A model generated the notes under the pieces. That model worked only from the letters and a program-made list of their open reading frames with translations, did no database searches and was not told the DNA's origin. 64,000 bases of DNA from Sphingomonadales bacterium (GTDB lineage: Bacteria > Pseudomonadota > Alphaproteobacteria > Sphingomonadales > Sphingomonadaceae): contig JAGWUH010000002.1 in NCBI GenBank assembly GCA_028868535.1, positions 97,773 through 161,772 of the forward strand, written 5' to 3'. Every line of letters begins with the position of its first letter. Within the stretch, counting starts at the first letter, position 1. A program made the position numbers and the translations under genes. This document shows, piece after piece, positions 1-64,000 of the stretch.

Positions 1-1997
1 GCGCGCTGCGCTTCTTCAAGGGCGGCACCGCCTACGATCCGGACAAGATGGCGTACGACCAGCAGAAGCTGCGCCAGTTCTACCTGACGAACGGCTATGC
101 CGATTTCCGCGTCGTCTCCGCCGTGGCCGAGCTGACGCCGGACAAGAAGGACTTCATCATCACCTACGTGGTGGAGGAAGGGAAGCGCTACAAGTTCGGC
201 GACGTCAAGGTCGAGAGCCAGCTGCGCGACTTCGACGGCGATACGCTGGCGAAGAACCTGCCGATGAAGAAGGGCATGTGGTACAATGCCAAGATGGTGG
301 AAGACACCATCGACAAGCTGAACGAGACCGCGGGCGTGTTCGGCTACGCCTTCGCCGACGCCCGGCCCGACTACGATCGTGATCCCAAGAACCTGACGAT
401 GGGGATCACCTTCCAGATCGCCGAGGCGCCGCGCGTCTACGTCGAGCGGATCGACGTCAACGGCAACACGCTGACCCAGGACAAGGTCGTCCGCCGCGAG
501 TTCCGCCTCGCCGAGGGCGATGCGTTCAACTCGCTCCAGGTCAAGCGCTCGACCAACCGCATCAAGTCGCTGGGCTACTTCCAGGAAAAGTTCGAGGTCA
601 AGCAGACGCCCGGCTCGGCGCGCGACCGCATCGTCCTCGAAGCCAACGTCGAGGAAAAACCCACCGGCGAGCTCCAGCTTTCCGCCGGCTATTCCAGCCT
701 CGAAAGCTTCATCTTCCAGGCCTCGGTGCAGCAGCGCAACTTCCGCGGCCGCGGCCAGACGGTGGGACTGTCGGGCTCGATCTCGCGCTACTCGAAGTCG
801 GTCGAGGTCAGCTTCACCGAGCCGTACCTGTTCGACAAGAACGTCGCGCTCGGTGTCGACATCTACCGGCGCGACTACAACAACTTCAATTACCTGAACT
901 CGGATCGCAACACGATCTACAGCCAGGCCACCACCGGCTTCCAGGTCCGTCTCGGCCTGCCGTTGACCGAGTACATGTCGCTGGTCGGCCGCTACACGCT
1001 GAACTTCGACAACGTCAGCCTCGACCAGGCACAGTTCTACACCAACGGCGCCTGCGATCCGCTGCTCGCCGGCCGCTACCTCTGCGACGCCGAGGGCAAG
1101 CGCACCTCGTCGATCCTCGGCGCGTCGCTGGTCTATGACAACCTCGACAACCGCGTGCATCCGTCGCGCGGCCGCACCGCTTCGGCCGGGGTCGATTTCG
1201 CGGGTCTCGGCGGGTCGGTCAAATATGTCCGCTTCCGTGCCAACGGCGCGCAGTACTGGCCGATCGGCAAGGGCTTCATCTTCTCGATCCAGGGCGAAGG
1301 CGGCATCATCAAGTCGCTGAAGAAGCGCTACGACGCCACCGGCAACGAGATCGAGGGCGTGCTGCTGACCGATCGCTTCTACCTGGGCGAACCGCAGATC
1401 CGCGGCTTCGACATCCGCGGCGTCGGCCCGCGCGTGGTCCGCAAGCCGCTGCAGGCGGACAGCAACGGCGCGTACCATCTGGGCGACGTCATCACCGACA
1501 AGAACTACTGGTCGGACGATGCGATCGGTGGCCGCTTCTACTACATGGGCCGCGCCGAGCTCGAAATTCCGCTGGGTTCGGGCGCCAAGGAACTCGGCAT
1601 CCGCCCGTCGATCTTCCTCGACGCCGGCGCCGTCTGGGGCGTCAAGCACCCCGAGTTGACGTCGAGCACCCTCCCGATTCCCTACACGATCGCCGATCCG
1701 GTCACTGGCCAGCAGGTCCCCGCCTATACCCAGGTCAACGCCGACGGCACGACCTCGACGGTGGCGAACGCGATCTCCTCGGTGGATCACACCACTGCCA
1801 ACACGCCGCAGATCAAGGTCCAGCCGTACCAGGAGTTCTTCTACGGCGACACCGCGAAGCCGCGCGTGTCGATCGGCGTCGGCTTCAACTGGAACTCGCC
1901 GTTCGGTCCGTTCCGCATCGATTTCGCCAAGGCGCTGGTGCACGCCAAGGGGGATGATACCAAGACTTTCACCTTCAACGTGGGAACCCAGTTCTGA
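1..1997 (+). CDS. bamA: Outer membrane protein assembly factor BamA, 3' part (5' end lies upstream of window)
   Basis: Reading frame is open from base 3; POTRA-like N-terminal region and C-terminal beta-barrel (surface antigen) with GFNWNSPFGPFRIDFAKAL...FNVGTQF ending in aromatic Phe; followed by skp and fabZ. Confidence 0.95.
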   Translation, partial: ALRFFKGGTAYDPDKMAYDQQKLRQFYLTNGYADFRVVSAVAELTPDKKDFIITYVVEEGKRYKFGDVKVESQLRDFDGDTLAKNLPMKKGMWYNAKMVEDTIDKLNETAGVFGYAFADARPDYDRDPKNLTMGITFQIAEAPRVYVERIDVNGNTLTQDKVVRREFRLAEGDAFNSLQVKRSTNRIKSLGYFQEKFEVKQTPGSARDRIVLEANVEEKPTGELQLSAGYSSLESFIFQASVQQRNFRGRGQTVGLSGSISRYSKSVEVSFTEPYLFDKNVALGVDIYRRDYNNFNYLNSDRNTIYSQATTGFQVRLGLPLTEYMSLVGRYTLNFDNVSLDQAQFYTNGACDPLLAGRYLCDAEGKRTSSILGASLVYDNLDNRVHPSRGRTASAGVDFAGLGGSVKYVRFRANGAQYWPIGKGFIFSIQGEGGIIKSLKKRYDATGNEIEGVLLTDRFYLGEPQIRGFDIRGVGPRVVRKPLQADSNGAYHLGDVITDKNYWSDDAIGGRFYYMGRAELEIPLGSGAKELGIRPSIFLDAGAVWGVKHPELTSSTLPIPYTIADPVTGQQVPAYTQVNADGTTSTVANAISSVDHTTANTPQIKVQPYQEFFYGDTAKPRVSIGVGFNWNSPFGPFRIDFAKALVHAKGDDTKTFTFNVGTQF

Positions 1998-2680
1998 TGA
2001 AAATTGCTCACACCCTTGCCGCCGCGCTGCTGCTCGCCGGCGTTTCCGCTCCGGCGCTGGCGGCCAAGCCCGCTCCCGCCGCTCCTGCCCCGGCCGCCGC
2101 TGCCGGCACGGTCGGCGTCAACGGCATCGCCGTCGCCAACATCGAGGGCGTGATCGCCAACTCGGCCGCGTTCAAGACCGCGCAGACCCAGCGCCCCGTC
2201 ACCTACAAGGCGCAGATCGACCAGGCCGAAGCCCGCCGCAAGGCGATCGGCGCGCAGCTCCAGCCGCTGATCGACAAGTTCAAGAAGGACCAGGCCGCTG
2301 GTGCCACCGGGGCAGTGCTGCAGCCCCAGGCGCAGGCGATCCAGCAGATCCAGGAATCGGGCAACCAGGAACTGCAGAAGATCGTCGAGCCGGTGGCGCT
2401 CTCCGAAGCCTACGTGCAGGAACAGATCAACGACAAGCTCGGCGCCGCGATCCAGGCGGCGATGACCAAGAACGGCGTCACCCTGCTGCTCAACCCCCAG
2501 TCGGTCCTGGCGGTCGGCAAGTCGTACGACCTGTCGATGGCGATCCTCAACGAGCTCAACGCCGCGCTGCCGACCGCGCAGCTGGTGCCGCCGGCCGGCT
2601 GGCTCCCGCGTGAGCAGCGCGAGCAGCAGGCCCAGCAGGCCGCCCAGCGCGGCAACGCCGCCGCCGGCGACGGTCGCTGA
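1997..2680 (+). CDS. OmpH/Skp family periplasmic chaperone
   Basis: Signal peptide plus coiled-coil OmpH-like region; start overlaps bamA stop (TGATG). Confidence 0.85.
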
Positions 2681-2699
2681 GCGAAGCTGGGGGGTAGCG

Positions 2700-3167
2700 A
2701 TGAGCGACGCAACCGCAACCGCGCCTTACGATATCCGCAAGGTGCTCGCGGCGTTGCCGCATCGCTACCCGCTGCTGCTGGTCGATCGGGTCGAATCGCT
2801 CGACGTCGGCGAGAAGATCCACGCGATCAAGGCCGTCAGCTTCAACGAGCAGTTCTTCCAGGGCCATTTCCCCGGACGCCCGATCATGCCCGGCGTGCTC
2901 ATCATCGAGGCACTGGCGCAATCGGCGGCGATCCTCGCGATCGAGAGCCTGGAGCTAGCCGGGTCCGGCAAGCTGGTCTATTTCATGTCGATCGAGGAAG
3001 CGAAGTTCCGCACCCCGGTCGAACCCGGCTGCCTGCTCGATCTCCACGTCAGCTTCGTCCAGAAGCGCGCCCGCGTCTGCAAGTTCCGCGGCGAGGCGAT
3101 GCTGAACGGCAAGCTCGCCTGCGAGGTCAACTTCACTGCGATGATCGCCGATCCGCCCGCCGCGTGA
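2700..3167 (+). CDS. fabZ: 3-hydroxyacyl-[acyl-carrier-protein] dehydratase FabZ
   Basis: [34 protein letters not shown] motif; start set at [14 protein letters not shown] rather than the longer ORF start. Confidence 0.96.
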
Positions 3168-3264
3168 GCGCGCGCCATGGCTCTGGACAAATCCCCGCGG
3201 CGCGGCTAAGCGCGCCGCTCCCGTTTCGGGCCGGTCGGAACCGGCCACAGCGAAAGAACGATCG

Positions 3265-3492
3265 ATGAAGGCCGATATCCATCCCGATTACCACACCATC
3301 AAGGTGCAGATGACCGACGGCACCGTGTTCGAGACCCGCTCCACCTGGGGCAAGGAAGGCGACACGCTGGTGCTCGACATCGATCCGACCTCGCACCCGG
3401 CCTGGACCGGCGGCACCCGCCAGCTCGACCAGGGCGGTCGCGTTGCCCAGTTCAACAAGCGCTTCGGCGGCCTCACCCTCAAGAAGGGCTGA
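3265..3492 (+). CDS. rpmE: 50S ribosomal protein L31
   Basis: [20 protein letters not shown]...FNKRFGGL, size 75 aa. Confidence 0.96.
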
Positions 3493-3610
3493 GCCGTTCC
3501 GGCGGCGCGGGGGCGGCATCCCTCGCGCCCGTCGCGCCGGTCGCGAAGTTTTCGCTTCCCTCCGGCGCACACTCATGCAAAAGGCGCGGCTCTTCGGGCG
3601 CGCCCGATAT

Positions 3611-3688
3611 GGCGATCGTAGCTCAGCTGGTTAGAGCGCCGGTTTGTGGTACCGGAGGTCGTGGGTTCGAACCCCATCGATCGCCCCA
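3611..3688 (+). tRNA. tRNA-His (GTG anticodon), with encoded G-1, C73 and CCA
   Basis: Cloverleaf readable by hand: acceptor G(-1)GCGATCG / CGATCGC-C73, D-arm GCTCAG..., anticodon loop TTGTGGT, T-arm GGGTTCGAACCCC, terminal CCA. Confidence 0.95.
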
Positions 3689-3828
3689 TTCTTCTCCACA
3701 CCACCACCTGTTTCCCGCGGCGCCGCTGTCGACATTCGTCGCGGCGCCCTTGCGGTTTCGCGGGCATCCTGCCAAAGGCGCCGGCATGGCCGGGGCGTGC
3801 CCGGCGTTCGACGAATTGCCCCGCACCG

Positions 3829-4551
3829 ATGCACGGTTTCGCCAATCCCGCCCGCTTCCTGCGCCTCGCGCGCTGGCTGACGCCCGTGCTGCTGCTGGCC
3901 GGCGCGGTGCTGGCGGCGGCATCGCTGGGCTGGGGCCTGTTCGGCGCCCCGGCAGACCGGCTGCAGGGCGAATCGGTGCGCATCCTCTACATCCACGTCC
4001 CCGCCGCCTGGCTCGGCATGGGCGGGTGGAGCGCCATCGCCGTCGCCTCCTTCACGGAGATCGTCTGGCGCCATCCGCTCGCCGCCATCGCCGCGCGCGC
4101 GGTGGCGCTGCCCGGCGCGTTCTACACCGCGCTGTGCCTGGTCACCGGCTCGCTGTGGGGGCGACCGGCGTGGGGCACCTGGTGGGTCTGGGACGGCCGG
4201 TTGACCTCTATGCTGGTGCTGCTGTTCCTCTACATGGGCTATATCGCGCTGGCCGACGCCGCCGATCGCGACGGCGGTGAGCCTTCGCGCATTCCCGCGG
4301 TGTTCGGCCTGGTCGGCGCGGTCAACATCCCGGTGATCCACTATTCGGTGCTGTGGTGGAACAGCCTGCACCAGCCCCCCTCGATCACCATGGGCAAGTC
4401 GGCGATGGCGCCGGCCTTCCTCTGGCCGCTGCTGATCGCCACGATCGGCTTTTCGCTCCTGTTCGGCGGCGTCGTGCTGGCGCGGATGCGCGCGATCCTG
4501 GCCAACGCCCAGGCGGAGGCGCGCCTGCGCCGCAAGGCGGCCGCCGCATGA
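3829..4551 (+). CDS. ccmC: Heme ABC transporter permease / cytochrome c maturation protein CcmC
   Basis: WGTWWVWDGRLTSMLVLLFLYMGY tryptophan-rich heme-handling motif; start set at MHGFANPARF. Confidence 0.94.
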   Translation: MHGFANPARFLRLARWLTPVLLLAGAVLAAASLGWGLFGAPADRLQGESVRILYIHVPAAWLGMGGWSAIAVASFTEIVWRHPLAAIAARAVALPGAFYTALCLVTGSLWGRPAWGTWWVWDGRLTSMLVLLFLYMGYIALADAADRDGGEPSRIPAVFGLVGAVNIPVIHYSVLWWNSLHQPPSITMGKSAMAPAFLWPLLIATIGFSLLFGGVVLARMRAILANAQAEARLRRKAAAA

Positions 4552-4688
4552 TCGAGTCGCTCGATCCCTGGCCGTTCGTCGCCGCCGCCTATGCCCTCGG
4601 CATCGGCGGCACGTTGCTGCTCGCGGGCTGGTCGTGGCTGGCGATGCGGCGCGCTGAAAAACGCCGGGACGAGGTGAGGGGCCGATGA
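4548..4688 (+). CDS. ccmD: Heme exporter protein CcmD
   Basis: Short single-TM protein MIESLDPWPFVAAAYALGIGGTLLLAGWSWLAMRRAEKRR between ccmC and ccmE, ATGA overlaps on both sides. Confidence 0.88.
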   Translation: MIESLDPWPFVAAAYALGIGGTLLLAGWSWLAMRRAEKRRDEVRGR

Positions 4689-5143
4689 ACACGCCGATCA
4701 AGGCCAAGCACCAGCGCCTCGTGCTGGTCCTGCTCGCGCTCGTCGCGCTGATCGGCGCGGCGCTGCTCGCCACCTGGGCGCTGCGCAACCAGGCCAGCTA
4801 CTTCTACGTCCCCAGCGACATGAAGGCCAACCCGCCGTCGCCGACGCGTGCCGTCCGCCTCGGCGGGATGGTGGAACGCGGCTCGATGAAGACCGCGGCC
4901 GACGGCGTCACCGTCGCCTTCGTGGTGGAGGACGGCAAGGCCCGCATTCCCGTGCGCTTCTCGGGCATCCGGCCGGAACTCTTCGTCGAAGGCTCGGGTG
5001 TCGTCGCGGAAGGACACCTCGGCGCCGACGGCACTTTCGTCGCCGACAACCTGCTCGCCAAGCACGACGAGAAGTACGTCCCCCGCGAACTCAAGGACAT
5101 GACCGCGGCGCAGAAGCGCAAGGCCGTGGCGGAGACGCAGTAG
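4685..5143 (+). CDS. ccmE: Cytochrome c maturation heme chaperone CcmE
   Basis: Membrane anchor and heme-attachment motif LLAKHDEKYVP. Confidence 0.96.
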   Translation: MNTPIKAKHQRLVLVLLALVALIGAALLATWALRNQASYFYVPSDMKANPPSPTRAVRLGGMVERGSMKTAADGVTVAFVVEDGKARIPVRFSGIRPELFVEGSGVVAEGHLGADGTFVADNLLAKHDEKYVPRELKDMTAAQKRKAVAETQ

Positions 5144-5147
5144 CACG

Positions 5148-7136
5148 ATGTTCGCCGAACTCGGCCTCGCCGCCCTCTGGCTCGCCGCCGCCCTTGCCGC
5201 GCTGCAACTGCTCGCCGGCGGCATGGCGCTGACCGACGGCGGCCGCAGCTTCGGCCCGCTGGTCCGGCCGGTGGCGATCGTCCAGGGCCTGCTCGCCGCC
5301 GCGGCGTTCCTCGCGCTGATCGTGCTGTTCGCGCAGACCGACCTGTCGGTGAAGCTCGTCGCGGAAAACTCGCACTCGGCCAAGCCGCTGCTCTACAAGG
5401 TCGCCGGCACCTGGGGGAACCACGAAGGCTCGATGCTGCTGTGGGTCACGGTGATGGGCCTCGCCGGCGGCTTCGTCGCCCTGATCGAGCGCCGCCTGCC
5501 CGAGCGGACGATGCTCGCCACGCTGGCCGGGCAGGCGTTCGTCAGCCTCGGCTTCTACGCGTTCCTGCTGTTCGCCTCGAACCCGTTCGCGCGGCTCGAT
5601 CCCGCCCCACCGGAAGGCAACGGCCTCAACCCGCTGCTGCAGGATCCGGGCCTCGCCTTCCACCCGCCCACGCTCTATCTCGGCTACGTCGGCCTCTCGA
5701 TCGCGTTCAGCTTCGCAATCGGCGCGCTGGTCACGCGCGAGGTCGGCCCCGCCTTCGCCCGCGCGATGCGGCCGTGGGTGCTGGGCGCGTGGATCTTCCT
5801 CACCATCGGCATCACCGCCGGCTCCTACTGGGCCTACTACGTGCTCGGCTGGGGCGGCTGGTGGTTCTGGGACCCGGTCGAGAACGCCAGCCTCATGCCC
5901 TGGCTCGCGGCCACGGCGCTGCTGCACTCCGCTTCGGTCCTCGCGGCCCGCAACGCCTTGCGGGCGTGGACGATCATGCTGGGCGTCGTCGCCTTCTCGA
6001 TGTCGATGGTCGGCACCTTCCTGGTCCGCTCGGGCATCCTCACCAGCGTCCACGCCTTCGCGGTCGATCCCCGGCGCGGCAGCTTCATCCTCGTGCTGCT
6101 GGCGATCTACATCGGTGGCGCGCTGCTGCTGTTCGGCCTGCGCGCAGCGACGGTGACGGAGGGCGAACGCTTCGCCGTCACCAGCCGCGAGGCTGGGCTG
6201 GTGTTCAACAACGTCATGCTGTCGTCGATCCTCGGCATCGTCCTGATCGGCACGCTCTACCCCCTGGTGACCGAGGCGATGGGGGAAAAGGTCTCGGTCG
6301 GCCCGCCCTATTTCACGCCGATGTCGGCGGTGTTCGCGGTGCCGATGCTGCTGGTGCTGATGGTCGGCCCACTGCTGCGCTGGCGGCGCGACAGCCTGTC
6401 CCGGCACAAGCTGCCGGTGCTCGCTCCGTTCGCGGTGGGGCTGGCAGCGGGCATTGCCTTCGCCGCGCGCGGCGGCATCGCGGTCATGCCGCTCCTCGGC
6501 CTCGCGCTCGCCCCTGCCGTCGCCTTCGCCTCGCTGCTGCCGCTCCGGGGCCGCAGCCTGCGTCGCGTGCCGCTCGCCACCTGGGGCATGGTCGTCGCCC
6601 ATCTCGGCGTCGCCGTCGCGCTGTTCGGCATGGCCTGCGACAGCGCCTTCACCCGCGAGCGCCTGATCGCCGCCCGCATCGGCGAGAGCGCGCAGGTCGG
6701 CCCGTGGACGATCCGCCTGGCCGGCGTCATGCCGGTTGCCGGGCCGAACTGGACGGCGATGGAAGGCCGGCTCGAGGCCAGCTATGCCGGCGGCGCTCCG
6801 GTGCTGCTCAGGCCGCAGGGCCGCAGCTTCTGGGCGCCCCCGCAGAACACCACGGTCTCGGCGCTGCACACGCGGTGGAACGGCCAGCTCTACACCGTGA
6901 TCGGTGACGAGGTGCAGGGCTCGCAGGCCGAAGGCGGCCGCTGGCAGCTCCGCCTGTGGTGGAAGCCGTTCGTCCCGCTGATCTGGTACGGCGGCGGCCT
7001 GATCGGCCTCGGCGGCCTGCTGGCGCTGCTCGGCCGGGTGTTCGCCGATCTCAAGCGCATCCGGGTCCGCGCGAAAGTGGCGGTCCGCCGGGAGGACATC
7101 GCCGCGGTCAAGGCCGGGGGCCGTGCCGGACGATGA
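5148..7136 (+). CDS. ccmF: Heme lyase CcmF/NrfE family
   Basis: WGGWWFWDPVENASLMPWL tryptophan-rich motif, multi-TM, 662 aa. Confidence 0.96.
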   Translation: MFAELGLAALWLAAALAALQLLAGGMALTDGGRSFGPLVRPVAIVQGLLAAAAFLALIVLFAQTDLSVKLVAENSHSAKPLLYKVAGTWGNHEGSMLLWVTVMGLAGGFVALIERRLPERTMLATLAGQAFVSLGFYAFLLFASNPFARLDPAPPEGNGLNPLLQDPGLAFHPPTLYLGYVGLSIAFSFAIGALVTREVGPAFARAMRPWVLGAWIFLTIGITAGSYWAYYVLGWGGWWFWDPVENASLMPWLAATALLHSASVLAARNALRAWTIMLGVVAFSMSMVGTFLVRSGILTSVHAFAVDPRRGSFILVLLAIYIGGALLLFGLRAATVTEGERFAVTSREAGLVFNNVMLSSILGIVLIGTLYPLVTEAMGEKVSVGPPYFTPMSAVFAVPMLLVLMVGPLLRWRRDSLSRHKLPVLAPFAVGLAAGIAFAARGGIAVMPLLGLALAPAVAFASLLPLRGRSLRRVPLATWGMVVAHLGVAVALFGMACDSAFTRERLIAARIGESAQVGPWTIRLAGVMPVAGPNWTAMEGRLEASYAGGAPVLLRPQGRSFWAPPQNTTVSALHTRWNGQLYTVIGDEVQGSQAEGGRWQLRLWWKPFVPLIWYGGGLIGLGGLLALLGRVFADLKRIRVRAKVAVRREDIAAVKAGGRAGR

Positions 7137-7684
7137 GCGATCCCACCCCCAAGGCGCCGCGCTGGGCGCTGTGGCTGCCGCTGGCGCTGTTCCTCGGCTT
7201 CGTCGGTCTGGTCATCGTCGGCCTCGTCCGCCCGGCCAGCCATGACATCCCCAGCCGCATGATTGGCCAGCCGCTGCCCCGCTTCGACCTGCGTCCCGCC
7301 GCCGATGGCCTGCCCGGCCTGTCGAATCGCGATTTCGCCGGCGGCAGGCCGCGCCTGCTCAACATCTTCGCGTCGTGGTGCATTCCGTGCGGGGTCGAGG
7401 CGCCGGTCCTCGCCGAACTGCAGCGCCAGGGCGTCCAGATCGACGGCATCGCCATCCGCGACCACAAGGACGAACTCGCCGCCTTCCTCGCCCGCAACGG
7501 CAACCCCTACGCCCGCATCGGCGCCGACGACATTTCCGCCGTCCAGCTCGCGATCGGCTCGTCCGGCGTTCCCGAAAGCTTCGTCATCGATGGCAAGGGC
7601 GTGATCCGCTACCAGCACATCGGCGATATCCGCCCCGAACAGGTGCCGATGATCCTGCAGAAGCTCAAGGAGGCCGAACGGTGA
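7133..7684 (+). CDS. ccmG: Thiol:disulfide interchange protein DsbE/CcmG
   Basis: Thioredoxin-like NIFASWCIPCGVEAPVL (WCxPC), N-terminal TM, operon position. Confidence 0.93.
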   Translation: MSDPTPKAPRWALWLPLALFLGFVGLVIVGLVRPASHDIPSRMIGQPLPRFDLRPAADGLPGLSNRDFAGGRPRLLNIFASWCIPCGVEAPVLAELQRQGVQIDGIAIRDHKDELAAFLARNGNPYARIGADDISAVQLAIGSSGVPESFVIDGKGVIRYQHIGDIRPEQVPMILQKLKEAER

Positions 7685-8103
7685 TCCGCCGCCTGCTGCT
7701 CGTTCTCGCGCTGGCCTGCGCGGCAGGGTCGGTCGCACCGGCCCTGGCCGACGATACCATGCCGCCCGCGCCCTACGCCTATCGCCAGCTCGACGATCCG
7801 GCGCAGGAAGCCCGGGCCAAGGCGCTGATGGAAACGCTGCGCTGCCTTGTCTGCCAGTCGCAGTCGATCGCCGATTCGGATGCGCCGATCGCCGGCGACA
7901 TGCGCAACCAGGTCCGCCTTCGCATCGCCGCAGGCGAGGATCCGGAGGCGATCCGCAGCTGGCTGATCCAGCGCTATGGCGAATACGTCAGCTATGCCCC
8001 GCGGGTGAACCGGCTGACCTGGCCGCTGTTCGCGGCGCCGCTGCTGTTGCTGGCGCTCGCCGCGATCCTGCTGCGTCGCCGCTTTGCCGGAGCAGGCGCA
8101 TGA
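7681..8103 (+). CDS. ccmH: Cytochrome c-type biogenesis protein CcmH
   Basis: LRCLVCQSQSIADSDAPIAGDMR (LRCxxCQ motif); GTG start overlapping ccmG stop. Confidence 0.93.
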   Translation: MIRRLLLVLALACAAGSVAPALADDTMPPAPYAYRQLDDPAQEARAKALMETLRCLVCQSQSIADSDAPIAGDMRNQVRLRIAAGEDPEAIRSWLIQRYGEYVSYAPRVNRLTWPLFAAPLLLLALAAILLRRRFAGAGA

Positions 8104-8750
8104 CCTGGGTGCTGGTGATCGTGCTCGCCGCGCTGGCGCTCGGCGCGATCCTGCTGTTGTTCCCGGCAACCCGCCACGCCTGGCAGGCGCTCACCGCGGC
8201 GCTGCTGCTCGGCCTTGCCGGCTACACCTTGCAGGGCTCGCCCTCGGTGCCCTCGGCGCCGAAATCGCGCGAGGAACAGGTCGCCGATCATCCCGAGGCC
8301 CAGGTCGAGGTGCGCCAGCAGCTTTCCGGCAGCGATGACCAGAACCAGCGCTGGCTGATGGTCGCCAATGCCATGATCCGCCACGGCCAGTACGCCGATG
8401 CGGCCACCACGCTGCGCGCCGCGGTCGAGGAAAATCCCGGCAACGGCGATGCCTGGCTGGCCATGGCCAACGCGCTGGTCGGCCACGCGCAGGGCACGCT
8501 GTCCCCCGCCTCGCTCTATGCCTATCGCCGCGCCTCGCAGGCCGATCCGGCGGCGCCGGGCCCGCCGTTCTTCCTCGGCCTGGCGCTGGCGCAATCGGGC
8601 CGCTTGCAGGAAGCCCGCACGCTGTGGACGACGCTCCTCGCCCGCGCGCCCGCCGATGCGCCGTGGCGGGCGGACCTCGAAAAGCGCCTGGCGATGCTCG
8701 ACGCCTTCATCGCCCGCCAGCAATCCGGCGCGGCTGCCGGGGAACAGTAA
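8100..8750 (+). CDS. CcmI-like tetratricopeptide cytochrome c biogenesis protein
   Basis: Two N-terminal TM segments followed by TPR-like repeats; ATGA overlap with ccmH. Confidence 0.75.
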   Translation: MTWVLVIVLAALALGAILLLFPATRHAWQALTAALLLGLAGYTLQGSPSVPSAPKSREEQVADHPEAQVEVRQQLSGSDDQNQRWLMVANAMIRHGQYADAATTLRAAVEENPGNGDAWLAMANALVGHAQGTLSPASLYAYRRASQADPAAPGPPFFLGLALAQSGRLQEARTLWTTLLARAPADAPWRADLEKRLAMLDAFIARQQSGAAAGEQ

Positions 8751-8825
8751 GCGCTACCGATTGTAGCAGGCTTGCGGCGCTGCTAAGCGCCCGCGACGAA
8801 TCGACAGCGGCGAGCGACCACGCGC

Positions 8826-10763
8826 ATGAGCCACGAAGCATCCCAAGCCGCACCGACCCCTCCCGCCGATCCCGGCGACAGGGCCGCGCAGGATGGCGGC
8901 CACGGCCACCACGGCAGCCTGATCGGCCTCGCCGTCGGCGCCATCGGCGTCGTCTTCGGCGATATCGGCACCAGCCCGCTCTACGCGATGCGCGACACCT
9001 TCGCGGGGCACCATCGCCTGCCGCTGGACCTGTTGCACATCTACGGCATCGTCAGCCTGATGTTCTGGTCGATGATGGTGATCGTGACGCTGAAGTACGT
9101 CACCATCATCATGCGCGCCGACAACAAGGGGGAAGGCGGCAGCCTCGCGCTGCTGGCGCTGATCAACCAGCACGCCGCCGGCAAGCGCTGGTCGGCCGGC
9201 ATCGTCCTGCTCGGCGTCTTCGCCACGTCGCTGTTCTATGGCGATTCGATGATCACCCCGGCGGTGTCGGTGCTCGGCGCGATCGAGGGCCTCGCCGTCT
9301 ACAAGCCGGAATTCGCGCCCGCCGTCGTGCCGATGGTCTGCGTGATCCTCGCCGGCCTGTTCTGGATACAGAGCCGCGGCACCGCCAAGGTCGCCGCCTT
9401 CTTCGGCCCGGTGATGCTGTTCTACTTCGCCACGATCGCGGTGCTGGGGGGCATGAGCATCGCCGCCTATCCCGCCGTGATCGAGGCGCTGAGCCCACAC
9501 CACGCGGTCGAGATGTTCCTCGCCGATCCGCACCGCGGCTTCCTGGCGATGGGTTCGGCTGTGCTGGCGGTGACGGGCGCGGAAGCGCTCTACGCCGACA
9601 TGGGGCACTTCGGCCGCCCGCCGATCCGCGTCTCCTGGCTGGTGTTCGTGCTGCCCGCGCTGGTGCTCAACTACCTCGGCCAGGCCGCGCTTCTGGTCCG
9701 CCATCCGGCCGCGCTGGCCAGCCCGTTCTACCTGCTCGCGCCCGAATGGTTCCAGTGGCCGCTGCTCGGCATCGCCAGCATGGCCGCCGTCATCGCCTCG
9801 CAGGCGGTGATCACCGGCGCGTTCTCGGTCACCCAGCAGGCGATCCAGCTCGGCTTCATCCCGCGCATGTCGATCAAGTACACCAGTCGCAACGCTGGCC
9901 AGATCTACGTGCCGGCGATCAACTGGGCGCTGATGATCGCGGTGATCGTGCTGGTGCTGATCTTCCAGCGCTCGTCGAACCTGACCGCCGCCTACGGCAT
10001 CGCCGTCACCGGCGCGATGCTGATCGACAACTTCCTGCTCGCCGTGGTGCTGTTCACGATGTGGAAGTGGAAGCCGTGGACCGCGATCCCGCTGCTCGCG
10101 CTGTTCTTCGCGCTCGACGGTGCCTACCTCTCGGCCAACTTCACCAAGATTCCCGACGGCGGCTGGATTCCGCTGGCGATGGGCGTGGTGATCTTCACGC
10201 TGCTGACCACCTGGTCGAAGGGCCGCGCGCTGATGCGCGCCAACATGGCCGAGGATTCGATCCCGTTCGAGGTCTTCGCCAAGAGCGCCCATTCCAGCGC
10301 GATCCGCGTCCCCGGCACGGCGGTGTTCATGACCGCGGCGAAAACCGGCGTGCCCTCGGCGCTGCTCCACAACATCAAGCACAACAAGGTCCTGCACGAG
10401 CGCGTCGTCGTGCTCAACGTCGCCATCCAGGACGTCCCCACTGTGCCCGAGAGCGAGCGCGTCGCCGTCAAGTCGTTCGGTGGCGGCTTCTACCGGCTGA
10501 CGCTGCGCTACGGCTTCCTCGAGGAAACCAACGTCGCCGCCGATCTCAAGGGGGTCACCGTCTGCGGCGGCGAGGGCTTCGACATGATGCGCACCAGCTT
10601 CTTCCTGTCGCGCCAGACGCTGATCGCCTCCGCCAAGCCCGGCATGGCGATCTGGCGGGAAAAGCTGTTCTCGTGGATGCTGCGCAACGCCGCCAGCGCG
10701 ATGGAGTTCTTCGGCCTGCCCACGAACCGGGTCGTCGAACTCGGCAGCCAGGTGGAGATCTGA
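8826..10763 (+). CDS. kup: Potassium transport system protein Kup
   Basis: [30 protein letters not shown], 12-TM pattern, 645 aa. Confidence 0.95.
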
Positions 10764-10827
10764 CCCGGCACCAATCGGCCGCTCCGGCGTTCTCCTCGTC
10801 GTGTTTCACGCGCGCGAGGAAGTGCCG

Positions 10828-11448
10828 ATGCCGTTTGTCCTGCCTGAACTGCCGTACCCGAAGGATGCCTTCGGCGACACCATCTCCGTCGAGACCTTCC
10901 AGTACCATCACGGCAAGCACCACAAGGCCTACGTCGACAAGACTAACCAGCTCGCCCCCGAGGCCGGGCTGGGCGACGCCCGCCTCAGCGCGGTGATCCG
11001 CCAGGCGCGCGCAGGCGGCAACCAGCCGCTGTTCAACAACGCCGCGCAGTTGTGGAACCACAGCTTCTACTGGCAATGCCTGTCGCCCGAACAGCAGCAA
11101 CCCGAAGGCCGCCTGAAGGCGCTGGTCGACGAAGGCTTCGGCGGCCACGAGGCGCTGCTGGCCGCGCTCGAAAAGGAAGCCGTCGGCCACTTCGCCAGCG
11201 GCTGGGCCTGGCTGGTGCTCGACGGCGGCCGGCTCAAGGTCACCTCGCTGCACGATGCCGACAGCCCGGTCGCGCACGAGGGGATGCAGCCGCTGCTCAC
11301 CGTCGACGTCTGGGAACACGCCTACTACGTCGATTACCGCAACGACCGCGCCGGCCACGTCAAGGCGCTGCTGGCCAACGCGATCAACTGGGACTTCGTC
11401 GCGCAGAACCTGGACGGCAACGGCGTCAGCCGGGCCGACCAGGGCTGA
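10828..11448 (+). CDS. sodB: Superoxide dismutase [Fe]
   Basis: FVLPELPYPKDAF...FQYHHGKHHKAYVDKTN; NAAQLWNHSFYWQCLSP; DVWEHAYYVDYRNDR. Confidence 0.95.
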   Translation: MPFVLPELPYPKDAFGDTISVETFQYHHGKHHKAYVDKTNQLAPEAGLGDARLSAVIRQARAGGNQPLFNNAAQLWNHSFYWQCLSPEQQQPEGRLKALVDEGFGGHEALLAALEKEAVGHFASGWAWLVLDGGRLKVTSLHDADSPVAHEGMQPLLTVDVWEHAYYVDYRNDRAGHVKALLANAINWDFVAQNLDGNGVSRADQG

Positions 11449-11454
11449 CACGAA

Positions 11455-11491
11455 AAGGGCCGCCGCTCCCCCCTCGGGAGCGGCGGCCCTT
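11455..11491. terminator. Bidirectional rho-independent-like terminator between convergent sodB and the 11524-12096 gene
   Basis: Perfect 16-bp stem AAGGGCCGCCGCTCCC-CCCTC-GGGAGCGGCGGCCCTT followed by TGTTT and preceded by AAAA. Confidence 0.88.
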
Positions 11492-11523
11492 GTTTCCGCC
11501 GATGTTTCGCCCGGCTGAAGCGA

Positions 11524-12096
11524 TCAGCTCAGGTTGGCGCTCGCCATCGCATAGAGCATCGGCAGCGACAGCAGCAGGTTGGTGCGGCTGGCGGCCAGCG
11601 CGCGCGGCGCGGCGGCGGCCTTCTCGGCGTCGGTCGCCTCGATCAGGCCGAGGATCTTCTTCTGGGCCGGCCAGATGATGACCCAGACGTTGAACGCCAT
11701 GATGATCGCCAGCCACATGCCGAGGCCGATCAGGTTGACGTTGCCTTCGCCCTGGAAGGTCAGCGCCGGCACCAGGTAGTGGTTCTGCCCGGCGATCGCC
11801 AGTCCGGTGATCAGCGTCAGCAGCGCGCCATAGCGGAAGAAGAAGAACACTTTCGGCGCGATGTAGCCGGTCACGCCCTTCTTGAGCTCGGCCGGGACCG
11901 ACGGCATCGTCGGCACCTGCACGAAGTTCAGGTAATAGAGCAGGCCGATCCACAGGATGCCGAAGAACACGTGCAGCCAGTGGAACACCGAATTGACGTC
12001 GAGCGGCGCCGAGGCGCTGAAGTGGATCATCACCGCGATCGCGGCCACCAGGCCGACGACGAGCACGAGATGCAGATTTCCGAAGAACTTGGCCAT
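11524..12096 (-). CDS. Urate hydroxylase PuuD-like / multi-TM membrane protein
   Basis: Multi-TM protein with FHWLHVFFGILWIGLLYYLNFVQVP motif typical of the PuuD membrane family. Confidence 0.65.
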   Translation of the reverse strand: MAKFFGNLHLVLVVGLVAAIAVMIHFSASAPLDVNSVFHWLHVFFGILWIGLLYYLNFVQVPTMPSVPAELKKGVTGYIAPKVFFFFRYGALLTLITGLAIAGQNHYLVPALTFQGEGNVNLIGLGMWLAIIMAFNVWVIIWPAQKKILGLIEATDAEKAAAAPRALAASRTNLLLSLPMLYAMASANLS

Positions 12097-12232
12097 GGGG
12101 TTCCCCCTTTCGTGTCAGCGCCGGCAGTGGTCACCGGCGCGCAGAATTGCTGTTGGCTGCCCTGCGCGGCAGCCGCCCCTTATTGGCACATTCGCACGGG
12201 TTGTCACCCGGTTTTGACAACCGGTCGCAGTT

Positions 12233-12901
12233 CTAGCCCGCTTCGCCGCCGATATCGGTCGGCGCTTCCTCGCCCAGGCCGTGCCGCAGCAGCATCGGGA
12301 TATGTGCGAACGTGAACAGCAGCGACACCGGCATGAACAGCCACAGCTTCAGCGCGATCCAGGTGCCGAAACCGTTGTTGGCGGCATTGAAGTAGTGGCG
12401 CAGCACCTCGTTCAGCGCCGCGAAGAACAGGAAAAACCAGCCCCAGTTGCGCGACAGGATCATCCACCCGTCGTCGTCGAGCCCCTCGAACGCCGACGCC
12501 AGCAGCACCTTGAGCAGCGCCTTGCCCTTCCACACCCCCGCCAGCAACGAAAGCCCGAACAGCAGGTAGATCACCGTCGGCTTGACCTGGATCCAGAAGC
12601 TGTCGCGCAGGAACACGGTCAGCCCGCCGAACACCACGATCAGCGCCGTGGACAGTCCCAGCATCGCCGATATCCGCCGCAGCTTCCACCACGACACCGC
12701 CAGCGCCACCACCGCCGCCGCCATGAACGCCACGGTCGACCGGATCACCGCCATGACCTCGGCCACCGGCCGTTCCGGGCCGACGCCGTGGTTGGCCGGG
12801 GCATAGTGGCGATAGACCAGGAAGAACACCAGCACCGGGCCATAGTCGACCGCGAAGTTCAGCCAGCCCGCACCCTTCTTGCGCACCGTCTCGGTCATCA
12901 C
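12233..12901 (-). CDS. ispZ: Inner membrane-spanning protein YciB / septation protein IspZ
   Basis: NFAVDYGPVLVFFLVYR and KPTVIYLLFGLSLL motifs, adjacent to ftsY. Confidence 0.9.
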   Translation of the reverse strand: MMTETVRKKGAGWLNFAVDYGPVLVFFLVYRHYAPANHGVGPERPVAEVMAVIRSTVAFMAAAVVALAVSWWKLRRISAMLGLSTALIVVFGGLTVFLRDSFWIQVKPTVIYLLFGLSLLAGVWKGKALLKVLLASAFEGLDDDGWMILSRNWGWFFLFFAALNEVLRHYFNAANNGFGTWIALKLWLFMPVSLLFTFAHIPMLLRHGLGEEAPTDIGGEAG

Positions 12902-13839
12902 GCCACCCCCGCGATCACGCGCGCGACGAGGTCGGGATCGAACGGCCGCAGGTCGTCGAGCGTCTCGCCGACGCCGATCGCGTGGATCGGCAGGCCGTAC
13001 TGCTCGGCCGCCGCCACCAGCACGCCGCCGCGCGCGGTTCCATCCAGCTTGGTCATGACCAGCCCGGTAACGCCGGCCACCTCGCGGAAGATCTCGATCT
13101 GCGACAGGGCGTTCTGGCCGTTGGTCGCGTCGAGCACCAGCACGACGTCATGCGGCGCCTCCGGGTTCAGCCGCCCCAGCACCCGCCGGATCTTGGCCAG
13201 CTCGTCCATAAGCTCGCGCTTGTTCTGCAAGCGGCCGGCGGTGTCGACGATCAGCGCGTCGGTCCCCCGCTCCGTCGCCGCCTTGACCGCGTCGAACACG
13301 ATCGACGCCGGATCGCCACCTTCCGGCCCCTTGACGATCGGCACCCCCAGCCGGTCCGCCCAGACGCCGAGCTGGCCGATCGCCGCCGCGCGGAAGGTGT
13401 CGCCCGCCGCCAGCATCACCGCATAGTCCTGCTCCTGGAACAGGTGCGCCAGCTTGGCGATCGTCGTCGTCTTGCCCGATCCGTTGACGCCGATCACCAG
13501 GACCACGTGCGGCCGCGGAAACGCCGTTACCTCCAGCGGCTTCGCCACCGGCCGCAGGATCGCCGCGATCTCGCGCGCCACCGCCAGCTTGATCGATTGC
13601 GGATCGGCCCCGCGCTCGAAGCGCTCGTCGGCCAGCCGGTCGCGGATGCGCGCGGCGGCGCGCGGCCCCAGGTCGGACAGGATCAGTGCATCCTCGAGCT
13701 CGTCGAGCTGGTCGAGCGTGAGCTTCGTCGCGCCGGTGAACGCCGCCAGGTTGAGGTTCTCGCCCAGTCGCTCGCTGGTGCGGGCAAAACCGCCGAACAG
13801 CCGCTGCGCCCAGCTCCGCTTCTCGCCGCCGTCGCTCAT
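12898..13839 (-). CDS. ftsY: Signal recognition particle receptor FtsY
   Basis: GVNGSGKTTTIAKLAHLF (P-loop), DTFRAAAIGQL, DTAGRLQNKRELMDEL, TKLDGTARGG. Confidence 0.97.
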   Translation of the reverse strand: MSDGGEKRSWAQRLFGGFARTSERLGENLNLAAFTGATKLTLDQLDELEDALILSDLGPRAAARIRDRLADERFERGADPQSIKLAVAREIAAILRPVAKPLEVTAFPRPHVVLVIGVNGSGKTTTIAKLAHLFQEQDYAVMLAAGDTFRAAAIGQLGVWADRLGVPIVKGPEGGDPASIVFDAVKAATERGTDALIVDTAGRLQNKRELMDELAKIRRVLGRLNPEAPHDVVLVLDATNGQNALSQIEIFREVAGVTGLVMTKLDGTARGGVLVAAAEQYGLPIHAIGVGETLDDLRPFDPDLVARVIAGVA

Positions 13840-15011
13840 GCCAGCAACCCCGCCTCGAGCTTTCCCGGAACCACCGTCACCACGTCACCTGCCCTGCTGG
13901 CGGCGGGCAAGCGCACCCGCGCGAAGTTTTCCGCATGCCCGGTCCCGTCGCGCTCGGCCAGCACCTTTTGCGGCACGCCGATCAGCGATTGCAACCAGGC
14001 CAGACGCTCGCGCGCCACTTCCGCGCGCAGCTCGGCCGCGCGGGCGCGGATCACCGCCCGCTCCACCTGCGGCATCCGCGCCGCCGGCGTGCGGCCGCGC
14101 GCCGAGAACGGAAACACGTGCCCGTGGACGATCCCCAGCGCCCTGACCGCCGCGAGGTTGGCGGCGTGGGCCTCGTCATCCTCGGTCGGAAACCCGGCGA
14201 TCAGGTCGGCGCCGACGGCGATGTCCGGCCGCCGCGCCTTCAACCCGGCCACCAGCGCCATCGCGTCCGCCGGTGCATGCCGCCGCTTCATCCGCTTCAG
14301 CATCAGCGCGTCGCCATGCTGCAGCGACAGGTGCAACTGCGGCATGACCCGCGGCTCGCCCCCGAGCAGCTCGACCAGTTCCGCTTCGACTTCCGCCGGA
14401 TCGAGCGAGGAAAGCCGCAGCCGGGGCAGGGCAGGGACGGCGTCGAGGATCGCGCGAACCAGCGCCCCCAGTCGCGGCGTTCCCGGCAGGTCGCTGCCCC
14501 ATGCGGTCAGGTCCACCGCAGTCAGCACCACCTCGCGCACGCCGGCGTCGACCGCGCGCGCGATTTCCGCCGTCACCTCGGCGACAGGCCGCGACCGGCT
14601 CGGCCCGCGCCCCTCGGGGATCACGCAGAACGTGCAGGCATGGTCACAACCGGTCTGCACTGCGACGAACGCCCGCGTGTGCCGCGCGGGCCTCGGCGCC
14701 GGCGGGCCGGCGGCGACGTTCCAGGCCCGCGGATCGAGCTTCGCGCCATTGGCGATGAACCCGTCGATCTCGGCCATTTCCGCCAGCGCCCGCCGGTCGG
14801 TTTCGGCCGCGCAGCCGGTCACCAGCAGCCGCGCATCGGGCCGCGCCCGCCGCGCCTTGCGGATCGCCGCGCGCGTCTCGCGCAGCGCCGCGCCGGTCAC
14901 CGCGCAGGAATTGACCACGACGAGATCGCGCTCGTCCCGCAACAGCGCCCGCAGGCTCTCGCTCTCCGAGAGGTTCAGGCGGCACCCCAGCGAAATCACC
15001 TCGACGCTCAC
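13836..15011 (-). CDS. mtaB: tRNA (N6-threonylcarbamoyladenosine37) methylthiotransferase MtaB-like radical SAM enzyme
   Basis: VEVISLGCRLNLSESE, radical-SAM CxxxCxxC in QTGCDHACTFCVIPEGRGPSRSRP; GTG start overlapping dapF stop. Confidence 0.92.
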   Translation of the reverse strand: MSVEVISLGCRLNLSESESLRALLRDERDLVVVNSCAVTGAALRETRAAIRKARRARPDARLLVTGCAAETDRRALAEMAEIDGFIANGAKLDPRAWNVAAGPPAPRPARHTRAFVAVQTGCDHACTFCVIPEGRGPSRSRPVAEVTAEIARAVDAGVREVVLTAVDLTAWGSDLPGTPRLGALVRAILDAVPALPRLRLSSLDPAEVEAELVELLGGEPRVMPQLHLSLQHGDALMLKRMKRRHAPADAMALVAGLKARRPDIAVGADLIAGFPTEDDEAHAANLAAVRALGIVHGHVFPFSARGRTPAARMPQVERAVIRARAAELRAEVARERLAWLQSLIGVPQKVLAERDGTGHAENFARVRLPAASRAGDVVTVVPGKLEAGLLA

Positions 15012-15820
15012 GCCGCGTAGTCCGCGCTCTCGAAACTGCCGCGGAAGCTTTCGCTGGCGGGGCCGGCCATGACGATCACCCCGTCCTCGCGCCAGGTGAT
15101 GCGCAAGTCGCCGCCGGGCAGGCTCACCGTCACCGCGCGATCGCACAGCCCGCGCCGCATCGCCGCCACCGCCGTCGCGCAGGCGCCGGTGCCGCAGGCG
15201 AGCGTCAGCCCGGCGCCGCGCTCCCACACGCGCAGCCGGATCGCATCGCGCGCGGTCACGCTGGCGACGTTGACGTTGACGCGCTCGGGAAACAGCGGAT
15301 CGGTCTCGATCAGCGGCCCCAGCCGGTCCAGTTCGACCGCATCGCAATCGGCGACGAAGAACACCGCGTGCGGATTGCCGACATTGACCGCCACCGGGTT
15401 CTCCAGCGCCTCCCAGCCCACCGGCATCGCCAGCGTGTCCATCGCCCAGGCCAGCGGGATCGCGTCCCAGTCGAAGCGCGGCCGGCCCATCTCCACCGCG
15501 ATGCCCCGGCCGTCCGGCGCGGAATCGAGGATTCCCGCCAGCGTCTCGATCCGCGCCGCGCGGCCCAGCAGCAGCCCCACCGCCCGCGTGGCATTGCCGC
15601 AGGCGGCGACTTCGCTGCCATCCTGGTTGAAGATGCGCATGGCAACGTCGGCCCGCGCCGACGGGCCGATCACGATCAGCTGGTCGCAACCGATTCCGGT
15701 GTGCCGGTCGGCCAGCGCGCGCGCCAGCGCGGCATCGATCGCCGGCAGCGGCTGTTCGCGGCCGTCGAGCACGACGAAATCGTTGCCCAACCCGTGCATC
15801 TTGACGAAGGAAACGCGCAT
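15008..15820 (-). CDS. dapF: Diaminopimelate epimerase
   Basis: MRVSFVKMHGLGNDFVVLDGR, RIFNQDGSEVAACGNATR, LACGTGACATAV. Confidence 0.97.
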   Translation of the reverse strand: MRVSFVKMHGLGNDFVVLDGREQPLPAIDAALARALADRHTGIGCDQLIVIGPSARADVAMRIFNQDGSEVAACGNATRAVGLLLGRAARIETLAGILDSAPDGRGIAVEMGRPRFDWDAIPLAWAMDTLAMPVGWEALENPVAVNVGNPHAVFFVADCDAVELDRLGPLIETDPLFPERVNVNVASVTARDAIRLRVWERGAGLTLACGTGACATAVAAMRRGLCDRAVTVSLPGGDLRITWREDGVIVMAGPASESFRGSFESADYAA

Positions 15821-15875
15821 CCGCGCGCTCTAGTAGCCCGCGCGCGCCAGGTCCAGCCCGCCGCCGCTGTTGCCG

Positions 15876-17600
15876 TCAGGCCGCCGCCGTGGCGTCGCCC
15901 CGGTCGCGATTCTCGCCCCGATTCTCGCCGCGCGTCTCGCCGTCGGGAGAAGGGGGCGGGGCAGGGGCCGCCGGCGCCGCCATCAGGTCGCGCTGCGCCA
16001 GCATCGCGTTCACCATGTCGGCCGGCACCGGCCGTCCGTAGAGATAGCCCTGGCCCTTGAAGTTGCCGATCTTCTGCAGCTTCTCCAGCACCTCGCGGCT
16101 CTCGATCCCCTCGGCGGTGATCGGCAGGCCGAACCCTTCGCCCAGTGACTTGATGGTGTGGACGATCGTCTCGCTCTCGGCGTCATTGGCCATCGTCGTG
16201 ATGAAGCTGCGATCGATCTTGATGCGGTCGAACGGCAGTGACTTCAGCTGCGACAGCGAGGAATAGCCGGTGCCGAAATCGTCGAGGCTGATGCCGATGC
16301 CCTGGTTCTTCAGGCTGGTGATCAGCGTGTGCACGCCCGAGATGTTCTGGTGCAGGCAGGTCTCGGTAATCTCGATGTCGAGCCGGCTGGGCGGGAAGTT
16401 GGCTTCGACCAGCAGCTTCAGCAGCTTCTGCGCGAACCACGGGTCGCGCAGCTGGATCGGCGAGATGTTGACCGACAGCGTCAATTGCGGCGCCCACTCG
16501 CGGGCATCGCGCAGCGCCTGCGCGATCACCTGCTCGGACAGCTCGCCGATCAGCCCGATTTCCTCAGCGATCGGGATGAACACCTCCGGCCCGACCAGCC
16601 CGAGCTGCGGCGAGTTCCACCGCGCCAGCATCTCGAACCCGGTGAGCTCGCCGGTGCGCAGGTCGATCTGCTGCTCGTAGTAGGGCACGAACTCGCCTTG
16701 CGTGATGCCCCGCCGAAGCGCGCTTTCCAGCTCGCTGCGATAGCGGATCTCGCTCTCCATCGTGCCTTCGAACCACAAGTGCCGGTTCCGGCCGTTCTTC
16801 TTGGCCTGGTACATGGCAATGTCCGCCATGTGCAGCAGCGTGGCGGCGTCGATCGGCCCGTGGTTGAGCTGGTTGCGGCAGTCGCTGCGGGTCAACCCCA
16901 GCGAGACGGTCACCTGCCCGCGGAACTCGCCGACGCGCACCGGTGCGGACACGGCACGGATGATGCGCTCGGCCAGCCCGTCGACGATCTCCGGGCGATG
17001 CGGGTCGATCGAGACCACGCAGGCGAACTCGTCGCCGCCCAGCCGCGCCAGCAGCGATCCGGCCGGCAGCACCTCGCCGATCCGCCGCGCGCACTCGACC
17101 AGCAACTGGTCGCCGACGGCGTGGCCGTTGAAATCGTTGATCTGCTTGAAGTTGTCGAGGTCGATCATGATGAAGGTGGTGACCTCGCCCCGCGCCTGCG
17201 CCTCGGCGATCAGGCGGTCGGTCAGCGGGCCGATCGAGCGCCGGTTCAGGCACCCGGTCAGGGCGTCGGTCTCGGCCAGCAGCCGGGCCTGCTCCTCGGC
17301 CAGGCGATGCTCGCGCACCTCGCGCGAAAGCTGCTCGTGCCGGCGCCATCCCAGGATCAGCAGCGCGATGTTCAGCAACAGCGCGTTGGTCAGCAGCCGG
17401 TCCGGCCCCATGCCCAGCCCGGCGGCGGAGGCGACGATCCCGCCCAGCACCGTGCCGCCGTTGCCGACGAACAGGATCGTCGCCGCCGCGGTGACGCCCA
17501 GCAGCAACAGGTCGCGCTCGCCATGACGGCCGCGCACCTTCCCGGCGAGCGCGCGCGCCGTCCGGTCGGGTCTGGGCTTGTCGATGCCGGCCACGTCCAA
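15876..17600 (-). CDS. TM-GGDEF-EAL bifunctional diguanylate cyclase/phosphodiesterase
   Basis: ARLGGDEFACVV, GFEMLARW, SVNISPIQLRD, SLDDFGTGYSSLSQLKSLPFDRIKIDRSFI, ITAEGIE, GQGYLYGRP. Confidence 0.95.
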   Translation of the reverse strand: MDVAGIDKPRPDRTARALAGKVRGRHGERDLLLLGVTAAATILFVGNGGTVLGGIVASAAGLGMGPDRLLTNALLLNIALLILGWRRHEQLSREVREHRLAEEQARLLAETDALTGCLNRRSIGPLTDRLIAEAQARGEVTTFIMIDLDNFKQINDFNGHAVGDQLLVECARRIGEVLPAGSLLARLGGDEFACVVSIDPHRPEIVDGLAERIIRAVSAPVRVGEFRGQVTVSLGLTRSDCRNQLNHGPIDAATLLHMADIAMYQAKKNGRNRHLWFEGTMESEIRYRSELESALRRGITQGEFVPYYEQQIDLRTGELTGFEMLARWNSPQLGLVGPEVFIPIAEEIGLIGELSEQVIAQALRDAREWAPQLTLSVNISPIQLRDPWFAQKLLKLLVEANFPPSRLDIEITETCLHQNISGVHTLITSLKNQGIGISLDDFGTGYSSLSQLKSLPFDRIKIDRSFITTMANDAESETIVHTIKSLGEGFGLPITAEGIESREVLEKLQKIGNFKGQGYLYGRPVPADMVNAMLAQRDLMAAPAAPAPPPSPDGETRGENRGENRDRGDATAAA

Positions 17601-17821
17601 ATCCTTCGTTGCACCAGCCTGCAGGTCTAGAGGGATGTCGTGAAAGTCGGGTTAATTGCGGACGAAGCCTGCCGTCCCCGCGCCTGCGCGCCCGTTTTCC
17701 GCGGGTTTCCGCCACGAATCACGGGTCGTGCAACATTCGTGCATTGCCCGCTTGCCACCTGCGGAAACCCTCTCTATAGGCGCGCTCCTGCCCCGCGCAC
17801 CACTTCGGTGGGGCGCCCGGT

Positions 17822-17898
17822 CGGGGAGTAGCTCAGCCTGGTAGAGCACTGTCTTCGGGAGGCAGGGGCCGGAGGTTCGAATCCTCTCTCCCCGACCA
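17822..17898 (+). tRNA. tRNA-Pro (CGG anticodon)
   Basis: CGGGGAG...CTCCCCG acceptor, anticodon loop TTCGGGA, GGTTCGAATCC T-arm, encoded CCA. Confidence 0.95.
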
Positions 17899-17987
17899 AC
17901 TTCGCTTGATCGCGCCCGCGGCGCGGTTATGGCATCGCAGATCGGTCCGGCGCATCGCGCGCCGGCCGATGATCCCGGGAGGGGGCG

Positions 17988-20501
17988 ATGCCACATCATT
18001 CGGTCGATCCGGTGGAAAACCACGCCTTCTGGCGCGTGCTGCCGTCCGCGTCCTCCACGGACGAGGGGCTAACCGCGGCCGAAGCTGCGCTCCGGCTCGC
18101 CACGGACGGGCCCAACCGCATCGAGGAACCGGCCGCGCGCGGCCTCGTCGTGCGCGTGCTGCGCCGGCTCGCCGATCCGCTCGTGCTGATCCTGATCGCC
18201 GCCGCCGCCGTGTCGGGCGCCACCGGCGATACCGCCAGCCTCGTCATCATCCTCGTCATCGTCGCGTTCTCGGTCGGGCTCGACGTCGTCCAGGAACACG
18301 GCGCCGAGCGCGCGGCCGAGGCGCTGCGCCGCTCGATCGCGCTGCGCGTCACCGTGCTGCGCGATGGCCGACCGGTGCAGCTTCCCGCCGAACAGGTCGT
18401 GCGCGGAGACGTCTGCCGCCTCGCCCCGGGCAACCTCGTGCCCGCGGATGGCATCGTCCTCGCAAGCCGGGGCGCCCGCGTCGACGAATCGATTCTCACC
18501 GGGGAGCCCTGGCCGGCGGAGAAGCGGCCCGGCCCCAGCAACGCCGAATCTCTCGCCGACGCCTTCGATGCGCTGTTCGCCGGCACCGCGATGGTTTCGG
18601 GGGAGGCGACGATGCTCGTCGCCGCCACCGGCCGCGCCACCTGCCTCGGCGGCATCTCCGCCGATCTCGCCCATGACGAGCCGCCCCCGGCGTTCGAGCG
18701 CGGCTTGCGCCGGCTCGGCCTGCTGATCGTGCGGCTGACGCTGGCGCTGGTGCTGCTGGTGCTGCTCGCGCAGTTCCTCCACCATCGCCCGGCGCTCGAT
18801 GCGCTGATGTTCGCCGCCGCGCTCGCGGTCGGCCTCACGCCCGAGCTGCTGCCGATGGTCACCACCGTCACGCTGACGCGCGGCGCGGTGCGGATGGCGC
18901 GGCGCAAGGTCATCGTCAAGCGGCTGGCGGCGATCCACGACCTCGGCGCGATGGACGTCTTGTGCACCGACAAGACCGGCACGCTCACCGCCGCGCGCAT
19001 CGCGCTCACCGCCACGCTCGCGCCGGACGGTGCCGAAAGCGCCGCCGTCCGCGAACTCGCGGCGGTCAACAGCCACTATGCCAGCGGCGTCGGCAACCCG
19101 CTTGACGAGGCGATCCTCGCCGCCGCGCCCGACCTTTCCGGCTGGACCCGCGTCGCCGACCTGCCGTTCGATTTCGAGCGCCGCCGCAGCGCCGTGCTCG
19201 CCGAGCGCGACGGGGAACGCCTGCTGATCGTCAAGGGCGCGCCCGAGGACGTGCTGGCGCTGTGCACCGACCTCGACGATGCCGCCCGCGCCCGCGCCAC
19301 CGCGCTGGTCGAGGCGCACGCCGCCGCCGGCGAACGCCTGCTCGCCGTCGCCACCCGCGTCATGCCCGGCGTTACCGCCGTCTCCCATGCCGACGAGGCC
19401 GGTCTCGCGCTTGCCGGCTTCGCCTGCTTCCTCGATCCGCCCAAGCCGTCCGCCGCCGCCGCGATCGCGCGCCTCCACGGCCTCGGCGTCCGCGTGAAGA
19501 TCGTCTCGGGCGATGCCGCCCCGGTGGTCAGCCACCTCGTCGCGTCGCTCGGCATCCCCGCGCAGGGCCTGCTGACCGGCGCCGAGATCGAGCGCATGAA
19601 CGATCGCACGCTGCGCGCCGCGGTCGCCCGCCACGATCTCTACGCCCGCGTCTCGCCCGACCAGAAGCTGCGCGTGATCCACGCGCTGTCGCGCGCCGGC
19701 CATACCGTCGGCTTCATGGGCGACGGCATCAACGACGCCCCGGCGATCCACGCCGCCGATGCCGGGCTCTCGGTCGATACCGCCACCGACGTCGCCCGCG
19801 CCGCGGCGGACCTGATCCTGCTCGACAACGATCTCGGCGTCGTCGCCGACGGCGTCGAGGAAGGCCGGCGGACGTATGCCAACATCATGAAATACGTGCG
19901 CATGGGCACCAGCTCGAACTTCGGCAACATGCTGTCGATGGCGGTCGCCTCGCTGGTCGTGCCGTTCCTGCCGATGACCGGGGTGCAGATCCTGCTCAAC
20001 AACCTGCTCTACGATCTCTCGCAGACCGGCATCCCGTTCGATGCCGTCGATGCCGAGGACCTCGCCGCCCCGCGCAACTGGAGCATAGCCGCGATCGAGC
20101 GCTTCACCGCGGTGATGGGCCCGTTGTCGTCGCTGTTCGATCTCGCCACCTTCGCGCTGCTGCTGCTGGTGTTCCACGCGGGCGTGGGGGAGTTCCGCAC
20201 CGCCTGGTTCGTCGAATCGATGCTGACCCAGTTGCTGGTGATCTTCGTCATCCGCACCCGCGGCCGCCCCTGGCGCAGCCGCGCCAACCGCACCCTCGTC
20301 GCCACCTGCCTCGGCGCGCTGGCGGCGGCGCTGCTCGCCGCGTTCGGCCCCTGGCGCGCCCTGTTCGGCTTCGCCCCGCTGCCCGGCCACCTACTGGGCC
20401 TCGTCGCACTGCTCGCCGCCGCCTACCTGCTGCTGGCCGAACTGCTCAAGCGTCTGGCAATGCGCGAAAACACGCTTGCCCGTCGCCGCCGCGCTGCCTA
20501 G
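17988..20501 (+). CDS. Cation-translocating P-type ATPase (MgtA-like)
   Basis: CTDKTGTLT phosphorylation motif, GDGINDAPAI, ILTGEPWP, KGAPEDVL; two C-terminal TM clusters. Confidence 0.9.
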   Translation: MPHHSVDPVENHAFWRVLPSASSTDEGLTAAEAALRLATDGPNRIEEPAARGLVVRVLRRLADPLVLILIAAAAVSGATGDTASLVIILVIVAFSVGLDVVQEHGAERAAEALRRSIALRVTVLRDGRPVQLPAEQVVRGDVCRLAPGNLVPADGIVLASRGARVDESILTGEPWPAEKRPGPSNAESLADAFDALFAGTAMVSGEATMLVAATGRATCLGGISADLAHDEPPPAFERGLRRLGLLIVRLTLALVLLVLLAQFLHHRPALDALMFAAALAVGLTPELLPMVTTVTLTRGAVRMARRKVIVKRLAAIHDLGAMDVLCTDKTGTLTAARIALTATLAPDGAESAAVRELAAVNSHYASGVGNPLDEAILAAAPDLSGWTRVADLPFDFERRRSAVLAERDGERLLIVKGAPEDVLALCTDLDDAARARATALVEAHAAAGERLLAVATRVMPGVTAVSHADEAGLALAGFACFLDPPKPSAAAAIARLHGLGVRVKIVSGDAAPVVSHLVASLGIPAQGLLTGAEIERMNDRTLRAAVARHDLYARVSPDQKLRVIHALSRAGHTVGFMGDGINDAPAIHAADAGLSVDTATDVARAAADLILLDNDLGVVADGVEEGRRTYANIMKYVRMGTSSNFGNMLSMAVASLVVPFLPMTGVQILLNNLLYDLSQTGIPFDAVDAEDLAAPRNWSIAAIERFTAVMGPLSSLFDLATFALLLLVFHAGVGEFRTAWFVESMLTQLLVIFVIRTRGRPWRSRANRTLVATCLGALAAALLAAFGPWRALFGFAPLPGHLLGLVALLAAAYLLLAELLKRLAMRENTLARRRRAA

Positions 20502-20511
20502 CCTCCGGGCC

Positions 20512-22626
20512 ATGTCCCTGCCGAAACCGGCGCTCGCCGTCGCCCTGCTGCTCGCCACCCCCGCCGCCGCGCAGCCCTACCGCGCCACCATCGTCCGCGA
20601 CGAATGGGGCATCGCCCACATCACCGGCCGCACCGATGCCGACGCCGTGTTCGGCATGATCACCGCGCAGGCCGAGGACGATTTCCCCCGCATCGAGGAC
20701 AACTACCTGACCAGCCTCGGTCGCAAGGCCGAAGCCGAAGGGGAGGGGGCGCTGTGGCAGGACCTGCGCCAGCGCCTATGGGTCGATCCTGCCCGGCTGC
20801 GCGCCGATTACGCGCGCAGCCCGCGCTGGCTGCGCGCGCTGATGGACGCCTGGGCCGCCGGCCTCAATCACTACCTCGCCACGCACCCGCAGGTCCGCCC
20901 CCGCGTCCTCACCCGCTTCGAACCGTGGATGGCGCTCAGCTTCACCGAAGGCAGCATCGGCGGCGACATCGAAGGCGTCCCGCTCGCCCCCATCGCCGCG
21001 TTCTATGGCAACCAGAAGATCGCCGCCGCCGACACCGCCCTGCACGATCCCACCGGCTCGAACGGCATCGCCATCGCCCCCGCGCACAGCACCAGCGGCC
21101 ACGCGCTGCTGCTGATCAACCCGCACACCAGCTTCTTCTTCCGCTCCGAGCTGCAGATGACCAGCGGGCAGGGGCTCAATGCCTATGGCGCCGTCACCTG
21201 GGGCCAATTCTTCATCTACCAGGGCTTCAACGCCCATGCCGGCTGGATGCACACCTCGAGCGGCATCGACAACGTCGACCAGTTCGCCGAAACCATCGTC
21301 CAGCGCAGCGGTCGCTCGTACTATGCCCGCCACCTCGGCCGCCTAGAGCCCGTCCGCGAACGGCGCCTGACCCTGCGCTATCGCGACGCCAATGGCACCT
21401 TGTCGAGCCGCACCTTCACCACCTACGCCACCCGCCACGGCCCGATCGTCGCCGCCGCCAACGGCAAATGGATCGCGCAGGCGCTGATGAACCGCCCGCT
21501 CGCCGCGCTCCGGCAAAGCTACCTGCGCACCAAGGCCCACGATCTCGCGCAGTTCATGAAAGTGGCGAACCTCAAGGCCAACAGCTCGAACAACACCCTG
21601 TTCGCCGACAGCAAGGGCGAGATCGCCTACCTCCACCCGCAGTTCGTCCCCGTCCGCGATGACCGGCTCGACTGGCGCGCCCCGGTCGATGGCGAGACCG
21701 CCGACTGGCACGGCCTCCACGCCCTCGCCACATTGCCACAGGCGATCAACCCCCGGTCCGGCTGGGCCTACAACACCAACAACGCCCCCTGGACCGCCGC
21801 CGGCGCCGATTCGCCAAGGGCCGATGCCTTCCCCCGCTACATGGATCAGATCGGCGCCAACCCGCGCGGCCCCCATGCCGAGCGCCTGCTCGCCGACACC
21901 CCGCGCTTCTCGCTCGATGGCCTGATCACCGCCGCCTACGACCCCTGGCTCCCCGAATTCGATCGCCTGATCCCCCGGCTCGCCGCCGCGCACGCCCGCC
22001 ACCCCGATCCCGCCCGCGACGCCGCCGTGGCGCTGCTCGTGCAGTGGGACCGGCGCTGGTCGCTCGATTCCACCGCCACCACGCTCGCGGTGTTCTGGGG
22101 CGATGCCATGCTCGCCCGCGGCAAGGCGGAGATCGCCGCCGGTCGCCAGACCCGCTGGCAATGGCTCGATGTCGCCGGCGACGACGTCCGCCTCGCCGCG
22201 CTCGACGAGGCGCTGGCCCGCCTCCGGGCCGATTTCGGCCGCTGGCAGGTGCCCTGGGGCGAGGTCAACCGCTACCAGCGCAACGACGCTGCCATCGGCC
22301 AGCGCTTCGACGATGCGAAGCCGTCTACGCCGATCCCGTTCACCGCCTCGACCTGGGGCAGCCTCGCCGCGTTCGGCGCCGAGCGCGCCCCGGGCACGAA
22401 GCGATACTACGGCACGCGCGGCAACAGCTTCGTCGCCGCGGTGGAATTCGGCCCCCGCGTCCACGCCCGCGCCGTCTCGATCGGCGGCGAGAGCGGCGAT
22501 CCCGCCAGCCCACACTTCGCCGACCAGGTCGCCCGCTACGCAGCCGGGGACCTGCGCGAGGTTCATTTCCACCCCGACGAAATCGCCGCCCACGCCCGCT
22601 CGCGCGAAACCGTGACGAACCGCTGA
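20512..22626 (+). CDS. Penicillin acylase family amidohydrolase (secreted)
   Basis: Signal peptide; RDEWGIAHITGRTDADAVFGMITAQAEDDFPRIE; internal GSNGIAIAPAHSTSGHALLLINPH (Ntn-type autoprocessing region); ATG at 20512. Confidence 0.88.
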   Translation: MSLPKPALAVALLLATPAAAQPYRATIVRDEWGIAHITGRTDADAVFGMITAQAEDDFPRIEDNYLTSLGRKAEAEGEGALWQDLRQRLWVDPARLRADYARSPRWLRALMDAWAAGLNHYLATHPQVRPRVLTRFEPWMALSFTEGSIGGDIEGVPLAPIAAFYGNQKIAAADTALHDPTGSNGIAIAPAHSTSGHALLLINPHTSFFFRSELQMTSGQGLNAYGAVTWGQFFIYQGFNAHAGWMHTSSGIDNVDQFAETIVQRSGRSYYARHLGRLEPVRERRLTLRYRDANGTLSSRTFTTYATRHGPIVAAANGKWIAQALMNRPLAALRQSYLRTKAHDLAQFMKVANLKANSSNNTLFADSKGEIAYLHPQFVPVRDDRLDWRAPVDGETADWHGLHALATLPQAINPRSGWAYNTNNAPWTAAGADSPRADAFPRYMDQIGANPRGPHAERLLADTPRFSLDGLITAAYDPWLPEFDRLIPRLAAAHARHPDPARDAAVALLVQWDRRWSLDSTATTLAVFWGDAMLARGKAEIAAGRQTRWQWLDVAGDDVRLAALDEALARLRADFGRWQVPWGEVNRYQRNDAAIGQRFDDAKPSTPIPFTASTWGSLAAFGAERAPGTKRYYGTRGNSFVAAVEFGPRVHARAVSIGGESGDPASPHFADQVARYAAGDLREVHFHPDEIAAHARSRETVTNR

Positions 22627-22646
22627 CAAGGCGCTACTCCCCGCGC

Positions 22647-23591
22647 ATGACCGCGCCCGATTCCCGCGCCCCCCACTGGGAGTGGCAATACCTCGACCTG
22701 ATGCGCCGCATCTGGGAGCACGGCGACGAACGCGTCGATCGCACCGGTATCGGCACCCGCTCGCTGTTCGGCGAGACGATCCGCTTCGATCTCTCGGGCG
22801 GGGCGATGCCGCTGCTCACCACCAAGCGCGTCTACTGGAAGACCGCCACGCGCGAATTCCTGTGGTTCCTCACCGGGCAGACCAACATCCGCGAACTCTG
22901 CGCACAGGGCGTCGAGATCTGGACCGACTGGCCGCTCGATCGCTACCGGCGCGAGACCGGCGATGCCATCAGCCGCGCCGATTTCTCCGCCCGCATCGTC
23001 GCCGATGCCGCTTTCGCCGCGCGCTGGGGCGATCTCGGCCCGGTCTACGGCAAGCAGTGGGTCGACTGGCCGGTCTACGAGCCGGCGGGTGAGGGACTCT
23101 ACCGCAAGCGCGCGCACGGCATCAACCAGGTCGCCGATCTGGTCGCCTCGCTGCGCGACAACCCCGGCAGCCGCCGCCACATCGTCGAGGGCTGGAACGT
23201 CGCGGAGCTGGACGCGATGGCGCTGCCGCCGTGCCACAAGACCTACCAGTTCCACGTCGCCGACGGCCGCCTCTCGGGCCTGCTCACCCAGCGCTCGTGC
23301 GATCTTGGCCTCGGCTTCGCGTTCAACATGTGGAGCCTGGCGCTGTTCATCCGCATGCTGGCCCAGCAATGCGATCTCCAGCCCGGCGAGGCGATCTGGC
23401 AGGGCGGCGACGTCCACCTCTACCTGAACCATGCCGCGCTGGTGGAGGAACAACTGGCGCGGACCCCGGCGGGCGAGGCGCATCTCGCCATCGGCCGCCG
23501 GCCCGAATCGATCTTCGCCTACGCGATCGAGGATTTCACCGTCAGCGGCTACGCCCCGCAGGCGCACATCGCTGCACCGGTCGCGGTCTGA
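22647..23591 (+). CDS. thyA: Thymidylate synthase
   Basis: RTGIGTRSLFGETIRFDLS, LPPCHKTYQFHV active-site Cys, LTQRSCDLGLGFAFNM, QGGDVHLYLNH. Confidence 0.96.
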   Translation: MTAPDSRAPHWEWQYLDLMRRIWEHGDERVDRTGIGTRSLFGETIRFDLSGGAMPLLTTKRVYWKTATREFLWFLTGQTNIRELCAQGVEIWTDWPLDRYRRETGDAISRADFSARIVADAAFAARWGDLGPVYGKQWVDWPVYEPAGEGLYRKRAHGINQVADLVASLRDNPGSRRHIVEGWNVAELDAMALPPCHKTYQFHVADGRLSGLLTQRSCDLGLGFAFNMWSLALFIRMLAQQCDLQPGEAIWQGGDVHLYLNHAALVEEQLARTPAGEAHLAIGRRPESIFAYAIEDFTVSGYAPQAHIAAPVAV

Positions 23592-23600
23592 CGGCTCGGC

Positions 23601-24092
23601 TCAGCGCACGAACCCGGCGTAGGCGATTCGCCCGGCGCCGGCCATGGCCTGAGTCGGCGATACCCGCCAGCGCACGTGGGTCACGTCCTCCGGTGTCGCC
23701 GTGCGCCCGCCGATGCGCAGCGCGCCGAGCTGTCCCCAGTTGCGTCCGCCGTCGACGGAGACTTCCTCGCTGGGTTCGGCGCTCTGCTGGTAGGCAAGGC
23801 CGGCCGGCAGCGCGTTGGTGACGACGAAGCCGCCGTTGCCGCCCAGCCGATACCAGTTTACCACGGTCACCACCCGGTCGCCCCGGCTCAGCCGCGCCGC
23901 CGGTTCCAGCGATCGCACGGTTTCGCCGTGATGCAACCTGGTGCGCTCGACGAAGACGGCGCTGTCCACCGAGACCGCCGGCGCCGCCAGTGCCGGCGTG
24001 GCGAACAGCGGAGCACCCAGCATAAGCGCGAATGCGGCACGCGGGATGGAAGTCACGTCGGTATGTCCCCGTATTGTCTCGTTCACGGGCAC
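23601..24092 (-). CDS. Hypothetical secreted protein (conserved-repeat/DUF11-like fragment)
   Basis: Signal peptide-like N-terminus ending PALAAPA; RGDRVVTVVNWYRLGGNGGFVVTNALPAGLAY resembles DUF11-type repeat. Confidence 0.6.
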   Translation of the reverse strand: MPVNETIRGHTDVTSIPRAAFALMLGAPLFATPALAAPAVSVDSAVFVERTRLHHGETVRSLEPAARLSRGDRVVTVVNWYRLGGNGGFVVTNALPAGLAYQQSAEPSEEVSVDGGRNWGQLGALRIGGRTATPEDVTHVRWRVSPTQAMAGAGRIAYAGFVR

Positions 24093-24269
24093 TGTGCCGC
24101 CGCGGGACCAAGATATGGTTAACGGCCGGCTTCAGGGTCTTTGCGGAGGGGTTCGGGCGCGCATCCCGGGCGCTCGCGAAATTTCCTGCGAGGGCCCCGC
24201 CAAGGCGGTTGACAGCCCCGATCCGCTGCCCTAGTGGCGCGGCTCCCCGAGCGGTGCTCCGTCGGAAAC

Positions 24270-24346
24270 GCGGGTGTAGCTCAGTTGGTTAGAGTGCCGG
24301 CCTGTCACGCCGGAGGTCGCGGGTTCGAGCCCCGTCACTCGCGCCA
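24270..24346 (+). tRNA. tRNA-Asp (GTC anticodon)
   Basis: GCGGGTG...CACTCGC acceptor, CCTGTCACG anticodon loop, GGGTTCGAGCCCC T-arm, discriminator G, encoded CCA. Confidence 0.95.
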
Positions 24347-24383
24347 CTCGGGGGATTTTCCCGCAGCGCAAGCTGCCGGCGGA

Positions 24384-24421
24384 AAACGAAAGGCCCGGTT
24401 TCGACCGGGCCTTTTTCGTTT
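24384..24421. terminator. Bidirectional terminator between tRNA-Asp and DUF2842 gene
   Basis: AAACGAAAGGCCCGGT-TTCG-ACCGGGCCTTTTTCGTTT hairpin with U-run. Confidence 0.88.
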
Positions 24422-24657
24422 CACTTCAGCCGGCCGTGTTCCATCCAGAACAGCAGCCGCCGCACCGGCAGCAGCCACAGCCACACCACCCCCAGCAGCA
24501 CGTAGACCGGCAGTTGCGCCAGCACCGGCAGGGTGGAGATCCACGGCCCGAGCCAGCGCGCCACCGCCATCGCATAGACCGCCAGCGCCGCCACCAGCAG
24601 CAGCACGCCGGCGGGAATCCGCCAGCTCGGTTCCTTGCGCACCGGCTTCTCGACCAT
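24421..24657 (-). CDS. DUF2842-like small membrane protein
   Basis: 78 aa with two TM helices, PSWRIPAGVLLLV...WLWLLPVRRLLFWMEHG. Confidence 0.7.
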   Translation of the reverse strand: MVEKPVRKEPSWRIPAGVLLLVAALAVYAMAVARWLGPWISTLPVLAQLPVYVLLGVVWLWLLPVRRLLFWMEHGRLK

Positions 24658-25232
24658 CAGGCCAACTCCCCATACAGCCGCGTCGGCGTCACCACCGCCT
24701 CCAGCGGCCGGTCATGCGGCTCGACCGGCAGCGTCTCGACCAATTGGCAATCCCACGCCAGCCCCACCGCGCGTGCCCCCGGATGCGCCGCCAGCCAGCG
24801 ATCATAGTGTCCGGCACCCTGGCCCAGCCGGTCGCCGGCGGCGGTAAAGCCCAGCAACGGCACGATCACCCAGTCCGGCACCAGCGCCCCGGCATCGTCG
24901 CCCGGCTGCGGCATCGCGAACGGCCCGGGAACCAGTCCATCGTCGTTCCAGGGATCGCGCCATTCACGGAACGCCATGCCCGCCTCGCGCGTGGCGAACC
25001 AGGGCAGGGCGACCTTCCGCCCGTTCTCCTGAAACCACCGGGCAAACCCCCGCGTCGGCGCCTCCGCCCCGACGGCATGGTACAGGCCCACCGTCGCCCC
25101 CTCGGGAATCGCCCGCGCCAGCACCGCCGGCGGCCGCATCAGCACCAGCGCCCGCGTCGCCGCCGGCAATCCCGTCACATGCCCCTTGCGCACCTCGCGC
25201 AAACGCGCCCGCAGATCGTGCTTTTCGTTCAA
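24657..25232 (-). CDS. 5-formyltetrahydrofolate cyclo-ligase
   Basis: LVPDWVIVPLLGFTAAGDRLGQGAGHYDR motif; position downstream of 6S RNA/zapA. Confidence 0.93.
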   Translation of the reverse strand: MNEKHDLRARLREVRKGHVTGLPAATRALVLMRPPAVLARAIPEGATVGLYHAVGAEAPTRGFARWFQENGRKVALPWFATREAGMAFREWRDPWNDDGLVPGPFAMPQPGDDAGALVPDWVIVPLLGFTAAGDRLGQGAGHYDRWLAAHPGARAVGLAWDCQLVETLPVEPHDRPLEAVVTPTRLYGELA

Positions 25233-25281
25233 GAGCCTACCTTCGCGACGGCGGCGCGCGGATATCGCGGCCAGCGGGAGA

Positions 25282-25422
25282 GGAGTCGCGAGAGTGGGTT
25301 CAGGGTGGAGCGAGAATGGCTGGCTCGCGAGACCCGGAGCGCAGCGGCCTTGATGGCCGTGAGCACCGGAAGCTCGCGAGACGGCCGTTCGCAGCCCACC
25401 ATGGACCCGCTATCGCGACTCC
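25282..25422. repeat. 141-nt palindromic structured repeat, copy 1
   Basis: Outer stem GGAGTCGCGAGAGTGGGT / ACCCGCTATCGCGACTCC, inner GGTGG/CCACC, CTCGCGAG/CTCGCGAG, apical CGGCC-TTGAT-GGCCG; same layout and length at 49202-49342. Confidence 0.88.
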
Positions 25423-25428
25423 GGAGGT

Positions 25429-25599
25429 GACGGGACCACCGTGGGTCGTTTGCCCTAGAAATCCACTGACGCCTCGACGTCAGGTGGGGACCATGTGTGC
25501 CGGCCCTCGCCGCGAACGACGCGAACCGACCAGGGACAGCCCCCAAGGATTGCTTATAGCCTCAGGGATGTTCATGGCGCGCACCGGGCAGTACCCGTC
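25429..25599 (-). ncRNA. ssrS: 6S RNA (approximate ends)
   Basis: Between zapA and 5-FCL, same strand (conserved ssrS position). Closing stem GACGGGTACTGCC / GGTGGTCCCGTC, CCCTGAGGCTATAAGCAATCC resembling 6S CCUGAGCCGAUA, hairpin CTGACGTCGAGGCGTCAG in the 3' half. Confidence 0.78.
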
Positions 25600-25649
25600 G
25601 CGCTCCATGTAGGCGCGACCGGCCGGAAGCTCAACCCCGGCCCGGATGC

Positions 25650-25982
25650 TCAGCCTTGCGCCTCGATCGTTCCCGCCAGCCGTTCCAGCCGCTCCGCCAG
25701 CGAGGCCAGCCGCTCCGTCGGGAACGCGGGGGCAGGGGCGGGCGCGGCTGCAAGGGGCGCGGCGCGGGCGATCGCCTGCGCCTGCTCCAGCTCGTGCACC
25801 TGGTCGGCCAGCAGCAGCGCCGCGAACAACAGCGACCGCGTCTCGCCATGGGCCTGGCCGCCAGGCATTTCCGAAAGCTTGCTGTCGATCAGCCGGCCCA
25901 ACCCGGCGACGTGGGTTTCCTCGCCGGGTGCGCAGGCCACCGCATAGTCGCGGCCGCCGATCGAGAGGGTGACGTTGCTCAT
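25650..25982 (-). CDS. zapA: Cell division protein ZapA
   Basis: MSNVTLSIGGRDYAVACAPGEETHVAGLGRLIDSKL; coiled-coil C-terminus; upstream of 6S RNA. Confidence 0.9.
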   Translation of the reverse strand: MSNVTLSIGGRDYAVACAPGEETHVAGLGRLIDSKLSEMPGGQAHGETRSLLFAALLLADQVHELEQAQAIARAAPLAAAPAPAPAFPTERLASLAERLERLAGTIEAQG

Positions 25983-26233
25983 CCCGCGCCATTCCCCCCG
26001 CGCCACAACGGCAGGTCCTCGCCCTGCGGGGCCGCGGCGACGATCAGCGATTCAATCTGCGAGATCGCCCCCGATACCGCGCCGCGCAGGCGCTCGTTCT
26101 CGGCCTCGAGCTGCGCCGCGCGGGCGTCCTGGGCCGCGCCGGCCGCCTCGGCACGCGCACGCAGCGCCGCGTCGAGCCTGCCGATCGCGCCTTCGATCCT
26201 TTGCAGGATGCTATCCACGTCCCCGCCATCCAT
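25979..26233 (-). CDS. Small coiled-coil protein encoded upstream of zapA
   Basis: 84 aa, heptad-rich RIEGAIGRLDAALRARAEAAG...QLEAENERLRG; ATGA-type overlap with zapA. Confidence 0.7.
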   Translation of the reverse strand: MDGGDVDSILQRIEGAIGRLDAALRARAEAAGAAQDARAAQLEAENERLRGAVSGAISQIESLIVAAAPQGEDLPLWRGGNGAG

Positions 26234-26490
26234 CCTGCTTGGTTAACGCTAAAAGCCCGGAATGCAAAGCCTTGGCTGCCGAACAATCGATTCCACCGTG
26301 GAATCCCCCCGCAATTGCCGCCGATCGCCCCGCCGGCGTGCGCAAAATGGGCCGTGGGCGCGGCTCCGCGCCACGCGCGCCTTGACGCACCGGAACCCTT
26401 CCGCAAAGGAAGCCGCGCACGAATCGCGCCGCCCCGGCGCCCCCTTTTTTCGCGCCCGCGCGCGCCACAACGATCGGAGCCCACCCCCCG

Positions 26491-28461
<1,971 letters not shown>

Positions 28462-28488
28462 CACCACCGTTCAGAGGAGGACTACAGC

Positions 28489-29496
28489 ATGACCATCAAG
28501 GTAGCGATCAACGGCTTCGGCCGCATCGGCCGCAACGTCGCCCGCGCCATCCTGACGCGCACCGACCATGATCTCGAACTGGTCTCGATCAACGACCTCG
28601 CCAGCCCCAAGGCCAACGCCATGCTGTTCCAGCGCGATTCGGTCCACGGTCCGTTCAACGGCACCGTCGAAGTCGATGGCAACGATCTCGTCATCAACGG
28701 CAAGAAGGTCCACGTCACCGCCGAGCGCGATCCCGCCAACCTGCCGCACGCCGCGCAGGGCATCGACATCGTCCTCGAATGCACCGGCTTCTTCACCGAC
28801 CGCGCCTCGTGCGAAAAGCACCTCGCCGCCGGCGCCAAGAAGGTGGTGATCTCGGCCCCGGGCAAGAACGTCGATCGCACCGTGGTCTTCGGCGTCAACC
28901 ACGACCAGATCACCGCGGCGGACACGATCATCTCCAACGCCTCGTGCACCACCAACTGCCTGGCGCCGTTCGCCAAGGTGCTCAACGACGCGATCGGCAT
29001 CGAGCGCGGCCTGATGACGACGATCCACGCCTACACCAACGACCAGAAGATCCTCGACCAGATCCACGAGGATCCCCGCCGCGCCCGCGCCGCCGGCATG
29101 AGCATGATCCCCACCACCACCGGCGCCGCCCGCGCGGTGGGCGAGGTGCTGCCCGAACTCAAGGGCAAGCTCGACGGTTCGGCGATCCGCGTCCCCACCC
29201 CGAACGTCTCGGTTGTCGACCTCACCTTCACGCCCAAGCGCGACACGACGAAGGAAGAAGTCAACGCGCTGCTCAAGGCCGCTGCCGAAGGCCCGCTCAA
29301 GGGCGTGCTCGGCTACACCGACGAGCCGCTGGTCTCGATCGACTTCAACCACGATTCGCACTCGTCGACGATCGACAGCCTCGAAACCGCCGTCATCGAC
29401 GGCAAGCTCGTCCGCGTCCTCTCGTGGTACGACAACGAATGGGGCTTCTCGAACCGCATGGTCGACACCACCGGCGCGCTGGGCAAGTTCCTGTAA
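28489..29496 (+). CDS. gap: Glyceraldehyde-3-phosphate dehydrogenase, type I
   Basis: [35 protein letters not shown] active site, [14 protein letters not shown]. Confidence 0.98.
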
Positions 29497-29514
29497 GGCT
29501 GCCAACAACCTGAT

Positions 29515-29580
29515 CCTCCCCGCTCGCGGGGAGGGGGGCCACCCGCAGGGTGGTGGAGGGGGGTAGCCTGCAAGGGCTGC
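29515..29580. repeat. REP-like intergenic hairpin after gap
   Basis: CCTCCCCGC-TC-GCGGGGAGG followed by GGGGCCACCCGCAGGGTGGTGGAGGGGGG. Confidence 0.7.
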
Positions 29581-29607
29581 CCCCTCGTTTTTCAAAGGGA
29601 TCGAGCC

Positions 29608-30807
29608 ATGCCCACCTTCAAGAAACTCGACGATCTCGGTGACATCGCCGGCAAGGTCGCGCTGGTCCGCGTCGACTTCAACCTGCCGATGCAGGACGGC
29701 GCCGTCACCGAGGACACCCGCGTCCGCGCCGCCGCTCCGACCATCCTCGAACTCTCCGCCAGGGGCGCCAAGGTCCTCCTCCTCGCCCACTTCGGCCGCC
29801 CCAAGGGCGCCCGCGTCCCCGACCAGTCGCTCAGCCTGGTGCTCGGCGCTGTCGAGAAGGTGCTCGGCAAGGAAGTCATGTTCGTCCCGGAAGTGGCTGG
29901 CGACGTCGTGAAACAGGCAGTCGGCATCCTCGGCCCCGGCGATATCGCCCTGCTCGAGAACACCCGCTTCTGGCCGGGTGAGGAAAAGAACGACCCCGAA
30001 CTGGTCAAGGCGATCGCCGCCAACGCCGATTTCTACGTGAACGACGCGTTCTCCGCCGCGCACCGCGCCCACGCCACCACCGAAGGCCTCGCCCACGTCC
30101 TCCCCGCCTACGCCGGCCGCTCGATGCAGGCCGAGCTCGAGGCGCTCGAAAAGGCGCTCGGCAACCCGGTCAAGCCGGTCGCGGCGGTGGTCGGCGGCGC
30201 CAAGGTCTCGTCGAAGCTCGACGTGCTCAAGCACCTCGTCTCCCGCGTCGATCACCTGATCATCGGCGGCGGCATGGCCAACACCTTCCTCGCCGCCAAC
30301 GGCATCGATGTCGGCAAGTCGCTGTGCGAGCATGACCTCGCGGACACCGCGCGGGAAATCCTCGCCAATGCAGACGCTTCGGGCTGCATTGTTCACCTGC
30401 CTTATGAAGTCGTGGTGTCGAAGGAATTCGCCGCCAACCCGCCCAGCTTGCGCACCTGCAACGTCCACGAGGTCGCGGCTGACGAAATGATCCTCGACGT
30501 CGGCCCCGCTGCGGTCGAGGCGCTGGCCGACGCCCTTAAGACCTGCCGCACCCTGGTCTGGAACGGCCCCCTCGGCGCGTTCGAGACGCCGCCGTTCGAC
30601 GCCGCCACCGTGGCGCTGGCCAAGATCGCCGCCGCGCTCACCGCCGACGGCAGCCTCGTCTCGGTCGCCGGCGGCGGCGACACCGTCGCCGCGCTCCACC
30701 ACGCCGGCGTCGCGCAGGATTTCAGCTACATCTCCACCGCCGGCGGTGCCTTCCTTGAATGGATGGAAGGCCGCGAGCTGCCCGGCGTGAAAGCCCTCGA
30801 AGTCTAG
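29608..30807 (+). CDS. pgk: Phosphoglycerate kinase
   Basis: [48 protein letters not shown]. Confidence 0.98.
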
Positions 30808-30817
30808 CATCGGCAAG

Positions 30818-30890
30818 CCTCCCCCGGATGCGGGGGAGGTGGCAGCGCGCCGTGCTGCCGGCGGGGGACCGATACCCCTCCGCCCGATAA
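30818..30890. repeat. REP-like intergenic hairpin after pgk
   Basis: CCTCCCCC-GGATGC-GGGGGAGG followed by GTGGCAGCGCGCCGTGCTGCC hairpin. Confidence 0.65.
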
Positions 30891-30976
30891 AATGGTTACC
30901 CCCGTTGCGACCCTCGCACCGCGACGCTATGGCCCGCGCAACTCCCCGCATACCTATGCAGCCAAAGGACCCGCCC

Positions 30977-31876
30977 ATGAACACCGCTGACATGACCGCC
31001 AAGATGGCCGCCGGCAACGGCTTCATTGCCGCCCTCGACCAGTCGGGCGGCTCGACCCCGAAGGCGCTTGCCGGCTACGGCATCGAGGCCGGCGCCTGGA
31101 ACAGCGAAGAGGAAATGTTCGGGCTGATCCACGAGATGCGCGCCCGCATCATCCGCTCGAAGGCTTTCACCGGCGACAAGGTCATCGGCGCGATCCTGTT
31201 CGAGCGCACGATGGACGGCACCGTCGATGGCGTGCCCACCCCGCAGGCGCTGATCGCCAAGGGCGTCGTGCCCTTCATCAAGATCGACAAGGGCCTCGAG
31301 GACGAGGTCAACGGCGTCCAGCTGATGAAGCCGATGCCGACGCTCGACGCGCTGCTCGAGAAGTCGAAGGCGCTGGGCGTGTTCGGCACCAAGGAACGCT
31401 CGGTGATCAACTCGGCCAACGCCGAGGGCATTGCCGCCGTCGTCGCCCAGCAGTTCGAGATCGGCCGCCAGGTGCTCAGCCACGGCATGATGCCGATGCT
31501 CGAGCCCGAGATCAACATCAAGTCGGAAACCCGCGCCGAGTGCGACAAGATCATGCTCGCCGAGATTCTCAAGAATCTCGACGGTATGGACACCAAGGTC
31601 ATGCTCAAGCTGTCGCTCCCCGTCGTCCCCGGCACGTTCGACGCGCTGGTCGATCACCCCAAGGTGCTGCGCGTCGTCGCTCTCTCGGGCGGCTACAAGC
31701 GCCCCGAAGCCTGCGTCGAGCTGTCGAAGAACCGCGGCATCATCGCCAGCTTCAGCCGCGCCCTGCTCGAAGACCTCCGCGCGCAGATGACCGACGCGGA
31801 GTTCGACGCCAGCCTCGCCAGCGCGATCGAGGAAATCTACCAGGGCTCGACCAAGAAGGTCGCCGTCCCGGCCTGA
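30977..31876 (+). CDS. Fructose-bisphosphate aldolase class I
   Basis: GFIAALDQSGGSTPKALAGYGI, VPFIKIDKGLE, PMLEPEINIKS, KLSLP Schiff-base-type region. Confidence 0.93.
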   Translation: MNTADMTAKMAAGNGFIAALDQSGGSTPKALAGYGIEAGAWNSEEEMFGLIHEMRARIIRSKAFTGDKVIGAILFERTMDGTVDGVPTPQALIAKGVVPFIKIDKGLEDEVNGVQLMKPMPTLDALLEKSKALGVFGTKERSVINSANAEGIAAVVAQQFEIGRQVLSHGMMPMLEPEINIKSETRAECDKIMLAEILKNLDGMDTKVMLKLSLPVVPGTFDALVDHPKVLRVVALSGGYKRPEACVELSKNRGIIASFSRALLEDLRAQMTDAEFDASLASAIEEIYQGSTKKVAVPA

Positions 31877-31914
31877 TCCTCGGCGGAGGATCACCGCCGC
31901 CCAAAGCCGACACA

Positions 31915-31985
31915 ACCCTCCCCTCCCGCCTGCGGGAGGGGGCAGGGGGTGGGCCTCGCGCCGCCAGGCGCGACCGCTTCCCCCG
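31915..31985. repeat. REP-like intergenic hairpin after fba
   Basis: CCCTCCCGC-CT-GCGGGAGGG followed by GGCAGGGGGTGGGCC and GCGCCGCCAGGCGCG. Confidence 0.65.
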
Positions 31986-32005
31986 CCGCCCTCCCGACTT
32001 TACCC

Positions 32006-32034
32006 TTGACAATGGAAACCAAATAGGTTACACG
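32006..32034 (+). promoter_or_regulatory. Promoter/operator-like element, copy A
   Basis: TTGACA-N17-TACACG with AACC-AAATA-GGTT inverted repeat in the spacer; same spacing in copy B at 63770. Confidence 0.6.
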
Positions 32035-32500
32035 CCCCGCATCCAGCCAGCCCAGGTACAAGGCTGACCGGTGTTTCAGGTCGGCGTTGCGGGCCGGGGT
32101 GCGGCAGTCCAAAGTCGTGGTCCACGCAAAGCAGCGTCCATCGGATCGAAGCCTGTCCCCGCGGAACTGACACCTTCGTGGGCCAACACAGCACCGGGAG
32201 ACATCCCGGGATCGTTCCGGCAATGGGGCCCGCCGTTTCCCGGCCAGCCTGCGACCGGAAGGATCGGGGACGGATTGCTCCATGCGAGCCCGGCGCGCCG
32301 CCCCCGCTTCCAGATCCCCCCCAGGGTCGTGCCGAACCGGGTGCTCAACTCCTGTCGGCCGGTCGCGAAAGCGAGTTTTGACAGTCCCGCACTCCATGCA
32401 GGACGCCCCAACGCCGGCCTGATGATCTCAGGATACCCCGCGTTTCCCCTCAGGCGTTACGTCGCACTCGCCAGCGGCCCTGTTGCCGCGCCCAAAGAAC

Positions 32501-32683
32501 AAAGGGGTTCGCGCAGAGCCCGCAGAGGAAGAAGACCGCTGAGATCGCGGAGAAAATCGCGATAGACACCCCGTGCGGCCTTCGCGTGCCAAAATCAGAA
32601 AATGAAATCCGGCCGTGCCGGTTTGCACAGCCCCTCTGCGATCTCTGTTTTCTCTGCGCCTCTGCGCGAACCCCTTTCTTCTT
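32501..32683. repeat. MITE-like imperfect inverted repeat
   Basis: Left arm AAAGGGGTTCGCGCAGAGCCCGCAGAGG..GAGATCGCGGAG (from 32501) vs reverse complement of right arm GAAGAAGAAAGGGGTTCGCGCAGAGGCGCAGAGAAAACAGAGATCGCAGAGG (to 32683). Confidence 0.75.
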
Positions 32684-32741
32684 CCCTTCTCACCCTCACC
32701 ACCCGCGACAACGGTCGCAATCGACAAGCGATCGCCTGGGA

Positions 32742-34289
32742 TCAATAAGCCCGCGCCACGTAGATCGTCTCCACCGCCGGCGCCCCGGTAAACAGGCACG
32801 CGCCTTCCGGCTTTGCCTCGCCCAGCGGCGTATTGCGGATCGTCAGCTTCAGCGCCTTCAGCTTCGCGACGACCTCGTCGAGCGCCGCCCCGCCCGGCCG
32901 CGACCAGCCGCATTCGACCCAGCCCGGATACTTCTCGCCCTCGAAATAGGCTGCCAGCGCCTCCAGCGACGTGATCCCCCGCACGATCTGCGCATCGCGC
33001 CTGGCCAGCGCCTCGCCGTGCAGGCTGCGCTGCACGTCCTCCAGCTCCGCCGCCACCCCGGCGACGAAGTCCGCCCGCGCCATGCCCGTGAAGTTGACCT
33101 TGCCGTCCTCGCGCCACAACCGGTCGCGCCGCACCACCGAGACCTGCCCGCCGGCGGCATCGCGCCCGCCGATCTCGAGGATCAGCGGCACCCCCTTCTT
33201 GACCCAGGCCCAGCGTTTCTGCGTCGCCTTGCCCGGCCGCTTGTCGAGCAGCACGCGCACCTTCTCGCCCAGCGCGCTCTTGCCGGCGATCTCGCGCCGC
33301 AGCTCCTCGCAATAGGCCAGCAATGCCTCGTCCTCGGGCGTGTCGCGCAGCATCGGCAGGATCACCACCTGCTGCGGCGCGATCGCCGGCGGCACCCGCA
33401 GCCCGTCGTCGTCGCCATGGGTCATGATCACCCCGCCGATCAGCCGCGTGGAGACCCCCCACGACGTCGTGTGGCACAGCGCCTGGCTACCTTCCTTGTC
33501 CTGGTACCGGATCCCTGCCGCCTCGGCGAAACCGGTGCCGAGATAGTGCGAGGTGCCCGCCTGCAGGGCCTTGCCGTCCTGCATCATCGCCTCGATGCTG
33601 TAGGTCGCGACCGCCCCGGGAAACCGCTCGTTCTCCGGCTTCTCGCCGGCGATCACCGGCATCGCCAGCACGTCCTCGGCAAAGCTGCGATACATCTCCA
33701 GCGCGCGCAACGTCTCCGCCACCGCGTCGGCGCGGTCGGCGTGCGCGGTATGGCCTTCCTGCCACAGGAACTCGCTGGTGCGCAGGAACATCCGCGTCCG
33801 CATCTCCCAGCGCACGACGTTGGCCCACTGGTTGGTCAGCAGCGGCAGGTCGCGCCAGCTCTGCACCCACCGCGCCATCGCCGCGCCGATCACCGTCTCG
33901 CTGGTCGGCCGCACGATCAGCGGCTCCTCCAGCTTCGCCTCCGGGTCGGGCACCAGCCCGCCCTTGCCGTCGCCGATCAGCCGGTGATGCGTGACGACCG
34001 CCATCTCCTTGGCAAATCCCTCGACGTGCTCCGCCTCCTTGGCAAAGTACGACAGCGGGATGAACAGCGGGAAATAGCAGTTCTCGACCCCGGCTTCCTT
34101 GATCCGCGCGTCCATCACCTGCTGGATGCGCTCCCAGATGCCATAGCCCCAGGGCTTGATCACCATGCAGCCGCGCACGCCCGATTCCTCAGCCATCCCG
34201 GCCTCGGCGATCACCTCCTGGTACCATTGCGCGAAATCGTCGGCGCGCTTGACGGTCAGGGCGTGGCGGATGTTCGGGTTCTGGCTCAT
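32742..34289 (-). CDS. proS: Proline--tRNA ligase, archaeal/eukaryotic-like (ProS type 3) architecture
   Basis: VKRADDFAQWYQEVIAEAGMAEESGVRGCMVIKPWGYGIWERIQQVMD, PTSETVIGAAMARWVQSWRDLPLLTNQWANVVRWE; C-terminus ends YVARAY. Confidence 0.93.
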   Translation of the reverse strand: MSQNPNIRHALTVKRADDFAQWYQEVIAEAGMAEESGVRGCMVIKPWGYGIWERIQQVMDARIKEAGVENCYFPLFIPLSYFAKEAEHVEGFAKEMAVVTHHRLIGDGKGGLVPDPEAKLEEPLIVRPTSETVIGAAMARWVQSWRDLPLLTNQWANVVRWEMRTRMFLRTSEFLWQEGHTAHADRADAVAETLRALEMYRSFAEDVLAMPVIAGEKPENERFPGAVATYSIEAMMQDGKALQAGTSHYLGTGFAEAAGIRYQDKEGSQALCHTTSWGVSTRLIGGVIMTHGDDDGLRVPPAIAPQQVVILPMLRDTPEDEALLAYCEELRREIAGKSALGEKVRVLLDKRPGKATQKRWAWVKKGVPLILEIGGRDAAGGQVSVVRRDRLWREDGKVNFTGMARADFVAGVAAELEDVQRSLHGEALARRDAQIVRGITSLEALAAYFEGEKYPGWVECGWSRPGGAALDEVVAKLKALKLTIRNTPLGEAKPEGACLFTGAPAVETIYVARAY

Positions 34290-34345
34290 CCCCGCCCGTT
34301 AGCGGCAAGGCCCCGCCATTTCAAACCCCGATCAAGCGCGCAGGT

Positions 34346-34918
34346 TCACTTCCCCAGCGCGTCGAGCTTGCGCTGCATCTCCGCCATCTGCGCCTTCAGC
34401 GAGGCGAGGTCGTCCTTCGGCGCGCTCGTCGCTTCCGCGGCCGCCGGCTCCGCCGCGGCCTCGGGAGCCTGCGCCCCCGGCATGAACGCCGCCGCAGCGG
34501 CCTTGAACATCGCCATGTTCTGCTGCGCGATCTTGGCCAGCGGGTTGTTGCCCAGGCTTTCCTCGAAAGCCTTGTGCAGCTTCAGCTGGTTCTCGCGGAA
34601 ATGCTCCATCGACGCTTCGAGGTAATGCGGCAGCAGCGACTGCATCGAATTGCCGTACATCGAGATCAGCTGGCGCAGGAAGTTGACGGGCAGGATCTGC
34701 TCGCCGTTGGTTTCCTCCTCCATGATGATCTGCGTCAGGATCTGGTGGGTGATGTCCGCCCCGGTCTTGGCGTCGAGCACCTTGAAGTCCACCCCCTCGC
34801 GGGTCATCTTGGCGAGATGGTCGAGCGTGATGTAGCTCGACGAGCGCGTGTTGTAGAGCCGCCGGTTGGCGTACTTCTTGATGATGACGGTGTCTTCCTG
34901 CGCGCCCGAATCGCTCAT
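34346..34918 (-). CDS. phaR: Polyhydroxyalkanoate synthesis repressor PhaR
   Basis: IIKKYANRRLYNTRSSSYITLDHLAKMTREGVDFKVLDAKTGADITHQILTQII. Confidence 0.94.
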   Translation of the reverse strand: MSDSGAQEDTVIIKKYANRRLYNTRSSSYITLDHLAKMTREGVDFKVLDAKTGADITHQILTQIIMEEETNGEQILPVNFLRQLISMYGNSMQSLLPHYLEASMEHFRENQLKLHKAFEESLGNNPLAKIAQQNMAMFKAAAAAFMPGAQAPEAAAEPAAAEATSAPKDDLASLKAQMAEMQRKLDALGK

Positions 34919-35022
34919 CTTGGTTCTCTCTGCCCCCCGGCTTGGGGTCCGCAGGCTAACACCAAGCCCCTGTGCAGCGCAACAAATTGCTGCGGAGCAA
35001 AAAAGCCCGCCCGCCGCATGGA

Positions 35023-36075
35023 TTACCGCGCAAAACGGCGCCCCAGCAAGGTCAGCAGCTCATATTGGGACAGTCCGCTTGCCGCACTTGCTTCCGGCAA
35101 TGCATAGTCCGCCTCGATCCAGTCGCCCTCGCGCAGCATCGGCGCGGCGCCGAGGTCGATCACCGTCATGTCCATCGAAACGCGGCCGAGCACCGGCAGC
35201 CGCGCGCCGCCGTCCCGCATCGCCCCCACGCCCGACCAGCAGCGCAGGTAGCCGTCGGCATAACCCAGCGCGATCACGCCCACTCGCATCGGTCCCGGCG
35301 CGGTGAACGTGGCATTGTAGCCGACGGTGTCCCCCGCCTGCAGGTTCCTCACCTGCATCAGCGCCGCCTGCGGCCGCGCCACCTGGCGGATCTGCCCGGC
35401 CAGTTCGGCGCGCGGCACCCCGCCATAGAGCGCCAGCCCCGGCCGCGTGACGTCACCGTGATAATCGCTGCCCAGGATGATCCCGGCGCTGTTGGCCAGG
35501 CTCGCGCGCCGATGCCGCACCACCCTGTGCGCCGCCCGCCACCGCGCCAGTTGCACGCCGTTCAGCGGGCTGTCCTCGTCGGCGGAGGCGAGGTGCGACA
35601 GCAGCACGTCGATGTCGAGCCGCGCGATCGCCTCGTCGCCGAGCTCGCCCGGCGGCAGCCCCAGCCGGTTGATGCCGGTGTCGACCATCAGGTCGCAGAC
35701 GCCGCCCCCGGCCGCCAGCCACAGCCGCGCCTGCGCCAGCGAATTGATCACCGGCTTCACCCCCAGCGCCCGCGCAAATCCGGCGTCGGCGGCGGTGAGC
35801 GGCCCGTGCAGCACCGATATCGCGCCGGGCGGGACCAGCCCGACGAGCTCCGCCGCCTCGGCCCAGTGCGCGACGAAGAAGTCCGCGCACCCCGCTTCAC
35901 GCAGCACCGGCGCCGCCACGCGCGCGCCGATGCCATAGGCGTCGGCCTTCACCGCCGCCCCGGCCCGCGCCGTCCCGGAATGGCGGTCGAGCACCCGCCA
36001 GTTGTCCGCCAGCGCCGCGCGGTCGATCTCCAGCCGCAGCGCGGCGGGCGGCACCGGCGTCAGGCTACCCGGCAT
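35023..36075 (-). CDS. alr: Alanine racemase
   Basis: AVKADAYGIGARVAAPVL PLP-lysine motif; VSMDMTVIDLG. Confidence 0.93.
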   Translation of the reverse strand: MPGSLTPVPPAALRLEIDRAALADNWRVLDRHSGTARAGAAVKADAYGIGARVAAPVLREAGCADFFVAHWAEAAELVGLVPPGAISVLHGPLTAADAGFARALGVKPVINSLAQARLWLAAGGGVCDLMVDTGINRLGLPPGELGDEAIARLDIDVLLSHLASADEDSPLNGVQLARWRAAHRVVRHRRASLANSAGIILGSDYHGDVTRPGLALYGGVPRAELAGQIRQVARPQAALMQVRNLQAGDTVGYNATFTAPGPMRVGVIALGYADGYLRCWSGVGAMRDGGARLPVLGRVSMDMTVIDLGAAPMLREGDWIEADYALPEASAASGLSQYELLTLLGRRFAR

Positions 36076-37684
36076 AGTCGCGCGGCTTGCCGCCCTTCAG
36101 CCCCCACAGCGCGACCACCAGCGCCACCGCCACCACCACCCAGGTGTACCACAGTCCGGCATAGGGATTGCCGGTCCGCGCGACGATGTAGCTGGCGATC
36201 AGCGGCAGGAACCCGCCGAAATAACCCGTGCCGATGTGATAGGGGATCGACATCGAGGAATAGCGGATGCGCGCCGGGAACATCTCGGACAGCAGCGCCG
36301 CCACCGGCCCATAGGTCGCGCCCGAGAGCGCCATCATCGCCACCAGCGCCAGCCCGATCCGCAGCGCGCTGCCGAGGTCCGGGCGGACCTTGGTAAAGTC
36401 GTATCCCGCCGCCGTCAGCCAGCCCTGCAGCACCTTGCCGCGCGCCTTCTTGTCGGCGAACGGATACTGCTCGACCGGCATCGGCTTGCCCGCCACCGTC
36501 ATCGCCAGCACCGGCACGTGCGCCAGCTTGTACGACACGCCCGCGCCCGAAAGGTCGGCCAGCAGCTTGCCGCAGTCGGTCGGCTGCTCGGCATCGAACG
36601 GATGGTTGCTGCAATCCGGCCCGGCCACCACCACCGGCGCCCGCTCCGCCGCGGCGGTCAGCCCGGGGTTGGCGGCATTGCCGATCGCCCAGTACAGCGG
36701 GAACAGCAGCACCAGCGTCAGCGCATAGCCGATGACGATCGGCGACTTGCGCCCGATCCGGTCGGAAAGCTTGCCGAACGCCACGAAGAACACCATGCCG
36801 ATCGCCGCGGAAATCCCGATGATCACCTCGGCATGGGTGTCCTCGACCCGCATCGCCCCCTTCAGGAAGCTCAGCGCCGAGAACATCGCCGTGTACCAGA
36901 TCACCGTCAGCCCGGCGGCAACGCCGAACAGCGCGATGAAGATGCGCTTCGGGTTGCCCGGATAGGAAAAGCTCTCGACGAACGGATTGCCGGCCAGCTC
37001 GCCCTCTTCCTGCATCGCGCGGAACACCGGGCTCTCCGACAGCTTCATCCGCATCCACAGCGAGATCGCCAGCAGCGCCACCGAAAGCACGAACGGCGCC
37101 CGCCAGCCCCAGGCGTTCCAGGTGGCCTCGCTCATCATGCCCTTGCACGCCAGCACCACGATCAGGCTCAGCACGAAGCCGCCGACCACGCTGGCCTGGA
37201 TGAAACCGGTGTAGAATCCGCGCTTCTCCGGGGGCGCGTGCTCGGCGACATAGATCGCCGCGCCGCCATATTCGCCGCCCAGCGCCAGCCCCTGCAACAC
37301 GCGCAGCAGGATGACGATCAGCGGCGCCGCCAGCCCGATGCTCGCGGCCGAAGGAATCAGCCCGACCCCGGCGGTGGCGATGCCCATCAGCGTCACCGTC
37401 ACCAGGAACGTGTACTTGCGCCCGAGCCGGTCGCCGAGGAACCCGAACAGGATCGCCCCCAGCGGCCGGAAGCCGAACCCCACCGCGAAGCCGGCCCAGA
37501 CCAGCAGCACCTGCAGCGTCTCGTTGCCGGCGGGGAAGAAGGTCTTGCCGATGATCCCGGCCAGCGTGCCGTAGATGAAGAAGTCATACCACTCGAAGAT
37601 CGTGCCCATCGAACTGGCCGCGATCACCAGCCGCATGTCGGCTGCGCTCGGTACGATTTCGGGATGCCGTGCCGGCTCGGTCAT
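36065..37684 (-). CDS. MFS transporter, metabolite:H+ symporter (MHS)-like
   Basis: SSMGTIFEWYDFFIYGTLAGII, GDRLGRKYTFL, LQGLALGGEYGGAAIYVAEHAPPEKRGFYTGFIQ. Confidence 0.92.
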   Translation of the reverse strand: MTEPARHPEIVPSAADMRLVIAASSMGTIFEWYDFFIYGTLAGIIGKTFFPAGNETLQVLLVWAGFAVGFGFRPLGAILFGFLGDRLGRKYTFLVTVTLMGIATAGVGLIPSAASIGLAAPLIVILLRVLQGLALGGEYGGAAIYVAEHAPPEKRGFYTGFIQASVVGGFVLSLIVVLACKGMMSEATWNAWGWRAPFVLSVALLAISLWMRMKLSESPVFRAMQEEGELAGNPFVESFSYPGNPKRIFIALFGVAAGLTVIWYTAMFSALSFLKGAMRVEDTHAEVIIGISAAIGMVFFVAFGKLSDRIGRKSPIVIGYALTLVLLFPLYWAIGNAANPGLTAAAERAPVVVAGPDCSNHPFDAEQPTDCGKLLADLSGAGVSYKLAHVPVLAMTVAGKPMPVEQYPFADKKARGKVLQGWLTAAGYDFTKVRPDLGSALRIGLALVAMMALSGATYGPVAALLSEMFPARIRYSSMSIPYHIGTGYFGGFLPLIASYIVARTGNPYAGLWYTWVVVAVALVVALWGLKGGKPRDYAG

Positions 37685-37717
37685 GTTCTCGATCCCCCCA
37701 AACGTCTCGGCCCGGCT

Positions 37718-38146
37718 CTAGCCGTCCCCGCGCGCCGAGGAAAGCGCCGAGAGCGCCGCGCGCCACGCCAGCAGGATCGCCCCGTGGCGCGCCGGGTAGT
37801 CGCGGGCCGCCGCGATCGCGCCCAGCCCCGGCCAGTCCGGCATGGCCCCCGCTCCGTCGAGCCAGCCGCCGATCGCCGCTTCCGCACCGGCGATGGCGGC
37901 CGCGTCGCGCCCGATCGCCTGCGCCGCGAAGATCGCCGCCGCCGCCTGGCCGATCGCGCAGGCCTGCGCGCGCAGCCCCAGCCGCGCGATCCGCCCCGCC
38001 GCATCGCGCTCCAGCCCGATCGCCAGCACCGATCCGCACGACCGCGATCGCGCCTCGCCGCGCAGCGGCAGGTCATCGACCAGCGGGTATGCCGCAAGGC
38101 CCGTGGCCAGCGCCAGCACCTCCGGCGTGTACAGCACCGTGCTCAT
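37718..38146 (-). CDS. NifU/IscU-like iron-sulfur cluster scaffold-like protein
   Basis: ARSRSCGSVLAIGLERDAAGRIARLGLRAQACAIGQAAAAIFA. Confidence 0.7.
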   Translation of the reverse strand: MSTVLYTPEVLALATGLAAYPLVDDLPLRGEARSRSCGSVLAIGLERDAAGRIARLGLRAQACAIGQAAAAIFAAQAIGRDAAAIAGAEAAIGGWLDGAGAMPDWPGLGAIAAARDYPARHGAILLAWRAALSALSSARGDG

Positions 38147-38154
38147 CCTTGCGG

Positions 38155-38736
38155 CTATCCGGCCACGTCGCGCTTGCGGTGCTTCTTCGCCGGCTTGTGC
38201 GGCGGCGGCTCCGGCGCACTCGCCCCGTCGGCCGGCGAGGCCCCTTCGGCGCGCCGCTCGGCCAGCACCTTCAGCAGCGTCTCGCTGCACGCGTTGATGA
38301 ACGGGTAAGTCCGCGACTGCGTGATCCACTCCGGCCGCCCGTCCCGGCCCCAGGCGATGTCGTAGCCCAGCGTGATGACCGAGAAGCCCAGCACCACGAT
38401 CACCGTGCCCTTGACCGCGCCGAAGCCGAACCCCAGCACCCGGTCGATCGGCCCGACCACCGAATTGCGGCTGGCCTTGCCCAGCCAGCCCGCCACCAGC
38501 TTGGTCGCGCCATACGGCACCAGCAGCAGGATCGCGAACGCCAGCACCCACGCGCCCGACGTCGACCGCACCCAGGGCAGCAGCGCCTCGCTCAGCGCCG
38601 GGTGCAGCGCGTGGATCGCTGCAACCGCGAACACCCAGGCCAGCAACGCCAGCACTTCATGGACGAACCCGCGCGCGAACCCGGTCACGGCCCCCAGCCC
38701 GACGAGGATCAGCACGGTAATGTCGAAACCGGTCAC
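38155..38736 (-). CDS. CvpA family protein
   Basis: MTGFDITVLILVGLGAVTGFARGFVHEVLALLAWV, four TM pattern, basic tail. Confidence 0.9.
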   Translation of the reverse strand: MTGFDITVLILVGLGAVTGFARGFVHEVLALLAWVFAVAAIHALHPALSEALLPWVRSTSGAWVLAFAILLLVPYGATKLVAGWLGKASRNSVVGPIDRVLGFGFGAVKGTVIVVLGFSVITLGYDIAWGRDGRPEWITQSRTYPFINACSETLLKVLAERRAEGASPADGASAPEPPPHKPAKKHRKRDVAG

Positions 38737-38781
38737 CTGGCCTCCGTCGCCCCGCGCCTGGCGGGGCCTCCGGCTTCGGGC

Positions 38782-40152
38782 CTATTCGCCGCCCATGATC
38801 CGGTCAACGAGATTTGGCAGCATCCGCATTGCCGCGAAATGAACGCCCTTCTCCGCCGCCCCGGCCGTCTCCGCCGGGCCGAACCCGCGCGCAAACCCCA
38901 GCTTGGCCGATTCCTTCAGCCGCTGCCCGGCATGGGCGACGCTGCGCACCTCGCCCGCCAGCGAAACCTCGCCGAACCACACCGCGTCGGCCGGCAGCGG
39001 CCTGTCCGCCAGCGCCGAGACCAGCGCCGCCGCCACCGCCAGGTCCGCCGCCGGGTCCGCCAGCCGATAGCCGCCGGCGACGTTCAGGTAGACCTCGGCG
39101 TTGGAGAAGCTCAGCCCGCAGCGCGCCTCCAGCACCGCCAGCAGCATCGCCAGCCGCCCGGAATCCCAGCCGACCACAGCGCGCCGCGGCGTCGCCCCGC
39201 TCGCCAGCCGCACGATCAGCGCCTGGATCTCGACCAGCACCGGCCGCGTGCCCTCCATCGCCGGGAACACCGCGCTCCCCGCCAGCGGCTCATCGCGGCC
39301 CGACAGGAACAGCATCGACGGATTGCCCACTTCCTCCAGCCCCGCCCCGGCCATCGCGAACACGCCGATCTCGTCGACCGGGCCAAAGCGGTTCTTGATG
39401 CTGCGCAGGATGCGATACTGGTGGCTGCGCTCGCCCTCGAAGCTCATCACCACGTCGACCATGTGCTCCAGCACGCGCGGTCCGGCGATGCTCCCGTCCT
39501 TGGTGACGTGGCCGACCAGCACCAGCGCGGTCCCGCTCTCCTTGGCAAAGCGGATCAGCTCGAACGCCGAAGCCCGCACCTGGCTCACCGTTCCTGGCGC
39601 CCCCTCGATCTGGTCGGAATGCATGGTCTGGATCGAATCGATCACCAGCAGCGCCGGCGGCTCCATGTCCCCCAGCGTCGTCAGGATGTCGCGCACCGAC
39701 GTCGCCGTCGCCAGCCGGATCGGCGCGTCCGCCAACCCCAGCCGGTCGGCGCGCATCCGCACCTGCGCCGCCGCCTCCTCGCCGCTGATATAGACCGCGG
39801 TGCCACCGCCGCGCGCCACCGCGGCCGCCGCCTGGATCAGCAGCGTCGATTTGCCGATGCCGGGATCGCCACCCATCAGCACCGCGCTCCCCGGCACCAG
39901 CCCGCCGCCCAGCGCGCGGTCGAACTCCGCCAGCCCGGTCGATCGCCGCGCCAGCGGCGCGCTCGGCGCGTCGAGCGGCTCGAACCGCAGCATCCGGCCG
40001 CCGCCGGAAAGATCGTGCCGGGCGGAAAACACCGTCGCCGGCGCTTCCTCGTTCAGCGTGTTCCACTCGCCGCAATCGGCGCACTGCCCCTGCCAGCGCT
40101 GGGCGACGCTGCCGCATGCGGCACAGACATATCGACGTTTCGGCTTGGCCAT
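38782..40152 (-). CDS. radA: DNA repair protein RadA/Sms
   Basis: Zn finger YVCAACGSVAQRWQGQCADCGEWNT, LMGGDPGIGKSTLLIQ, KNRFGPVDEIGVF. Confidence 0.97.
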   Translation of the reverse strand: MAKPKRRYVCAACGSVAQRWQGQCADCGEWNTLNEEAPATVFSARHDLSGGGRMLRFEPLDAPSAPLARRSTGLAEFDRALGGGLVPGSAVLMGGDPGIGKSTLLIQAAAAVARGGGTAVYISGEEAAAQVRMRADRLGLADAPIRLATATSVRDILTTLGDMEPPALLVIDSIQTMHSDQIEGAPGTVSQVRASAFELIRFAKESGTALVLVGHVTKDGSIAGPRVLEHMVDVVMSFEGERSHQYRILRSIKNRFGPVDEIGVFAMAGAGLEEVGNPSMLFLSGRDEPLAGSAVFPAMEGTRPVLVEIQALIVRLASGATPRRAVVGWDSGRLAMLLAVLEARCGLSFSNAEVYLNVAGGYRLADPAADLAVAAALVSALADRPLPADAVWFGEVSLAGEVRSVAHAGQRLKESAKLGFARGFGPAETAGAAEKGVHFAAMRMLPNLVDRIMGGE

Positions 40153-40230
40153 GCTGCCTGCCTAGTAAGAACGAATGCGGAACACAAGCCGGAAACCCCG
40201 CCTTTACCCGCTTCGTGCGAAACCGCACCG

Positions 40231-41250
40231 ATGGCCGCCGCTCCTGCCCCGCCCCGCCTCGCGGAACTCGACGCCCTGCGCGGGCTCGCGGCGCTGATGG
40301 TCGTGCTGTTCCACACCACCTTCCGCGCGCCGCAGCTGCTGCCCGGGGCAATCCCGGTCGCCCATGGCCTGTCCTGGGGCCACTACGGCGTCCAGTTGTT
40401 CTTCGCGATCTCCGGCTTCGTCATCCTGCTGTCGCTCGACCGCACCGAGCGCGCCGCCGATTTCGTCGTCTCGCGCGTGGCCCGGCTCTACCCGGCGTAC
40501 TGGTGCGCGGTGCTGCTGACCACGTTCGGCGTCATCGCGCTGGGCGCCCCGCAACTCGCGCAACGGCCGCTGGTCGTCGCCGCCAACCTGACGATGCTGC
40601 ACGGCTTCCTCTACCTGCCCCCGGTCGACGGCGCCTACTGGTCGCTGACCGTGGAGCTGGCGTTCTACCTGTGCATGGGGGTGCTGTGGCGCCTGCGCCT
40701 GCTGCACCGCATCGAGGCGATCCTGCCCGGCTGGATCGCGCTCAAGCTGCTGTGGTGGCTGGTCCCGGCGCTGCCCTCGCGGCCCGGCATCGTCCTGCTC
40801 CAGCAATACGTGCCGTACTTCGCGATCGGCATCTGCGCCTGCCGCGTGTGGCAAGGCGCGCGCAGCTGGCGCGGGCAGGCGCCGGTGCTGCTGCTGGGCC
40901 TCGCCAGCGTCGCGCTCTGCGACGACCTGCCCCACGCGCTGGTCTATGCCGCGATTGCCGGCCTGTTCATGGCGCTCGCCGCCGGCCGCCTGGCCGCGCT
41001 CGCGCATCCGGTGCTGCTGCACCTCGGGGCGCTGTCCTATCCGCTCTACCTGATCCACGAAAACCTCGGCATCGCGCTGATCGCCCGCCTCGAAGCGCTT
41101 GGCGCGTCGCCGCGCCTCGCCCTCGCCGCCGCGCTGCTCGCCGCTTTCGCCACCGCGCAATTGCTGCACGACTGCATCGAACAGCCGGCGTTCCGCGCCA
41201 TCCGCCGCCGCTGGCGCGCCCGCTCCACCGCGCCTCCGGCGCTCGCCTGA
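40231..41250 (+). CDS. Acyltransferase 3 family membrane protein
   Basis: ELDALRGLAALMVVLFHTTF, GHYGVQLFFAISGFVI, AYWSLTVELAFYL. Confidence 0.9.
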   Translation: MAAAPAPPRLAELDALRGLAALMVVLFHTTFRAPQLLPGAIPVAHGLSWGHYGVQLFFAISGFVILLSLDRTERAADFVVSRVARLYPAYWCAVLLTTFGVIALGAPQLAQRPLVVAANLTMLHGFLYLPPVDGAYWSLTVELAFYLCMGVLWRLRLLHRIEAILPGWIALKLLWWLVPALPSRPGIVLLQQYVPYFAIGICACRVWQGARSWRGQAPVLLLGLASVALCDDLPHALVYAAIAGLFMALAAGRLAALAHPVLLHLGALSYPLYLIHENLGIALIARLEALGASPRLALAAALLAAFATAQLLHDCIEQPAFRAIRRRWRARSTAPPALA

Positions 41251-41295
41251 CAAACCACGCTGGCATCGCCCCCGCCGATCTGCCACAAACGGGCC

Positions 41296-43623
41296 ATGCG
41301 CCAGAAGGAACTCCGCATCGCGCTGGTCTGCTATGGCGGCATCAGCCTCGCGGTCTACATGCACGGCGTCACCAAGGAGGTGTGGAAGCTCGCCCGCGCC
41401 AGCCGCGCCTTCCACGCCCACGACGAAGCGCGGCCCACCGGCGCCGAGGCGGTCTACGTCGAATTGCTGCAGCACATTGCCGCGCAGCACGGCCTCAAAC
41501 TTCGCGTGCTCACCGACATCGTCGCCGGGGCCAGCGCGGGCGGGATCAACGGCGTCTTCCTCGCCCAGGCGATCCATTCCGGCCAGAGCCTCGAACCGCT
41601 GACCGCGCTGTGGCTCGACCGCGCCGACGTCGACGCGCTCGCCGATCCCGACGCCCACCTCGGCAAGAGCCTGCTCAAGCTCGCCGCCGTCCCGGTCGTC
41701 CACTGGATCCTCTCGCGCCCGGGCAACCTCGTCTCCGCCTCGGTCGCGCCCGAGACCCGCTGGGAAGTGCGCAACAAGCTCTCGCGCTTCGTCCGCTCGC
41801 GCTGGTTCGAGGCGCCGTTCGGCGGCATCGGCTTCTCGCGCGTGCTCGCCGAATCTCTGGACGCCATGGCCGCCTCCCCGGTCGAGGCGCCGCTGCTGCC
41901 GCCCGGCCACCCGCTCGACCTGTTCGTCACCGCCACCGATTTCAAGGGTCACATGGAGGCGATCCGCCTGCACAGCCCACCCCTGGTGGAGGAGAGCGAG
42001 CACCGCCTGTCGATCGGCTTCCGCAGCCCGGTCCCGGACGGTCCCGGCCAGCCGCTTGCCCCGACGCTCGACCTCGTCTTCGCCGCCCGCGCCACCGCCA
42101 GCTTCCCCGGCGCCTTCCCGGCGCTCCAGCCCGGCGAGATCGATCGCCTCGCCGCCGAGCGTGGCCAGCCATGGGACAGCCGCGCCGCCTTTCTCAGCCG
42201 CATCATGCCCGCGCACCAGCAGCGCGGCGATCTCGATGCCGTCTCGCTGATCGACGGCTCGGTGCTGGTCAACGCGCCGTTCGCGGAGGCGATGACGGTC
42301 CTGCGCGACCGCCCCGCCCAGCGCGAGGTCGATCGCCGCTTCGTCTACATCGATCCGCGCCCGCAGCAGGTCGGCGGCGTCACCCGCGGCGATCCGCGCC
42401 CGCCGGGCTTCTTCTCGGTGATCTTCGGCTCGCTGTCGTCGATCCCGCGCGAACAGCCGATCCGCGACAACCTCGAACTGCTCGAACGCCAGTCGCGCGA
42501 GATGACCCGGCTCAACGCCCTCGTCGAGGCGATGCGCGGCGAGGTCGAGGCGGTGGTCGAGAAGACCTTCGGCCGCACACTGTTCTTCGATCACCCCACC
42601 GTCTCGCGCCTCGCCGGTTGGCGCGCCCGTGCCCAGGTGGCCGCCGCCGAACATGCCGGCCTCGCCTGGCACGGCTATGCCCAGCTCAAGTTCACCACCG
42701 TGCTCGATGCGCTCGCCCGCGACATCGCCCTGGCCGCGCCGGGCCTCGGCCCGAACGCGATCGATGCCGTCTACGACCGCCTCGCCCGCCACCTCGCCGT
42801 GGACAGCATGGCCAAGGGCGCCGTCTCGCTCGGCGGCTGGTTCGAGCGCGACCTGCCGCCGGTGGTCCGCTTCCTGCGCGACCACGATCTCGCCTACCGC
42901 ATCCGCCGCCTGCGCCTGCTCGCCCGCCGTCTCGCTGAAACCCCGGACGAGGAAGCCGATGTCGATCGCCCCGCCTGCGAGGCCGCCCGCGACGAGGTCT
43001 ACCGCGCGCTGGCACTCTATTTCGACCGCGAGGCCCTCGCCGCGCTCGGGACCGAGTTTCCCGGCCTGGCCGCCAATGTCATGGCCGATCCCGGCGCGGT
43101 GGTCGACGCCATCGCTTCCCGCCGCCAGCTCGAAACCACGGACACCGTCGTCGATGCCATGCTCGCGCAGGCGTTCGCGGCGATGCCGCCGCCGCTGCGC
43201 CGCCGCGCGCTGCTCACCTACCTCGGCTTCCCGTTCTACGACACGCTGACGCTGCCCTTGCTGCGCGGCGAGGGGCTGACCGAATACGATCCGGTCAAGG
43301 TCGATCGCATCTCGCCCGACGATGCCCCCTCGATCCGCTCCGGCGGCGCCGCCGCCACCCTGCGCGGGGTCGAATTCTACAATTTCGGCGCCTTCTTCAG
43401 CCGCACCTACCGCGAGAACGACTATCTCTGGGGCCGCCTCCACGGCGCCGAACGCATGATCGACCTCGTCGCCTCGGCCGTCCCCGGCGGGCTGGCGGAA
43501 GGCGAACTCCGCAAGGCCAAGCGCGCGCTGTTCCTGGCGGTGCTGGACGAGGAGGAACCACGGCTGCGCGCGGATGCCGGGCTGGTTTCCGGCATCCGCG
43601 AAGAAGTCCTGCGCAAACTCTAG
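41296..43623 (+). CDS. Patatin-like phospholipase, large (DUF3376-type) architecture
   Basis: IALVCYGGISLAVYMHGVTKEVWKL, VAGASAGGINGVFLA (GxSxG), 775 aa. Confidence 0.85.
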   Translation: MRQKELRIALVCYGGISLAVYMHGVTKEVWKLARASRAFHAHDEARPTGAEAVYVELLQHIAAQHGLKLRVLTDIVAGASAGGINGVFLAQAIHSGQSLEPLTALWLDRADVDALADPDAHLGKSLLKLAAVPVVHWILSRPGNLVSASVAPETRWEVRNKLSRFVRSRWFEAPFGGIGFSRVLAESLDAMAASPVEAPLLPPGHPLDLFVTATDFKGHMEAIRLHSPPLVEESEHRLSIGFRSPVPDGPGQPLAPTLDLVFAARATASFPGAFPALQPGEIDRLAAERGQPWDSRAAFLSRIMPAHQQRGDLDAVSLIDGSVLVNAPFAEAMTVLRDRPAQREVDRRFVYIDPRPQQVGGVTRGDPRPPGFFSVIFGSLSSIPREQPIRDNLELLERQSREMTRLNALVEAMRGEVEAVVEKTFGRTLFFDHPTVSRLAGWRARAQVAAAEHAGLAWHGYAQLKFTTVLDALARDIALAAPGLGPNAIDAVYDRLARHLAVDSMAKGAVSLGGWFERDLPPVVRFLRDHDLAYRIRRLRLLARRLAETPDEEADVDRPACEAARDEVYRALALYFDREALAALGTEFPGLAANVMADPGAVVDAIASRRQLETTDTVVDAMLAQAFAAMPPPLRRRALLTYLGFPFYDTLTLPLLRGEGLTEYDPVKVDRISPDDAPSIRSGGAAATLRGVEFYNFGAFFSRTYRENDYLWGRLHGAERMIDLVASAVPGGLAEGELRKAKRALFLAVLDEEEPRLRADAGLVSGIREEVLRKL

Positions 43624-43662
43624 GCGCGGAGGTGCTGCAACCCGGTCAGCCCTCGCCCCGCG

Positions 43663-44799
43663 TTATTCGGTCAGCCCCTCCCAGGCATCCTTCAGCCGCT
43701 CGAAGAATCCCTTCGACTGCGGGCATTCCTCGCCAGTTTCGGTGCCCTGCAGTTCGCGCAGCAGTTCCTTCTGCCGGGCGGTCAGCTTGGTCGGCGTCTC
43801 GACGACAATCTCGATGACGAGGTCGCCCACCCCGCGCCCGTTGAGCGCCGGCATGCCCGCGCCGCGCTTGCGCAACTGCTTGCCCGACTGGATGCCGGCG
43901 GGAATGCCGATCTCGTGCTTCTTGCCGTCGAGCCCGGGAATGGCGATCTCGCCGCCCAGCGCCGCGGTGGTGAAGCTGATCGGCACGCGGGTGATCAGCG
44001 TGCTGCCGTCGCGGTCGAAAACCGCGTGCCGGCGCAAGTGGACGAAGATGTAGAGATCGCCGGCCGGCGCGCCGTTCGGCCCGGCCTCGCCCTTGCCGGG
44101 CACGCGGATGCGGGTGCCGTTGTCGACCCCCGCCGGCACCGCCACTTCCAGCTTCTGCGGCTTGTCGACCCGGCCCTCGCCATGGCACGAACGGCACGGC
44201 TTCTCGATCACCTCGCCGCGACCATGGCAGGTCGGGCAGGTCCGCTCGACCATGAAGAAGCCCTGCTGCGCGCGCACCTTGCCGTGGCCGCCGCACATCG
44301 TGCAGCGCCGCGCGCCGGTGCCCGGCTCCGCGCCGCTGCCGCCGCACGGATCGCAGGTCTGCGCGACCTCGATCTCGATCTCGATGGTCTTGCCGTGGAA
44401 CGCCTCGTCGAGCCCGATCTCCAGGTCATAGCGCAAGTCCGCGCCGCGCCGCGCCTGCTGGCGCCCGCCTCCGCCCCCGCCGAAGGCAGAGCCGAAGATC
44501 GATTCGAAGATGTCGCCGATGTCGCCAAAGCCGGCGCCCTCGAACCCCCCGCCGCCGCCCGGCCCGCCGTTCTGAAACGCGGCATGGCCGAAACGGTCAT
44601 AGGCCGCGCGCTTCTGCGGGTCCTTCAGGCACTCGTAGGCGGCATTCACCGCCTTGAACTTCGCCTCGCTCTCGCCGCAGCCCGGATTGCGGTCCGGGTG
44701 ATACTTCATCGCGAGCTTGCGATAGGCGCTCTTGAGCGCGGCATCGTCCGCCGTCCGCTCGACCTCGAGCAACTCGTAGAAATCGACTTCAACCGACAT
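43663..44799 (-). CDS. dnaJ: Chaperone DnaJ
   Basis: J-domain [10 protein letters not shown] region, four CxxCxGxG zinc repeats. Confidence 0.97.
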
Positions 44800-44867
44800 G
44801 TGCGGTCCCCCAACACATGGTGCCGCCCACCCCTTCGAGCAGGCGGCGCCATGGTTTCATCGTCGGA

Positions 44868-46778
<1,911 letters not shown>

Positions 46779-46865
46779 GTATGCCCATTCCTCACGTCAG
46801 ATGTTGACACCGCGCAGGTGGCTCCCGAAACCCGGCAAGACACATCGGCGGCTCGATGACGGGCG

Positions 46866-46895
46866 CGATATAGGTGCGGTTTTTCTTGGCACAAG
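46866..46895 (-). promoter_or_regulatory. Candidate RpoH (sigma-32) promoter for dnaK
   Basis: Minus strand CTTGTG-N15-CCTATAT resembles alphaproteobacterial heat-shock consensus CTTGAC-N16-17-CYTATNT. Confidence 0.55.
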
Positions 46896-46972
46896 GGCAT
46901 GGCGGCATTAGCGCGTGACCCGAACTGGACCAGAGTCGCACAGCCGTTGCGAATTGCGGGGAGCCACCGGAA

Positions 46973-47485
46973 ATGAAGCGCTTGTTGATCGCCGCGTCGC
47001 TGGGCCTGGTGGCGCTGTCCGCCTGCCATCGCGACAGCGAAAAGGCCGCCGAAACTGCCGCCGCGCAGGCCCCCGTGGTCACCGACGCCCGCCTCGTCCT
47101 GCCCGCCGTCGCCGGCCGCCCGGGCGCGCTCTACTTCACCGCCGCCAACCCCGGCAACGCCCCCCTGCGGCTGACCGGGATCGCCGTCGCCGGCACCGGC
47201 AAGGCCGAAATGCACGAGACCGTCGGCGGAGCGATGAAGCCGCTGCCGCAGCTGGACATCGCCGCCGGCGACGTCGCCCGCTTCGAGCCCGGCGCCCGCC
47301 ACGTCATGGTCTTCGACATCGCCCCCGCAACCCGGGCCGGCGGCACCATCGAGGCAACCTTCCGCTTCGGCGATCGCGCGGTCACCGCCCCGGCCAGGGT
47401 CCAGGCTGCCGGCGATGCCATGGCCGACGCGCCGGCGATGGACATGTCGCACATGGACATGCCCCACCCGGACCACGCGCACTGA
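46973..47485 (+). CDS. Copper chaperone PCu(A)C family lipoprotein
   Basis: Lipobox LSAC; EMHETV..M and H/M metal-ligand spacing typical of PCuAC; C-terminal MDMSHMDMPHPDHAH. Confidence 0.88.
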   Translation: MKRLLIAASLGLVALSACHRDSEKAAETAAAQAPVVTDARLVLPAVAGRPGALYFTAANPGNAPLRLTGIAVAGTGKAEMHETVGGAMKPLPQLDIAAGDVARFEPGARHVMVFDIAPATRAGGTIEATFRFGDRAVTAPARVQAAGDAMADAPAMDMSHMDMPHPDHAH

Positions 47486-47943
47486 CCACGCGCCCGCTCA
47501 CCCCGGGCGAGATCGCCCTCGTCGCCTCGGTGTTCGGCGATGCCGTCGATTGCGCGCCGGTCCGCCTGCATCGTCGCCGCTGGTGGCCGCTGCAACCGCG
47601 ATCCGTCGTCATGGCCCCCTGCGGCGACATCCACTTCCCGCCGGCCTGCCCCCACTGGCGCGACGATTTCGCCGCCGCCGATATCGCGTTACAAGGTCTG
47701 TTCATCCACGAGATGACGCACGTCTGGCAGGCGCAGCAGCGCGGCCGCTTCTACCTGCCGCTGCACCGCCACCCGTTCTGCCGCTATCGCTACCGGTTGC
47801 AGCCGGGCAAGCCGTTCGCCGCCTATGGCATAGAACAGCAGGCGGAAATCGTCCGCCACGCGTTCCTCGCCCGCATGGGAAGCCGCCCCGCGCACGCCGG
47901 CGAAGCGGCGGCGCTGGAGCGGCTCCTCCCGTTCAGGGCCTGA
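47482..47943 (+). CDS. HExxH-motif protein of unknown function (apparent CTG start)
   Basis: ALQGLFIHEMTHVWQAQQRGRFY (HExxH); no ATG/GTG at the expected N-terminus, CTG overlaps upstream TGA. Confidence 0.7.
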   Translation: MTTRPLTPGEIALVASVFGDAVDCAPVRLHRRRWWPLQPRSVVMAPCGDIHFPPACPHWRDDFAAADIALQGLFIHEMTHVWQAQQRGRFYLPLHRHPFCRYRYRLQPGKPFAAYGIEQQAEIVRHAFLARMGSRPAHAGEAAALERLLPFRA

Positions 47944-47961
47944 ACGGAACGCGTTGCGGGA

Positions 47962-48225
47962 TCAGTTGCAGCTGACGCGATGCTCGTAGCCATCGCGGTC
48001 GCGGCGATAGCAATAACCGTCGTTCTTCTTGATCAGCGAACCGCCGACCGCGCCGGCCGCGGCACCGATCGCCGCGCCGGCCAGCGCATCACCGCCGGTC
48101 GCGGCGCCGATCAGCGCACCGGCGGCGCCACCGGCAGCGGCGCCTTCGCCGCCATAGTTCTCGGCACATCCGGCCAGGCCCAGCGCGGCGGCCAGGACGA
48201 TGGGGGTAAAGGTGCGTATCTTCAT
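47962..48225 (-). CDS. Glycine-zipper lipoprotein
   Basis: Lipobox LAGC; GGAAGALIGAATGGDALAGAAIGAAAGAVGGSLIKK. Confidence 0.8.
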   Translation of the reverse strand: MKIRTFTPIVLAAALGLAGCAENYGGEGAAAGGAAGALIGAATGGDALAGAAIGAAAGAVGGSLIKKNDGYCYRRDRDGYEHRVSCN

Positions 48226-48314
48226 GATCGTGCTCCCATAAGGTGCCCCCTCATGGGTCAACTACGCGGTGCCGCCACGATGGTTCCCCGGCCATGCAGC
48301 CGATTGCGCCGCGG

Positions 48315-49094
48315 TCACACGCGCGGCATCGCCCCGCGATAGCCCGGTTCCGCCGGTTCGCCGAAATCGCCGAACAGCACGTCGATTCGCCGCTCGATCG
48401 CCGGTTTCATGTCCGGGTGCGAGATCACGTGCAGCCGGTTGTCCTCGATCGCCCGGCACACCGCCCGCCCCAGCCAGACCGCGCCCATCGGCACCATCGA
48501 ACTGATCCTGCCGACCTGCTGGTCGGCCATCCGGCTCTTCGTCAGCCCCGGATAGAGGATCGAGACGCCGACCCCATGCGGCGCCAGCTCCTGATGCAAG
48601 GCCTCGGACATCCCCGCCACCGCGAACTTGCTCGCCGAATAGACCGAAAACGTCCCGAACGGGATCAGCCCGTTGGCCGACGACACGTTGACCACGTGTC
48701 CCGATCGCCGCGCCTTCATCCCGCCGACGAAAGCCTTGCAGCCCAGGAACACGCCCTTGACGTTGACCGCCATCAGCCGGTCGTACTCGGCATCGGCCAC
48801 GTCCTCGATCGGCTTGAACGGGTGCGAAAGCCCGGCATTGTTGACCAGTACGTCGACCGGCCCCAGCTTGCCCTCGACCTCGGCCTTCATCGCCGCCCAG
48901 CTTGCCGGATCGGTCACGTCCAGCGCCACCGTCAGCAGCCGACCGCCCAGCCGCTCGTTCTCCTCGGCCATGTGCGCGGCGGAGATATCGGCGATCGCCA
49001 CCCGCACGCCCTTCTCCAGCAGCGCCTCGGCAATTCCCGCGCCGATCCCGCTGCCGCCCCCCGTCACCACCGCCACCTTGCCGTTCAGGTCCAT
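48315..49094 (-). CDS. Short-chain dehydrogenase/reductase
   Basis: GKVAVVTGGGSGIGAGIAEAL (TGxxxGxG), VLVNNAG, YSASKFAV. Confidence 0.92.
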   Translation of the reverse strand: MDLNGKVAVVTGGGSGIGAGIAEALLEKGVRVAIADISAAHMAEENERLGGRLLTVALDVTDPASWAAMKAEVEGKLGPVDVLVNNAGLSHPFKPIEDVADAEYDRLMAVNVKGVFLGCKAFVGGMKARRSGHVVNVSSANGLIPFGTFSVYSASKFAVAGMSEALHQELAPHGVGVSILYPGLTKSRMADQQVGRISSMVPMGAVWLGRAVCRAIEDNRLHVISHPDMKPAIERRIDVLFGDFGEPAEPGYRGAMPRV

Positions 49095-49137
49095 GCGTCG
49101 CTCTCCCTTTCCCGGCATTCTTACGACAGGCCGTCGC

Positions 49138-49176
49138 AAAGAAAACCCCCGCCGATGCTCATCGCACCGGCGGGGG
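49138..49176 (-). terminator. Rho-independent terminator for the minus-strand hrcA-grpE transcript
   Basis: Minus strand CCCCCGCCG-loop-CGGCGGGGG followed by TTTTCTTT. Confidence 0.8.
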
Positions 49177-49201
49177 AATCTTTGGATAGAACGGAACCAA
49201 A

Positions 49202-49342
49202 GGTTGCGTGTGGATTTGGCTCAGGCTGGAGCGAGAATGGCTGGCTTCGAGAACCGCCGCGCAGCGTACTTCAGTACGTGAGCACCGGAAGCGCAGAAGA
49301 CGGCCGTTCGCAGCCCAGCATGGGACAAATCCGCACGCAAGC
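49202..49342. repeat. 141-nt palindromic structured repeat, copy 2
   Basis: Same 141-nt length and core (GGAGCGAGAATGGCTGGCT...GAGCACCGGAAG...GACGGCCGTTCGCAGCCCA) as 25282-25422; outer stem GGTTGCGTGTGGATTTG/CAAATCCGCACGCAAGC differs in sequence but still pairs. Confidence 0.88.
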
Positions 49343-49878
49343 TATTCCGGCTTCTTCGCCACCGCCACCATCGCCGGCCGCAGCAGCCGGTCCTTGATCA
49401 TGTAGCCGGCCGCCAGTTCCTGGATCACCGTGCCCGGCTCGGCGTCGGCGTGCGGCACCTCGATCATCGCCTGGTGCTGGTTGGGGTCCAGCGGCAGGCC
49501 GACAGCGGCGACACGCACGATCCCGTGGCTGGTGAACACCTTCTCGATCTCGCGCCCGGTCGCCTCCAGCCCGGCGACCAGCGCCTTGAGCTTCTCGTCC
49601 TCGCGCAGTTCCGCCGGAATCGCCTCCAGCGCGCGCGACAGGTTGTCGGCCACCGACAGCACGTCGCGGGCAAACCCGGTCGCGGCATAGGCACGCGCGT
49701 CGGCAATGTCCTTTTCCAGCCGCCGGCGCACGTTCTGCGTGTCCGCCTTGGCGTAAAGCACCTCCTGCTTCACCGCCTCCAGCTCCGCTTCCAGCGCGGC
49801 CAGCCGCTCCATCTCGGCGCCCTCGGCCTTTGCCGCCACGGCGGCCTCGTCCTGCGGCGGGGTCGTTTCTTCGCTCAT
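49342..49878 (-). CDS. grpE: Nucleotide exchange factor GrpE
   Basis: LYAKADTQNVRRRLEKDIADA, PNQHQAMIEVPHADAEPGTVIQELAAGYMIKDRLLRPAMV. Confidence 0.96.
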   Translation of the reverse strand: MSEETTPPQDEAAVAAKAEGAEMERLAALEAELEAVKQEVLYAKADTQNVRRRLEKDIADARAYAATGFARDVLSVADNLSRALEAIPAELREDEKLKALVAGLEATGREIEKVFTSHGIVRVAAVGLPLDPNQHQAMIEVPHADAEPGTVIQELAAGYMIKDRLLRPAMVAVAKKPE

Positions 49879-49900
49879 CATGTTCCCTGAAATTCCGATG

Positions 49901-50962
49901 TCAGCCAATCAGCTTGCCCAGCGCGCCCATTTTCGAGAGCGCCTGCGCGGTGAAATCCACCATGGGGACGACGCGCGCATAATTCAACCGCGTCGGCCCG
50001 ATAACCCCCACCACGCCGACCACCCGCCCATCGCGATCGCGATAGGGCGAGGCGATCACCGACGAACCCGAAAGCGCGAACAGCCGGTTCTCCGAGCCTA
50101 TGAAGATCCGCGTCGCCTCGGCCTCGCGCGCCAGGTCGAGCAGCTCCGCCACCGATTGCTTGTTCTCGAGATCGTCGAGCAGCGATCGCACCCGGTCGAG
50201 ATCGTGCAACGCCGCCTCGTCGAGCAGGTTGGATGCGCCGCGCACGATCAGCACCGGCCGCTGCGCCGCATCCTCGCTCCACACCGCCAGCCCGCGCTCG
50301 ACGAGATCGCGGCTCGCCGCGTCGAGCGCCGATCGCCCGCCGGCGATCTCGGCGCGCATCGCCGCCGCCGCATCGGCCAGCGTCCGCCCCGCCAGCCGCG
50401 CCGAGATGTAGTTCGATGCCTCGACGAGCGCGCTCGCCGGCACGCCGTCGGGCAGCGTCACCACCCGGTTCTCGATCGCGCCGTCCTCGCCCACCAGCAC
50501 CGCCAGCGCCCGCCCCGGCGACAGGTGCACCAGGCTCAGTTGCGCCAGTCGCGGATCGCGCCGCGGCACCATCACCACCCCGGCCGCGGCGGAAAGCTCG
50601 GACAGCAACGACGATGTCGCCGCCAGCGCCGCCTCGATCGGCCCCGGTTCCGCCAGGCGCCGCTCGATCGCCGCCCGCTCCTGCGCGGTCGGCTCCGCCA
50701 CCTGCATCATCCCGTCGACGAACAGCCTGAGCCCGCTCTCGGTCGGCACCCGCCCGGCGCTGGTATGCGGATGCCCGAGCAGCCCCAGCCCCTCCAGGTC
50801 CGCCAGCACCGACCGGATCGAGGCCGAGGACAGTTGCAGCGATCCTTCCCCGGCCAGCGCCTTGGATCCCACCGGCAGCCCCGTCGCCAGATAGCCCTCG
50901 ACCACCATCCGGAAGATGTCCCGGGCACGTGCGGTCAGTTCGGAAACGGGCGGTGTCGGCAT
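49901..50962 (-). CDS. hrcA: Heat-inducible transcription repressor HrcA
   Basis: [44 protein letters not shown] winged HTH. Confidence 0.96.
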
Positions 50963-51084
50963 CGTGCCCCCTATCTAGGCAAATCGCTCCCGGGTGCAAT
51001 CGCCGCGGCGGGGTTCCTTTCACGTGCCAATCGGGTAAAGCGCCGCCAACCAGACACGACACCAGACACGACAAAGGAAACCCG

Positions 51085-51801
51085 ATGCGCCCCTCCGGCC
51101 GTACCCCCGACGAAATGCGCGATATCGAGATCGTCACCCAGTTCACCAAGCACGCCGAAGGTTCGTGCCTGATCTCGTTCGGCGATACCCGCGTGCTCGT
51201 CACCGCCTCGGTCGAGGAAAAGGTGCCGCCGTTCCTGCGCGGCAAGGGCGAGGGCTGGGTCACCGGTGAATACTCGATGCTCCCCCGCGCCACCCACACC
51301 CGCGGCAGCCGCGAGGCCGCCAAGGGCAAGCAGTCGGGGCGCACCCAGGAAATCCAGCGCCTGATCGGCCGTTCCCTGCGCGCCGTGACGGACTTCAAGA
51401 AGCTGGGTGAGCGCCAGATCACCATCGACTGCGACGTGCTCCAGGCCGATGGCGGCACCCGCACCGCGTCGATCTCGGGCGCCTGGGTCGCGCTGCGCCT
51501 CGCGGTCAACAAGCTGATGGCCGAAGGCAAGATCAAGGAAGACCCGATCAGCGGCAAGGTCGCCGCCGTCTCCTGCGGCATCGTCAAGGGCGTCCCCGTG
51601 CTCGATCTCGACTACATCGAGGACTCCTCGGCCGACGCCGACGCCAACTTCGTGCTGATCGAAGGCGGCCTGATCGCCGAAGTCCAGGCCACGGCCGAAG
51701 GCGCGACTTACGACGAGGAAGGCCTGCTCCGCCTGCTGCGCCTCGCCCGCATCGGCTGCGACCGCATCTTCGCCGCGCAGGAAAAGGCGATCAACGGATG
51801 A
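51085..51801 (+). CDS. rph: Ribonuclease PH
   Basis: [66 protein letters not shown]. Confidence 0.97.
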
Positions 51802-52430
51802 GCGCGCTCCCCAAGCTCGCCGGCAAGCTGGTCATCGCCACGCACAACGCCGGCAAGCTCCGGGAGATCCAGGCCCTGCTCGCGCCCTACGGGATCGAGT
51901 GCCTGTCCGCCGGCCAGCTCGGCCTGCCCGAGCCGGCCGAGACCGGCACCACCTTCGTCGCCAACGCGCTGATCAAGGCCCGCGCCGCCGCCGAAGCCTC
52001 GCAGCTTCCAGCGCTCGCCGACGATTCCGGCCTCTGCGTCGCTGCGCTCGATGGCCGTCCCGGCGTCTACACCGCCGATTGGGCCGAACGGCAACCGTAC
52101 GAAGGCGGGCCGGGGCGTGACTGGTACATGGCCATGGGCAAGGTCGAGGGCAAGCTCGCGGAGCAAGGCCCGGCGGTCGACCGTTCCGCCCATTTCGCGT
52201 GCGTGCTGGCGATCGCCTGGCCCGACGGCACCGATGCCGTCTACGAAGGCCGCGTCCACGGCACGCTGACATGGCCGCCGCGCGGCACGCTCGGCTTCGG
52301 CTACGACCCGGTGTTCGTGCCCCACGGCGACACCCGCACGTTCGCCGAGCTCGATCCGGCGGAAAAGCACGCGATCAGCCACCGCGCCGACGCCTTCGCC
52401 AAGCTGGTCGCCGATCAGTTCGCCGTGTAA
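51798..52430 (+). CDS. rdgB: XTP/dITP pyrophosphatase RdgB/HAM1
   Basis: [54 protein letters not shown]. Confidence 0.96.
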
Positions 52431-52439
52431 CGTCCGCGC

Positions 52440-53591
52440 ATGGCCCGCGCGCTCTACATCCACTGGCCGTTCTGCCTGCGCAAATGCCCCTATTGCGACT
52501 TCAACAGCCACGTCCGCGACAGCGTCGATCATGATCTCTGGCGCGATGCCCTGCTGGCGGACCTGCGCCACGAAGCCGCGCTCACCGCGCACGAACCGCT
52601 CGACAGCATCTTCTTCGGCGGCGGCACCCCCAGCCTGATGCCCCCCGCACTGGTCGAGAGCCTGCTGCGCGAGTCGCAGCGCCTTTGGACCTTCGCCCCC
52701 GGCATCGAGATCACCCTCGAAGCCAACCCGTCCTCGGTCGAAGCCGAAAAGTTCGCCGCCCTTGGCCTTGCCGGCATCAACCGCGTCAGCCTCGGCCTCC
52801 AGGCGCTCGATGACCGGACCCTGCACTTCCTCGGCCGCCTCCACTCCGTCGACGAAAGCCTGCGCGCGCTGGAGGTGGCCCAAGCCCGCTTCGCCCGCGT
52901 CAACGTGGACCTGATCTACGCCCGCCCTGGCCAGACCGCCGGCCAGTGGCAGGCCGAACTCGCCCGCGCGCTCGGCTTCGGCACCGATCATCTCTCGCTC
53001 TACCAGCTCACGATCGAGCCCGGCACCCGCTTCGCCACGCTGCTGCGCGAGGGCAGCCTCACCCCGCTCGACGAGGATACCTGCGCCGATCTCTACGCGC
53101 AGACGCAGGCGCAGACCGCCGCCGCCGGCCGCCCGGCCTATGAAATCTCCAACCACGCCCGCCCGGGCCAGGAAAGCCGCCACAACCTCGCCTACTGGCG
53201 CTACCAGGACTACGCCGGCATCGGCCCCGGCGCCCACGGCCGTCGCAATGGCGTCGCCACCACCCGCCACCGCAAGCCCGAAAACTGGCTCGAAGCCATC
53301 GCCAACCACGGCCACGGCATCGCCGAATCCCGACCCCTCCCCCCGCGCGAACAGGCCAGCGAAGCACTGCTGATGGGCCTGCGCCTCGCCGAAGGCATCG
53401 ACCTCGCCGCGCTCGCAGCGCGTTTCGCCCTGAACCCGAACGACCTCTGCGACGAGACCAAGGCCGCGCTCTACGCCCGGCAGGGCCTGCTCACCCGCAC
53501 CGGCGCCCATGTCGCCGTCACCCCGGCCGGAATGCCGCTGCTCGACGGCCTGCTCGCCGAACTCGTCCCCGCCGAACTGGTCGCGCCATGA
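52440..53591 (+). CDS. hemW: Radical SAM heme chaperone HemW
   Basis: LYIHWPFCLRKCPYCDFNSHV, FFGGGTPSLM, GINRVSLGLQALDD. Confidence 0.95.
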   Translation: MARALYIHWPFCLRKCPYCDFNSHVRDSVDHDLWRDALLADLRHEAALTAHEPLDSIFFGGGTPSLMPPALVESLLRESQRLWTFAPGIEITLEANPSSVEAEKFAALGLAGINRVSLGLQALDDRTLHFLGRLHSVDESLRALEVAQARFARVNVDLIYARPGQTAGQWQAELARALGFGTDHLSLYQLTIEPGTRFATLLREGSLTPLDEDTCADLYAQTQAQTAAAGRPAYEISNHARPGQESRHNLAYWRYQDYAGIGPGAHGRRNGVATTRHRKPENWLEAIANHGHGIAESRPLPPREQASEALLMGLRLAEGIDLAALAARFALNPNDLCDETKAALYARQGLLTRTGAHVAVTPAGMPLLDGLLAELVPAELVAP

Positions 53592-54490
53592 GCCGGGCGG
53601 ACCTGCTCGCGCAGTGGCACGACCACCTCGCGCAAGGCCTGCGCCGCAGCCCGCACACCGTCCGCGCCTACGCCGCCACCGCCGCCCGCCTGCTCGATGC
53701 CGTACAGGCGCAGGACTGGTCCGCCGTCGCCGCGCTCACCGCCAACGACCTGCGCCGCCACCTCGCCGCGCGCCGGGCCGAAGGCCTCGGCAACGTCTCC
53801 GCCGCGCGCGAACTCTCGGCGCTGCGCCGCCTGATCGCGTTCGCGCGCGAACAGGCCGGCCAGCCCGACGCCGCCCCGCCCCGGTTGCGCGGCCCGCGCA
53901 TCAAGAAGGGCCTGCCCCGCCCGGTCACCCCGGACGAGGCCGTGGCCCTGGCGGAGATGGTATCGGACAACGCCGCGGCGGACTGGATCGGCCTGCGCGA
54001 CCGCGCCGTGCTGCTGCTGCTCTACGGCGCCGGCCTGCGCATCGCCGAAGCACTGTCACTGACCGGCGCGGTGCTCCCGCTCGGCGAAACCCTCACCGTG
54101 TGCGGCAAGGGCAACAAACAGCGCGTCGTGCCGCTGCTGCCGCAAGTCCGCGCCGGGGTCGAAGCCTACCTCGCGCGCTGCCCCTGGCCGGTCGAGAGGG
54201 AAGCGCCGCTGTTCCGGGGGGCGAAAGGCGGCCCGCTCTCGCAAGGCATGGTGCAGAAAGCGGTCGCCGCCGCCCGCGCGCTGCTCGGCCTGCCCGAAAC
54301 CGCCACCCCGCACGCTTTGCGCCACAGCTTCGCCACCCACCTGCTCGGCGCCGGCGCCGACTTGCGCAGTTTGCAGGAACTGCTCGGCCACGCCAGTCTC
54401 GGCTCGACGCAGATCTACACCAAGGTCGATGCGGCGGTCCTGCTCGACGTCTACCGCAACGCCCACCCGCGCGAACGGGGCCAAGCGTGA
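53588..54490 (+). CDS. xerC: Tyrosine recombinase XerC
   Basis: GAGLRIAEALSL, TPHALRHSFATHLLGAGADLRSLQELLGHASLGSTQIYTKVD (R..HxxR..H..Y). Confidence 0.94.
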   Translation: MSRADLLAQWHDHLAQGLRRSPHTVRAYAATAARLLDAVQAQDWSAVAALTANDLRRHLAARRAEGLGNVSAARELSALRRLIAFAREQAGQPDAAPPRLRGPRIKKGLPRPVTPDEAVALAEMVSDNAAADWIGLRDRAVLLLLYGAGLRIAEALSLTGAVLPLGETLTVCGKGNKQRVVPLLPQVRAGVEAYLARCPWPVEREAPLFRGAKGGPLSQGMVQKAVAAARALLGLPETATPHALRHSFATHLLGAGADLRSLQELLGHASLGSTQIYTKVDAAVLLDVYRNAHPRERGQA

Positions 54491-54550
54491 TGACTTTCGG
54501 TTGAAGCAAGCTTCGACAAAGTCATCGGCAACGCTCAAGCGCCGCGCGAG

Positions 54551-55078
54551 CTAGGTTCCCACCTTCGGATTGAACGTCAGGTCGACCATGATCTCGCCTG
54601 AGATCGCCTCCAGCGCCTCGCGCACCTGATCCCAGCCCATCCCCGCCGGCGGCACCAGCCGGATTCGCGCGCGGAACAGCTGCTCGCCGGACCAGGCACT
54701 GTTCTCGGTGCGCGACGTGAACTGCTCGATGTTCGCCCCCAGCCCCGCCAGCACTGCGGTCACCTCGCGGACGATCCCCGGCCGGTCCTGCCCGACCAGC
54801 TCGACCCAGATCGCCTCGCCCCCCGGGAACGCCGCATCGCCGGCCGGCACGATCACGACCTGCAAGCCGCTGGCGTCGATGCCGCGCACCGCGCCTTCCA
54901 GCGCCCCCAGCCGGTCCTCGCCGATCTCCACCAGCACCGATCCGACATACTTGCCGCCCAGACGCGCCAGATGGCTGTCGAGCCAGTTGCCGCCGGCCGC
55001 GTGCACCGCCTCCGCCAGCGCCTGCGTCAGCCCGGGCCGGTCGCTGCCCAGCACGGTCAGGATGATGCGCGTCCTCAT
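54551..55078 (-). CDS. Tandem ACT-domain (GcvR-like) regulatory protein
   Basis: LTVLGSDRPGLTQALAEAVHAAGGNWLDSHLARLGGKYVG and second ACT VELVGQDRPGIVREVTAVLAGLGANIEQF. Confidence 0.85.
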   Translation of the reverse strand: MRTRIILTVLGSDRPGLTQALAEAVHAAGGNWLDSHLARLGGKYVGSVLVEIGEDRLGALEGAVRGIDASGLQVVIVPAGDAAFPGGEAIWVELVGQDRPGIVREVTAVLAGLGANIEQFTSRTENSAWSGEQLFRARIRLVPPAGMGWDQVREALEAISGEIMVDLTFNPKVGT

Positions 55079-55148
55079 GTTCGCCTCCTTGGCCAGGCTG
55101 CTGGGATGCTGACGCATCACAGCCTGGATTTGCTCAAACGCCGCACGG

Positions 55149-55745
55149 TCAGTCGTCCTTCCAGCGCCACACCCGCCACAGATAGAACGCGATCGCCAGC
55201 GCCGCCAGCCCGCCGACGATCGGCCCCAGCACCGCGTCGACCTCGTGGATGGTATCCGCCGCCCAGACCCCGCCGCCGATCAGCAGCGCGTCCCACACCA
55301 GCGCCCCGGCAAAGGTAAAGCACAGGAACCGCACGTGCCCCATGTGCGCCAGCCCGGCAGGGACGGAAATCATCGTCCGGAAGAACGGCGAAAACCGCAT
55401 CGCGAACACGATCCACTGCCCGTGCTTGCGGAAGAACGCGGTCGATCGCTCGACATCGTGCCAGGTCATCGTCAGCCAGCGCCCGTGCCTGTGCACCAGC
55501 GGCTGCAACCGCCGGTAGCCGAGCCGGTCGGCCGCCAGGAACCACACATAGTTCCCCAGCGTCGATCCCAGCGTCCCCCACAGCAGCAGCGGCCAGAACG
55601 AAAACCGCCCCTGCGCCAGCGCCACCCCGGCGGCGCCCATGATCAGCTCGCTCGGGATCGGCGGAAAGATGTTTTCCAGCGCCATCAGCAAGGCGATCCC
55701 GACATAGCCGCCGCGCGCGATCACATCGATGATCCAGCCGTCCAT
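55149..55745 (-). CDS. DedA family membrane protein
   Basis: NIFPPIPSELIMGAAG, LGNYVWFLAADRLG, RFSPFFRTMISVPAGLAHM. Confidence 0.92.
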   Translation of the reverse strand: MDGWIIDVIARGGYVGIALLMALENIFPPIPSELIMGAAGVALAQGRFSFWPLLLWGTLGSTLGNYVWFLAADRLGYRRLQPLVHRHGRWLTMTWHDVERSTAFFRKHGQWIVFAMRFSPFFRTMISVPAGLAHMGHVRFLCFTFAGALVWDALLIGGGVWAADTIHEVDAVLGPIVGGLAALAIAFYLWRVWRWKDD

Positions 55746-55747
55746 GC

Positions 55748-56914
55748 TCAGCTCCGGAACCGGCGCCGGATCGCCGCGCGTGACCGCGCCAGCAGCGGCA
55801 CCTCGATCCAGCGAAAGACCATCACCGACAGCATGATCGCCGAGATGGTCATTGCCGCCGCCAACGGCAAGACAGGCCAGGGCGCGTCGCGCGCGTCATC
55901 GATGGCGAGGAAGCCGTGGATCACCGGCAGGTGGACAAGGTACAGCGCGAACGAGGCGTCGCCCAGCAGCACCAGCAACCGGCTCCCGCCCAGCGCGCCC
56001 GAAAACGCCCCGCGCCCGTTGCCGAACACCCAGATCAGCAGCGCGATCGGCGCCAGGTAGGCCAGTTGCATCCGCCAAGCCTCGGCCATTCCCAGCGCCG
56101 GGAACAGCGCCACCGCGCCCAGCAGTGTCCCCAGCGCGACCAGTTCCAGTGCGCTCCCCGCCGCCCGCGACCAGCCCGGCCGCGGCAGCCGGTACACCAG
56201 CATCCCGGTGCAAAAGTCGAGCAGCCGCGTCAGCGGGTTGATGTAGGTCAGCCAATGCGTCGGCGTCATCGCCTCGCCGGCATGGATCGCGCCGTGCCCG
56301 CCCTGGACCCGCCACGCCGCCACGCCCACCGACAGCACCAGCAGTGCCGCCGCCAGCAAGCCCACCCGCCGCACCGGCCAGAACGCCAGCCAGCCGAAGC
56401 AGGTATAGAAGAACAGCTCGTCCGACAGGCTCCAGCTCGGCTCGTTGAGCGAAAAGTACCAGTGCTCGTCCGGCACCCAGCTGTGCAGCATCAGCAGGTT
56501 CACCACCGCCACCGGCAGCGCCGCACCGAACGCGAACGGCAGCCCGGTCAGCCAGTGCAGCGGCCCGATCCGCGCCACCCGCAGCACCCAGTATTCCCCG
56601 CGCGAGATCGAACCGTCGCGCAGCCGCCCGCCATAGGAATGGCTGAGGATGTAGCCCGACAGCATGAAGAAGAACGAGACCCCCGCGAACCCTTCCGCGA
56701 ACAGCCCCCGCGCCAGCCCCTGCAACGGATTGGCGCTCTCGGCCAGGATCCACAGATGCGAAGCCAGCACCGCCAGCGCCGCGAAGAACCGCAGCGCCGT
56801 CAGTTGCTCCAGTCGGACGGCATCCGCCCGGGATGCCGTTTGCCCTGGGCCTGTCGAAGGGCCGCCTTGTTCCTTCAGCGTCTCAGCCCGTGATCTCGGC
56901 CGCCATCTCGCCAT
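55748..56914 (-). CDS. Acyltransferase 3 family membrane protein (start uncertain)
   Basis: RLEQLTALRFFAALAVLASHLW, GVSFFFMLSGYILSHSY; no canonical start between 56914 and the conserved region. Confidence 0.85.
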   Translation of the reverse strand: MARWRPRSRAETLKEQGGPSTGPGQTASRADAVRLEQLTALRFFAALAVLASHLWILAESANPLQGLARGLFAEGFAGVSFFFMLSGYILSHSYGGRLRDGSISRGEYWVLRVARIGPLHWLTGLPFAFGAALPVAVVNLLMLHSWVPDEHWYFSLNEPSWSLSDELFFYTCFGWLAFWPVRRVGLLAAALLVLSVGVAAWRVQGGHGAIHAGEAMTPTHWLTYINPLTRLLDFCTGMLVYRLPRPGWSRAAGSALELVALGTLLGAVALFPALGMAEAWRMQLAYLAPIALLIWVFGNGRGAFSGALGGSRLLVLLGDASFALYLVHLPVIHGFLAIDDARDAPWPVLPLAAAMTISAIMLSVMVFRWIEVPLLARSRAAIRRRFRS

Positions 56915-57872
56915 GCCGCCGCTCGATCGCATCCCAGATCATCCCGGCGGTATCGCTGCCGTTGAAGCGGTCGATGGCGACGATGCCGGTGGGCGAGGTG
57001 ACGTTGATCTCGGTCAGCCACTCCCCGCCGATCACGTCGATGCCCACGAACACCAGCCCGCGCTTGCGCAGTTCCGGCCCCAGCGCGGCGCAAATCTCCT
57101 GCTCCTTCGCCGTCAGTTCGGTCGCCTCCGCCGATCCGCCGACCGCGAGGTTGGAGCGGAACTCGCCCTCGCCCGGCTTGCGGTTGATCGCCCCGGCCAC
57201 CGCGCCGTCGACCAGCACGATGCGCTTGTCGCCCTTCGCCACGTCGGGAAGGAACGGCTGGACCATGAACGGCTCCTTCCACACCTGCCCGAACAGCTCG
57301 GTCAGCGCCCCGAGGTTCGAGCCATCGGCCGGCACCCGGAACACCGCCTTGCCGCCATTGCCGTGCAGCGGCTTGACCACCAGGTCGCCCGGATGGCGCC
57401 GGTGGAACTCCCGCACGTCCTCGATCCGCCGCGCCACCAGCGTCGGCGGCATGAACCGCGCGAAGTCGAGCACATAGACCTTCTCCGGCGCGTTGCGCAC
57501 CGATTCGGGATCGTTGACGACCAGCGTCCGCCCCTTGAGCTTCTCGAGGATGTGCGCCCCGGTGATGTATCCCAGGTCGAACGGCGGGTCCTGCCGCATC
57601 AGCACGACGTCGATCTCGTCGCCGAGGTCCAGCTTCACCGCCGCCCCCAGCGCATAGTGGTCCCCGGCCTTGCGTTCCAGCCGCTCGACCGGCGCGCACC
57701 AGGCGGTCACCCTGCCCCCGTCCCCGGCCGATTCCCACGCCAGCGACGCGACGTCGTAGTACCACAGTTCGTGCCCGCGCTCCTGCGCACTCAGCATCAA
57801 CGCGAACGTCGAATCGCCGGCAATGTTGATCGAATGGAGCGGGTCCATCTGGACCGCGACGCGCAAGGTCAT
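56883..57872 (-). CDS. gshB: Glutathione synthetase
   Basis: VAVQMDPLHSINIAGDSTFALMLSAQERGHELWYY, KPLHGNGGKAVFRV, NVTSPTGIVAIDRF. Confidence 0.97.
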   Translation of the reverse strand: MTLRVAVQMDPLHSINIAGDSTFALMLSAQERGHELWYYDVASLAWESAGDGGRVTAWCAPVERLERKAGDHYALGAAVKLDLGDEIDVVLMRQDPPFDLGYITGAHILEKLKGRTLVVNDPESVRNAPEKVYVLDFARFMPPTLVARRIEDVREFHRRHPGDLVVKPLHGNGGKAVFRVPADGSNLGALTELFGQVWKEPFMVQPFLPDVAKGDKRIVLVDGAVAGAINRKPGEGEFRSNLAVGGSAEATELTAKEQEICAALGPELRKRGLVFVGIDVIGGEWLTEINVTSPTGIVAIDRFNGSDTAGMIWDAIERRHGEMAAEITG

Positions 57873-57885
57873 GAAGCAGGGACTT

Positions 57886-58248
57886 TCAAACGAGGTTCAT
57901 CGAAGCGTTGACGATGTGGCGCGGCCAGCGCCCCGGCGCAAGCAGCAGCACGTCGATCCGCCAGCAATCGCCGGCGCACACGTAACGCGGCGCCAGCACT
58001 TCCGCCGCCGCGATCACCCGCCGCAGCCGCCAGCCGTCGATCGCGCGGTCGAGCCCGCCCACGTCCGCGCGCCACTTGACCTCGACGAACGCCACCATCC
58101 GCCCGCGCCGCGCTACCATGTCCACCTCGCCGCGCGGCGTCTGCAATCGCCGGCCGACGATCCGCCAGCCATGCAGCCGAAGATACCACGCCGCCAGCCC
58201 CTCGCCCCGCCGCCCGCGCGCTTCGGCCAGCTCGCGGGCGCCGCTCAT
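57886..58248 (-). CDS. YraN family (UPF0102) endonuclease-like protein
   Basis: RGRRGEGLAAWYLRLHGWRIVGRRLQTPRGEVDMVARRGRMVAFVEVKWR. Confidence 0.92.
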   Translation of the reverse strand: MSGARELAEARGRRGEGLAAWYLRLHGWRIVGRRLQTPRGEVDMVARRGRMVAFVEVKWRADVGGLDRAIDGWRLRRVIAAAEVLAPRYVCAGDCWRIDVLLLAPGRWPRHIVNASMNLV

Positions 58249-59084
58249 TTCAGCTCCAGCGCCCGCGCATAGAGCATCTTGCGATCGAGCCCGGTCGCCC
58301 GCGCCACCGCCGCCGCGGCCTGGGACGGCTTGGCATGGGCCAGCTCCGCGCGCAGCAGCGCGTCGGCATCCTCTGCGCTCGCCACCGTCTCCCCCGGCGG
58401 CGCCACCACCACCACGATCTCGCCCCTGGGCGGATGCGCGGCATAATGCGCCGCCAGGGCCTCCGCCGTGCCCGTCCGGCACTCCTCGTGCAGCTTGGTC
58501 AGCTCGCGCGCCACCGCCACCTCGCGCCCCGCCAGCACGTCGCCGATCGCCGCCAGCGCATCGCCCAGCCGCGGCGCGGTCTCGTAGAACACCAGGCTCG
58601 CCGGCACCCCCGCCAACTCCGCCAGCACGTCGCGCCGCGCCTTGTCCTTCGGCGGCAGGAACCCCGCGAACAGGAAGCGATCGCTCGGCAGCCCGCTCAG
58701 CGCCACCGCGCTCACCGCCGCGCAGGCCCCCGGCACCACCGTCACCGCCACCCCGCGCTCGCGCGCCAGCCGCACCAGCCGATAGCCCGGGTCCGAAATC
58801 AGCGGCATCCCCGCGTCCGACACCAGCGCCACCGCCTCCACCGCCGCCATTCCCAGCAGCCGCTCGTGCGCCGCCGCATCGGCATGGTCGTCGAACCGCA
58901 CCAGCTTCTGCTTCACCCCCAGGTGGTGCAGCAGCTTGCCCGTCACCCGCGTATCCTCGCAGGCTACCGCCGCAACCGATTTCAGCGTCTCGATCGCGCG
59001 CAGCGTGATGTCGCCGAGATTGCCAATCGGCGTTGCGACGATGTACAGCCCGGGTTCAAGTGTGGTCATGTCGATGCCGCTCAT
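58245..59084 (-). CDS. rsmI: 16S rRNA (cytidine1402-2'-O)-methyltransferase
   Basis: LYIVATPIGNLGDITLRAIETL, CEDTRVTGKLLHHLGV, ALVSDAGMPLISDPGYRLVR. Confidence 0.96.
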   Translation of the reverse strand: MSGIDMTTLEPGLYIVATPIGNLGDITLRAIETLKSVAAVACEDTRVTGKLLHHLGVKQKLVRFDDHADAAAHERLLGMAAVEAVALVSDAGMPLISDPGYRLVRLARERGVAVTVVPGACAAVSAVALSGLPSDRFLFAGFLPPKDKARRDVLAELAGVPASLVFYETAPRLGDALAAIGDVLAGREVAVARELTKLHEECRTGTAEALAAHYAAHPPRGEIVVVVAPPGETVASAEDADALLRAELAHAKPSQAAAAVARATGLDRKMLYARALELK

Positions 59085-59112
59085 GAACCACCGGTGCAGG
59101 GAATCGCAAGCA

Positions 59113-60273
59113 ATGATCGAGAGGATGATCGGCCGGCGCAGGGCCGCAATCCGCACCGGCGCACTCGCGCTGGCCGCCTTTCTGGCCGGCTGCCAGGTCA
59201 TCCCCAAGGGCCCGCCGCCCCCGCCGCCGCCGCCCCCGCCGCCGGTGTCGGCCATCCCCAGCGACGGCGGCCACCACCGCGTCGCGCTGCTGGTGCCGCT
59301 CGCCGGGCCGCAGGCCGGCGCCGGCCAGGCGATCGCCAACGCCGCGCAGATGGCGCTGCTCGACATGAACGCGGACAACCTGCGCATCACCACTTACGAC
59401 ACCGCCCCCGGCGTCGAGGCCGCTGCCTCCCGCGCCATCGCCGATGGCGCCATGCTGATCCTCGGCCCGCTGCTGGGCGAGGATGCGGACAACGTCGCCC
59501 GCATCGCCAAGCGCGCCCGCGTCCCGGCGATCTCCTACTCGAACGACGTCGCCGCCGCCGGCGGCGGCGTGTTCGTGATGGGCAACATCCCCGGTGAGGC
59601 GATCGAGCGCGTCGTCGCCCACGCCCGCAGCCAGGGCGCCAGCCGCTTCGCCGCGCTGATCCCGGTCGGCACTTATGGCGAGCGCGCGTCGAACGCGATG
59701 CTCGCCGCGGTGCGCGCCGGCGGCGGCAGCATGGTCGGCATGGAAAGCTACGACCGCTCGGGCAGCAACATCCTCGCCGCCGCCCGCCGCCTCAAGGCGC
59801 GCGGCGCGTTCGACGCGGTGCTGATCGCCGACGGCGGCCGCATCGCCGCGCTCGCCGCGCCGGTGCTCAAGGCCGGCGCCCCCGGCCTGCGCATCCTCGG
59901 CACCGAGCTGTGGAGCGGCGATCCCGTCGTGGTGAAGACCCCGGCGCTCACCGGCGCCGAGTTCGCCGCCTTGTCCGATGCCCGCTTCGCGCGCTTCGCC
60001 CAGTCCTACCGCGCCCGCTTCGGCGCCGCCCCCTACCGCATCGCCACGCTCGGCTACGACAGCGTGCTGCTCACCCTGCGCATCGCCCGCGAATGGCGCG
60101 CCGACGCGCCGTTCCCCACCGCCCGCATGTACGATCGCGGCGGCTTCCTCGGTCTGGACGGCGCCTTCCGCTTCGGCTCGGACGACGTCGTCGACCGCGC
60201 GCTCGAAGTCCGCGAAGTCCGCGCCGGCACCGTCCGCGTGATCAGCCCGGCGCCCGACAAGTTCGGGGATTAA
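59113..60273 (+). CDS. LppC/LpoA-like penicillin-binding protein activator (periplasmic ligand-binding fold lipoprotein)
   Basis: Lipobox LAGC, polyproline linker, VALLVPLAGPQAGAGQAIANAAQMALLD; divergent from rsmI-yraN-gshB. Confidence 0.85.
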   Translation: MIERMIGRRRAAIRTGALALAAFLAGCQVIPKGPPPPPPPPPPPVSAIPSDGGHHRVALLVPLAGPQAGAGQAIANAAQMALLDMNADNLRITTYDTAPGVEAAASRAIADGAMLILGPLLGEDADNVARIAKRARVPAISYSNDVAAAGGGVFVMGNIPGEAIERVVAHARSQGASRFAALIPVGTYGERASNAMLAAVRAGGGSMVGMESYDRSGSNILAAARRLKARGAFDAVLIADGGRIAALAAPVLKAGAPGLRILGTELWSGDPVVVKTPALTGAEFAALSDARFARFAQSYRARFGAAPYRIATLGYDSVLLTLRIAREWRADAPFPTARMYDRGGFLGLDGAFRFGSDDVVDRALEVREVRAGTVRVISPAPDKFGD

Positions 60274-60336
60274 GCCCTGCGGATAAGCGATTCTGCCATC
60301 TTGCCGCGGTGACTCCACCCCCGGTATAGGCATGTC

Positions 60337-62346
60337 ATGGCCGAAGACCTGTTCGATGCTCCGCGCGCCGGCGCGGGCGATTCCTACGATGGATCCGCGA
60401 TCGAGGTGCTGGAGGGGCTGGAGCCCGTCCGCCGCCGCCCCGGCATGTACATCGGCGGCACGGATGAGCGCGCGCTCCACCACCTCGCCGCCGAAGTGCT
60501 CGACAACGCGATGGACGAGGCCGTCGCCGGTCATGCCAACCGCATCGAGGTCACGCTCGACGAAGCCCCCGGCGCCCCCGGCCGGCTGACCATCGTCGAC
60601 AACGGCCGCGGCATCCCGGTCGACGAACATCCCAAGTTCCCCGGCAAGTCCGCGCTGGAGGTGATCCTCACCACGCTGCACTCGGGCGGCAAGTTCTCGG
60701 GCAAGGCCTATGCCACCTCGGGCGGCCTCCACGGCGTCGGCGTCTCGGTGGTCAACGCCCTCTCCACGCTCACCCGCATCGAGGTCGCGCGCAACAAGGA
60801 GCTTTACGCGCAGGAATTCTCGCGCGGCATCGCCACCGGCCCGCTGCAGAGGATCGGCGCCGCCCCCAACCGGCGCGGCACGTCCGTCAGCTTCGTCCCC
60901 GACGCCGAGATCTTCGGCGCCGACGCGAAATTCAAGGCCGCGCGCCTGTTCCGCCTCGCCCGCTCGAAAGCCTATCTCTACGCCGGGGTCGAAATCCGCT
61001 GGAAATGCGCGCCGTCGCTCGCCAGCGACGATGTCCCGGCGGAGGCCGTGTTCCAGTTCCCTGGCGGCCTCTCGGATCACCTCGCCGAACAGATCGGCGG
61101 CCGCGAATGCGTGACCACGCAGTTCTTCGCCGGCAAGCAGGACTTCCCCCAGAACGACCGGGGCGAGGACCAGGGCCGCGTCGAATGGGCGATCGCCTGG
61201 CCGCTGTGGTCCGACGGCGCCTACTCGTGGTACTGCAACACCATCCCCACCCCCGATGGCGGCACCCACGAACAGGGCGTCCGCGCCGCGCTGACCAAGG
61301 GCATCCGCGCCTTCGCCGATCTCGTCGGCCAGAAGAAGGCCAAGGACATCACGCCCGAGGACATCGTCACCGGCAGCGAGATCATGCTCTCGGTGTTCAT
61401 CCGCGATCCGCAGTTCCAGTCGCAGACCAAGGACCGGCTGACCTCGCCCGAGGCTGCCCGCCTCGTCGAGAACGCCGTCCGCGACCATTTCGACCACTTC
61501 CTGACCGACAACATGGATCGCGGCAAGGCGCTGCTCGGCCACGTCCTCGAACGCATGGACGAACGCCTGCGCCGCAAGCAGGAACGCGAGGTCAAGCGCA
61601 AGACCGCGACCAACGCCCGCAAGCTGCGCCTCCCCGGCAAGCTCACCGACTGCTCGGGCGAGGGCGATGGCGAGACCGAGCTGTTCATCGTCGAGGGCGA
61701 TTCGGCCGGCGGCTCCGCCAAGCAGGCGCGCGACCGCAAGACCCAGGCGATCCTCCCCATCCGCGGCAAGATCCTCAACGTCGCCTCGGCCACGGCGGAC
61801 AAGATCCGCGCCAACAGCGAGATCGCCGATCTCAACCTCGCGCTCGGCTGCGGCACCCGCAAGGACTGCAACCCGGACAACCTGCGCTACGATCGCATCA
61901 TCATCATGACCGACGCCGACGTCGACGGCGCCCATATCGCCACGCTGCTGATGACGTTCTTCTTCCAGGAAATGCCCGAGGTCGTCCGGCGCGGCCACCT
62001 CTACCTCGCCCAGCCCCCGCTCTACCGCCTCACCGCCGGCAAGGACAGCGCCTACGCCCGCGACGACGCCCACCGCGCCGAGCTCGAGGCGACGAAGTTC
62101 AAGGGCAGGAAAGTCGAGGTCTCGCGGTTCAAGGGCCTGGGCGAGATGAACCCCCAGCAATTGCGCGAAACCACGATGTCCCCGGCCTCGCGCGGCCTGC
62201 TGCGCATCACCCTGCCGCCGGAATACGAAGGCCGCGCCGCGGTGAAGGACCTGGTCGATCGCCTGATGGGTCGCGACCCCGCGCAACGCTTCATGTTCAT
62301 CCAGAACCGCGCCGGCGAGATCGATCCGGAACTGATCGACGCCTGA
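60337..62346 (+). CDS. parE: DNA topoisomerase IV subunit B
   Basis: VRRRPGMYIGGTDERALHHLAAEVLDNAMDEA, EGDSAGGSAKQARDRKTQAILPIRGKILNV, IIMTDADVDGAHI. Confidence 0.95.
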   Translation: MAEDLFDAPRAGAGDSYDGSAIEVLEGLEPVRRRPGMYIGGTDERALHHLAAEVLDNAMDEAVAGHANRIEVTLDEAPGAPGRLTIVDNGRGIPVDEHPKFPGKSALEVILTTLHSGGKFSGKAYATSGGLHGVGVSVVNALSTLTRIEVARNKELYAQEFSRGIATGPLQRIGAAPNRRGTSVSFVPDAEIFGADAKFKAARLFRLARSKAYLYAGVEIRWKCAPSLASDDVPAEAVFQFPGGLSDHLAEQIGGRECVTTQFFAGKQDFPQNDRGEDQGRVEWAIAWPLWSDGAYSWYCNTIPTPDGGTHEQGVRAALTKGIRAFADLVGQKKAKDITPEDIVTGSEIMLSVFIRDPQFQSQTKDRLTSPEAARLVENAVRDHFDHFLTDNMDRGKALLGHVLERMDERLRRKQEREVKRKTATNARKLRLPGKLTDCSGEGDGETELFIVEGDSAGGSAKQARDRKTQAILPIRGKILNVASATADKIRANSEIADLNLALGCGTRKDCNPDNLRYDRIIIMTDADVDGAHIATLLMTFFFQEMPEVVRRGHLYLAQPPLYRLTAGKDSAYARDDAHRAELEATKFKGRKVEVSRFKGLGEMNPQQLRETTMSPASRGLLRITLPPEYEGRAAVKDLVDRLMGRDPAQRFMFIQNRAGEIDPELIDA

Positions 62347-62349
62347 GGA

Positions 62350-63099
62350 TCAGTCGCCGGCGCCCTGCCCGGCGCCGGTGCCCGGGTGTTCGAGCAGCAT
62401 CCGCTCCAGCGCCTGGGTCCACAACGCCATGTCCACGCCATCATGGAACTCGACGAGCGCCGGCTTGTCGCCGCCGACGAATCCCGTCCAGCTCCGCGCC
62501 CAGTCCGCCAGCGCCGCGATCGTGTCGGGAATGACCATTTCGTACTCGTCGACCACGAAGAATCCGTCGTCGCACACCAGGTTCTCGATTTCCCCGTTCT
62601 GCAGCGCATACTGCCGCGCATGCCGAAACCGGAGCACGTCCTCGATGATCGTGAACCGCCTTTCCTGCGCATGGGCATCCGCCATCTCCTGGGGTTCGCG
62701 CAGCACGCGCGCGATGATGCGCACCCCCGGAACCGCCAGCAGGTTCTCGCTGACGAGCGCATGGCACAATGCCAGCCGGGCTACCGTCGAGCCCAGGCCG
62801 TTGCCACGATAGCGGACGTCGACCATCAACCCGCCGATCTCGCAGACGGCTTCGTCTTCGTCGAAAGCGGCATAGGCCAACGCCAGGAAATCGCCTTCGT
62901 CGCTCATCGCGGCCCAGACGCACCCGTCCCAGGCCAGCAGTTCGAAGAAATCGTAGTCCCGTGGCGCGATCGCCCGGTTGGCCCCGGCGAAGCCGCGATG
63001 CCACTGATGCACCGCCGCGCATTGCCCGTGCTCGATCGCGGAAAACAGAAACACGGCCCCTCCGGCGGCATCGGCGAAGCCGAACCGATAGCCTTTCAT
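62350..63099 (-). CDS. GNAT-fold N-acetyltransferase-like protein with ~110-aa C-terminal extension
   Basis: GGLMVDVRYRGNGLGSTVARLALCHAL (RxxGxG acetyl-CoA motif); start set at MKGYRFGFADAAGG. Confidence 0.7.
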   Translation of the reverse strand: MKGYRFGFADAAGGAVFLFSAIEHGQCAAVHQWHRGFAGANRAIAPRDYDFFELLAWDGCVWAAMSDEGDFLALAYAAFDEDEAVCEIGGLMVDVRYRGNGLGSTVARLALCHALVSENLLAVPGVRIIARVLREPQEMADAHAQERRFTIIEDVLRFRHARQYALQNGEIENLVCDDGFFVVDEYEMVIPDTIAALADWARSWTGFVGGDKPALVEFHDGVDMALWTQALERMLLEHPGTGAGQGAGD

Positions 63100-63137
63100 C
63101 AAGCTGTTGAAAAGATCGGCTTTCCGCCGAACCGGTC

Positions 63138-63560
63138 TTACCGACCGGTCTTGAGCCGCTCGCGCAACTGTGCCTGCAGCAGGTCGAACATCGCCCGCCG
63201 CATCACCGGATGCGGCGCGGTGATCCCGCGCGTCCACCGGCTGATCGTCGGCCGGCTCACCTTGAACATGCGCGACATGTCGAGGTCGGTCCGTTCGAGC
63301 ACTTTCTGCGAGAGCCGGAAAACCGCCCCGAAGTCGACGGATTCGGGATCGGCACTTGCCGAACAGAGCTTGGCCGCCAGAGCACGGTACATTTCCCTGC
63401 GTCGGGACTCGAGTTCGATCGCGCTTTCCTCGAGCGACTGGCAGTCATCGGACAAGTCGGACAATGCGAAATCTCCTGCCGGCAGCAACGACGTGATACC
63501 CTCGCGACCAGGGTTAGCCAAACGAGCGCGAGATCCTATCGATTTTTCATCCCGAGTCAA
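63138..63560 (-). CDS. Helix-turn-helix (XRE-like) DNA-binding protein; true start may be 63464
   Basis: DMSRMFKVSRPTISRWTRGITAPHPVMRRAMFDLL HTH; ORF start at 63560 is TTG; alternative TTG at 63464 has AGGAG upstream. Confidence 0.72.
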   Translation of the reverse strand: MTRDEKSIGSRARLANPGREGITSLLPAGDFALSDLSDDCQSLEESAIELESRRREMYRALAAKLCSASADPESVDFGAVFRLSQKVLERTDLDMSRMFKVSRPTISRWTRGITAPHPVMRRAMFDLLQAQLRERLKTGR

Positions 63561-63697
63561 TCAAAAACAAATTAAAACATAGAATACAATGACATACTGC
63601 GGCGATGGTTCAGCCAATACTGTGCACGCTGTACAGGTACAACCACAACGCTCCCGATCGGTCAAGGTTTCCACAACCCAGATACGACAGCACCCCC

Positions 63698-63720
63698 GTC
63701 ATCCCCGCGAAAGCGGGGAC
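63698..63720. repeat. REP-type palindrome GTCATCCCCGCGAAAGCGGGGAC
   Basis: CCCCGC-GAAA-GCGGGG stem-loop; matches the widespread CGTCATCCCCGCGAAAGCGGGGA extragenic repeat by inspection. Confidence 0.8.
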
Positions 63721-63769
63721 CTCGAGCAACCAAGCGGAACCCCCGCCGGCCACACCCCCAACTCCCCTC

Positions 63770-63798
63770 TTGACATTTACAACCACATAGGTTAAACC
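63770..63798 (+). promoter_or_regulatory. Promoter/operator-like element, copy B
   Basis: TTGACA-N17-TAAACC with AACC-ACATA-GGTT in the spacer; spacing identical to copy A at 32006. Confidence 0.6.
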
Positions 63799-64000
63799 CA
63801 CCCCCATCCGGTCCCGCCTTCTCGCGAAAGGCGGCCCCGGTGTTTCAGGCCGGCGTTGCCCGCGATGGCGCATCCTTTTCCGGACGCACCATGCAGCGCG
63901 AAGCAGCGTCAGCTACCGGTTCAGGCTGGCGGGCCTCACCGCCACCCCGGACAGCGAAGCTTGCGAGCCCGATCGCTGTCCCGCCTGTTCAGGGCGAAAG

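Follow-up and report, generated by a model that had tools for sequence, protein, structure and literature searches.

The window, by which we mean the whole 64,000-nt stretch of DNA that was analyzed, carries two copies of a long hairpin element. Copy 1 lies between 6S RNA and fau, and copy 2 lies against grpE. The features at the two loci are listed below, with neighbor genes taken from an ORF caller trained on the window.

24657..25232, minus strand: fau (5-formyltetrahydrofolate cyclo-ligase; PF01812), located after copy 1 when the minus strand is read
25282..25422, plus strand: element copy 1, full hairpin with outer arms, between 6S RNA and fau
25307..25319, plus strand: conserved internal-loop motif of copy 1, 5′ side, GGAGCGAGAATGG; its columns vary little or not at all in alignments of 32 and 99 copies
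25334..25369, plus strand: apical core of copy 1, CCGGAGCGCAGCGGCC..GGCCGTGAGCACCGG; the most conserved section across Alphaproteobacteria
25385..25397, plus strand: partner of the copy 1 loop motif, 3′ side, CCGTTCGCAGCCC
25429..25597, minus strand: 6S RNA, weak Rfam match (RF00013) with synteny support, 3′ end 6 nt from copy 1
25650..25982, minus strand: zapA (PF05164), upstream of 6S RNA
48315..49094, minus strand: short-chain dehydrogenase gene (PF00106), left of copy 2
49140..49176, minus strand: intrinsic-terminator-like hairpin and T run, read from the sequence; lies past copy 2, downstream of grpE
49202..49342, plus strand: element copy 2, full hairpin, 3′ arm against the grpE stop codon
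49254..49288, plus strand: apical core of copy 2
49342..49881, minus strand: grpE (PF01025; ORF limits), stop codon touching the 3′ arm of copy 2

Sequence comparison of the two copies bore out what the sequence-only reading had said of them, namely that each is 141 nt long, that core blocks are common to both, and that the stems differ by substitutions that preserve pairing. The predicted RNA fold was −105.1 kcal/mol for copy 1 (z −11.1) and −77.3 kcal/mol for copy 2 (z −7.0), and for neither copy did any of 200 shuffles fold equally well. The reverse strand folds well too, at −90 kcal/mol for copy 1 and −62.7 kcal/mol for copy 2. We built a covariance model from 32 copies (model R1), with which copy 1 scored 130.2 bits and copy 2 scored 128.6 bits, and no third copy was detected in the window. 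A U run directly beyond the hairpin was absent at both window copies, in both directions.

The 6S RNA beside copy 1 was matched by RF00013 at 32.3 bits, with a gathering score of 46.4, and its identity is supported by its location between zapA and fau, which are the usual neighbors of 6S RNA. The score falls under the threshold as if sphingomonad 6S RNA were poorly modeled by Rfam. The match ends 6 nt from the element, the spacing that had been estimated before any search was run. At the second locus, the terminator-like hairpin at 49140-49176 lies beyond copy 2, so grpE seems to own a separate terminator.

Both hairpins of the two-copy element first proposed are real, but they are not a discrete pair: they are 2 of about 20 copies in their genome and belong to a mobile repeat family. 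BLAST located 18 places in the window's own genome, and the covariance model added a few more. The covariance-model search and the comparison with Rfam had both been suggested by the sequence-only reading. With the 32-copy model, at least one copy was present in 95 of 150 genomes of the genus, with copy numbers from 0 to 23, and in an order-level survey almost every positive genome belonged to the same family. Rfam gave no matching family at gathering score; the window and related loci returned tRNA, tmRNA and 5S only, and the plant miRNA hairpin models of Rfam matched the element far under threshold.

Class-wide and phylum-wide samples gave strong matches in Alphaproteobacteria only, with up to 14 copies in small genomes. 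Weak matches outside Alphaproteobacteria (36-47 bits) fell within the range that true copies reach on their reverse strand (28-53 bits) and were left uncounted. In a genome from another class of the phylum (G603), ten weak model matches of equal length scored 42-47 bits and are probably another long-hairpin repeat. An exact apical-core pattern was found in at least 119 stretches of GTDB genomes, and among the matches listed were Mesorhizobium, Phyllobacterium, Devosia, Pleomorphomonas, Inquilinus, Agrobacterium, Methylobacterium, Stappia, Sphingobium, Novosphingobium and others. Large plasmids also carry the element, while phage records held no match to it.

We examined pairing in an alignment of 99 copies (A2) and in a second set of 55 matches, mainly from Mesorhizobium, Phyllobacterium and Devosia (A3). 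In A2, which like A3 was fitted to the model and hence leans towards structure, standard pairs filled 96.4% of cells, compared with 79.7% in shuffles and 29-41% with slid partners. Double-sided changes were found at 26 of 35 pairs in A2 (501 cells versus 137 in shuffles) and numbered 122 versus 19 in A3. The first alignment (A1), made with MAFFT without the model, gave the same structural signal as the other two. The outer arms extend about 11 bp past the model, and each pairs solely with its own partner (median score 9.4, versus 1.8 when swapped). The internal loops are near-invariant (CCGGAGCGAGAA/TTCGCAGCCCGG and CGAGAACCGG..GCGCAGCG / CGTGAGCACCGGAAGCGCAG); the asymmetric ones are unchanged between orders, and the conserved GA/GCA loops form tandem G-A when read on the plus strand only. 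Covariation over this many copies and species strongly supports selection on secondary structure, as had been proposed from two copies.

The two strands are not treated alike. Among imperfect pairs of A2 read on the plus strand, G-U outnumbered A-C by 91 to 18 with usually-G-U pairs left out and by 345 to 19 with those pairs counted, and in A3 (mostly Rhizobiales; two reverse-strand matches of listed copies omitted) by 54 to 10, the cells of these counts not being independent, so that P values from them overstate certainty. The plus-strand fold surpassed that of the minus strand in stability in 98 of 99 copies of A2 and in 50 of 53 of A3. Since a cruciform or strand-neutral repair would treat the strands alike, it is a single-stranded fold of the plus strand, most simply RNA, that is under selection. 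A long near-perfect palindrome with conserved sequence blocks would be in keeping with a DNA cruciform or the target of a DNA-binding protein; in a cruciform both strands extrude together, however, and equal tolerance of G-T and A-C would be expected, whereas the counts are unequal. We regard this as the least probable of the explanations weighed. The choice left by the sequence-only reading, an RNA or a cruciform, therefore falls on the side of a single-stranded, RNA-like fold, the cruciform being disfavored by the excess of G-U over A-C and by the stability of the plus strand (98/99).

The element also has a preferred placement. Its 3′ side adjoins the 3′ end of a gene (a stop codon, tRNA or tmRNA), and that gene is transcribed towards the element. 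For sphingomonad copies, 106 of 119 right neighbors and 47 of 117 left neighbors are transcribed towards the element (P = 1e-15); among the GTDB pattern matches listed, mostly from other orders, the figures are 103 of 120 on the right versus 52 of 115 on the left (P = 4e-11). Four genomes searched for every copy gave 46/54 versus 28/54, and the orientation agreed in 5 of 7 plasmid records annotated by others. The distance from the model end to the stop codon or tRNA CCA end is typically 7 or 8 nt. Both window copies follow this rule, copy 1 with 6S RNA and copy 2 with grpE, and the 6S RNA link is one instance of it rather than a special association. Other genes of the window's genome that end at a copy include secA, a helicase, ybaB and several dehydrogenases, a variety that points to no evident pathway. 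One locus (L066) is an exception, with the element 12 nt away from the 5′ end of a tRNA-Leu gene.

The 3′ side lies against a gene reading towards the element, which makes the selected strand the antisense strand of that gene. The near-fixed orientation at gene ends suggests that the folded RNA has a job there and is not junk. A family of trans-acting small RNAs, made from the plus strand by their own promoters, would be expected to show a selected plus-strand fold and a very conserved apical core, both of which we observed. The element is a hairpin from end to end, however, so no upstream promoter lies inside it; the left flanks are unrelated between copies, and the fixed position against the neighbor gene argues for action in cis. 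A trans-acting role is thus very unlikely.

Some sites recur between species. Many species have a copy in the gap between tRNA-Ala and obgE or in that between lolA and xth, and in some a copy follows tmRNA; obgE, lolA and xth were named by reading the protein sequences rather than by a family search. On the element tree, copies group by site, needing 17 changes compared with 35 in shuffles, and the clustering is partial; site A needs 7 changes on this tree. A single vertical origin of the tRNA-Ala site was rejected, as presence is patchy on the ObgE tree and site clustering only partial.

The main rival for the role of the hairpin is an ordinary 3′ end element like the REPs of E. coli, in which the hairpin terminates or protects the gene's own mRNA and the minus-strand fold is the one that counts. 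The element does stand directly after stop codons and the ends of stable RNAs, and the minus strand still folds (−90 and −62.7 kcal/mol in the window). It is also suggestive that at tRNA-Ala/obgE several element-free genomes have a U-run terminator at the same place. Yet the plus-strand G-U imperfect pairs would be A-C in the gene's RNA, the GA/GCA loops give tandem G-A on the plus strand only, no U run follows, and grpE retains its separate terminator-like hairpin past copy 2. The strand signal disfavors an own-mRNA role, which we consider rather unlikely.

We then turn to how the copies spread. Recent copies in two genomes (G063 and G230) resemble each other and have TA on both sides; nearly all recent G063 copies have NTA..TAN flanks, with no further match required. 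The element has no ORF, and its first base is G, which restores a TAG stop where the insertion has interrupted TAG or TAA. A pattern for the ends matched one longer element, in genome G103, an 825-bp element with ends reading CTA followed by GGGCTTGTGGGGATTTAGG and a transposase of the IS4/5 group (PF01609/PF13340), the frames of which are broken. The repeat end GGGCCTGTGGGGATTTAGG and the G103 IS end GGGCTTGTGGGGATTTAGG are identical at 18 of 19 bases. In Paracoccus, most ISs of the IS427 group measure 832-865 bp and have 2-bp repeats (PMC3281130). With their TA flanks, lack of an ORF and IS5/IS427-type ends, the recent copies look like MITEs.

A search for an autonomous partner IS gave no PF13340 match in the window's own genome (G000, 83% complete) or in G001. 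No IS matching the end type of the G230 repeats was found, the 11 IS copies of G230 having different ends. An IS630/Tc1-mariner parent was rejected: DDE_3 matches occurred in 10 genomes, and none of the examined loci had these ends. Some copies in Rhizobiales and Inquilinus have other ends (GAGACCGTTT, GAGCCTGATC) and TCA flanks, the reverse of a TGA stop, and these ends resemble the ends of a G230 IS (AGAGCCTGATCCG). The same core is thus carried on two kinds of ends or more.

A longer subtype of the repeat (TAGGGCGTGTTGATATTCAGCCC type) has the same ends 168 nt apart, at G103:C68:47759-47926, G103:C131:334-501 and G010:C51:15994-16161. In G006, a 70-nt part of the core gave seven BLAST matches that scored equally, which suggests a recent burst of another subtype.

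These features of mobility could belong to a plain selfish MITE with no host function, its arms kept complementary by replication template switching and its stop-codon sites being TA-rich, harmless targets in a GC-rich genome. Such an element would account for the TA flanks, the IS-like ends, the patchy copy number (0 to 23), the TA restored as a TAG stop, and the genome-specific bursts in G063 and G230. Template switching is strand-neutral, however, and gives neither G-U over A-C nor asymmetric loops that stay constant between orders; choice of a palindromic CTAG target cannot fix orientation, and copies have remained at shared sites in different species. A purely selfish element is, in our judgment, unlikely.

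Dispersed copies, matching ends, compensatory evolution, fixed orientation and plus-strand selection together show a mobile family with a conserved, strand-specific fold. Our preferred reading, held tentatively and at somewhat below an even chance, is a non-autonomous, MITE-like mobile element with a conserved RNA hairpin core that acts on transcripts entering from the 3′ side of a gene. Using ends borrowed from IS5-family ISs, the element would target a TA (or TNA) that lies within or close to a stop codon or the 3′ end of a gene. Its plus-strand fold would act as RNA on transcripts nearing the gene from the 3′ side, whether antisense or from a convergent neighbor, and such transcripts may be stopped or marked at the gene border. 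Old copies would be retained at tRNA-Ala, tmRNA and lolA. Several observations weigh against this preferred reading: no U run stands behind either window hairpin, the reverse strand folds well, site clustering is partial, and a matching IS is absent both from the window's own genome (83% complete) and for the G230 end type. It is possible, if doubtful, that the family is an undescribed mobile RNA module found throughout Alphaproteobacteria, with its core carried on at least two kinds of IS ends and oriented at 3′ borders, where it would block or process antisense transcripts, and domesticated at tRNA-Ala, tmRNA, 6S RNA and lolA.

Among known systems, MITEs of the IS5 family (IS427 group) share with the element 2-bp TA flanks, the lack of an ORF and near-identical ends, and the 825-bp G103 IS is close to IS427 length. 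Unlike them, the element is an almost complete palindrome with a conserved RNA-like core and oriented insertion, and the same core occurs in other Alphaproteobacteria on GAGACCGTTT/GAGCCTG-type ends. The REP/BIME and ERIC repeats of Enterobacteria are also palindromes at gene 3′ ends, in a different class of hosts; REPs are much shorter and are tied to RAYT transposases. CIR repeats, reportedly described by Chen and Shapiro in 2003 from Caulobacter and other Alphaproteobacteria, are like the element long intergenic inverted repeats, a comparison made by description only. They are defined by association with CcrM GANTC sites, and the element is not so associated in sphingomonads, where GANTC is present in 27 of 119 copies (about background), compared with 74 of 123 among the GTDB pattern matches listed. 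CIR repeats are described as strictly intergenic (PMC10969869). The RIME, Sm and A/B/C palindromic repeats of rhizobia, likewise compared by description only, are dispersed and intergenic with conserved structure, as is the element, and their function is given as unknown (PMC2573895). Rickettsia palindromic elements, about 150 bp long (PMC10969869), are mobile palindromic repeats of Alphaproteobacteria too, but they often insert in frame into ORFs, whereas the element is located after stop codons.

By description the family resembles CIR, RIME and Sm repeats, and it may already have a name; for the strand and orientation results we found no earlier description. Palindromic repeats in bacteria have mostly been written off as selfish DNA with no known function. 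Here the signature of selection is clear and strand-specific, the tie to gene 3′ ends is fixed across orders, and there are many natural cases in which the same site occurs with the element and without it. The family thus lends itself to asking directly whether mobile repeats come to serve as boundary elements for transcripts.
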